The position numbers were made by a program, and so were the translations under genes. Shown here in pieces: positions 1-34,655 of a stretch of 34,655 nt of DNA. This stretch comes from Clostridiales bacterium (lineage in GTDB: Bacteria > Bacillota > Clostridia > Christensenellales > Aristaeellaceae): positions 1 through 34,655 of the forward strand of contig JAAYOH010000068.1 in assembly GCA_012520375.1 (NCBI GenBank), in the 5' to 3' direction. The stretch's first letter is position 1; each line of letters opens with the position of its first letter. The notes beneath the pieces were generated by a model. That model had not been told where the DNA came from. It did no database searches and was given only the letters and a program-made list of their open reading frames with translations.

Positions 1-286
1 CGCGCCTCATATATTCTTTTTCCGCATCAAAGGCTGTCCGAAAGGCTTCATCGGATATGTGTATTCCACTCTGTTCCAGTTTTTCCCGGGCGATGCGATA
101 CGTACTTTCCATTGCCCGATTTCCCTCCCTTCTCGGTTGTGTGTTTTCCTGCGTTCCGGCTGTTTGCCTTCGCGGTTCCGTTCGCCGCAATGACACATGA
201 TGACCCGGAATGCGGTACTGCCCATTCGTACAGGCGCACAAAAGCGCCGTGAAAAGCGCCAATACCAAAGCCATGAATGCTTTCAT
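1..286 (-). CDS. Putative lipoprotein, N-terminal part only (gene runs off the left edge)
   Basis: An open frame starts at 286 and is still open at base 1, giving 95 residues. It begins with a hydrophobic signal (MKAFMALVLALFTALLCAC) whose last cysteine sits in a lipobox-like LCAC, so the product is probably exported and lipid-anchored. A GAGGTAG ribosome site lies about 10 bases upstream of this ATG, which supports the start over ATGs in other frames. After the signal the chain is polar and rich in Arg, Gln and Glu, with a possible helix near residues 60-95. I do not recognise a family. It follows the zinc operon on the same strand after 228 bases, but no link in function is shown. Confidence 0.6.
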   Translation of the reverse strand, partial: MKAFMALVLALFTALLCACTNGQYRIPGHHVSLRRTEPRRQTAGTQENTQPRREGNRAMESTYRIAREKLEQSGIHISDEAFRTAFDAEKEYMRR

Positions 287-514
287 GATACATTATCTAC
301 CTCGCATGTACGCATAGCGCGGGAGATGATCTCACCGGCTATAGAATTCCGAGAGAAGAGGGAACATTAAAGTGATGTGCGTGCATTGAGCGCATGGTTG
401 TAGTGTAGATCAATCTTCTGTTTCTGCCAATCCCCCAATAGCTTCCGACCATATCGGAGAACCGCCCGTCCTCGCCCAAGCGTCGAAAGGATTCTGCTGC
501 GGTAGGTGCATGTT
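287..514. other. Intergenic stretch after the zinc operon
   Basis: This holds 228 bases between the last zinc-operon gene and the partial lipoprotein. A weak minus-strand stem (CTGCTG/CAGCAG, about 18-base loop) spans the end of the upstream gene, but no T-run follows, so it is not a convincing terminator. No clear promoter for the lipoprotein gene was found. Confidence 0.4.
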
Positions 515-1144
515 TTACAGCAGCCTGGCATTTCGCAGGGTACAGTAGATATATCCGTTTTCCTGATACGTATTGAATACCCCTACTACACAGATTTCGT
601 CTTCGACCTCCGGATAATCGTCCGGAAATGTGTAATCCTCAGTGAGCACAAATTCAATGCCCTGTGCGCAGCATGCCGTAGCGTCTTGAACGACGCAGGC
701 AAAGTAGAGATGATCCGTTTCTTCGTCATAGTAGAAATCAAAGGTCCCCTTCATTTTCACCGTCTTGCCAATGTAGTTTTCCGGCGAAACCATCATATTA
801 TAGACCTCAGAGTAAACCATGGTGCTGGAGAGAACAGTCAAATCAACGTCTATGTCTTCCGCCCCATTGTCCATAGCCCCGGGATCCATGGCGGGGATGT
901 ATCCGGGTTCGCCTTGGCCTGTGCTGCTTTGTTGTGCAACCGAAGGCTCTTCCGGAGGAATTTTTTCGGATGGGCTGTCGCCGTAAGAGACGCTGCGATC
1001 TTCCTCTGCTATTCCCGCTTCCAGCACATCGTTTACACCTGCAGTTTGGGTCCCCACCCGGCCAGACGAATTGCCGGCGCTTCTGCATCCCGCCAAAGCG
1101 ACCATGATTACAAGGCAAAGAAGGGAAACACCCCATTTTCTCAT
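515..1144 (-). CDS. Zinc-operon lipoprotein with a C-terminal OB-fold-like domain
   Basis: This 209-residue product has a lipoprotein signal ending in LAGC (Cys20), an acidic Ser/Pro-rich linker to about residue 105, and a compact C-terminal domain at about 118-209. That domain carries PENYIGKTVKMKG and a paired cysteine (VVQDATACCAQG, Cys158-159). The pattern of 'PExYxGKxVxxxG' followed by a CC pair resembles the C-terminal domain of the TIGR03943/YcgQ family found in zinc-responsive loci; this is from memory, not a search. The start at 1144 is set by an ATGA overlap with the upstream permease stop; longer frames begin inside that permease. It is last in the operon, so a cell-surface role in zinc handling is inferred. 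Confidence 0.75.
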   Translation of the reverse strand: MRKWGVSLLCLVIMVALAGCRSAGNSSGRVGTQTAGVNDVLEAGIAEEDRSVSYGDSPSEKIPPEEPSVAQQSSTGQGEPGYIPAMDPGAMDNGAEDIDVDLTVLSSTMVYSEVYNMMVSPENYIGKTVKMKGTFDFYYDEETDHLYFACVVQDATACCAQGIEFVLTEDYTFPDDYPEVEDEICVVGVFNTYQENGYIYCTLRNARLL

Positions 1145-1986
1145 GTACGAACACCTCCCGTCATTTTTCCTGCTGCACAGCAGATCGCAAACGCCGCCAC
1201 ATCGACGGCAACAATGGTTGACCCCACCGGAGTTCCCGCCAGAATTGAAATGATGATCCCCACAAAGGCGCACAGGACCGATACCACAGCCGAGAAGACC
1301 GTAACCGACTTAAAGGTGTGAAACAGCCTCATTGCGGAGAGCGCCGGAAAAACGACCAGTGCGGAAACCAGAAGCGATCCCACAAGGTTCATGGAAAGAA
1401 CGATGATGACGGCGACGACGATCGCTATCAGCAGATTATAGCCGTTTGTCCTCATCCCTGTCGCTTTTGAAAAGTTTTCATCAAAGGTAACGGCGAAGAT
1501 CTTGTTATAAAACAAAAGGAATATCACGACTACGGCAATTGACAAGCCTATGCACAGGAAGACCTCCCTTGAGTTCAGCGTCAGAATGGACGTGGAGCCA
1601 AACAGTGTGCTGCATACGTCCCCGGACAGGTTTGATGAGGTGGCAAAGATATTCATGATGAGGTATCCGAACGCCAACGCGCTGACGGAGATCATGGCAA
1701 TGGCAGCGTCTCCATTGATTCTGGCATTCTGCCCCGTCCGCAGGAGCAAGATCGCGCTGATGATCGTGACCGGCAGTACCAGCAGCATTTCGTTGGTCAG
1801 ATTCAGAACGGCGGCGATGGCCATCGCTCCAAAAGCTACATGGGACAGTCCGTCTCCGATGAAAGAAAACCGTTTCAAAACAAGCGTAACGCCGAGCAGT
1901 GAGGAGCAGAGGGCGATCAAAACGCCGACAATCAACGCATATCGTACAAAGGAGTATTGGAGATACATTGCAATTTTATCAAACAC
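1141..1986 (-). CDS. znuB: Zinc ABC transporter, membrane permease (ZnuB/AdcB family)
   Basis: The 281-residue, very hydrophobic protein has about eight membrane spans and matches the ABC-3 permease family. It would form the channel through which the ATPase ZnuC drives zinc delivered by ZnuA. Family features include the early segment LLGVTLVLKRFSFIGDGLSH and the GSLLVSALVVFPALSAM region near residue 205. The GTG start at 1986 shares one base with the ZnuC stop (TAGTG), indicating translational coupling. An in-frame ATG at 1968 (MYLQYSF) is an alternative. Manganese or iron is possible for the family, but the Fur/Zur-type regulator and His-rich binding protein favour zinc. Confidence 0.93.
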   Translation of the reverse strand: MFDKIAMYLQYSFVRYALIVGVLIALCSSLLGVTLVLKRFSFIGDGLSHVAFGAMAIAAVLNLTNEMLLVLPVTIISAILLLRTGQNARINGDAAIAMISVSALAFGYLIMNIFATSSNLSGDVCSTLFGSTSILTLNSREVFLCIGLSIAVVVIFLLFYNKIFAVTFDENFSKATGMRTNGYNLLIAIVVAVIIVLSMNLVGSLLVSALVVFPALSAMRLFHTFKSVTVFSAVVSVLCAFVGIIISILAGTPVGSTIVAVDVAAFAICCAAGKMTGGVRT

Positions 1987-2696
1987 TACGCCTCACCGCC
2001 TTTTTGATGCGTCAGAAAGCATTTCCCGACATCGCTTTGCAGATATGCTTCCCTTGTGCCATAGAACACGGCAGCTCCTATGTGCAGGATATGGCTGGCA
2101 TAGCGGACAGCTGCGGCAATGTCATGGGAGACCATGATGATGGCGATGCCCTCCCGGTTAAGCTGTGCGATCAGATGATACATCTCCGACGTACCCTTGG
2201 GATCAAGCCCGGAAACCGGTTCATCCAAGAGCAGAGCCTTTTGTGTGGCGCACAGCGCTCGGGCAAGGAGAACGCGTTGCTGCTGGCCGCCGGAAAGTTC
2301 CCGATAACAGTGGTTGGCCAGCGCTGAAATCCCCATGCGTGCCATATTGTCCTCGGCAAGCTGTTTTTCTTCTTTCCTGTAAAAAGGTCTGAATCCGCAT
2401 CGCCCCTGGCATCCAGAGAGGACGATCTCTCTCACGGATGCCGGGAAGTCTTTCTGAACAACGGTCTGCTGCGGCAGGTAACCGATTTCATTCTTCCGAA
2501 GGCCGTCACCAATCAGAATCTGACCGCTGATCGGCTCCTGGAGATGGAGCAGCGCCTTGATAAGGGTGGTTTTTCCGGAGCCGTTTTCTCCCACGATGCA
2601 AAGATAATCTCCGGAACTCACGGAAAAATTCAAGCCCTGCACAATGGCGTGTGCATCATAGCCAAGGGCCAGATTCTGAATGGTGAGCAAAGCCAT
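1986..2696 (-). CDS. znuC: Zinc ABC transporter, ATP-binding protein (ZnuC/AdcC family)
   Basis: The 236-residue ATPase has all the usual ABC motifs: Walker A GENGSGKT (about 36-43), Q-loop YLPQQ (73-77), signature LSGGQ (134-138), Walker B ALLLDEP (154-160) and switch His191. It powers metal import through the adjacent ZnuB permease on the inner face of the membrane. The length is normal for the family. It lies 11 bases downstream of znuA and its stop overlaps the znuB start, so the three are co-transcribed. The metal is inferred from context. Confidence 0.95.
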   Translation of the reverse strand: MALLTIQNLALGYDAHAIVQGLNFSVSSGDYLCIVGENGSGKTTLIKALLHLQEPISGQILIGDGLRKNEIGYLPQQTVVQKDFPASVREIVLSGCQGRCGFRPFYRKEEKQLAEDNMARMGISALANHCYRELSGGQQQRVLLARALCATQKALLLDEPVSGLDPKGTSEMYHLIAQLNREGIAIIMVSHDIAAAVRYASHILHIGAAVFYGTREAYLQSDVGKCFLTHQKGGEA

Positions 2697-2707
2697 GCGT
2701 CCGTCTC

Positions 2708-3721
2708 CTACTTCAATGCGTCTTTCAAAACGGACAGGTTCTTTTCCATAACAGAAAGATAGGTCGTTCCGTTTTGAACGTCTTTTGCCGTGGTGGACTG
2801 CATGGAATCCATCGTCAGGATCCTTGCGCTCTTCGTCCGGGTGTTCCCCACGATGGTCTCTGCGATCCTTTGATCTGTCCCTTCAATCGTCATCACCGCA
2901 GGCAGAGAAAGTTCGTCCACCTTTTGGGAAAGAAAGGCTATGGTTTCAAAACTTGCTTCCGTCTCTGCCGAGCATCCTGCAAAAGCCGCGTAATAGGACA
3001 AACCGTAATCATCCACCAGGTATCGGAACGGAAAACGATCCCCGAAGAGAAGGGTGTTTACGGAAGCGCCATCCACCGCTGCCCGGTACTCGGCGTCCAG
3101 GGCATCCAGCTTTTCAACATATGAAGCCGTATTCTTTTTGTACATCCCCTCGTTGCCGGGGTCGATTTTTTGGATGGCTTCGGAAATGCTTGCTACGAGG
3201 ACAGACGCATTGCGCAGGGAGAGCCAGACGTGTTCGTCGTACTCGATCCCTTCATGCTCATGTCCTTCCGCATCATGGCCTTCGCCTTCTCCATGTTCGT
3301 GGCCGTGTGCTTCCTGCATCCCCTCAACCGCGTTTTCCTCTTTCACGGCATCGCCAAGGACATCCAACAGGTTGATAACGACCATATCCGAATTTGTCGT
3401 TTCCTGCAGGGCTTCATCCACCCATCCGTCGGATTCTCCGCCCACGTATATAAACAGGTCGCAGGAGGCTATCTTCAGGATATCCTCCGCCGTAGGCTGG
3501 AAGCTGTGGAGATCGACGCCTGTATCCAGCAGCATGGTCACTTCGGCATTTGCCGATTGATCTCCGAGAATACGCATCACCCAATCATACTCGGGGAAGA
3601 TGGTGGTTACGATCTTGATCCCGTCATTCTGTTCCTGGGCCGGACAATGAACGGAAGCGAATGAAAACAAAAGACAAAGCATCAAGATGAAAGAAATTGA
3701 AAGACAACGACTCTTTTTCAT
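2708..3721 (-). CDS. znuA: Zinc ABC transporter, extracellular metal-binding protein (ZnuA/AdcA family)
   Basis: This 337-residue cluster-A1 binding protein captures metal and passes it to the permease. It has an N-terminal signal (about 1-28), a first ligand His72 in TGVDLHSFQPT, a His-rich loop at about 139-156 (HGHEHGEGEGHDAEGHEHEG) typical of zinc-specific members, and a second ligand His164 in YDEHVW. The region where many members have the third histidine reads FGDRFPFRY (about 226-234) with no His. Cys25 follows SVH, a poor lipobox. GGAGG lies about 9 bases before the ATG at 3721. It is third in the zinc operon. Confidence 0.94.
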   Translation of the reverse strand: MKKSRCLSISFILMLCLLFSFASVHCPAQEQNDGIKIVTTIFPEYDWVMRILGDQSANAEVTMLLDTGVDLHSFQPTAEDILKIASCDLFIYVGGESDGWVDEALQETTNSDMVVINLLDVLGDAVKEENAVEGMQEAHGHEHGEGEGHDAEGHEHEGIEYDEHVWLSLRNASVLVASISEAIQKIDPGNEGMYKKNTASYVEKLDALDAEYRAAVDGASVNTLLFGDRFPFRYLVDDYGLSYYAAFAGCSAETEASFETIAFLSQKVDELSLPAVMTIEGTDQRIAETIVGNTRTKSARILTMDSMQSTTAKDVQNGTTYLSVMEKNLSVLKDALK

Positions 3722-3762
3722 GAGATAAACCTCCGGTTATTCCTTTTTTTGGGCGCAGAAAA

Positions 3763-3805
3763 CCAAGGGGGCCATTGCCCCGAATGGGGTCAGTCCACCC
3801 TTTGG
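3763..3805 (-). terminator. Nested stem-loop between the membrane-protein gene and znuA
   Basis: On the minus strand an outer stem (CCAAAGGG with CCCCTTGG, one mismatch) encloses a short CCCC/GGGG hairpin with a 4-base loop and is followed by TTTTCT. The placement between the regulator pair and znuA suggests a partial terminator or mRNA-stabilising structure that would set different levels of regulator and transporter. This is inference from base-pairing only. Confidence 0.35.
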
Positions 3806-3816
3806 CAGAGGTTTAT

Positions 3817-4170
3817 TCAATCATTCAGCCTTACTTTCTTTGAGACGGGCGTTTCCGGTGACAATGCGACCACATAGAGGAAGGCAAAAAGGAGAGTGAA
3901 AGCAGGTGCAGTGATTGCGATCTGTGCGCATGTACCGCCCAGGATCTGGCGCAGTGTATTCTCACACTGCCGGATGTAAGCACAAATCGGGCAATCTTTG
4001 CCAGTACAGTGGTGATCCTTTCCCAAAGCGATATGAAATACGGAAAACAGAACGACAACGAGCATCACCAGCCCTATGATGGCCGCTATCATTCGTTTGG
4101 ACTTTGATAAAACAGAACCGCCCATGACTACTTTCTTCATTCCCGGACGTCTTGGCATTTTCAGATACAC
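3817..4170 (-). CDS. Small membrane protein with a His/Cys motif, in the zinc operon
   Basis: The product is up to 117 residues and has two hydrophobic segments (about 27-49 and 87-106). Between them is a polar loop with GKDHHCTGKDCPICAYI and two further cysteines. The HHCxxxxCxxC arrangement looks able to bind a metal, and with two spans both termini would lie on the same side of the membrane. Placement directly after the Fur-family gene (overlap of 10 bases from this start) and before znuA points to a metal-related job, perhaps sensing or chaperoning zinc. No family name is offered. The start is uncertain: in-frame ATGs at 4140 and 4125 could serve. A coding assignment is favoured because the frame fills the gap on the operon strand. 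Confidence 0.65.
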   Translation of the reverse strand: MYLKMPRRPGMKKVVMGGSVLSKSKRMIAAIIGLVMLVVVLFSVFHIALGKDHHCTGKDCPICAYIRQCENTLRQILGGTCAQIAITAPAFTLLFAFLYVVALSPETPVSKKVRLND

Positions 4171-4574
4171 TGATCACATAACCCATAGTAAACGGTTCTC
4201 ATGGGATTCAGTTTAAAGCGGTGCTCGTCATACAGATGAGCCTGCACACCTTCAAGATCTTCGCAATGCAAATGGATCAGTTTCCCGCACCCCTCGCATT
4301 TGCAATGGAAACAAGTTTTCGCTTTCGCATGATTCTCCGCGCCCACGTACTCAAAACAGGCCGGGCTGTTGGCATCCACCGTATATTTGTTGATGATCCC
4401 CTCGTCCACAAGGCGTTCCAGCTGCCGATAAACGGTTGACTGCCCGATGGCGACCCCCTGAGACTTGAAATATGCATAGACTTCGCTGGCCGAAACATGA
4501 ACGCCCGGGATCGTTTCAAGATAGCCGAGCAGGATTTCCAGCTGCTTCGTCTTATATTTTGACCGTGGATTCAT
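4161..4574 (-). CDS. Fur-family metal-dependent repressor, probably Zur-type
   Basis: This 137-residue repressor has a winged-helix domain (about 8-72; recognition helix around GQSTVYRQLERLVDEG) and a C-terminal dimer/metal domain. The latter carries CEGC (93-96) and CDQC (133-136), the paired CxxC structural zinc site of Fur proteins, plus HLHCED (101-106). The start at 4574 is fixed by GGGAGGAGG about 8 bases upstream; the frame continues further upstream but through the promoter. It is the first gene of the zinc operon and sits under two Fur/Zur-like boxes, so autorepression with the transporter when zinc is plentiful is the simplest reading. Fur or PerR function cannot be excluded by sequence alone. 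Confidence 0.9.
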   Translation of the reverse strand: MNPRSKYKTKQLEILLGYLETIPGVHVSASEVYAYFKSQGVAIGQSTVYRQLERLVDEGIINKYTVDANSPACFEYVGAENHAKAKTCFHCKCEGCGKLIHLHCEDLEGVQAHLYDEHRFKLNPMRTVYYGLCDQCI

Positions 4575-4601
4575 AGGGCGCCTCCTCCCAAGAATATGGA
4601 A

Positions 4602-4618
4602 TCGGGAATCATTTACAA
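4602..4618 (-). promoter_or_regulatory. Candidate Zur/Fur box, start-proximal
   Basis: The plus strand reads TCGGGAATCATTTACAA. It contains the AAT-C-ATT core of 7-1-7 Fur-family operators and resembles the Bacillus Zur box half TCGTAAT. It abuts the -10 element and probably covers the transcription start, so a bound repressor would block initiation. It shares GGGAATCATTT with the second box exactly 50 bases away. Confidence 0.55.
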
Positions 4619-4646
4619 TTATAGAAACCAAAGCGCGAGTTGTCAA
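4618..4646 (-). promoter_or_regulatory. Consensus SigA promoter of the zinc operon
   Basis: On the minus strand TTGACA (4641-4646) is followed after exactly 17 bases by TATAAT (4618-4623), both perfect matches. The ATG of the repressor gene lies about 45 bases downstream. Fur/Zur-like boxes sit just upstream of the -35 and just downstream of the -10, which suits tight metal-dependent repression of a strong promoter. Confidence 0.85.
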
Positions 4647-4650
4647 GCAA

Positions 4651-4669
4651 TTTGGGAATCATTTTCAAA
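4651..4669 (-). promoter_or_regulatory. Candidate Zur/Fur box, upstream of -35
   Basis: TTTGGGAATCATTTTCAAA is a partial dyad (TTTG..AAT-C-ATT..CAAA) with the 7-1-7 layout of Fur-family operators. It lies five bases upstream of the -35 of the zinc promoter and could also affect the divergent operon, whose -35 is about 65 bases away. Confidence 0.55.
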
Positions 4670-4734
4670 ATTTAACGAGTAGGGTAAAGAAACGAGCGGG
4701 AGAACTCTGCCGCGCTATCAAACTGCAAGAAGCC

Positions 4735-4763
4735 TTGCAAATGGTACGAAAATGCGGTAGAAT
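4735..4763 (+). promoter_or_regulatory. Promoter of the ten-gene plus-strand operon
   Basis: TTGCAA (4735-4740) and TAGAAT (4758-4763) are separated by 17 bases, with the first start codon about 38 bases downstream of the -10. The same TTGCAA-17 layout is used by the amino-acid importer promoter at 21846-21874. No clear RpiR operator was identified beside it. Confidence 0.65.
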
Positions 4764-4800
4764 ACCTTAGGGAAACGGCTGTGAAAGGGATGATCAGGGG

Positions 4801-5667
4801 ATGCAAAACGCGCAGGATCTGGCCCAACGGCTGAACCGGGACGACCTCAGGCTGTCCAAAAGCCACAAGCGCATCGTGGAGTGCATCATCAGCCATTACG
4901 ACAAGGTGGCCTTTATGACCGCTTCCAAACTGGGGAAATACGTGGGCGTCAGCGAGTCCACCGTGGTGCGCCTGGCCGGTGTGCTGGGCTACAAGGGGTA
5001 TCCCCAGCTGCAAAAGGCGATACAGGAGATGATCCGCCACCGGCTCACCGCTTCCCAGCGCTTTGAAATGACCTCGGATATGGACCACACCCAGGTGCTG
5101 ACTCGGGTGCTGAAGGCGGACATGGCCAACATTCGCTCTACCATGGACGAATTGGATCTGGACGCCTTCGAGCGCGCCATCGACATGGTTTTGCAAGCGC
5201 GGCGCATATACGTGCTGGGGCTGAGGGCCAGCGCGCCGCTGGCCATGTTCCTGGCCCACTACCTGAATTTTACCTCTACCCGGGTGACAGCGGTGACTTC
5301 GGGGGTGTCAGACATTTTCGAGCAGATGTTCCGGATCGGGCCGGGGGACCTGCTCATCGGAATCAGTTTCCCCCGCTACACCCGGCGTACCGTGGAGGCC
5401 ATGCACTTTGCCCGGGGCAGGAATGCCTCCCTGATCGCCATCACGGACGGGCCTCTGTCCCCCCTCCATGCCTGTGCAGATCTGTGCCTCAGCGCCCGCA
5501 GCGATATGGCATCCTTCGTGGATTCCATGGCGGCGCCCATGTCCCTCATCAATGCCCTGATCGTGGCGGTGGGCCAGCGCCGCCGCAGCGAGGTGGGAAG
5601 TTTTTTCCAGGAGATGGAAGAGGTCTGGAACCAGTACGACGTCTATTTGAAAAAGGGAGAGACATGA
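4801..5667 (+). CDS. RpiR/MurR-family transcription regulator
   Basis: The 288-residue protein has an N-terminal RpiR helix-turn-helix (about 15-80, with AFMTASKLGKYVGVSESTVVRLAG) and a C-terminal SIS sugar-phosphate-binding domain (about 125-255). Such regulators sense phosphosugars and control the neighbouring sugar genes. It is the first gene of a ten-gene operon, and its stop overlaps the next start as ATGA. The likely ligand is an intermediate of the pathway encoded by the aldolase and kinases further along. The ribosome site before ATG 4801 is weak (AAAGGGA set far back, or a close AGGGG). Confidence 0.93.
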   Translation: MQNAQDLAQRLNRDDLRLSKSHKRIVECIISHYDKVAFMTASKLGKYVGVSESTVVRLAGVLGYKGYPQLQKAIQEMIRHRLTASQRFEMTSDMDHTQVLTRVLKADMANIRSTMDELDLDAFERAIDMVLQARRIYVLGLRASAPLAMFLAHYLNFTSTRVTAVTSGVSDIFEQMFRIGPGDLLIGISFPRYTRRTVEAMHFARGRNASLIAITDGPLSPLHACADLCLSARSDMASFVDSMAAPMSLINALIVAVGQRRRSEVGSFFQEMEEVWNQYDVYLKKGET

Positions 5668-6917
5668 GAGAGCTGGTGATCGTGGGGGGCGGCGCCGCCG
5701 GGCTGATGGCGGCCCTGTACGCTGCCCGGGAGGGGGCAAAGGTACAGCTTCTCGAGCGCAATGAAAAGCTGGGGAAAAAGATCTACATCACCGGCAAGGG
5801 CCGCTGCAACCTGACAAACACCGCCGAGCCCCAGCAATTCATGGGCAATATCCCCAGGAATCCCCGCTTTTTGTATTCCGCTCTGAACCTCCTGGACAAC
5901 AGGGGCACCATGGAGCTTTTTACCCGACTGGGCCTTCTCCTGAAAGAGGAGCGGGGTGGCCGGGTGTTTCCCGCCAGCGACCGCGCCAGCGATGTGACCC
6001 GCACCCTGGAGCGGGCTTGCAAGGGGTCGGGGGTGGAGGTCCATCTGAATACCCGGGTGGAACGGCTGCTGCTGGAAGGCGGCGGGGTGCGGGGGATTGT
6101 GACCGGGGACGGTCGGGAGCTGCCGGCAGACGCGGTGATCGTGGCCACCGGGGGGCTCAGCTACCCCTCCACCGGGTCTACCGGGGACGGGTATCGCCTG
6201 GCAGAACAGGCGGGGCTGGGGGTCACCCCCACCAGGCCTTCCCTGGTGGGCATCGATACCCTGGAAAGCTGGCCCGGCGCCCTGTCCGGGCTCACCCTGA
6301 AAAATGTCCGCCTCACCGCTGCCCGGGGCAAAAAGCTGCTCTACAACGAGCAGGGGGAGCTGTTGCTTACCCACTACGGCATTTCCGGGCCCCTTGTGCT
6401 CAGCTTGTCCGCCCTGTTGCCCGATGACTGTGAGGGCCAGGCGCTGCAACTGGACCTGAAACCCGCCCTGGACGAAAAGACCCTGGACGAAAGGTTGCTG
6501 CGGGAGCTGGCTGCCCTGGGCAGGAAGCAGTTGGCCTCGGCAATGGACAGGTTGATGCCCCACAGTCTGGGGCTTGCCTTGTTGGAACTGGCGGGCTTGT
6601 CTCCCACCCTGCCCGCCCACGGGGTGACCAGGGAATGTCGCAGGGAATTGGTGCGCCGGATCAAGGGCGTCACCCTCACCGTCCGGGGCCTAAGGGGCTA
6701 CGAGGAAGCGGTGGTCACCCGGGGCGGCGTGGACGTACGGGGGATCAACCCCTCCACCATGGGATCCAAGGCGGTGGCCGGCCTGTATTTCGCGGGAGAG
6801 GTGCTGGACGTGGATGCCCTGACCGGAGGATTTAATCTGCAGATCGCTTTTTCCACCGGCGCCCTGGCGGGCAAGAGCGCGGTGCAATATGTAACGAGGG
6901 ACCATGGGGGAGGATGA
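5664..6917 (+). CDS. BaiN/YhiN (HI0933)-family FAD-dependent oxidoreductase
   Basis: This 417-residue flavoprotein has an N-terminal dinucleotide-binding motif VIVGGGAAGLMAA (about 5-17), the family hallmark GKGRCNLTNT (about 44-53), a second conserved stretch VIVATGGLSYPSTGSTGDGY, and a C-terminal FAD segment GLYFAGEVLDVDALTGGFNLQ. Length and order match HI0933-like proteins. Family members are often poorly characterised; BaiN acts on bile-acid intermediates in gut clostridia, but many homologues are housekeeping, so the substrate is open. The start is set by the ATGA overlap with the regulator. It sits four bases before the metabolite-repair gene. Confidence 0.9.
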   Translation: MRELVIVGGGAAGLMAALYAAREGAKVQLLERNEKLGKKIYITGKGRCNLTNTAEPQQFMGNIPRNPRFLYSALNLLDNRGTMELFTRLGLLLKEERGGRVFPASDRASDVTRTLERACKGSGVEVHLNTRVERLLLEGGGVRGIVTGDGRELPADAVIVATGGLSYPSTGSTGDGYRLAEQAGLGVTPTRPSLVGIDTLESWPGALSGLTLKNVRLTAARGKKLLYNEQGELLLTHYGISGPLVLSLSALLPDDCEGQALQLDLKPALDEKTLDERLLRELAALGRKQLASAMDRLMPHSLGLALLELAGLSPTLPAHGVTRECRRELVRRIKGVTLTVRGLRGYEEAVVTRGGVDVRGINPSTMGSKAVAGLYFAGEVLDVDALTGGFNLQIAFSTGALAGKSAVQYVTRDHGGG

Positions 6918-6921
6918 TTGG

Positions 6922-8418
6922 ATGCAGGCGGTATTGACCCCCGTCCAAATGCGGGAACTGGAAGAGAGATACATGAGGGAATACGGGGTACTTTCCCTGG
7001 ACCTGATGGAGCGGGCAGCCCAGGAAGTCTCTGCTTCCTGCCTGGAACTCGCGGGGGACAAGGGGCGCACGGCGGCATTTGTGTGCGGCCGTGGCGGAAA
7101 CGGGGGAGACGGCTTTGCCGCCGCCAGGCTGTATGCCCAGATCGGAGGGCGCAGCATCGTCATACCCCTGTACGGAACCGATTCATTGAGTCCAGACGCC
7201 CGGGTCAATTGCGAACGGGCCCGGGGGGAGGCTGGGGTTGCCTTTGTGGATCCAGACGCCTTGGACCGGCTGGAGACGCCCGCGGTGTGGGTGGACGCGG
7301 TATTTGGCATCGGCTACGGCCGGGAACTGGACCGCCTGTGCGCCCGGGTGTTCCGCCGGATGGAGGTTGACCGGGCGGCGGGAAGCCCGGTACTGAGCGT
7401 GGATATTCCTTCCGGCTTGAACGGGCTCACGGGCAGGGCGGACTCCCATGCCGTGCGGGCCGATCGCACCCTCACCTTCGAATGCCCCAAACCGGGCCAT
7501 TTCCTGGGAGACGGCCTGGACCTGACGGGGGAACTGGTGACGGCGCCTCTGGGCATTCCCGGCGAACTGCTTCCGCCTGACGCCCTGCTCCATTACACCC
7601 CGGCCCAGGCCCTGGCGGAACTGCCCCTGCGGCCCCGCAACAGCCACAAGGGACAGTATGGACACCTTCTGATCGTGGCGGGCAGCCGCGGCATGGCGGG
7701 AGCGGCCCAGCTGTGCGCCATGGCTGCCCTGGCCAGCGGCGCAGGGCTGGTGACCCTGGCGGTCCCTACCTCCCTGCTCCCCATCCTGCAGATCGGGGTT
7801 CCCTGTGCCATGGCCGTGCCTCTACCCGAGGCGGGGGGCGTGTTGAGCCAAGAGGCGGTTCCCCTGCTTGAAAAGGCCATGGAGGGGAAAAACGCCGTCG
7901 CCATCGGGCCCGGCTTGGGCCGGGCGGACCAGGAGGTGGTGGGGTGCGTGCTGCGCTCCGGTCTGCCCACCGTGCTGGATGCCGATGCCCTGAACCTGAT
8001 GGCCCGCCACGGTGAACTAAGAGACCTGCTGTCCCGGCGGCACCTCATCACCCCCCATCCCGGGGAGGCGGCGCGGTTGCTGGGCGCCCCGGTGACGTCC
8101 CCCCTGGAAGCCCTGGAGCGCCTTTTGGGGTTTGGCGCAGCAGCGGTCTTGAAGGGAGCCTCCTGCCTGATGGGCGGAGAAGGAACGTACATCCGAACCT
8201 GCGGCAGCAGCGGCATGGCCAAGGGCGGCTCCGGGGACGTGCTCACCGGCATGATCGGCGCGCTCTTGGCCCAGGGGCTGTCCACGGGCAAAGCGGCCCG
8301 CATCGGCGCGGCCATCCACGGAAGGGCGGGGGAGATCGCCGCAAGAAGGATGGGAGAGATGGCCATGACCCCCCTGGACATGATCGCCTCCCTGGGAGAG
8401 GCTTGGACGGTTGACTGA
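6922..8418 (+). CDS. nnr: Bifunctional NAD(P)HX repair enzyme (epimerase plus ADP-dependent dehydratase)
   Basis: The 498-residue fusion repairs hydrated NADH/NADPH. The N-terminal YjeF_N epimerase half (about 1-210) shows LTPVQMRELE, the nucleotide loop GRGGNGGDG (56-64) and VDAVFGIGYGR. The C-terminal carbohydrate-kinase-like dehydratase half has GPGLGR, DADALN, TPHPGEAARLLG and the catalytic GSGDVLTG (Asp about 439). The start at 6922 is preferred over an in-frame ATG at 6904 because GGGGGAGG lies eight bases before it and the earlier ATG has no ribosome site. It is a housekeeping function riding in this operon. Confidence 0.95.
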   Translation: MQAVLTPVQMRELEERYMREYGVLSLDLMERAAQEVSASCLELAGDKGRTAAFVCGRGGNGGDGFAAARLYAQIGGRSIVIPLYGTDSLSPDARVNCERARGEAGVAFVDPDALDRLETPAVWVDAVFGIGYGRELDRLCARVFRRMEVDRAAGSPVLSVDIPSGLNGLTGRADSHAVRADRTLTFECPKPGHFLGDGLDLTGELVTAPLGIPGELLPPDALLHYTPAQALAELPLRPRNSHKGQYGHLLIVAGSRGMAGAAQLCAMAALASGAGLVTLAVPTSLLPILQIGVPCAMAVPLPEAGGVLSQEAVPLLEKAMEGKNAVAIGPGLGRADQEVVGCVLRSGLPTVLDADALNLMARHGELRDLLSRRHLITPHPGEAARLLGAPVTSPLEALERLLGFGAAAVLKGASCLMGGEGTYIRTCGSSGMAKGGSGDVLTGMIGALLAQGLSTGKAARIGAAIHGRAGEIAARRMGEMAMTPLDMIASLGEAWTVD

Positions 8419-8854
8419 GCTTCGGTCCCTGGCCCTTTCCTGCCTGCCCCCCGGCGCCCGGCTCCGCACCGCCAGGGAAGAGGGCTTGTACTACGTAGAG
8501 CCATGTCTCGATCCGGCGCCCCTCCTGGATGCGGGATACGGCGTGCAACGTTGGGGTGCGGGCGCCCTGCTGACCCTGACCCCCAAGCTGTTCCCCCTCC
8601 TCAAGGTCGCGATGCCGCCTCCCGAAATACCGGATGACCTGTACGAGGCGCTTCTCCGGTTGAAGGACAGGGCGCCGTGCCCGGGGGAGATCATATTGCT
8701 GGAAGAGGCGATCCGGGGCCTGGGACCCGGAGCCCGGAGGCGGGACGACCTGATCAAAAGGCTGCGCCAGGCCGCCGCCGTGGCGCTTCGCACCGGCGAG
8801 GGCGGCAGCCTGCTGGCCCTTACATACCAAATCGCAAGGAGGTATACACCATGA
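8411..8854 (+). CDS. Uncharacterised 147-residue protein
   Basis: An open frame from a TTG start at 8411 overlaps the end of the repair gene by eight bases and ends in an ATGA overlap with the next gene, the tight packing expected of a true operon member. The product is soluble, Leu/Pro/Arg-rich and ends in an Arg/Ala helix region (about 105-145). No catalytic motif, membrane span or cysteine cluster is evident and no family is recognised. Without it there would be a 432-base hole in a compact operon, which is the main support for it being real. Confidence 0.6.
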   Translation: MTELRSLALSCLPPGARLRTAREEGLYYVEPCLDPAPLLDAGYGVQRWGAGALLTLTPKLFPLLKVAMPPPEIPDDLYEALLRLKDRAPCPGEIILLEEAIRGLGPGARRRDDLIKRLRQAAAVALRTGEGGSLLALTYQIARRYTP

Positions 8855-9486
8855 CGATCCAATGGCTCGGACATTCCTGTTTCCTGATCACTTCATCAGA
8901 CGGGCGAACCCTGCTGACCGACCCTTTTGACGAGACCGTGGGCTATGCATTGCCCAAGGTGCCTGCCAATGTGGTGACCTGCAGCCATGACCATTTTGAC
9001 CACCATGCCATCCAGCCCCTGCCCAACGGGTACACCGTCATCGACACACCGGGCACCCATCACAACCACGGCTTTGTGGTGGAGGGCATCCCCTCCTTCC
9101 ATGACGAGAAGCAGGGCAGTCTGCGGGGCTCCAACATCATCTACAAGTTCCAGGTAGACGGCCTGAAGGTGGCCCATATGGGGGATCTGGGGCACCTGCC
9201 CACCAAAGCCATGGAAGAACAGCTCCAGGGCATCGACATCATGCTGCTGCCCGTGGGCGGCGTGTACACCGTGGACGGGGACCAGGCGGCCCAGATCGTG
9301 GAGATGGTAAAACCCCGGCTGGTGATCCCCATGCACTACCGTACCGACGAGCTTCGCTTTGAGCTGAACGGACCGGAAGCATTCCTGCGCCACTTCGACC
9401 ATCGCGAGCTGAACAGTGACCGGGTGGAAATCAATGCCGAAAACATCGGGGACTATGCGCCGGTGTTGGTACTCAGTTACAAATAG
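8851..9486 (+). CDS. Metallo-beta-lactamase-fold metal-dependent hydrolase (UPF0173-like)
   Basis: The 211-residue protein carries the two-metal signature HxHxDH (SHDHFDHHA, 45-53), preceded by WLGHSCFLI and LLTDPF, and later HMGDLGHLP and PMHYRT, in the order of the UPF0173/UlaG-like branch of the fold. UlaG itself is an ascorbate-6-phosphate lactonase, so a sugar lactone or phosphate ester is a possible substrate here, but that is inference. The start at 8851 is backed by AAGGAGG nine bases upstream and by ATGA overlap with the previous stop. It lies 14 bases before tdh. Confidence 0.9.
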   Translation: MTIQWLGHSCFLITSSDGRTLLTDPFDETVGYALPKVPANVVTCSHDHFDHHAIQPLPNGYTVIDTPGTHHNHGFVVEGIPSFHDEKQGSLRGSNIIYKFQVDGLKVAHMGDLGHLPTKAMEEQLQGIDIMLLPVGGVYTVDGDQAAQIVEMVKPRLVIPMHYRTDELRFELNGPEAFLRHFDHRELNSDRVEINAENIGDYAPVLVLSYK

Positions 9487-9500
9487 CGGAGGGACGGATC

Positions 9501-10535
9501 ATGCGACAGTGGATGGACGCCATTGTGAAACCCCGGGCCGGGGTAGGCCTTGAACTGCGGAAGGTGCCCATACCCCAGCCCCAGGCGGGGGAAGTGCTGG
9601 TCAAGGTGCGCAAGACCGCCATATGCGGCTCTGACGTTCACATCTACAAGTGGAATGACTGGGCTCAGGCCCACGTGAAGCCGCCCCAGGTCATCGGCCA
9701 CGAGTATGTGGGGGAGATCGCCGCTTTGGGGGATGGGGTCACGGACTTTGAAGTCGGCCAGCGGGTGAGCGGCGAGGGCCATATCACCTGCGGGCGCTGC
9801 CGCAGCTGCCACTCCGGGAACATCCAGTGGTGCAACGACGTCATCGGGGTGGGGGTGGACCGGGACGGGGCCTTTGCGCAGTACCTGTGCATCCCCGCCC
9901 GAAACATCATCCTCATCGACAAGTCTCTGCCCGACGAGATCGTGGCCTTTTTCGACGCCTTCGGCAACGCTGCCCATACGGCCCTGACTTTTCCCTTGGT
10001 GGGAGAGGACGTGCTGATCTCCGGGGCGGGCCCCATCGGCATCATCGCGGTGGGCATTTGCAAATTCGCCGGGGCGCGCCGGGTGATCATCACGGACATG
10101 AACGAGTACCGGCTGGACCTGGCCCGGAAAATGGGGGCGGACGCCGCCGTGGATATCCGCTATCAGGACCTTCCAACGATCATGAAGGAGCAAAACCTTA
10201 CCGAGGGCTTTGACGTGGGCCTGGAGATGTCCGGCAGCGGCGCCGCCCTCGACCAGATGCTGTCCACCATGCGCAACGGCGGCCGGATCGGCCTGCTGGG
10301 CATCGGCAACAAGCCCATCCCCGTGAACATGAACACCGTCATCAGCAAGGGCCTGGCCCTCCAGGGCATTTACGGCCGCACCATGGACAACTGGCACCAG
10401 ATGTCCTACATGGTGCAGGGGGGGCTGGACCTGAGCCCGGTCATCACCCACCGCTTCCATTTCACGGAATATGAACAGGGTTTTCAAGCCATGATCAGCG
10501 GCCGTTCGGGCAAAGTAATCCTGGATTGGGCATAA
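9501..10535 (+). CDS. tdh: L-threonine 3-dehydrogenase
   Basis: The 344-residue zinc alcohol dehydrogenase family enzyme should oxidise L-threonine to 2-amino-3-ketobutyrate with NAD. It has the catalytic zinc ligands Cys42 (AICGSDVHIYKW) and His67-Glu68 (GHEYVGE), four structural-zinc cysteines (97, 100, 103, 111), FDAFGNAAHTAL and the Rossmann motif SGAGPIG (174-180). Long stretches such as GRVSGEGHITCG-like and EGFDVGLEMSG agree with remembered E. coli Tdh, which has almost the same length. The partner kbl follows after 12 bases, which strongly supports the specificity over sorbitol or butanediol dehydrogenases. Confidence 0.95.
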   Translation: MRQWMDAIVKPRAGVGLELRKVPIPQPQAGEVLVKVRKTAICGSDVHIYKWNDWAQAHVKPPQVIGHEYVGEIAALGDGVTDFEVGQRVSGEGHITCGRCRSCHSGNIQWCNDVIGVGVDRDGAFAQYLCIPARNIILIDKSLPDEIVAFFDAFGNAAHTALTFPLVGEDVLISGAGPIGIIAVGICKFAGARRVIITDMNEYRLDLARKMGADAAVDIRYQDLPTIMKEQNLTEGFDVGLEMSGSGAALDQMLSTMRNGGRIGLLGIGNKPIPVNMNTVISKGLALQGIYGRTMDNWHQMSYMVQGGLDLSPVITHRFHFTEYEQGFQAMISGRSGKVILDWA

Positions 10536-10547
10536 GGAGGGAGAACC

Positions 10548-11735
10548 ATGAAAAGCGCCATCGAAGCGTTCCGCCTGGAGCTGGAAGCCATCCGGGCCGC
10601 AGGCACCTGGCGGGAAGAGCGCATCATCACGACGCCCCAGTACGCCCGCATCGACACCACCGCCGGCAAGGGCGTGCTGAACCTGTGCGCCAACAATTAC
10701 CTGGGCCTGTCCGCTGACCCCGAACTGATCAAAGCCGCCAAGGAGAGTTACGACCGCTGGGGCTTCGGCCTCTCCTCGGTGCGTTTCATCTGCGGGACCC
10801 AGCAGATCCACAAAGAACTGGAGCAGAAGATCTCCGGCTTTTCGGGGACCGATGACGCCATCCTGTATTCCTCCTGTTTCGACGCCAACGGCGGGCTTTT
10901 CGAGACCTTGCTGGGGCCCGAGGATGCGGTCATTTCCGACGAGTTGAACCACGCCTCCATCATCGACGGGATGCGGCTGTGCAAGGCAAGGCGCCTGCGG
11001 TACCGCAACAACGACATGGCAGACCTGAGGGAAAAACTGCAGGAGGCCCGAAACGGAGGCTGCAGGAAGATCCTCGTCGCCACCGACGGCGTGTTTTCCA
11101 TGGACGGCTACATCGCCGACCTGCCAAAGATCTGCGACCTGGCGGAGGAATTCGATGCCCTGACCATGGTGGACGACAGCCATGCAGTGGGCTTTATGGG
11201 AAAAAAAGGACGGGGCACGCCGGAGCACTGCGGGGTGATGGGCCGGGTGGACATCATCACCGGAACCTTCGGCAAGGCTTTGGGGGGCGCTTCCGGCGGC
11301 TACACCGCCGCCCGGCAAGAGATCGTGGATCTGCTGCGCCAGCGTTCCAGGCCCTACCTGTTCTCCAACACTTTGGCCCCTGCCATTTGCGCCGCCACCA
11401 TCCGCGCCATTGAGATGCTGGAGGGCTCTACAATGCTTCGGGACCGCGTCCACGAAAACGCCCGGTACTTCCGGGCGGGCATGGAGCAGTTGGGCTTCGA
11501 CTTGCTGCCCGGAGAGCATCCCATCGTCCCGGTGATGCTGTACGATCCCCACACGGCCCAGGAATTCGCCCGGCGCATGCTGGAGAAGGGCGTGTATGTG
11601 GTGGGCTTTTGCTATCCCGTGGTGCCCAAGGGCCGGGATCGAATCCGCACCCAGATCTCCGCCGGGCACACAAAGGAAGATCTGGACTTTGCCATCCGTT
11701 GCTTCGGCGAAGCAAAAAAGGAAATGGGCCTGTAG
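10548..11735 (+). CDS. kbl: 2-amino-3-ketobutyrate CoA ligase (glycine C-acetyltransferase)
   Basis: This 395-residue alpha-oxoamine synthase uses PLP to split 2-amino-3-ketobutyrate with CoA into glycine and acetyl-CoA. Key features are CANNYLGLS (47-55), RFICGTQ (79-85), [10 protein letters not shown] (His135), [11 protein letters not shown] (Asp210, His212) and the PLP lysine Lys243 in [15 protein letters not shown]. The length matches E. coli Kbl. GGAGGG lies upstream of the ATG. Together with tdh it gives a complete two-step threonine-to-glycine route. Confidence 0.96.
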
Positions 11736-11769
11736 GGCAAGGATCCCTATGCAAAAGAGGAGAGCGTCC

Positions 11770-12702
11770 ATGATCAATACCGTCACCTTGAACCCGGCCA
11801 TAGACCACATCCTGTATCTGCCCCGGTTCCGGCGCAACATCACCAACCGCATCCGCAGTACCCAGACCACCATGGGAGGAAAGGGTACCCACGTATCCTT
11901 GAATCTCCGCCTCATGGGCAGCCCTTCCCGGGCATTCGGTTTTGCCTTTGGGAAGACGGGGCAACGCATCATCGACATGCTCAGGGAAGGCGGGGTGGAA
12001 CCTTATTTCATCTATGACGCCCGGGGCGAGAGCCGCACCAACTATCTCCTGGTGGAAGAGGAGACGAAGGACGCGACCTTGGTGGCGGACAGGGGACCCA
12101 TGCCAGATGGAAAACAGACCGAGGCTTTTTACCGGCTGTTGTCGGAAACCGTCCAGGACGGGGATTGCCTGGCCCTTTCCGGCGACACCTCAAACTTTCC
12201 GGATCCCTGGATCTATAACCATATCCTGGAGCGCTTGTCGAACAAGGAGATCCGGGTCTTTCTGGATGCCAGCGGCAAGTCGCTGCATCGGGGGATGGAG
12301 GCATCTCCTTTTCTGGCCAAACCCAACCGGGACGAACTGGCTGCCCTGGTGGGAGAGACCCTGACCGGCGACGCAGACGTGCTCCGGGCCATCCGGAAGG
12401 TAGACAAGTACAACATCCGGGTGCTGGCGGTATCCCTGGGGGGCGACGGCTCCATCGTCCGGGCAGAGGATACGCTCTATCGGGTATATCCCCCCAAGGT
12501 TCAGGTGTACAACACCGTGGGCTGCGGCGACTGCTATCTGGGGGGGCTGCTCCACGGCTTTGAACAGGGCATGGAGATGGAGGAGATCCTCCGCTACGCT
12601 ACGGCAGTGTCCGCAGCTACGGCGGAATCCCCCCTGTCGGTATTCTTCGACGTGGAAAGGGCCCGGGAACTGCTGGACCATGTCCGGATAGAAAGAATAT
12701 AG
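11770..12702 (+). CDS. PfkB-family sugar-phosphate kinase (1-phosphofructokinase / tagatose-6-phosphate kinase type)
   Basis: The 310-residue ribokinase-fold enzyme opens with INTVTLNPAIDHILYL, the hallmark of the FruK/LacC hexose-phosphate kinases, followed by GGKGTH (36-41; GGKGIN is usual). Its C-terminal catalytic loop reads NTVGCGDCYLGG (248-259), keeping the base Asp254 but replacing the usual GAGD with GCGD. It should phosphorylate a ketose phosphate with ATP; the exact sugar is open. The start at 11770 has GAGGAGAG upstream; an in-frame ATG at 11749 is less likely. It is followed by an aldolase and a second kinase, suggesting a shared pathway. Confidence 0.88.
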   Translation: MINTVTLNPAIDHILYLPRFRRNITNRIRSTQTTMGGKGTHVSLNLRLMGSPSRAFGFAFGKTGQRIIDMLREGGVEPYFIYDARGESRTNYLLVEEETKDATLVADRGPMPDGKQTEAFYRLLSETVQDGDCLALSGDTSNFPDPWIYNHILERLSNKEIRVFLDASGKSLHRGMEASPFLAKPNRDELAALVGETLTGDADVLRAIRKVDKYNIRVLAVSLGGDGSIVRAEDTLYRVYPPKVQVYNTVGCGDCYLGGLLHGFEQGMEMEEILRYATAVSAATAESPLSVFFDVERARELLDHVRIERI

Positions 12703-12721
12703 CTTCAGGGAGGGAACCATT

Positions 12722-13357
12722 ATGTCCAATTTGTCGTACTACGAGATGCGAAAAGAGATGAGCGTCATCTGCCGCCTCATGTGGGAGCGGCGCTTGACCA
12801 ACGCGGCGGGTGGGAACTTTGCGGTGCGGGTGGACGAGAACCGTATCCTCATCTCCCCTTCCATGATGGCCGAACACAGGCACTGCATGCTGGGGCCGGA
12901 GGACTTCATGCTCATCGACTACGACGAGAACATCCTGGAAGGCACCGGAAAGCTTTCTCGAGAAGGCAAGATGCATGTGCTGCTGCTGCAAAATTTCAAG
13001 AATATCGGGGCGACCATCCATGCCCACCCTTTCTATTGCATGCCCTTTGTGGCCTTTTCCCAGCCCATCCCAAACGTCACCGAGGCCACCATGGGCAGGG
13101 GATATGTTGAGTGCATCCCCTGGACCAAGGCTTATTCCGAGGACCTGGCCAACCAGGTATACGGGTATTTCGATGCCCGCCGGGAAATGGCGGAGCGCAA
13201 ACCCCTGGGCATGATCATGCCCAAGCACGGGGTTGTGGTCTCCGGGCCCACCATCCAGGGCGCCTATTCCATGCTGGAGCGCATCGAGGCGGATGCCTTC
13301 TGCAATCTGGCAAAGGCCGTCCTCTGGCCGGATATGCCCCTGCCTCCCAACGATTGA
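12722..13357 (+). CDS. Class II aldolase (L-fuculose/L-rhamnulose-phosphate aldolase-like)
   Basis: The 211-residue protein belongs to the class II aldolase/adducin family. It has the phosphate-binding NAAGGNFAVR (27-36), catalytic Glu81 in SREGKMH, zinc ligands His100 and His102 in IHAHP, and His169 in PKHGVV. Such enzymes cleave ketose-1-phosphates into dihydroxyacetone phosphate and an aldehyde. It lies directly before the rhamnulokinase-like gene (two-base gap), the usual kinase-aldolase partnership. The natural substrate could be fuculose, rhamnulose, ribulose or another ketose phosphate. Confidence 0.9.
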   Translation: MSNLSYYEMRKEMSVICRLMWERRLTNAAGGNFAVRVDENRILISPSMMAEHRHCMLGPEDFMLIDYDENILEGTGKLSREGKMHVLLLQNFKNIGATIHAHPFYCMPFVAFSQPIPNVTEATMGRGYVECIPWTKAYSEDLANQVYGYFDARREMAERKPLGMIMPKHGVVVSGPTIQGAYSMLERIEADAFCNLAKAVLWPDMPLPPND

Positions 13358-13359
13358 CC

Positions 13360-14823
13360 ATGGGATACGTAGCATTTGACCTGGGGGCGAGCAGCGGCAA
13401 GCTGTTTTCCGGGCGCATTGCGGAGGGGAAACTCGCCCTGCAGGAGGAATACACCTTCCCCAACGACATCGTGTGCCTGGGAGAGGGAATGTACTGGAAT
13501 CTCATGGGCATCTATTCCGGATTGGTCCGGGGGTTACAGCGAGCGGAAGAACGGGAGCCTGTGGTCTCCCTGGGCATCGACAGCTTCAACAACGATTTCT
13601 CCCTGATCGACGAGGCGGGAGAACTCTTGTATCCCCTGCGCTCTTACCGGGACCCGCGGACCCGGCGGTACTGGCGAGAGATCTTTTCCCGCATGTCCCC
13701 GAGGGAGCTGTACATGTATTCGGGAAACCAGATCGCCCCCTTCAACACCCTCATGCAGCTTGCGGCCATGCGCCTTGGGGGGCAGGGCTATCTGCTGGAC
13801 AACGCACATCGGCTGCTCATGCTCCCGGATCTGCTGGGGTACTACATCACCGGAGAGGAGGGGATAGAGTACACCCTTGCGGCGGAAACCCAGATGCTGG
13901 ACCTGGTGACCAGGGAATGGATCGAGCCCGTCCTTTCGTGCCACGAAGTACCCCGCAGCCTGTTGCCGGTCCTGCGGGAGCCGGGCACCATCCTGGGAAG
14001 GTCCACGGGGGAATTCAATGCCCGACATGGCCTCAAGGGATTTGATTTCGTCAATGTATGCGAGCACGACACAGCTTCCGCCTTCCTGGCTTCCCCCATC
14101 GGCCGGGATGCCCTGTACATCTCCAGTGGAACCTGGGCCCTGGTGGGGCTGGAGACCGAAGCGCCCGTCGTCAACGACTTCACCTACGAAAAAAACATCG
14201 CCAACGAGGGCGGCTGGCCCGGCTGTCACCGGCTGTTGCGCAATGTGATGGGGTACTGGCTGCTGCAGGAATTGCGCAGGGACTTTGCCCTGCAAGGCAG
14301 GCAATACACCTTTCCCGAGATGGCGGCGCTGGCGGAACAGGCCCCCGCCTTTCGCTTCCCCCTGGATCCGGATGCGGAGGCTTTTTACCTGCCCGGAGGG
14401 ATGGGAGAAAAGATCCGGGCTCAGTGCAGGAAGAACCTGGGTCGGGCCCCACAGAGCGACGGAGAGCTGCTCCGGGCGGTGTATGAGGGGTTGGCCATGA
14501 AATATCGCTACTGCTTTTCCCTGCTGGAACAGGCCGTGGGCCGCAAGTACCATGTCGTCAACATTTTTGGCGGCGGTTGCCGGGACAGCCTGTGCAACCA
14601 GTTCGTGGCGGATGCCTGCAACAGGCAGGTGGTGGCAGGGCCGGTGAATGCCTCTGCCATAGGAAACATCCTGGTGCAGGCAGTAGCCCGGGGGCAGCTT
14701 GCCTCCATTGAGGAGGGGCGCGCACTGGTAGCGGCCAGTTTTCCCTTGCAGAGTTACTATCCCAGGGAGCACGGCTTCTGGGACAGCCGATACGCAGACT
14801 ATCTCCGGCTCTTTGGCGGATGA
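13360..14823 (+). CDS. FGGY-family carbohydrate kinase, rhamnulokinase-like
   Basis: This 487-residue kinase begins with YVAFDLGASSGKLFSGRI, close to the rhamnulokinase N-terminus (DLGASSGR), and has the two actin-like halves of the family. Also seen are SLGIDSFNNDFSLID, the phosphate loop ISSGTWALVG, NEGGW, and near the C-terminus NIFGGGCRDSLCNQFVADA. It should add phosphate to a ketose using ATP. The catalytic Asp expected in VDSWGVDF appears within GIDSFNNDF. It ends five bases before a strong terminator, so it closes the operon. Rhamnulose is the default guess but no rhamnose isomerase is present. Confidence 0.88.
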   Translation: MGYVAFDLGASSGKLFSGRIAEGKLALQEEYTFPNDIVCLGEGMYWNLMGIYSGLVRGLQRAEEREPVVSLGIDSFNNDFSLIDEAGELLYPLRSYRDPRTRRYWREIFSRMSPRELYMYSGNQIAPFNTLMQLAAMRLGGQGYLLDNAHRLLMLPDLLGYYITGEEGIEYTLAAETQMLDLVTREWIEPVLSCHEVPRSLLPVLREPGTILGRSTGEFNARHGLKGFDFVNVCEHDTASAFLASPIGRDALYISSGTWALVGLETEAPVVNDFTYEKNIANEGGWPGCHRLLRNVMGYWLLQELRRDFALQGRQYTFPEMAALAEQAPAFRFPLDPDAEAFYLPGGMGEKIRAQCRKNLGRAPQSDGELLRAVYEGLAMKYRYCFSLLEQAVGRKYHVVNIFGGGCRDSLCNQFVADACNRQVVAGPVNASAIGNILVQAVARGQLASIEEGRALVAASFPLQSYYPREHGFWDSRYADYLRLFGG

Positions 14824-14828
14824 AAGGG

Positions 14829-14855
14829 GCGGGCAGAGGCCCGCTTCTTTTTCTC
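14829..14855 (+). terminator. Rho-independent terminator of the ten-gene operon
   Basis: A perfect GCGGGC stem (14829-14834) pairs with GCCCGC (14839-14844) around an AGAG tetraloop, followed by TTCTTTTTCTC. It begins five bases after the kinase stop. Confidence 0.85.
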
Positions 14856-14890
14856 AAAAAAGAACTGCCACGGACGTTCAACCATGGCAG
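14855..14890 (-). terminator. Rho-independent terminator of the minus-strand sugar operon
   Basis: On the minus strand CTGCCATGG (14882-14890) pairs with CCGTGGCAG (14865-14873, one G-U pair), and TTCTTTTTTGAG follows. A second imperfect hairpin (about 14902-14935) lies between it and the aldolase stop. Two terminators back to back separate the convergent operons. Confidence 0.75.
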
Positions 14891-14936
14891 CCCAGTTCCT
14901 GCGGAACGACAGTCGACCCGTCGGCTGTCGTTTCCG

Positions 14937-15656
14937 TCAGAATTCGAAAATATCCGCCAGGTGCTCCACCGCGCCGGGCAGGCCCGGCATGGGGAGATTC
15001 CGGACGCGCAGCACCTCTTCCAGATCCGCCACATCCTGCCGGCTAAGGGTCTTCGCGCCTCCCAGGACGGCGGCATAAGCCAGGGATCTGGCGGTTGCTT
15101 CCATCATCTCCAGCAGTTCCAACGCCCTGCCGATACCCTCCGGGCTGACCATGAGGGCGCCGTGGTTTTCCATCAAAAAGCCGTTGGAGCGGTGGATATA
15201 ATGGTCGAAGTTCTCCGCCAATTCCTCGCTCAGGGGTACGGCATATGGGACCATCACCATGGGGCCTACCTCCAGCACGGGCTCGGGCAGGTAAGGTTTT
15301 GCCAGGGCATTGATCCCTGCAGTCGCGAAACCGGTGAGTGCCGGCGGATGGGCGTGGATGATGCCCCGCACGTCCGGCCGGTTGCGCATGATGCGGGTAT
15401 GAAAGGGCCATTCCCCCGTGGGCCTGCGCCCGGGGGCGGCATACAGGACATTCCCCTGCAGCGTGATGACGCAGATGTCCTCAAAGCGCACATCCAGTTT
15501 GGCTACCTTGGTGGGGGTGATGAGCAGGGCGTCCTCTTCTACCCGCATGGACAGATTCCCGCCCTGGCTGGTTACATAGCCCAGATCCGCTAAGCGGTTG
15601 GCAGTTCGGGCCAGTTCCTGGATCTGTTGTTGAAAGCGCTCCTGCAGTGCATGCAT
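14937..15656 (-). CDS. Second class II aldolase/adducin-family enzyme
   Basis: The 239-residue protein shows QGGNLSMR (31-38), TGEWPFHTRI with the catalytic-position Glu82, HAHPPAL with His101 and His103, and MENHGAL with His165, so the zinc and acid/base residues are complete. It differs clearly from the 211-residue paralogue in the plus-strand operon and is nearer to the aldolase/epimerase/decarboxylase subgroup with a longer C-terminus. AGAGGAGG lies before the ATG at 15656. As last gene of the importer operon it probably acts on a phosphorylated product of the imported sugar. Epimerase or 3-oxo-acid-phosphate decarboxylase activity is also possible. Confidence 0.88.
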   Translation of the reverse strand: MHALQERFQQQIQELARTANRLADLGYVTSQGGNLSMRVEEDALLITPTKVAKLDVRFEDICVITLQGNVLYAAPGRRPTGEWPFHTRIMRNRPDVRGIIHAHPPALTGFATAGINALAKPYLPEPVLEVGPMVMVPYAVPLSEELAENFDHYIHRSNGFLMENHGALMVSPEGIGRALELLEMMEATARSLAYAAVLGGAKTLSRQDVADLEEVLRVRNLPMPGLPGAVEHLADIFEF

Positions 15657-15672
15657 GGCTTATTCCTCCTCT

Positions 15673-16737
15673 TTAGAATGCGTAGTCCACACCCAGAAGG
15701 TGTTTCATCAGTTTGTTGATTTCCCCCTGTGCCCCGAAGAAAAACCAGAGGGATGTGGTGCTGTGGGACCGGCTGCGCCCGGTATCCAGGCCGATGGTGG
15801 CGCCGCTGTGCTCGAATTCCGCAAAGCCGCCGTTGGACAGGTCGTCGTTGTAGTAGTAGGTGGAGCAGCCCCGATTGCCCAGATCGCCCCAGGGTTCCGC
15901 GCAGTAGGGGATGGAGGGATCGTTGTAGTAGTTGCGCACCATGAGGTGCCAGCCCTCCCCCCAGGGCTTCAGGAAGGCCATGCGGCCGAAGGTATTCAGG
16001 GAACGGTAGGCCACCTTGTACTTCCGATTCCCGGTGACCGTGAGTTCCGCAAAGTTTTTGCCTACCTTTTGCAGGTCCCCCACCGGGTCGTAGTAGTCCA
16101 CAAAATCGAATTCCCCCAGGAAAGGGGTAATGAAGCGTCCCGGGGGATTTACCTGGGTCAGGACCCAGGGCTCCAGGTACATGGGTGTCTCAGGACTCTC
16201 GTCCGAAAGGTCGATGTCCTGCACATAGCCACAGTACTCCACCGCCAGTTCCTTCAGGGCAGGGTGATACAGCAGAGGACTGGGCGCAGGGGCATAACGC
16301 CGGGTGACGGAGAGACGCTTTCGGGCGGTGCCGTCGTTCAAGTCGGTCAGGCAGCAGTCCAGATGCAGGAACACCTGGTCGCCCTTCTTTTCCAGGGTGT
16401 AGTGCCCGGGGTCGATGGCCTCTTGCACGGTGTACGTCTCGTCGAACAGCTCCGGGGCCTTGCAGTGGAAGCGCAGTTCGGGGTTGACCCAGAAGCGCTC
16501 CCCGCCCAGGTGCACCGCCCGGCTTTCCACAAAGGTGCGGAAGGACTGGGCGTCTCTCATGGCGGGGGTGATCCAGAGCACGCTCTCTGCTCCCTCCTCC
16601 GAAAAGGGGCCCAAAAGCCTGCCGCCATAGCGGGTCACCAAGGCTTTCCAGCCATCTGCAAGGGGCAGGATTTCGTAGTCCAGGCCCGTGGTTTCCAACA
16701 TGGCGCGGGCTTGTTTGAAGGTGATGTGGCTGTTCAT
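15673..16737 (-). CDS. Uncharacterised 354-residue protein of the sugar-import operon
   Basis: A soluble protein with no signal peptide, many aromatic residues and several Gly/Asp-rich turns (for example EPWVLTQVNPPGRFITP, GDLGNRGCSTYYYN, SLWFFFGAQG). The composition and a repeated beta-strand look suggest a beta-sandwich of the kind found in sugar mutarotase-like proteins, but that is only an impression and no catalytic motif was recognised. GGGGGTG precedes the ATG at 16737; the frame extends further upstream only inside the permease gene. It is 11 bases downstream of the permease and 16 bases before the aldolase, so a role in processing the imported carbohydrate is inferred. Confidence 0.75.
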   Translation of the reverse strand: MNSHITFKQARAMLETTGLDYEILPLADGWKALVTRYGGRLLGPFSEEGAESVLWITPAMRDAQSFRTFVESRAVHLGGERFWVNPELRFHCKAPELFDETYTVQEAIDPGHYTLEKKGDQVFLHLDCCLTDLNDGTARKRLSVTRRYAPAPSPLLYHPALKELAVEYCGYVQDIDLSDESPETPMYLEPWVLTQVNPPGRFITPFLGEFDFVDYYDPVGDLQKVGKNFAELTVTGNRKYKVAYRSLNTFGRMAFLKPWGEGWHLMVRNYYNDPSIPYCAEPWGDLGNRGCSTYYYNDDLSNGGFAEFEHSGATIGLDTGRSRSHSTTSLWFFFGAQGEINKLMKHLLGVDYAF

Positions 16738-16748
16738 CCGGCACCCCC

Positions 16749-17732
16749 CTATCGAATTTCGCCCTTGTAGTTCAGGGAGTCCACCATGACCGCGATGAAG
16801 ATGATCACGCCCCGGACGATGGTATATACGTAGGGATTGGCGGACATCATGGTCAGCCCGTTGACAATGGTGTTGATCAGCAGGTTGCCGATGATGCAGC
16901 CGGGCAGGATGCTGCCCTTGCCGCCGAACAGGGAGATGCCTCCCAATACTGCGGATGGGATGATGATAAACTCGTATCCCTCCGCCAGGGAGGTGGGAAC
17001 GCCGCCGCTTTGACCCGCCAGCATAATGCCCGCGAGCCCGCACAGGGCGCCGCAGAGGACGTAGGAGATCAGGGTGTTCCGGGTGATGTTGATCCCCAGT
17101 TTCTGGGCGGCTTCGTGGTTGTTGCCCTGGGCTTTAAGCTGACAGCCGTAGGTGGTATAGCGGAGGACGCAGTGGAACAAGATCAGGAGCGCCACGGCGA
17201 TGTACACCAGCAGGGAGATGCCCAGGAAACTCTTGTCGTTGAACTTGAACCCCATGTTGTTGACGATGATCAGTTTCATGTCGGTGAAGAACATGCCAAG
17301 GCCCCGGGCGATGCTGGTGGTAATCAAAGTGACGATGAAGGGTACGATGCGGAAGCGGGAGATCATCAGCCCGTTGAAGAAGCCGATCAGGGCGCCCACA
17401 CACAGGGAGACGAGCATGAACAGGATATACTGCCATGCCGAGGTGATCAGGCTGCCGTCCGCTGTCATCCGGGTCATCAGAAGGGCGGATACCGCTGCCG
17501 ACAGGTACATGTTGCTGCCGGCGGAGATGTCGATGCCGCCATCCATCATGACAAAGGTCATGCCGATGACCCCGATCATGATGGGGGCGCTTTGCTCAAG
17601 CAGCAGCAGGATGTTGGATGTCGAGAGAAAATTCTTATTGCTCAGTCCGAAAATGATGACGATGACCACAAAAATGGTGTAAACGCCGTATTTCAGTGCG
17701 AATTCCAGGGGAGATCTGCGTGCCTTACCCAT
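16749..17732 (-). CDS. Sugar ABC transporter permease (RbsC/XylH family), second copy
   Basis: The 327-residue membrane protein has about eight to ten spans and the BPD_transp_2 hallmarks: MDGGIDISAGS (about 70-80) and the cytoplasmic loop region GYEFIIIPSAVLGGISLFGGKGS that contacts the ATPase. The start at 17732 (MGKARRSPLEF) is chosen because GGAGG lies 11 bases upstream; it overlaps the ATPase stop by eight bases. With the other permease in this operon it should form a heterodimeric channel for a pentose, hexose or deoxy-sugar. Confidence 0.92.
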   Translation of the reverse strand: MGKARRSPLEFALKYGVYTIFVVIVIIFGLSNKNFLSTSNILLLLEQSAPIMIGVIGMTFVMMDGGIDISAGSNMYLSAAVSALLMTRMTADGSLITSAWQYILFMLVSLCVGALIGFFNGLMISRFRIVPFIVTLITTSIARGLGMFFTDMKLIIVNNMGFKFNDKSFLGISLLVYIAVALLILFHCVLRYTTYGCQLKAQGNNHEAAQKLGINITRNTLISYVLCGALCGLAGIMLAGQSGGVPTSLAEGYEFIIIPSAVLGGISLFGGKGSILPGCIIGNLLINTIVNGLTMMSANPYVYTIVRGVIIFIAVMVDSLNYKGEIR

Positions 17733-19236
17733 TCTCTTCGCCTCCCTGCAATGCATAATTCATGATCGTCTTTGGGTCGAAGGAGCCTTTGTGGACCTCA
17801 CCCGTGAAGCGTCCGTTGGCCATGATGAGGATGCGGTCGCAGATCCCCATCAACTCCTCCATCTCCGAGGAGATGCACAGCACTGCGGATCCCCGCTTGG
17901 CCAGATCCAGGATCAGGGAGTAGATCTCGTACTTGGCCCCCACGTCCACGCCCCGGGTGGGCTCGTCCATGATCAGCATCTTGGGCTCCAGCATCAGCCA
18001 CTTGCCTACCACCACTTTCTGTTGGTTTCCACCGGACAGGTTGGTTGCCATCTGCAGCTTTTTATTGCTGACCCTGATGCGCAGTTCCTGGATGGAAATA
18101 TCGGTCAGTTTGTCTACGACGGCATTGGGCACGATCTTCATCATGGGGGTGGCGATGTCGTCGATTTTCGCCAGGATCAGGTTGTCGTCCACGGGCTTGG
18201 GCATCAGGAGCCCCTCGCCCCGCCGATCCTCGGAAATGAAGGCGATGCCCCGGCTGATACAGTCTTTCGGGGCGGGTTTTTGAATGGATTCCCCGTCAAA
18301 GAGGATGCTGCCTCCCTTCAGGGGATCTATGCCGTACACCGCCCGGACGAATTCGGTGCGGCCGGCGCCCATCAAGCCGAAGATACCCAGCACCTCGCCT
18401 CGCCGCAATTCCAGGGAACAGCCCTTGACCATAGGGGGCGCCTGCACGTCTTTCACCGTGAGCAGCACCTCGCCGATTTCCTTTTCCACCACGGGATAGG
18501 CGTGCTCCAGCTTGCGACCCACCATCATGCTGACGATGTCGTCCTTGTTCAGTTCGTCCCGCTCCCTCGTCCCGATGAGGGCGCCGTCCCGCAGCACAGA
18601 CACCCGGTCACACAGTTCGAACACGTCCTCCAGGATGTGGGAGATGTAGACCACGGCGACGCCGCTCTCCTTCAACGCCCGAATGGTGGCGAAGAGGTAT
18701 TCCTTTTCCTTCTGGGACAGGGAAGTGGTGGGCTCGTCGAAGAGGATGATCCTGGCGTTCATCAGAAGCGCTTTGGCGATCTCCACCGTTTGGCGGATTC
18801 CCATGGGCAGATCGCTGACCAGGGCGTTGGGGCTGATGTCCAGGCCCAGGCTCTTCAGACGTTCCCCGCCCTCCCGGCGCATATGCTTGTAGTCCACCGC
18901 CTGGATGGCGTTCTTGGGGAGCTGGTCGATGTATAGATTCTCCGCAACGGTGAGGTTGGAGAACAGGTTCAGTTCTTGATGAATGAAGGCGATGCGGGCG
19001 TCCCGGGCATCCCGGGGGGTGACGGGTTTATACTTCTCGCCGTTCAGCAACATCCCGCCGCTGTCTGCCGGGAAGACGCCGCCGATGATGTTCATCAGGG
19101 TGGATTTCCCTGCTCCGTTCTCGCCCACGAGGCCGTACACCTCTCCGGCCTTGAACTGCAGGCTGACGCCGTGCAAAACCTCAACGCCGAAAAAGCTTTT
19201 CCGGATATCCTGCATTTCTAATATATATTCGTGCAT
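17725..19236 (-). CDS. Sugar ABC transporter, two-domain ATP-binding protein (RbsA/MglA family)
   Basis: The 503-residue protein contains two ABC domains. The first has an intact Walker A GENGAGKS (38-45) and Walker B ILFDEPTTSLS. The second has the degenerate Walker A GLMGAGRTE (about 291), usual for this family, plus SEDRRGEGL and the signature LSGGNQQK with MDEPTRGVDVG. Length and domain order match ribose, galactose and rhamnose importers. It sits 12 bases downstream of the first permease gene. Confidence 0.95.
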   Translation of the reverse strand: MHEYILEMQDIRKSFFGVEVLHGVSLQFKAGEVYGLVGENGAGKSTLMNIIGGVFPADSGGMLLNGEKYKPVTPRDARDARIAFIHQELNLFSNLTVAENLYIDQLPKNAIQAVDYKHMRREGGERLKSLGLDISPNALVSDLPMGIRQTVEIAKALLMNARIILFDEPTTSLSQKEKEYLFATIRALKESGVAVVYISHILEDVFELCDRVSVLRDGALIGTRERDELNKDDIVSMMVGRKLEHAYPVVEKEIGEVLLTVKDVQAPPMVKGCSLELRRGEVLGIFGLMGAGRTEFVRAVYGIDPLKGGSILFDGESIQKPAPKDCISRGIAFISEDRRGEGLLMPKPVDDNLILAKIDDIATPMMKIVPNAVVDKLTDISIQELRIRVSNKKLQMATNLSGGNQQKVVVGKWLMLEPKMLIMDEPTRGVDVGAKYEIYSLILDLAKRGSAVLCISSEMEELMGICDRILIMANGRFTGEVHKGSFDPKTIMNYALQGGEENG

Positions 19237-19248
19237 CCCAGCGCCCCC

Positions 19249-20304
19249 CTATCCCATTTTCGCAGCTTTCGCAGCTGCGCGAATGTTCATTCTGCGGGTA
19301 ACCAGCTCCAGCCCGGCTGCGATCAGGACAAAGACGCCCTTGATGACGTCGTACAGCGTATAGGGTATGCCGAGCAGGTTCAGGATTGTCGACAGCAGGG
19401 TCAGGAAGAGCACGCCGTACAAGGTCTTGCGCATGCTGCCGAACCCTCCCGCAGGGCTGGTGCCGCCGATGACGACGGAACCTACGATGTTGACAAACAT
19501 ATCGTCTCCCAGGGTGGTGATCCCCGCCCGGTTCTTGCCGGTATACATGAGCCCGGCCAGGCCGGCCAGCAGGCCGCACAGCAGGAACTCAAAGAAGATG
19601 GTCCGGCGCACCGGAATGCCGCTGATCTGGGAAGTCCTGGGGTTGACGCCGACGGCGTACACCCGTCGGCCGAACACCGTCTTGGACAGGAGCCACTCGA
19701 TCAACACGAAGACAAAAAGAGCGATCAGCAGGGGGATAAACCAGTAGTTGGGGTTCCCCTTGCCTCCGATGGCGGTGAAACCCGCAGGAAGGCCGGGGAG
19801 GGAGACCTTTTCGTAGAAGACGCTGCCGAACCATACGGCAACGCCGGAGAAAACCAGCTTAGTGGCCAGGGTCGCCACGAAAGAGGGCATCTTGAGCCCG
19901 GAGATCGCCAGACCGTTGATCACACCCACCAGAGCGCCGATGCCCAGGCCCACGAGGAAGGCGACGATGATGGCCCAGATCGTATCAGCCAGGGCCGTTT
20001 TGACCAGGATGTAGGCAGTGATCGTACTGACCAGGGAGATTACGGATGTGGTGGAAAAATCGATGCCGCCGTTCAGGGTGACGATGGTCAGGCCTGCGGC
20101 CACCACCAACAGGGGCGCACAGTTGCTTAAATAGTTTTTGATGTTGTAAGCCGAGGCAAAGCCCTCGACGAAGAGCAGAGAGGCCGCAAAGAATACCACC
20201 CAAATGACCAGAATGGCATTGTCGGAAAGAAGCCGCTTCAAACGGATGGAGCGGAGGGCCTTTTCGTAACTTGCCTTGTTGTTCAAAGCCATCACCTCAT
20301 TCAT
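19249..20304 (-). CDS. Sugar ABC transporter permease (RbsC family), first copy
   Basis: The 351-residue polytopic protein has LNGGIDFSTTS (the LxGxIDLS-type motif of BPD_transp_2 permeases) and GSVVIGGTSPAGGFGS near residue 280, the ATPase-contact region. An N-terminal tail of about 30 polar residues precedes the first span. A second in-frame ATG at 20292 is a possible start; neither has an ideal ribosome site. The gene follows the binding-protein gene after a 108-base gap containing a large stem-loop, which may lower its expression relative to the binding protein. Confidence 0.92.
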   Translation of the reverse strand: MNEVMALNNKASYEKALRSIRLKRLLSDNAILVIWVVFFAASLLFVEGFASAYNIKNYLSNCAPLLVVAAGLTIVTLNGGIDFSTTSVISLVSTITAYILVKTALADTIWAIIVAFLVGLGIGALVGVINGLAISGLKMPSFVATLATKLVFSGVAVWFGSVFYEKVSLPGLPAGFTAIGGKGNPNYWFIPLLIALFVFVLIEWLLSKTVFGRRVYAVGVNPRTSQISGIPVRRTIFFEFLLCGLLAGLAGLMYTGKNRAGITTLGDDMFVNIVGSVVIGGTSPAGGFGSMRKTLYGVLFLTLLSTILNLLGIPYTLYDVIKGVFVLIAAGLELVTRRMNIRAAAKAAKMG

Positions 20305-20355
20305 TCCCGCCGGCGAATCCTCGGATCGGCGAAATCAGCTATAGAGAACAATCCA

Positions 20356-20389
20356 AACTTGGCCGGAACGCAGTTGCTCCGGCCAAGTT
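20356..20389 (-). promoter_or_regulatory. Intercistronic stem-loop after the sugar-binding-protein gene
   Basis: AACTTGGCCGG and CCGGCCAAGTT pair perfectly over 11 bases around a 12-base loop, with CC/GG pairs continuing beyond a one-base bulge. No T-run follows. Such structures often protect the upstream binding-protein mRNA from decay or partly stop transcription. Confidence 0.6.
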
Positions 20390-20412
20390 GGATGCATGGT
20401 GTAAGAAAAGGC

Positions 20413-21387
20413 TTACTTGACGCCTGCCCAACCCCAAACACTCTCGCGGACTTCTTCGAAGTTCTCAAGGTTGCAGACGATGCCCGGATCGATCATCTCG
20501 GACTCGGCAACTTCCACGCCGTTCAGGAAATCCACGGCAATCTCTATGCACATATAACCTTCTTCGATGGCGCCCTGTGCCGCATTGGCCCAGTTGTAGC
20601 CGTCTTTCATCATCTGCATGCCGTTGACGTCGCCGTCGAAGGAGATAACCGCAACGTGGTTTTCCTCACCGATCTTGGCCCACTTGCCAGCCTGTTCCAG
20701 GGCGGACTGGATGGGGGTCCACAGGAAGTCGGAGGGGGTGATGATCAGGTCGATGTCGGGGTTGGACTGCAGGGCATTCTGCAGACCTGCCAGGGCGACC
20801 TGCTGGTCCCACTCGGTGGGCACTTCGACGCAGACGTTCACCACACCGGGGGTTTCCGCAATGGCTTTGGAGAAACCGTTGTAGCGCTGCACGGCGTTCT
20901 CGTCGCCCAGATCGCCGATGAGCATGACCGCGTTGTCAAAGGTGATGCCCTGACGCTGGGCATAATCGATCAACCAGGTCATTTCGTCATAGGCCATCTG
21001 CTCATTGTCCGCCACGACGGTGGCATCGGGATTGCCGTCGGGGCAGGAGCGGTTGTCCATGATGGTCTTGACGCCGGCATCCGCGCACTCTTCGATGGCG
21101 GAGATGATGGACGCGCTGTCCACGGCGGCAATGATGATTACCTTGCAGCCTTGGGCGATCAAGTCGGCGATCTGCTCGTTCTGCTTGTTGGCGTCGCCGC
21201 CGGCGATCACTTCGACGATTTCAACGTCCAGTTCCGCAGCCTTCTCGTGCATCGCCTTGTAGTTGCCCATCCAGAACTCGGTATTCAGGTCGTCCATGGA
21301 GAGGCCGACTTTGTAGGTGGCCGCCATTGCGGGCACCATGGTCAGCACCAGTGCCAGTGCCAAGAGGAGAGAGAAGAGTTTTTTCAT
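20413..21387 (-). CDS. Periplasmic-type sugar-binding protein of the ABC importer
   Basis: The 324-residue Peripla_BP_4 type protein has a signal peptide MKKLFSLLLALALVLTMVPA ending in AMA, with mature start around ATYKVGLSMDDLNTEFW. There is no lipobox cysteine. Ribose/galactose-binding-protein features include QNEQIADLIAQGCKVIIIAAVDSAS and MDNRSCPDG. The start at 21387 has AAGGAGG nine bases upstream; a longer frame to 21438 has no such site. It is the first gene of the minus-strand operon. The ligand is unknown; the aldolase and kinases nearby suggest a ketose precursor or deoxy-sugar. Confidence 0.93.
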   Translation of the reverse strand: MKKLFSLLLALALVLTMVPAMAATYKVGLSMDDLNTEFWMGNYKAMHEKAAELDVEIVEVIAGGDANKQNEQIADLIAQGCKVIIIAAVDSASIISAIEECADAGVKTIMDNRSCPDGNPDATVVADNEQMAYDEMTWLIDYAQRQGITFDNAVMLIGDLGDENAVQRYNGFSKAIAETPGVVNVCVEVPTEWDQQVALAGLQNALQSNPDIDLIITPSDFLWTPIQSALEQAGKWAKIGEENHVAVISFDGDVNGMQMMKDGYNWANAAQGAIEEGYMCIEIAVDFLNGVEVAESEMIDPGIVCNLENFEEVRESVWGWAGVK

Positions 21388-21522
21388 TGGGGGAGTCCTC
21401 CTTGTTGTTTGATTATTTCCAAATGTCCCAAGGGACAAATTGATTCACTATCCTTGTGTACACACGCAGAAAAAATACAAATTCGATCCGCGCTTTTTTA
21501 AAGCGCTTCCGGGGATTCTTGC

Positions 21523-21556
21523 ACCTTTCATGTGTCGGGCACGCCAACCTTTCATG
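21523..21556 (-). repeat. Direct repeat ACCTTTCATG downstream of the sugar promoter
   Basis: ACCTTTCATG occurs at 21523-21532 and 21547-21556, 24 bases apart (on the transcribed strand CATGAAAGGT twice). The pair lies roughly 10-45 bases downstream of the predicted start, a good place for a repressor operator. Confidence 0.6.
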
Positions 21557-21574
21557 CGCCTGTTTCTGGACACG

Positions 21575-21603
21575 ATAATACCATATGCTGGGATATTTGT
21601 CAA
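21575..21603 (-). promoter_or_regulatory. Promoter of the sugar-import operon
   Basis: On the minus strand TTGACA (21598-21603) and TATTAT (21575-21580) are separated by 17 bases. Transcription would start near 21568, giving an unusually long leader of about 180 bases rich in repeats. Confidence 0.75.
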
Positions 21604-21845
21604 TGGCCTCCGCTGGATTTTGTCTGAGTTGTTGAATAGAATAATCGGATCCGAAGGTATGCTGGCCAGAGCGTGATCCCGGGTATTGCAGTGCATCGGC
21701 CGACATCGCGAAAGGGATTTTTGGTGAACGGGAACAGGTGGGGGGCGGCGCGACAAAGGGACAGAAAAAAAGATTCAAAAAGGGGCCAAAAAGGGAAAAC
21801 AGGGAAAAAGCGGCAGGAAACGGGCCTTGTTCCTGCAATTCCCCC

Positions 21846-21874
21846 TTGCAATTATGATGATTGGATTGTATAAT
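21846..21874 (+). promoter_or_regulatory. Promoter of the branched-chain amino-acid-type importer operon
   Basis: TTGCAA (21846-21851) and a perfect TATAAT (21869-21874) lie 17 bases apart, 31 bases before the first start codon, with AAAGGAGG at 21890-21897. Confidence 0.85.
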
Positions 21875-21904
21875 AGAAATACATTATTTAAAGGAGGAAA
21901 AACC

Positions 21905-23077
21905 ATGAAAAAGATTCTTGCACTGTGCCTTGTTCTGGTCCTCTCCCTGTCCGGAGCGGCTTTCGCACAGACCATCAAGATCGGCGTGTTCGAGCCCGCT
22001 TCCGGCGACAACGGAGCCGGCGGCAAGCAGGAAACCCTGGGCATCGAGTATGCCAACTACGTCGTGCCTACAGTCGAGGTGGGCGGCGAGACCTTTGACA
22101 TCGAATTGGTCATCGTGGACAACCAGTCCCAGACCGATAAGGCCGTATCCGCTGCCCAGTCTCTGGTAGACGCCGGCGTATCCATCGTCCTGGGCTCCTA
22201 CGGCTCCGGCGTATCCATGGCGGGGGGCGAGATCTTCCAGTCTGCCAAGATCCCGGCCATCGGCTGCTCCTGCACCAATCCCGGTGTGACCAGCCTGTGC
22301 GACTACTACTGGCGCGTCTGCTTCCTGGATCCCTTCCAGGGCACCGTCATGGCAAACTTCGCCATGGATGAGAAGGCCGCCACCAAGGCTTACGTGCTGA
22401 CCCAGCTGGGCGATGACTATTCCACCGGCCTGGGCTTCTACTTCCAGAGGGCTTTTGCTGCTCTGGGCGGAGAAGTGGTCGCCGGCGAGTTCCCCGAGGG
22501 CACCAGCGACTTCACGGCTTACCTGAACAACGCCATCAACGACGGGGTGCAGGTTTTCTTCTGCCCCACCTCCACCACCTCCGCTGCCCTGATCATCGAC
22601 CAGGCCGCCAGCCTGAACGTGCCCTTTGCCCTGATGGCCGGCGACACCTGGGAGTCCTCGGTCATCCTGGAGGCTGCCAAGGGCAAGAATGTGGAAGTAT
22701 TCTGCTCCACCTTCTTCGACGAGAAGGACGAGAGCAGCACCATAGCGGCGGAGTTCGTCGCCGGCTTCAAGGCGTGGATGAACGCCAACCCCGACAAGCT
22801 CACCAACAACGGCGGCAATGACATCGTGGCGGCTGTGTCTGCCCTGGGCTATGACGCCTACATGGTGGCCATCGAGGCCATCAAGACGGCGGATACGGCA
22901 GTTCCCGATGCCCTGACCCTGATCCTGCCCAGCGTGGTCCACGAGGGCGTCACCGGCGCCATTTCCTTCAATGAGATCGGCGATGCCAACAAGGACATGG
23001 CATACATCAAAAAGGTCAACAACGAAACGGGCGCCTTCGACTTCGTGAAGACCCAGTCCGTTGCCGATTTGGGCTAA
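21905..23077 (+). CDS. livK: Branched-chain amino-acid-type ABC transporter, substrate-binding protein
   Basis: The 390-residue Peripla_BP_6 protein has a signal peptide MKKILALCLVLVLSLSGA ending in AFA, with mature start QTIKIGVFEPASGDNGAGG. This matches the LivK opening (IKIG...PxSG). There is no lipobox cysteine. Further family features are DNQSQTDKAVSAAQSLVD and the hinge region YVLTQLGDDYSTGLG. The start at 21905 is fixed by AAAGGAGG seven bases before it and by the promoter upstream. It heads a complete H-M-G-F operon. The ligand may be Leu/Ile/Val, but amides, urea or other small polar compounds are also carried by this family. Confidence 0.93.
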   Translation: MKKILALCLVLVLSLSGAAFAQTIKIGVFEPASGDNGAGGKQETLGIEYANYVVPTVEVGGETFDIELVIVDNQSQTDKAVSAAQSLVDAGVSIVLGSYGSGVSMAGGEIFQSAKIPAIGCSCTNPGVTSLCDYYWRVCFLDPFQGTVMANFAMDEKAATKAYVLTQLGDDYSTGLGFYFQRAFAALGGEVVAGEFPEGTSDFTAYLNNAINDGVQVFFCPTSTTSAALIIDQAASLNVPFALMAGDTWESSVILEAAKGKNVEVFCSTFFDEKDESSTIAAEFVAGFKAWMNANPDKLTNNGGNDIVAAVSALGYDAYMVAIEAIKTADTAVPDALTLILPSVVHEGVTGAISFNEIGDANKDMAYIKKVNNETGAFDFVKTQSVADLG

Positions 23078-23111
23078 CCATAGACCCGGTTCGGCCTGCC
23101 TGAGCAAACGT

Positions 23112-23145
23112 GCCGAATCCGCTACCCTGGGGCAGCGGATTCGGC
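23112..23145 (+). promoter_or_regulatory. Intercistronic stem-loop after livK
   Basis: GCCGAATCCGCT pairs perfectly with AGCGGATTCGGC over 12 bases around a 10-base loop, with no T-run after it. As in the sugar operon, the hairpin follows the binding-protein gene and precedes the first permease, suggesting mRNA protection or partial termination. Confidence 0.65.
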
Positions 23146-23170
23146 TGTTCATGTGACGACAGAGCATTCC

Positions 23171-23184
23171 AAACGGAGGCGTTT
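23171..23184 (+). promoter_or_regulatory. Ribosome site of livH inside a small hairpin
   Basis: The GAGG core of the livH ribosome site is the loop of AAACG-GAGG-CGTTT, two bases before the start codon. The five-pair stem is weak, so its effect on translation is uncertain. Confidence 0.3.
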
Positions 23185-23186
23185 CC

Positions 23187-24065
23187 ATGATTGACAAACT
23201 GTTGCCCTGCCTGCTGTCGGGCGTGTCCGTCGGCGGCCAGTATGCGCTGATCGCCGTAGGGTACACCATGGTGTACGGCATTTTGCGCCTGATCAACTTC
23301 GCCCACGGCGATATCTTTACTGCGGCGGGCTTTTTTATGGTATACCTCGCCGCCTCGCTGCCCCTTTCCCTGTCCCTGCCCCTGGTGATCCTCCTTACCG
23401 TGGCGCTGGGCTTTGCCGTGGAGCGGGTCGCCTACAAGCCCCTGCGTTCCGCGCCCCGCATGTCTGTCATGATCTCGGCCATCGGCGTGTCCTATCTGCT
23501 GCAAAACCTGATGTGGTATATCACCGGTGGGCTGGCCAAGCAATACCCGGTGATCCCCTGGCTGTCCACCTCCATCGCCATTGGCCCCACCAGCACGAAA
23601 ATTGTTACCCTGTTTACCCCCGTGCTTACCATCATCCTGTCGGTGGCGCTGGTCACCTTGATCCGGCGCACCAAGATCGGCATGGCCATGCGGGCTGTTT
23701 CCCGGGATTTTGAAACGGCGCGGCTCATGGGCATCAAGATCGACTCGGTCATTTCCGCGACATTTATCATCGGCTCCTTCCTGGCTGCGGTGGGATCGGT
23801 GCTCTATTTTTCCAACTATACTTCGGTTACTCCCACCATCGGCGCCATGCCCGGCCTGAAGGCATTCGTGGCGGCGGTGTTCGGCGGGATCGGCTCCATC
23901 CCCGGGGCTGTCATCGGCGCATTTGTTATTGGCATATGCGAGAACATCATCAAAATGCTGGGCTACACCACCTTTTCCGATGCCTTTACCTTTGCGCTGC
24001 TCATCGTCATTCTGCTGTTTAAACCCACCGGCCTGTTCGGTGAAAAGATATCCGAGAAAGTGTGA
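23187..24065 (+). CDS. livH: Branched-chain amino-acid-type ABC transporter permease LivH
   Basis: The 292-residue permease has about eight spans and family landmarks GQYALIAVGYTMVYGILRLINFAH at residues 12-35, the loop RTKIGMAMRAVSRDFETARLMGI and the C-terminal AVFGGIGSIPGAVIGAFVIG. It should pair with LivM to form the membrane channel. The start at 23187 follows GGAGG by six to seven bases. It is separated from livK by 109 bases containing the strong hairpin. Confidence 0.95.
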   Translation: MIDKLLPCLLSGVSVGGQYALIAVGYTMVYGILRLINFAHGDIFTAAGFFMVYLAASLPLSLSLPLVILLTVALGFAVERVAYKPLRSAPRMSVMISAIGVSYLLQNLMWYITGGLAKQYPVIPWLSTSIAIGPTSTKIVTLFTPVLTIILSVALVTLIRRTKIGMAMRAVSRDFETARLMGIKIDSVISATFIIGSFLAAVGSVLYFSNYTSVTPTIGAMPGLKAFVAAVFGGIGSIPGAVIGAFVIGICENIIKMLGYTTFSDAFTFALLIVILLFKPTGLFGEKISEKV

Positions 24066-24071
24066 TCTGTG

Positions 24072-25121
24072 ATGAAGAAATCCACGAGAATGATCATTGG
24101 TTTTTTGCTGCTGGCACTGCTTTTTTTGGCAGTATGGCTTATCGAAAGGGCTATGGGCACAAACTCGATGGTCATCACCGTGCTCAAAAAGGGCGCGGTC
24201 TACGCGCTGATTGCCGTCTCGATGAACCTGCTCAACGGCTTTACCGGTTTGTTCTCCCTGGGCCAGGCGGGCTTTATGCTGGTTGGCGCCTACACCTATG
24301 CAGTGTTCACCATCCCCATGGCCAAGCGTATGGCGGTGTACCAGTATTACCAAGGGGGCATCATCCAGTTCGAAATACCCTTCTTCCTGGCTATCTTGCT
24401 GGCAGGCGTCGTCGCTGCCCTCTTCGCCGCCCTGATCGGGATGCCTGTACTGCGGTTGAAGAGCGACTACCTGGCCATCGCCACGCTGGGCTTTGCGGAG
24501 ATCATCCGCGCCATTATTCAGTACGACAAACTGGGGCCCATCACCAACGGCTCCAACCTGCTCAAGACCTATCCCACTTTTACCACGGTGCTGTTTCCCT
24601 TCGTGGTATCCGCCGTCTGTATCGGGATCATCCTGCTGCTCATTCATTCAACTTACGGCCGGGCTTTCAAGGCGATCCGGGACGATGAGATCGCGGCAGA
24701 GGCCATGGGCATCAACCTGTTCAGGCACAAGCAGCTTGCATTTGTCGTCAGCTCCTTCTTTGCCGGGGTGGGGGGCGCCCTGCTGGCTATGTACCAAGGC
24801 ACGGTGCAGGCAAATGCCTTCAAGTCCGCCATGACCTATGAGATCCTTTTGATTGTGGTCATCGGGGGCATGGGTTCGGTGTCGGGCAGCGTCATGGCAT
24901 CCTTCCTGTTCATCGCCTGCAGCGAGTGGTGGATGCGCTTCCTCGACAGCGAGCTGATGATCGGGACCTTTAAAGTGCCGCTGCTGCGTTCCGGTTTCCG
25001 CATGGTGGTATTCTCCATCCTTATCATGCTGGTGGTGCTGTTTTATCGCAGGGGCATCATGGGGGACCGGGAGCTGAGCTTTGACATGTTCAGGCGCAGA
25101 AAGGGGGTGGCATCCAAATGA
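24072..25121 (+). CDS. livM: Branched-chain amino-acid-type ABC transporter permease LivM
   Basis: The 349-residue permease has about nine to ten spans and the LivM features YALIAVSMNLLNGFTGLFSLGQAGF, LRLKSDYLAIATLGFAEIIR, the loop GRAFKAIRDDEIAAEAMGIN and GGMGSVSGSVMASF. The ATG at 24072 is preferred; the GTG three bases earlier is in frame. Its stop overlaps the next start as ATGA, so it is coupled to livG. Confidence 0.95.
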   Translation: MKKSTRMIIGFLLLALLFLAVWLIERAMGTNSMVITVLKKGAVYALIAVSMNLLNGFTGLFSLGQAGFMLVGAYTYAVFTIPMAKRMAVYQYYQGGIIQFEIPFFLAILLAGVVAALFAALIGMPVLRLKSDYLAIATLGFAEIIRAIIQYDKLGPITNGSNLLKTYPTFTTVLFPFVVSAVCIGIILLLIHSTYGRAFKAIRDDEIAAEAMGINLFRHKQLAFVVSSFFAGVGGALLAMYQGTVQANAFKSAMTYEILLIVVIGGMGSVSGSVMASFLFIACSEWWMRFLDSELMIGTFKVPLLRSGFRMVVFSILIMLVVLFYRRGIMGDRELSFDMFRRRKGVASK

Positions 25122-25957
25122 GCCACGTGCTTCGGCTGGAAAACATCACCATGCAGTTCGGCGGCGTGGTTGCCATCAACGACCTGTCCATGCACATTGA
25201 CCAGGGGGAGATCGTCGCCCTGATCGGCCCAAACGGCGCGGGGAAGACCACCGCTTTCAACTGCATCACCGGAGTATACGAGCCCACCAACGGCGCTGTG
25301 TACTTTAACGATCAGTGTATCGTCCGCAACCAGCCCACCGGTCGCATGAAAAAACTGTACGCCGGGGACAACAGGACCCCCTGCGAGGGCCCACGCATCG
25401 CCATGACCCCGGACAAGATCACCAAGCTGGGCATTGCCCGCACCTTTCAGAATATCCGGCTGTTCAAATCCCAGAGCGCCTTTGAGAACGTGCTCATCGG
25501 CATGCACCTCAGGCGTACCAGCAATCCCTTCTCCGCTACTTTCCGCCTGAATCTGCAGGAGGAAAAGCAAATGCGGCAGCAGGCCATGGAATTGCTGGAG
25601 ATCGTGGGCCTGGGTGCTTTCGCCTATGAAAAGGCTACCTCCCTGCCCTACGGACAGCAGCGGCGCCTGGAGATCGCCCGTGCCCTGGCTACCCAGCCCC
25701 GGCTGCTATTATTGGATGAGCCGGCGGCGGGCATGAACCCCCAGGAAACCGATGAATTGGGGGAATTCATCGTGCGCATCAAGGATGATTTCAAGCTCAC
25801 CGTGTTCCTGATCGAGCACCACATGAACCTGGTCATGGACATTTCCGACCGCATCTACGTCATCGATTTCGGCCGGCAGATCGCCCATGGGAGCCCTGCC
25901 CAGGTGCAGGACGATCCCGAAGTGATCCGGGCTTATCTGGGGGAGGAGGAAGCATGA
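25118..25957 (+). CDS. livG: Branched-chain amino-acid-type ABC transporter ATPase LivG
   Basis: The 279-residue ATPase has Walker A GPNGAGKT (37-44), GIARTFQNIRLF, a signature region with the shortened LPYGQQRRLEIARAL, Walker B LLLLDEPAAGMNP and EHHMNLVM after the switch region. An extra segment of about 35 residues at 66-100 (from CIVRNQPTG to MTPDKI) makes it longer than the common 255-residue form. Both ends overlap neighbours as ATGA. It forms a heterodimer with LivF. Confidence 0.94.
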   Translation: MSHVLRLENITMQFGGVVAINDLSMHIDQGEIVALIGPNGAGKTTAFNCITGVYEPTNGAVYFNDQCIVRNQPTGRMKKLYAGDNRTPCEGPRIAMTPDKITKLGIARTFQNIRLFKSQSAFENVLIGMHLRRTSNPFSATFRLNLQEEKQMRQQAMELLEIVGLGAFAYEKATSLPYGQQRRLEIARALATQPRLLLLDEPAAGMNPQETDELGEFIVRIKDDFKLTVFLIEHHMNLVMDISDRIYVIDFGRQIAHGSPAQVQDDPEVIRAYLGEEEA

Positions 25958-26676
25958 GTCTGCTGCAGGTCAAAAACCTCAAAGTCAATTTCGGAGGCAT
26001 CGAGGCCCTGAAAGGCATCTCCTTCAATGTGGACCAGGGCCAGATCGTGACCCTGATCGGGGCCAACGGCGCGGGGAAATCCACTACGCTGCGGGCTATC
26101 TCCTCCCTGGTGTACCCCTCAGAGGGCAGCATCTACTACGAGGGCCGGGACATCACCCGGCTGGATCCCCAAAAGATCGTGGAAATGGGTATTGCCATGG
26201 TGCCCGAGGGACGGCGGGTGTTCTCCAACCTGACGGTGAACGAGAACCTGCTCATCGGCGCCTACCTCCGAAAGGACAAGGCCGCCATCGCCAAGGATAT
26301 GGACCACGTATACGACATCTTTCCCAGGCTCGGGGAGCGACACTGGCAGCTGGCGGGCACCCTGTCCGGCGGAGAGCAACAGATGCTGGCGGTGGGCCGG
26401 GGCATGATGTCAAGGCCCAAGATCCTGATGATGGACGAGCCCAGCCTGGGGCTGGCGCCCATGGTGGTGCAGGACATCTTCCGGATCATCAAAAGGCTCA
26501 ACGAAGAGGGCATGACCATCCTGCTGATCGAGCAGAATGCAAACGCAGCCCTGCACGCCGCCCACTATGGGTATGTGCTGGAGACCGGGCACGTCGCCAT
26601 GCAGGGAACCGGAAGGGAGCTGCTGGAGAACCGACAGGTGCGGGAAGCCTATCTCGGGAAATCCGCCAAACGCTGA
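25954..26676 (+). CDS. livF: Branched-chain amino-acid-type ABC transporter ATPase LivF
   Basis: The 240-residue ATPase has Walker A GANGAGKS (36-43), AMVPEGRRVFSNLTVNENL, signature LSGGEQQM, Walker B ILMMDEPSLGLAP and a switch-region IEQNANAAL, all in standard LivF order and length. The start overlaps livG as ATGA. It is the last gene of the importer operon. Confidence 0.95.
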   Translation: MSLLQVKNLKVNFGGIEALKGISFNVDQGQIVTLIGANGAGKSTTLRAISSLVYPSEGSIYYEGRDITRLDPQKIVEMGIAMVPEGRRVFSNLTVNENLLIGAYLRKDKAAIAKDMDHVYDIFPRLGERHWQLAGTLSGGEQQMLAVGRGMMSRPKILMMDEPSLGLAPMVVQDIFRIIKRLNEEGMTILLIEQNANAALHAAHYGYVLETGHVAMQGTGRELLENRQVREAYLGKSAKR

Positions 26677-26981
26677 AAGGAAAGGGGCAGGAGAGCGTGC
26701 GGACAGGCTGCCCTGGCTCACTTTTACCAAACCTGCGGATAGGACGGACAGCGATGCGCGTTGACCATACATCTACAGGGGTTGTGACGACGACTGCGTT
26801 GTAGCCGTAACATCATCATGCCGGCGCATCTGCTCAAATGCAGGAATAACACTTGATGCGATCGAACAACAAGCACGATGGCATTGCAGCAACGCCCATG
26901 GTTCAGGGCATTACACAATCGACAGCGGAGCAAACCCATACATAAAAGAAACGATTTGATTTCAAGGGAGGAGCAGGCAGG
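26677..26981. other. 305-base gap between livF and the histidine-kinase gene
   Basis: A weak GGGCAG/CTGCCC stem with a 17-base loop follows livF, but without a clear T-run. No promoter with acceptable -35 and -10 spacing was found before the kinase. A minus-strand open frame across here reads as Cys/Arg-rich low-information sequence and is probably not coding. Confidence 0.4.
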
Positions 26982-27974
26982 GTGAAGCTGTTTTTGTTGC
27001 TGACGGATACGGTGATCCTTGCGGCCTACGGCGCCTATGCTCTGCACGTCTTCCAGGGGTTTGAGACGATCCTTGTGCTGTTGCTGTTTTTCTTTGCTGC
27101 CCGGGTGCTGGCGCTGTCGGTGCATCCGGCGTTTACCGCGATCAATTTGGGGTTATTGTGTTTTTTGTGGCCCTATCATCCGGAGATTTTGGCGTTGTCC
27201 TACCTGTTTTATGCGGCTTTGTACGTCTTTCTCGCCAGGAGAGAGGAACAAAGGCTGACCCTCACCCGGGAAAATACCCAGCTGAAAGTGAGCCAAAAAA
27301 ACCACCTCCGCTACCTTTTCCTGAAGGAAAACTATGACAGCCAGATGGCCTTGAACCTGAGGCTGGAAGAGCGTCGGGCCATTGCCCAGCAAATCCATGA
27401 CCTGTTGGGGCACAGCATGACAGCCGCCATTTTGCAGCTGGAGGCTGCGGAGGAGTTGCTGGACGACGACCCTAGAAGGGCCAGGAGCTTTTTGAACAAT
27501 GCCACGAACATGATGCGCCAGGGCATCGACCAGGTGCGCGAGGCGGTGCACCAAATGCGGGCGGATGTGCCGACGCTCAAAGCTGCGGAGATGCGGGCGA
27601 TGATCGACCGCTTCCGCCTGGACAGCGGCATTGTCACTGTTTTTGATAAGGAAGGGACGCTGGATGATTTGCCCGTCGGGATCTGGCAGGTGATTCTGGG
27701 CAACCTCAGGGAAGGGCTCACCAATATCATCCGCCATGCCGGCGCTACACAGGTGGATATCCGCCTTCAGGCCCTGCCGGGCGTGGTACGCCTGGAGGTA
27801 CGGGACAATGGACGGGGCTGCGAAAACCTTGTTGAGGGCATGGGCATTGGCGGCATGAGAGAGCGGGCGACGGAGTACGGCGGCAGTTTGCTTGTGCAAA
27901 ATGACCAGGGGATGCGGGTGATCACCCTGATCCCCAGAAGGGAGGTTCATGATGATACGGGTGGCGGTCATTGA
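26982..27974 (+). CDS. Sensor histidine kinase (HisKA_3, NarL-partner type), LnrJ-like
   Basis: The 330-residue protein begins with about three to four hydrophobic segments (residues 1-85) and almost no external loop, the layout of intramembrane-sensing kinases. A charged linker (86-130) leads to QQIHDLLGHSM with phospho-acceptor His139, then a HATPase_c domain with NLREGLTNIIRHA and RDNGRGCENL plus MGIGGMRERA. It would detect membrane-active compounds and phosphorylate the next gene's product. The start is GTG at 26982 with GGGAGGAG about 8-10 bases upstream. The gene overlaps the regulator by 26 bases. Confidence 0.92.
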   Translation: MKLFLLLTDTVILAAYGAYALHVFQGFETILVLLLFFFAARVLALSVHPAFTAINLGLLCFLWPYHPEILALSYLFYAALYVFLARREEQRLTLTRENTQLKVSQKNHLRYLFLKENYDSQMALNLRLEERRAIAQQIHDLLGHSMTAAILQLEAAEELLDDDPRRARSFLNNATNMMRQGIDQVREAVHQMRADVPTLKAAEMRAMIDRFRLDSGIVTVFDKEGTLDDLPVGIWQVILGNLREGLTNIIRHAGATQVDIRLQALPGVVRLEVRDNGRGCENLVEGMGIGGMRERATEYGGSLLVQNDQGMRVITLIPRREVHDDTGGGH

Positions 27975-28560
27975 CGACGATGCATTGATCAGGGAGTCCC
28001 TGAAGATACTGCTGGAGGGCAAGGAAGAGATCCGCATTGTGGGCCAGGGGGAGAACGGCTTTGACGCCCTCCGGTGGGCGGCGCAGTGTGACGTGATGCT
28101 GCTGGATTTGCGCATGCCAGTAAAAAGCGGCCTTGAGGTGCTGTCGGAGGTCGCCGGGCAAACCCGGGTATTGGTGTTGACCACCTTTGATGACGATGCT
28201 GAAATCGTGCGCGCTTTGCGGGACGGCGCCCATGGGTACCTGCTGAAAAGCGCAAAGCCACAGGATATTGTCCAGGCGATCGTCCAGCTGTATCAGGGGA
28301 AAAGCGTGTTTGATGCCGTGGCCATGGAGGCCCTCAGGCGCAGCATGAAGCCGGAGGGCCAGGAAAAACTGGCCGATCTGTCAGAGCGGGAGAGCGAGGT
28401 GGTGGCTGCCATCGCCCAGGGACTTTCCAATCGCCAGATCGCCGATTCCCTTTTTATTTCGGAAGGAACCGTGAAGAACCATATCACCGCCATCCTGGCC
28501 AAATCCGGCCTTTCCCACCGCACACAGATCGCCATCAGCCACATGAAGGGCGAATTATAA
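27949..28560 (+). CDS. NarL/LuxR-family response regulator, LnrK-like
   Basis: The 203-residue regulator has an N-terminal receiver with acidic pair Asp10-Asp11, phospho-acceptor Asp53 in LLDLRMP, Thr79 and Lys100, and a C-terminal LuxR helix-turn-helix (LSERESEVVAAIAQGLSNRQIA then ISEGTVKNHI). It should bind near the ABC promoter just downstream. ATG 27952 is an equally good start with better spacing from GGAGG. Confidence 0.94.
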   Translation: MMIRVAVIDDDALIRESLKILLEGKEEIRIVGQGENGFDALRWAAQCDVMLLDLRMPVKSGLEVLSEVAGQTRVLVLTTFDDDAEIVRALRDGAHGYLLKSAKPQDIVQAIVQLYQGKSVFDAVAMEALRRSMKPEGQEKLADLSERESEVVAAIAQGLSNRQIADSLFISEGTVKNHITAILAKSGLSHRTQIAISHMKGEL

Positions 28561-28563
28561 AAT

Positions 28564-28602
28564 ATGACCTTTGTCATGCCCGTTGGTGACTTTCGTGACT
28601 TG
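28564..28602 (+). promoter_or_regulatory. Candidate response-regulator sites upstream of the ABC transporter
   Basis: A perfect dyad ATGAC-CTTT-GTCAT (28564-28577) is followed by two more TGACTT elements (28587 and 28596), so TGACYT occurs three times in 40 bases ending at the -35. This is where a NarL-type activator would bind. The assignment is by position and repetition only. Confidence 0.5.
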
Positions 28603-28628
28603 GAGGTCGCCTTTTTTTTGCTTATAAT
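28600..28628 (+). promoter_or_regulatory. Internal promoter for the ABC export genes
   Basis: TTGGAG (28600-28605) and a perfect TATAAT (28623-28628) are 17 bases apart. The poor -35 fits an activator-dependent promoter. A T-run (28612-28619) after an imperfect GGTGAC/GTCGCC stem could also end transcription of the kinase-regulator pair. Confidence 0.6.
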
Positions 28629-28651
28629 CACCGCGTAAGGAGGGAATGATC

Positions 28652-29575
28652 ATGCTGAAAGTGTCTAAACTCGTGAAGCGATATGGGGAGAATCTGGCAG
28701 TGAGCGATATCAGCTTTTCTGTCAACCCAGGGGAGATCTATGGATTGCTTGGGCCAAACGGCGCAGGCAAGTCTACCACCATCAACATCATCACCGGGCT
28801 CATCAAAAAGGATGGAGGAACTGTCACCGTTGGCGGGATGGACCTGGACAAGTCCCTCAATCAGGTGAAATACCTGTTGGGCATCGTACCTCAGGATCTG
28901 GCGGTTTATAATGACTTGACAGCGTATCAAAATGTGAGTTTTTTTGGCGGGCTGTATGGCTTGAAAGGCGCCGCACTCAAGCGCCAGGCCATGGATACCC
29001 TGGAGCTTGTGGGCTTGGAGGACAAGGCCAAGAACAGGGTGAAGACCTTTTCCGGCGGCATGAAGCGCCGGCTTAATATCGCCTGCGGCCTGGTGCACCG
29101 ACCCAAGATGCTGATATTGGACGAACCCACCGTGGGCATTGACCCCCAGAGCCGAAGCCACATCATGGAGTCCATCCTGAAGCTGAACAAGGAAGGGATG
29201 ACCATCCTTTATACCACCCATTATATGGAGGAAGCGGAACAGCTGTGCAACCGCATCGCCATCCTGGATATGGGGCAGATCGTAGCCCAGGGCAACCTGG
29301 CAGAACTGCGCGGATTGATTGAGGAACATTGGTTTATCAACCTCAAGGTGAAGGGGACACCGCCCCTTGAAGCGCTGCGCACAGTGGCCGGGGTGGAGCA
29401 GATCGACGTTTCCGGGAACGCCCTGCGCTTCCGCTGCAAAAACAAGCGAACCCAGCTGCGGGATATTCTGGATGTGCTGGCTGAGCATCACACCGAGATC
29501 CAGGACATGGCCACCCAGGAGCCCAACCTGGAGGATGTGTTCCTGACCCTTACCGGCAAGCGTTTGAGAGATTAG
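28652..29575 (+). CDS. ABC transporter ATPase, drug-export type (LnrL-like)
   Basis: The 307-residue protein has Walker A GPNGAGKS (34-41), signature FSGGMKRRLN, Walker B LILDEPTVGIDP and YTTHYMEEAE at the switch His, followed by a C-terminal regulatory extension of about 90 residues, as in DrrA/CcmA-type exporters. The start at 28652 is chosen because AAGGAGGG lies seven bases upstream; the ATG at 28646 is too close. It precedes two ABC-2 permeases and follows a two-component pair, the gene order of Bacillus yfiJKLMN (lnrJKLMN). Confidence 0.93.
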   Translation: MLKVSKLVKRYGENLAVSDISFSVNPGEIYGLLGPNGAGKSTTINIITGLIKKDGGTVTVGGMDLDKSLNQVKYLLGIVPQDLAVYNDLTAYQNVSFFGGLYGLKGAALKRQAMDTLELVGLEDKAKNRVKTFSGGMKRRLNIACGLVHRPKMLILDEPTVGIDPQSRSHIMESILKLNKEGMTILYTTHYMEEAEQLCNRIAILDMGQIVAQGNLAELRGLIEEHWFINLKVKGTPPLEALRTVAGVEQIDVSGNALRFRCKNKRTQLRDILDVLAEHHTEIQDMATQEPNLEDVFLTLTGKRLRD

Positions 29576-29584
29576 GAGGCAAAG

Positions 29585-30694
29585 ATGCGTACACTGCGAT
29601 TTTTGAAAAAAGAAGCGCTGCACCTCATAACAGCGCCTGAAACGCTGCTGCTCATGATCCTGTTCCCGGTGGCGATCACCTGGGTTCTGGGCACCGCCCT
29701 GTCCTCTGCAACAGGCCATACCTTCGACCTGCCCGAGGTGAAGATGCCCATGGTGTCGGAGGGCGGCATGTTGTCGGACATTTTTATCGCAAACAGCCAG
29801 GCAAGCGGCCTCACCTTCGAAAAAACAGAGCAGGCGGAGGTGGACCGCCGCATAGCCGCAGGAACACTCAAGGGATACGTGGAACTGACAGGCAGGGACC
29901 TGATCCTCCACAGCGATGACCAGGGAAGCCTTGAGGCGATGATGGTGAAAATGTATGCAACCGCCTTCACCAAACAAGCCAATTTGTCTGCGCTGGCCAT
30001 CAAAGAAGGCAAGCTTGGGCAGGCTGTGCCGCAATTCAAAAGCTTTGCCAGGGTGGAGGGCATTGATGGTTTGAATGAGCCCAATTCCTTTGGATATTAT
30101 GGGGTCACGATGCTTACCATGATTATCATGTATGGCTCTATCCAGGCGATGTCGCTCCTGGCATTGGAAAAAAATGCCAGGACGGCGCAGCGCCTGAAGG
30201 CGTCGCCCTATCCCATGAACCGGGTGTTCTTTGTGAAAGCGGCGACAGCCTGCGGGATCATTTTGCTGCAGGCGCTGATTCTGATATTGATCAACCATTT
30301 TGTTTATGGCATCGACTACCGCCATATCGGCATGGTGATGGTGATGCTGATCCCTCTGGCGGTGTTTGTCACTTCCCTTGGAGTGGCCGCCTACCAGGTG
30401 TTGCGCAAGGCCGGCGCTGCGTCGGCGTTTCTGAACCTGATCACTGTCGCCTCAGTGTTTATGGGCCGGGGCTACACGCCGATGCCTTCCGACAACGGCC
30501 TGTTTGACGTCCTGTACCGGATTTCGCCCATCGGATGGATAAACGAAGGCTTGTTCACATATATCTATCAGGGTGAAACGGGGGCCATACTGTCGGCTGG
30601 TTCAAAGCTTCTCGGCCTGGGGCTGGTGATGCTCCTGATCGCCTATGCGCTTTTTAGAAGAGAGGAGGGAAGTGACCTTGTGGCCGCTGATTAA
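29585..30694 (+). CDS. ABC-2 type permease, first subunit (LnrM-like)
   Basis: The 369-residue protein has one span near the N-terminus (about 20-40), an extracytoplasmic domain of about 130 residues, then five to six spans in the C-terminal half, the classic ABC2_membrane_3 layout. The segment KNARTAQRLKASPYPMNRVFFVKA is the amphipathic ATPase-coupling region. GAGG lies close upstream of the ATG. It should dimerise with the next gene's product to export a hydrophobic or membrane-active compound. Confidence 0.9.
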   Translation: MRTLRFLKKEALHLITAPETLLLMILFPVAITWVLGTALSSATGHTFDLPEVKMPMVSEGGMLSDIFIANSQASGLTFEKTEQAEVDRRIAAGTLKGYVELTGRDLILHSDDQGSLEAMMVKMYATAFTKQANLSALAIKEGKLGQAVPQFKSFARVEGIDGLNEPNSFGYYGVTMLTMIIMYGSIQAMSLLALEKNARTAQRLKASPYPMNRVFFVKAATACGIILLQALILILINHFVYGIDYRHIGMVMVMLIPLAVFVTSLGVAAYQVLRKAGAASAFLNLITVASVFMGRGYTPMPSDNGLFDVLYRISPIGWINEGLFTYIYQGETGAILSAGSKLLGLGLVMLLIAYALFRREEGSDLVAAD

Positions 30695-31799
30695 GAACAA
30701 TTGCCGGATCATTCTGGCCCGGAAAGTCATGCTGTTTATGCTGTTGATCCTTCCAATGGTTGCGTTTTCCCTGGGGCTGCTCAACAACTCAACCCAAATC
30801 GCAAGGATGAACGTCGGCGTGGTGGATCATGACAATACCCTGCTGTCCGAAACGCTCACCACCCTCCTGTCAGAGGATGGAAGCCAAGTGCAGGCCGTGG
30901 CTGAAGCGGAGGCTGATGATTCCTTGCTGAAAGGGACGTTGGAGGCGGTGGTGACGATCCCCGCGGGATTTGAGGCGGATTTCATGCAAGCGAGCGATCC
31001 CGAAATCCCGATCCGCACCCTGAAGGGACAGGAGGTCACCGGCAGCCTGAAAGCTGGCATCGACATCACCCTGTCCGGCCTTGCCCGGCTCAGGGATATC
31101 AGACAGCCTGAAAGCGCCCGGGCCCTGGTGGACGCCATGAAGGAAGTCGAGACCCATGGTTTTCAGTTCAAGATGCAGCGCATCACCACGGGAGAGGTCA
31201 ACCAGGCGCTGAACTTTGCCAGCGGCTTTCTGTTCTATGTGCTGGCCATGAGCATGATGCAGGCCACCAGCCTCATCCTGGAGGAAAAACACTGGAATAC
31301 CCTGGGCCGGGTGCGCCAGGCGCCGGTAGGAAAATTCGCCTTCCTGATCGCGAATTTCCTGTCCGCTGTAATCTTTTTGCTCCTGAACCTCCTGGGCCTG
31401 TACCTTATCACCCGCTTTGTGATGCCGGTAAAGACCACGTTTTTGATGTACCTGCTATGGTTTTACTACGGGATTATCTGGATTTTCTTTGGCATCTTCC
31501 TGGCTCTTTCGGCCAAATCCCGGGCGGTTTATTCCTCGCTCATCCCCATTGTGACCACGATTTTCGCCATGCTGGGCGGCAGTTTCTGGCCGCTGTGGCT
31601 GATGCCGCCCTTCATGCAGAAGCTGGCCATGATCACCCCCCACTACTGGGCCATCGACGCCATGACGCTCATCCAAAAGGGCCAGTCGCTCCTGATCCAG
31701 CGCACAGACCTGCTGGCCCTCACCGGGTTTCTGGTGGTGTTCGCCTCCCTGGGTTTGTTTGCCCTCAGAAGAAGTCAGAGCCTCGAGACCTTTTATTGA
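30678..31799 (+). CDS. ABC-2 type permease, second subunit (LnrN-like)
   Basis: The 373-residue permease shares the layout of its neighbour: N-terminal span (about 15-40), outer domain (about 40-185), then six spans with the coupling segment EKHWNTLGRVRQAPVGKFAFL. Both subunits have the VVDHDN/outer-domain style of this family. The TTG at 30678 is chosen as start because GAGGAGGG sits eight bases upstream; the frame itself extends to an ATG at 30645 inside the first permease. The two genes overlap by 17 bases. Confidence 0.9.
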   Translation: MWPLIKNNCRIILARKVMLFMLLILPMVAFSLGLLNNSTQIARMNVGVVDHDNTLLSETLTTLLSEDGSQVQAVAEAEADDSLLKGTLEAVVTIPAGFEADFMQASDPEIPIRTLKGQEVTGSLKAGIDITLSGLARLRDIRQPESARALVDAMKEVETHGFQFKMQRITTGEVNQALNFASGFLFYVLAMSMMQATSLILEEKHWNTLGRVRQAPVGKFAFLIANFLSAVIFLLLNLLGLYLITRFVMPVKTTFLMYLLWFYYGIIWIFFGIFLALSAKSRAVYSSLIPIVTTIFAMLGGSFWPLWLMPPFMQKLAMITPHYWAIDAMTLIQKGQSLLIQRTDLLALTGFLVVFASLGLFALRRSQSLETFY

Positions 31800-31800
31800 A

Positions 31801-31819
31801 AAAGCTTTTGAAAAGCTTT
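31801..31819. repeat. Perfect inverted repeat AAAGCTTTT-G-AAAAGCTTT
   Basis: Nine-base arms around one central base begin one base after the permease stop. It may start a two-part terminator with the following hairpin. Confidence 0.6.
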
Positions 31820-31832
31820 GCAAACAAACCAA

Positions 31833-31877
31833 GAGGCTGTTGCGGGTTGCGAGAAACCTGCAACAGCCTCCTGTTTT
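31833..31877 (+). terminator. Strong hairpin terminator of the ABC export operon
   Basis: GAGGCTGTTGCGGGTT (31833-31848) pairs with AACCTGCAACAGCCTC (31855-31870) over 16 positions with one G-U pair and a six-base loop; CTGTTTT follows. The T-run is short but the stem is very stable. Confidence 0.7.
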
Positions 31878-32042
31878 GAGGAGGAGAGAGAAAGGACCTG
31901 CCAAAGGAAGGTCACAGGGTGCGGAAAGCAATACGGTGCGAACCCCTTTTTCGGCGATCAAGACGAAGAATACGCTGCGGCTCTGTAAAGATAAGGTATA
32001 ATATTTTTCGTACAATTGAAAAGGGAACCCAAGCTGTGGTAA
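31878..32042. other. Gap before the transposase remnant
   Basis: No gene is supported. A lone TATAAT (31997-32002) has no matching -35 at 16-18 bases. This stretch probably holds further decayed insertion-element sequence, but I recognise no end repeat. Confidence 0.3.
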
Positions 32043-32549
32043 GCTATAGCTGTAAGAAAAACAAGATATCTGAAGCGGAATTGGGGCGGGCCGGTGGAGA
32101 ACGCGGTTGCACTGATAGCGCTGGGGGTGAACGCAGAGAGACAGCCTGAGATCATCGGGTGCGAGGGCGGGAAAGAGGACACGCAAAGCTGGCTGAACTT
32201 GCTGCAGCACCTGAAGGAGCGCGAACTGAGAGGAACGCGATTGTTCGTCGAAGACCAATGCCTCGGCCTGGTGGAAGCAACCCGGGCAGTGTATCCCGAG
32301 TCAAAGTACCAGCGCCGTATCGTACATTTCTACCGGAATATGTTTCCGACGATACCGAAGAAGCATATGCCGGAGGCGATGGCGATGTTCAAGGCGATCC
32401 ACGCGCAGGAAGATCGGGAAGCAGCTCCGCGAAGGGCATGGAAGCAGCGTAAAGAGAAGCTGCCCGGTGCGGAAAAGCAGCTGGAGGAAGAGTTTGAGGA
32501 AACGCTGACCTACACGCAGTTTCCCCATGAATCAGAAAGGAATACATAA
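32043..32549 (+). pseudogene. IS256-family (mutator type) transposase remnant
   Basis: The frame is open from 32043 to the stop at 32547-32549. From about 32067 it reads YLKRNWGG, then LIALGVNAE, LKERELRGTRLFVEDQCLGLVEA, VHFYRNMFPTIPK and FKAIHAQEDREAA, all typical of the central catalytic core of IS256-type transposases. The second catalytic aspartate (VEDQCLG) is present. The N-terminal DNA-binding part and first aspartate are missing, and the frame ends at EETLTYTQFPHE before the NNPLER region with the catalytic glutamate. It is therefore an inactive fragment of about 160 residues out of roughly 400. Its stop shares a base with the start of the amylase gene (TAATG). Confidence 0.88.
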
Positions 32550-34225
32550 TGGAAGATGTGAAAAAAATTGAAAATACAGTAGAAAAGCTAAAACAAAACG
32601 GGGAGCAAGAGGAGATAAAAAGGATCAAGGAAGAACTAAAAGAAATGTTAGAAGAGGAAATACATTCAGAAGTACATAATGAAATACATGAAGACAAGAA
32701 AAAGATCATTGATGAGGGATACCAAATTCTTGCTGCGAAAAAAGGAATAAGTTTAAGCAATGAAATCCCTATACGGGAAAAAAATAAAATTATGATGCAG
32801 TATTTTGAATGGTACCTGCCAAATGACGGAAAATTGTGGGAAAATCTTGCCAATGACAGCGATCATCTTACATCCATAGGTGTTGCCGCAGTATGGATAC
32901 CGCCCTGCTATAAAGCCATATCTCAAGAAGATGTCGGCTACGGGGTTTATGATCTCTATGATTTGGGGGAATTCGATCAAAAAGGGACAGTCAGAACAAA
33001 ATACGGAGACAAAATTCAGCTCTTACATACTGTGAAAACCCTTCACTCAAAGGATATCAAAGTATATGCCGATGTGGTTTTAAACCACAGGGGCGGGGCG
33101 GATGAAACGGAACGATTCAAGGTTGTTCAAGTTGATCCCGAAAACAGAAATCATGAAATCAGTGAACCGTACGAGATCGAGGGTTGGACCAAATTCACTT
33201 TTCCGGGAAGAAATGGAAAATACTCTGAATTCCAGTGGAGTTTTGTACATTTTACAGCTTGTGATTTTGATCATAGAACGGGAGAAAAGGGTATTTTTAA
33301 AATTTTAGGAGAAAACAAAAGTTTTTCTGACAGTGTAGACACTGAAAAAGGGAATTATGATTATCTGATGCATTCGGATATTGATTACAGGAATACGGAT
33401 GTTATAGATGAGACCATCAAATGGGGAAAATGGTTTGCAAAAGAACTGGATATTGACGGCATGAGATTTGATGCCATCAAGCACATCGATGGAGATTTTA
33501 TAAGAGTATTCTTACGAGAAATCAGACTGGCGTCCGGGAAATCTCTATATGCTGTCGGTGAATACTGGAATGCAGACGAAACTATATTAAAAAGTTATAT
33601 TCAAGATAGTGCTGATTCATTGGCGCTGTTCGATGTTAGATTACACTACAATTTTTTTGAAGCTGCGAATACAGGTGCAGATTTTGATATGAGAACGATA
33701 TTTGACAATACTCTCCTGAGCGAGAGTCCTTTGAACGTCGTGACTTTTGTGGACAATCATGACTCTCAACCTGGACAATCTCTTGAATCCTGGGTCGCGG
33801 ATTGGTTCAAGCCCCTGGCATACGCATTGATTCTACTTCGAAAAGATGGGTATCCATGTTTGTTTTACGGAGACTATTATGGTGCAGGGGGAGAAAATCC
33901 CGTAATGCCGAAAAAAGAAATCCTTGATCCGCTTCTCAAGGCAAGGCTTGATTATTCCTATGGAGATCAAGTGGATTACTTTGATGACCCAAATTGTATA
34001 GCGTGGATAAGAAAAGGCGACCCTTTCTATAATAATTCCGGCCTGGCTGTGATCATGTCCAATGGGGTAGCATCCCAAAAACTCATGTCATTTGGTCCTG
34101 ATAAAGCCAAAACCAAATGGTCGGACATCACGGGAAATATTTTAGGGGAAGTAGTTTTAGATGAGAATGGCAATGGACTCTTTACGTGTAATGGAGGTTC
34201 AGTATCTGTGTATCATCAGGTTTAG
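32549..34225 (+). CDS. Cytoplasmic alpha-amylase (GH13) with N-terminal coiled-coil extension
   Basis: The 558-residue enzyme should cut internal alpha-1,4 bonds in starch or glycogen. The GH13 core starts at MMQYFEWYLPNDG (82) and has region I DVVLNH (175-180), region II GMRFDAIKHI with nucleophile Asp308, region III AVGEYW with acid/base Glu338, and region IV FVDNHD with Asp405, in the pattern of Bacillus liquefying amylases. No signal peptide is present. The first 80 residues are a Glu/Lys-rich coiled coil (for example IKEELKEMLEEEIHSEVHNE), absent from the usual form. AAAGGA lies seven bases before the ATG. Codon use is strongly AT-biased compared with genes to the left, which with the adjacent IS256 remnant suggests horizontal acquisition. 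Confidence 0.93.
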   Translation: MEDVKKIENTVEKLKQNGEQEEIKRIKEELKEMLEEEIHSEVHNEIHEDKKKIIDEGYQILAAKKGISLSNEIPIREKNKIMMQYFEWYLPNDGKLWENLANDSDHLTSIGVAAVWIPPCYKAISQEDVGYGVYDLYDLGEFDQKGTVRTKYGDKIQLLHTVKTLHSKDIKVYADVVLNHRGGADETERFKVVQVDPENRNHEISEPYEIEGWTKFTFPGRNGKYSEFQWSFVHFTACDFDHRTGEKGIFKILGENKSFSDSVDTEKGNYDYLMHSDIDYRNTDVIDETIKWGKWFAKELDIDGMRFDAIKHIDGDFIRVFLREIRLASGKSLYAVGEYWNADETILKSYIQDSADSLALFDVRLHYNFFEAANTGADFDMRTIFDNTLLSESPLNVVTFVDNHDSQPGQSLESWVADWFKPLAYALILLRKDGYPCLFYGDYYGAGGENPVMPKKEILDPLLKARLDYSYGDQVDYFDDPNCIAWIRKGDPFYNNSGLAVIMSNGVASQKLMSFGPDKAKTKWSDITGNILGEVVLDENGNGLFTCNGGSVSVYHQV

Positions 34226-34428
34226 AATATTATATATATTTCTCAAAAGCAAAAACATAAGCGATTTTACGGAAGGTTAATAAATAATACAAACTGCAAT
34301 AAAGTTAGCTCTATCGTGACAATATGTGCAGCAGCCCTGCTTAAAGCCGTTCAATATCACAAGGGAGGGGTGATGGGGATACCCCCTCCCAATAAGCATT
34401 TATCATCTGACCGGCGTCGTTAAAGCAG
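34226..34428. other. AT-rich gap after the amylase, with a G/C hairpin
   Basis: GGGAGGGG (34363-34370) pairs with CCCCTCCC (34383-34390) around a 12-base loop. On either strand the following T-run is poor, so it is only a possible terminator between the convergent amylase and isomerase genes. Nothing else was recognised. Confidence 0.4.
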
Positions 34429-34655
34429 CTATTCTTCTATGTGATACAATTTGTTACGGAGTATTTGTCTTTGCTCTGCCTGGTGTCTCCAAGAAAGAGG
34501 GGAGTTGACATCGTCCGACAAGAGGCATGCCTGCAGATTTCTAAGAGCCATTTGGCAACCAAAGTCAGCAGAAGTAATCTCGCATTCGAACTCAATGCTT
34601 GCGACGTATTCATAGCCGACTCTGCGTAATTCGGCAAAGATATCGCGCCAGAATA
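34429..34655 (-). CDS. Sugar-phosphate isomerase/epimerase, C-terminal end only (runs off the right edge)
   Basis: The minus-strand frame is open from the window edge to a TAG at 34429-34431, giving about 74 residues. It reads FWRDIFAELRRVGYEYVASIEFECE followed by a long helix region. The 'W..I...LR.VGY.Y..SIE.E' pattern is the usual C-terminal end of xylose-isomerase-like TIM-barrel proteins (AP_endonuc_2 family). The last 25 residues are polar and may be a variable tail. Substrate cannot be told from this part. It is convergent with the amylase gene. Confidence 0.65.
   Translation of the reverse strand, partial: FWRDIFAELRRVGYEYVASIEFECEITSADFGCQMALRNLQACLLSDDVNSPLSWRHQAEQRQILRNKLYHIEE

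Follow-up and report, generated by a model that had tools for sequence, protein, structure and literature searches.

A small Cys/His membrane protein and an OB-fold lipoprotein as candidate accessory parts of zinc import operons

The stretch of DNA analysed here (the window, 34,655 nt, contig JAAYOH010000068.1 of a Clostridiales bacterium) carries a Fur-ZnuABC operon with two further genes, coding for a small two-span membrane protein (CysHis) and a lipoprotein with an OB-type domain. ZnuABC is commonly depicted with three components. On balance, we consider CysHis and the OB lipoprotein to be accessory components in the high-affinity import of zinc that handle extracytoplasmic zinc and are not ZnuABC subunits proper. 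The link of the pair to zinc is strong; a role in capturing zinc and passing it on, as opposed to sensing or redox chemistry, is what we infer, as we do the remainder of the mechanism beyond the conserved linkage, topology signals, predicted folds and motifs.

The genes lie on the minus strand in the order Fur/Zur, CysHis, ZnuA, ZnuC, ZnuB, OB lipoprotein (Table 1), where the first-pass annotation had placed them, and the Cys/His loop motif and lipoprotein Cys-Cys pair that it had pointed out are both present. Its description of the two extra genes as locked into the operon by start/stop overlaps holds for ZnuC/ZnuB, where the znuB start lies on the znuC stop (1 nt), and for ZnuB/lipoprotein (ATGA, 4 nt). 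It is less certain for Fur/CysHis, where there is an overlap with fur if translation begins at GTG 4170 but none if it begins at ATG 4158, 4140 or 4125; all four candidates lie no more than 36 nt from the stop of fur.

Table 1. Features of the operon, in window positions and in the order of the minus strand.
Feature	Position	Strand	Remarks
Fur/Zur-like box AAATGATTCCC (within TGAAAATGATTCCCA)	4654–4664	-	directly upstream of -35
Sigma-70-type promoter TTGACA-17-TATAAT	4618–4646	-	12/12 consensus bases, upstream of fur
Second box AAATGATTCCC, identical	4604–4614	-	directly downstream of -10
Fur-family repressor, presumed Zur	4161–4574	-	PF01475 64.8 bits (cut-off 23.1)
CysHis, small two-span membrane protein	3817–4170	-	start uncertain
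CysHis loop motif HHCTGKDCPIC	3982–4014	-	predicted outside membrane; presumed Cys3-His zinc site
CysHis C-terminal tail TPVSKKVRLND	3820–3852	-	conserved; predicted cytoplasmic
ZnuA, solute-binding protein, His-rich loop	2708–3721	-	PF01297 222.5 bits (cut-off 29)
ZnuC, ABC ATPase	1986–2696	-	PF00005 98.7 bits (cut-off 25)
ZnuB, ABC-3 permease	1141–1986	-	PF00950 155.3 bits (cut-off 20.1)
OB lipoprotein	515–1144	-	209 aa; lipobox LAGC, acidic linker, predicted OB fold at residues about 98–209
Cys-Cys pair of OB domain (C158, C159)	668–673	-	invariant

Two identical 11-bp boxes flank the fur promoter, and the exact 11-mer occurs twice in the 2.29-Mb genome, both times at this promoter (backward control, 0). 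Promoter-like sites within positions 1–5000 number 8, against 4.3 expected from shuffles, and the 12/12 match is unique to the fur promoter. A Shine-Dalgarno-like GGGAGGAGG precedes the fur ATG. Presumably, CysHis and the OB lipoprotein are made under Zur control together with the importer. The NCBIfam Zur equivalog PRK11639 scores 26.3 bits on the repressor, below its cut-off of 167, and is outscored by Fur equivalogs (52.3 and 44.6), likewise below their own cut-offs. The same genome has a second Fur-ZnuABC locus, at which neither a CysHis nor an OB lipoprotein gene was seen.

As homologues of a cluster A-I importer, ZnuA, ZnuC and ZnuB all exceed the curated Pfam cut-offs. Zinc is the presumed metal, judging from the His-rich ZnuA loop and the zinc-type neighbours; the NCBIfam cut-offs of AdcA, AztC, AztA, AztB, ZnuA, ZnuB and ZnuC were not reached by the importer proteins. 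The operon might instead import manganese or another divalent metal, with the accessory pair belonging to that import. The MntC model scores 92.9 bits on ZnuA and the MntA model 153.8 bits on ZnuC, both below cut-off, and some cluster A-I importers are manganese or iron systems, according to the available part of PMC9820375. This is nevertheless very improbable, given that the ZnuA loop is acidic as well as His-rich, that the top NCBIfam matches of ZnuA, ZnuC and ZnuB are zinc models (AdcA, AztA and AztB, all below cut-off), that the promoter carries Zur-like boxes, that 8 loci have COG0523 GTPases inside the operon (with identical layout in two), and that the parallel zrg system is experimentally a zinc system in the excerpts of PMC9820375 and PMC9817125.

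CysHis is a coherent family, although no model covers it in Pfam and NCBIfam searches. The loop has the form H-x-C-x4-C-x2-C in 85 of 88 distinct members (the remaining 3 are a spacing variant), and its H, C, C and C are invariant in 16/16 and 40/40 aligned rows of two alignments. The tail signature is found in 83/88. Across the 88 members the N terminus is net positive in 79, the loop net negative in 78 and the tail net positive in 69, from which an N-in/C-in membrane hairpin with its loop outside is predicted. Neither CysHis itself, searched against Pfam and NCBIfam, nor 41 profiled members gave a catalytic or known signalling domain, and for the 41 members DUF2946/DUF2607, the family of the ZrgD position, did not appear at E up to 0.1 among the families listed (25 of 28). 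An identity with CbtB was rejected, as matches were scattered and weak (2/41 members, best E 0.0048); so was CopL (1/16 members, E 0.055).

The OB lipoprotein is predicted to be a five-strand OB barrel, as the first-pass annotation had suspected: the AF2 model (pLDDT 91.8) has five long strands, a Foldseek search of the PDB gave 3f1z as best match with SSBs next, and structure comparison gave VIA at Z 9.2 over 93 residues (rmsd 2.9), with OB proteins throughout the matches listed. The Cys-Cys pair is invariant in 24/24 and 30/30 aligned rows of two alignments. A resemblance to TIGR03943/YcgQ had also been proposed. It is not direct, as the protein itself matches neither DUF1980_C nor TIGR03943 in Pfam and NCBIfam at E up to 1, but it emerges through relatives of the domain, of which 11/24 match PF21537 (DUF1980_C, best 5e-13) and 9/24 match TIGR03943. 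By these sequence matches the lipoprotein is related to DUF1980_C. Comparison of OB profile A4 with one CobW-DUF1980_C protein aligned CC on CC (E 1e-4, but a probability of only 58 %). The lipoprotein is not a full-length TIGR03943 permease subunit, which would have a long N-terminal portion and its own permease as partner; it consists of lipobox, linker and OB domain in 209 aa, with ZnuB as partner.

The neighbourhood survey, set beforehand as the test that could refute the reading of the pair as accessory zinc proteins, did not refute it and found both proteins conserved at fixed places in ZnuABC operons of several phyla (by record title). A protein-motif scan that was blind to neighbours, and whose pattern left out the tail signature, recovered 76 CysHis loci from Bacillota, Spirochaetes, Synergistaceae and Coriobacteria, which going by record titles amount to four phyla. 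In 70 of them ZnuA comes next, directly in 64 and after one COG0523 GTPase in 6, so that the linkage exceeds chance. An HMM search of 149 genomes sampled from the phylum gave 3 matches beyond the window's own genome, and ZnuA follows CysHis in all 3. Fur lies within 300 nt ahead of CysHis in 31/76 loci, and the others may miss it through contig edges or distance. Where ZnuB is present (55 loci), the OB domain adjoins it in 43 and is fused to it in 2, together 45; in five such loci (L065, L080, L102, L110, L120) no OB gene was seen. Both genes occur together in 12 of 100 relatives, where 4 would be expected (Fisher p 5e-6, without correction for kinship). The four relatives with CysHis alone (G055, G056, G017, G046) had another OB-type partner on closer look, and two OB genes in relatives (L041, L046) had no Fur, ZnuA, ZnuB or CysHis match within the 13–14 kb read. 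ZnuA is much more widespread than the pair, with 118 matches in 72/100 relatives versus 18 CysHis loci, 14 of which are ZnuA-linked. It is scarcely credible that the two genes are mere neighbours, present by hitchhiking or chance and without a role in import, since their positions are fixed across phyla, genes overlap, two ZnuB-OB fusions exist, and the arrangement recurs with a second transporter; single deletions of zrgD or zrgE, which in V. cholerae had no visible effect with zinc chelators (accessible part of PMC9820375), are in keeping with such a reading.

What is novel here is that CysHis-like proteins also come first in another type of operon (type II), which has a transporter of the LolD/MacB type and a lipoprotein resembling DUF3299, at 11 loci, one of which was recognised by motif only. 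This transporter has neither its permease nor its binding protein in common with ZnuABC. DUF3299 is matched by 10/10 type II lipoproteins at a best E of 9e-4, but the one score listed, 17 bits, is below the cut-off of 22, and hhalign against one DUF3299 protein gave a probability of 2 %. Profile comparison did not join the ZnuB-linked and type II OB families, and a profile search found no DUF2946/DUF2607 among 4 type II CysHis-like members. Some of these members (L155, L156, L157, L161) are without the loop His or have a different tail. Since neither a Fur gene nor a clear box was seen at type II operons, their role in zinc is one that we infer.

Because similar pairs also bracket this transporter, which is unrelated to ZnuABC, the pair most likely acts on extracytoplasmic zinc before translocation. 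The OB lipoprotein, which two genomes encode as a fusion with ZnuB, would sit on the outward side of the membrane, bind zinc via Cys-Cys and nearby acidic residues and feed it to the solute-binding protein or the permease. The Cys3-His loop of the CysHis hairpin, facing outward at the membrane surface, may be a docking or relay site, and the conserved tail could contact a cytoplasmic partner, i.e. the ATPase, a COG0523 GTPase or Zur. Alternatively, CysHis may be a membrane zinc sensor, its loop reading extracytoplasmic zinc and its tail signalling to one of these same partners and so throttling uptake, with the OB lipoprotein as zinc-presenting partner. The conservation of the tail in 83/88 members though distant from the loop, the 31/76 loci with CysHis within 300 nt behind Fur, and the similar proteins beside two unrelated transporters would all suit a regulator. 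We think this unlikely, as one and the same tail would need to read both ZnuC and a LolD-like ATPase, which are unrelated, CysHis has no catalytic or known signalling domain among the models searched, and the four type II members named above depart in loop or tail. A thiol redox function is improbable. Here the cysteine pairs, CC or CPFC in the OB protein and CxxC in CysHis, would keep importer zinc ligands reduced or form and resolve a disulfide relay, and CxxC at a helix start, where it sits in the CysHis model (second helix), is typical of thiol oxidoreductases; 3/10 type II lipoproteins have faint Redoxin matches (E 0.13 or worse). Against this, the model of the lipoprotein shows an OB fold and no thioredoxin fold, the CysHis motif adds a third Cys and a His, and the context is zinc import in 70/76 loci. 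Zinc capture and hand-over remains our preferred reading; the first-pass annotation had suggested, likewise with caution, that the two proteins may add zinc sensing, chaperoning or delivery steps.

Several known systems resemble the pair in part. CbiN/NikN and CbtB are tiny membrane proteins beside cobalt/nickel transporters, and CysHis is comparable to them in way of working only; there is no family-wide match, and the transporter type is different. AztD, to our knowledge not an OB fold, is likewise comparable only in how it works, as an accessory extracytoplasmic protein of a zinc ABC system. In the available part of PMC6689063 it is a zinc chaperone of AztABC that passes zinc directly to the binding protein. 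No AztD model is among the Pfam/NCBIfam matches of the operon proteins. The TIGR03943/DUF1980 domain is presumably carried by YcgQ of Bacillus and ScfB of group A Streptococcus, the latter a streptococcal fitness protein given as of unknown function in the excerpt of PMC5584981. TIGR03943/DUF1980 proteins share with the OB lipoprotein relatives a C-terminal OB-type domain with Cys-Cys. They differ in that most DUF1980_C frames in relatives are about 300–380 aa, with a permease partner or a CobW-type GTPase domain, unlike the 209-aa protein placed after ZnuB. DUF1980_C fused to CobW-type GTPase domains also lies beside His-rich GTPase-like proteins.

The same layout is seen in zrgABCDE of Vibrio, with a small membrane protein, binding protein, ATPase, permease and DUF3299 surface protein (order deduced from locus tags and promoter name). 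Its Zur control and zinc import were shown experimentally (PMC9817125, PMC9820375, as far as available), with 76- to 206-fold induction in low zinc (excerpt of PMC9817125), but a zrgABCDE deletion did only marginally worse than a zrgABC deletion (accessible part of PMC9820375). The functions of zrgD (DUF2607) and zrgE (DUF3299) are, in the material available, unknown. In contrast to our operon, ZrgA and the MacB-like ZrgB are unrelated to ZnuA and ZnuB, and the OB domain beside ZnuB is related to DUF1980_C and not detectably to DUF3299. Sequence comparison linked CysHis and the type II lipoproteins to zrgD and zrgE weakly or not at all; hhalign of CysHis with one Aeromonas protein in the ZrgD position found no link (probability 0.7 %). 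In a record of Aeromonas caviae, HTCTLC occurs in the first gene, and the final gene is DUF3299. Tentatively, and with somewhat less than even confidence, we suggest a portable pair of Cys/His hairpin and OB surface protein that accompanies two unrelated importers (ZnuABC and MacB-type Zrg), with analogues at zrgD/zrgE, a common step, missing from present ZnuABC models, of zinc capture outside the membrane with hand-over or importer gating, and DUF1980_C as a zinc-handling unit also used intracellularly in COG0523-type GTPase fusions. Similar pairs beside two unrelated kinds of importer point to an uncharacterised common step in zinc uptake; a conserved extra pair at zrgD/zrgE-like places would mean that this step has been overlooked, and the DUF1980_C domain would gain a testable function.

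The zinc-import operon lies in the window, which spans all of contig C27 of a genome of 2.29 Mb in 106 contigs. It runs, on the minus strand, from a Fur-family repressor through CysHis (a small two-span membrane protein with the loop motif H-x-C-x4-C-x2-C), ZnuA, ZnuC and ZnuB to the OB lipoprotein, a lipid-anchored protein with a Cys-Cys pair; Fur, ZnuA, ZnuC and ZnuB all pass their Pfam cut-offs. The first-pass annotation had placed both accessory proteins in likely zinc company, and its reading of the sequence is borne out by the operon genes and by the conserved neighbours described below. The pair is a real, widespread accessory part of zinc import. Locking of the operon by start/stop overlaps, also claimed at that stage, holds for ZnuC/ZnuB (1 base) and for ZnuB/lipoprotein (ATGA); Fur and CysHis overlap only if the GTG, rather than one of the ATG alternatives (see Table), is the CysHis start codon. 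A terminator-like GC hairpin between CysHis and znuA could set the CysHis:ZnuA ratio; equally many such sites are expected by chance. Downstream of the operon is the 5' part of another lipoprotein-like gene, broken off at the contig end, which matched no Pfam or NCBIfam family above cut-off. At a second Fur-ZnuABC locus of the same genome, in which Fur separates ZnuA from ZnuC, neither CysHis nor an OB lipoprotein was seen.

Table. Positions of candidate start codons and of additional features in the window and in related loci (nt).
Feature	Sequence or locus	Position	Strand
CysHis start codon, GTG	window	4170	minus
CysHis start codon alternatives, ATG	window	4158, 4140, 4125	minus
Terminator-like GC hairpin	window	3768-3781	minus
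Lipoprotein-like gene, 5' part	window	2-286	minus
Second Fur-ZnuABC locus	L136 (G000:C6, window's genome)	993-3912	
Longer OB lipoprotein	L169	3154-3894	
Longer OB lipoprotein	L170	3586-4365	
Additional OB-type gene	L077	6633-7061	
Two OB-type genes in tandem	L086	4233-5207	

Ahead of the operon, a minus-strand sigma-70 promoter carries 12/12 consensus bases, and AAATGATTCCC is found in two copies, one on each side of it. As a signal at the level of the window this box was rejected, as 2 matches with one mismatch allowed also turn up in 21/100 shuffles. For this reason the argument is based on the exact count across the whole 2.29-Mb genome, where the 11-mer box has exactly 2 occurrences, both at the operon, and its backward control 0. 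In the upstream regions of 76 related CysHis loci, the palindrome AAAAT-n-ATTTT occurs in 8, against 0.1 expected from mononucleotide shuffles (half-length five being the word size at which it stood out), GAAAATGATTTTC is intact in six, and AAAAC-n-GTTTT is also enriched (4 loci against 0.1 expected). The pattern appears compatible with Zur-type autoregulation of the operon. The commonest over-represented gapped word is TTG-n-CAA (32 loci against 7.9 expected from shuffles), for which the Zur-like box does not account.

The 76 loci come from scanning 84,980 species genomes for C[TSL]G[EKV]DC[PAL][IL]C, a pattern that fixed three cysteines and their spacing and left the histidine, the tail and the neighbours unselected. 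It gave 102 stretches, 77 confirmed and 25 unconfirmed, and one confirmed stretch has no locus of its own. Record titles include Lachnospiraceae, Christensenella, Ruminococcus, Roseburia and Coprococcus, as well as Treponema and other Spirochaetes, Synergistaceae/Fretibacterium, Coriobacteriales and Olsenella. A simple rule gave ZnuA as the gene after CysHis in 63 of these loci and an ABC ATPase in 1, and returned nothing for the other 12. In L120, one of the 12, ZnuA is next after all, with overlapping frames. In six loci, all titled Treponema (L077, L080, L089, L090, L094, L097), a COG0523-type GTPase with a GCICC motif stands between CysHis and ZnuA (checked by Pfam for L077). L067, L069 and L121 reach the contig edge, and no zinc gene was seen at L054 or at L108, a fragment. 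CysHis is tied to ZnuA in 70/76 loci, and Fur lies no more than 300 nt ahead of it in 31/76. When 149 genomes sampled from the phylum were searched by HMM, CysHis turned up in that of the window and in 3 others, these 3 all with the order CysHis-ZnuA-ZnuC; from this draw and the 76 neighbourhoods, the family is patchy yet faithful to ZnuA.

A protein search of 100 related genomes found CysHis in 16, the window's own among them. The 18 loci concerned comprise 14 beside ZnuA (one cut short), 1 beside ZnuC-ZnuB, 1 apparent fusion and 2 in a second kind of operon (type II, see below). ZnuA gave 118 matches in 72/100 genomes, so the majority of ZnuABC systems do without CysHis. Relatives of the last 101 residues of the OB lipoprotein occupy 26 loci in 25/100 genomes, and ZnuB is upstream of the gene in 19/26 (3-kb loci). 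Among the remaining 7, two start near a contig edge, two are deletion cases, one has CysHis as a neighbour but no ZnuABC, and two (L041, L046) have no match to Fur, ZnuA, ZnuB or CysHis within 13-14 kb. Both genes occur in 12 genomes where 4 would be expected (Fisher p 5e-6, the relatives' kinship uncorrected). The four CysHis genomes without that OB domain have other OB partners, namely longer OB lipoproteins after ZnuB (G055, G056) or the type II lipoprotein (G017, G046).

Included in the 12, and also among the 18 CysHis loci, are two genomes whose operons look decayed. In G007 (C80, L013/L033) CysHis runs in frame into the last part of the lipoprotein; in G054 (C29, L015/L029/L081) the His-rich loop region of ZnuA is joined to the lipoprotein. 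The former was rejected as a natural fusion, as the two junctions look like two different deletions within one genus.

Returning to the 76 loci, ZnuB is visible in 55, and the OB domain is present in 45/55. Of the ten loci with ZnuB and no OB match, L112 carries a variant OB-like lipoprotein, the copy in L071 looks frameshifted, L096, L113 and L119 reach a contig edge, and no OB gene was seen at L065, L080, L102, L110 or L120. Among the 45, ZnuB and the OB domain form a single reading frame in L088 (Treponemataceae) and L059 (Lachnospiraceae); both are from metagenome assemblies and assembly error is possible, yet the two cases are independent. Variations on the arrangement were also seen: longer lipoproteins after ZnuB that look like two tandem OB domains (L169 and L170, frames of 247 and 260 aa), a Treponema operon (L077) with an additional OB-type gene ahead of Fur, and two OB-type genes in tandem after ZnuB in a Clostridia genome (L086).

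The CysHis family has no model in Pfam, where at E ≤0.1 no model matches more than 4/41 members and the best E-value is 0.004 among the 25 families listed out of 28, nor in NCBIfam, where 16 relatives gave scattered single matches (best E 0.012) and the window protein one chance-level match. PDB sequence searches with the window CysHis and the window lipoprotein gave no match, and the CysHis profile gave two only (E 3 and 5). For residue counts, 98 matches less eight loci (two of the G007 fusion, thereby excluded, one fragment and five repeats), with identical sequences merged, left 88 distinct proteins. H-x-C-x4-C-x2-C is found in 85/88, the other 3 having a spacing variant, and a tail signature of the type LVSxKVRLNN ends 83/88. 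The segment ahead of the first span has a net positive charge in 79/88 and a net negative one in none of the 88, the loop is net negative in 78/88 (positive in 6/88), and the tail net positive in 69/88 (negative in 7/88); hydropathy exceeds 1.6 in the first span of 88/88 and the second of 82/88. Given this charge pattern and the span hydropathy, both termini most likely face inwards and the loop outwards. The AlphaFold2 model is a hairpin (helix 3-30, loop 31-40, helix 41-83; pLDDT 89.9, pTM 0.59) in which the CxxC begins the second helix. In the mechanism proposed here, CysHis would relay or dock at the membrane and its tail would contact a cytoplasmic partner; the main rival is that CysHis is a sensor.

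The OB lipoprotein is modelled as an OB fold (pLDDT 91.8). Alignments for structure, begun from 54 OB sequences and a larger CysHis set, came to 52 and 72, and hand-picked ones to 30 and 41, then 40. The best Foldseek match is 3f1z, a putative nucleic-acid-binding lipoprotein, followed by OB domains of exonuclease VII, telomere and SSB proteins; a second structure aligner gave a Z score of 9.2 across 93 residues (rmsd 2.9 A). Nucleic-acid binding is not implied by the common fold and would be unlikely for an exported lipoprotein. In some relatives the lipobox is unclear and the protein starts with a plain-looking signal peptide instead. The Cys-Cys pair is invariant (24/24 and 30/30 aligned rows). 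The OB domain would bind zinc via this pair and an almost invariant Asp that precedes it by four residues, and would hand the metal to the binding protein or the permease; a thiol redox role of the Cys pairs is the second rival, and a metal other than zinc is unlikely. The lipoprotein had been likened to TIGR03943/YcgQ C-termini, which fails for the window protein itself (no match to DUF1980_C or TIGR03943 in Pfam and NCBIfam) but stands through its aligned relatives, of which 11/24 match DUF1980_C (PF21537, best 5e-13) and 9/24 TIGR03943. DUF1980_C is found in 38/100 relatives, mostly in frames of ~300-380 aa, and is absent from the window's genome. In eight neighbourhoods read in part (L123-L130), L123 is of the permease-subunit type, L127 likewise from the part read, and a CobW-type GTPase domain precedes DUF1980_C in L124, L128 and L130 (Pfam), with L125, L126 and L129 similar by eye; GTPase-like proteins with very long His-rich (His/Asp/Glu-rich) stretches adjoin L124, L125, L128, L129 and L130. 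These fusions and neighbours suggest that, outside the membrane and inside it, the OB domain is found with probable zinc proteins. Excerpts of PMC5584981 describe the group A Streptococcus ycgR/ycgQ homologues scfA/scfB as important for fitness and of unknown function. A literature search found no paper on TIGR03943 or on an OB-fold lipoprotein beside znuB in zinc import, DUF1980 together with zinc turned up in one table row, and papers that name DUF318 and zinc were unrelated; by word search, permease, lipoprotein, OB-fold and ycgQ are absent from the COG0523 paper PMC2770081, and lipoprotein and AztD from the Zur review PMC6103462.

Instead of ZnuA, a LolD-type ATPase adjoins CysHis in three loci: L083, plus L016/L137 and L018/L138, which belong to genomes of the same family as the window. 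The permease, visible in L083 and L137, has MacB and FtsX domains (Pfam) and a His-rich loop in L083, and its type was found in 10 genomes when the 100 relatives were searched. A small CysHis-like protein precedes the ATPase in 11/11 loci where that gene is visible; the CysHis HMM matches 10/11, L161 being recognised by motif only, and Cys/His spacing differs in L137, L155, L157, L158, L161 and L164. The gene behind the permease encodes, in 10 loci, a lipoprotein or secreted protein carrying [SN]CP[FY]C; in L164 its product is OB-like and carries SSCPY. All 10 proteins with [SN]CP[FY]C match DUF3299 (best E 9e-4; the score given is under the curated cut-off), and the L083 permease is 24.7 % identical (E 1e-28) to a Catenovulum permease whose gene is near a DUF3299 gene. 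Since no Fur gene was seen at these loci and a simple scan revealed no clear Zur box, a zinc role of type II operons is only presumed. The window OB and type II families are alike in position and Cys pair, with the expected register in the second of two hhalign comparisons (22 % and 14 %); proven homology between them was rejected. The occurrence of similar pairs with two unrelated transporters argues for a site of action away from the translocation path.

Linkage, topology signals, predicted folds, invariant ligand-like residues and the two permease fusions are directly supported. Transporter, regulator and OB domain are of known kinds, and the arrangement is a variation on a known theme; CysHis is a family that the Pfam and NCBIfam models do not cover. 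The closest comparison is with zrg, the Zur-repressed zinc operon of Vibrio. In V. parahaemolyticus its order, by locus tags and promoter name in excerpts of PMC9817125, is zrgD (DUF2607), zrgA, zrgC, zrgB, zrgE (DUF3299), and these excerpts report a 76- to 206-fold rise in low zinc. For V. cholerae, excerpts of PMC9820375 give ZrgB as MacB-like, ZrgD as a 101-aa one-span protein and ZrgE as periplasmic; single zrgD or zrgE knock-outs had no effect with chelators there, and a zrgABCDE deletion did very slightly worse than zrgABC. An Aeromonas caviae record in zrg order begins with a protein containing HTCTLC (DUF2946, 20.5 bits, cut-off 23.7), has ZrgA at 195.7 bits and ends with DUF3299 at 149.4 bits, and a Phaeobacter plasmid has Fur, DUF2796, ATPase, FtsX permease and DUF3299, with no small protein in the gene table. 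Homology of CysHis to ZrgD-type proteins was rejected by profile comparison, and the two OB families likewise lack detectable homology. For that reason membership is not proposed; the window operon and zrg are alike in motif and in layout, with ZnuACB in place of ZrgACB.
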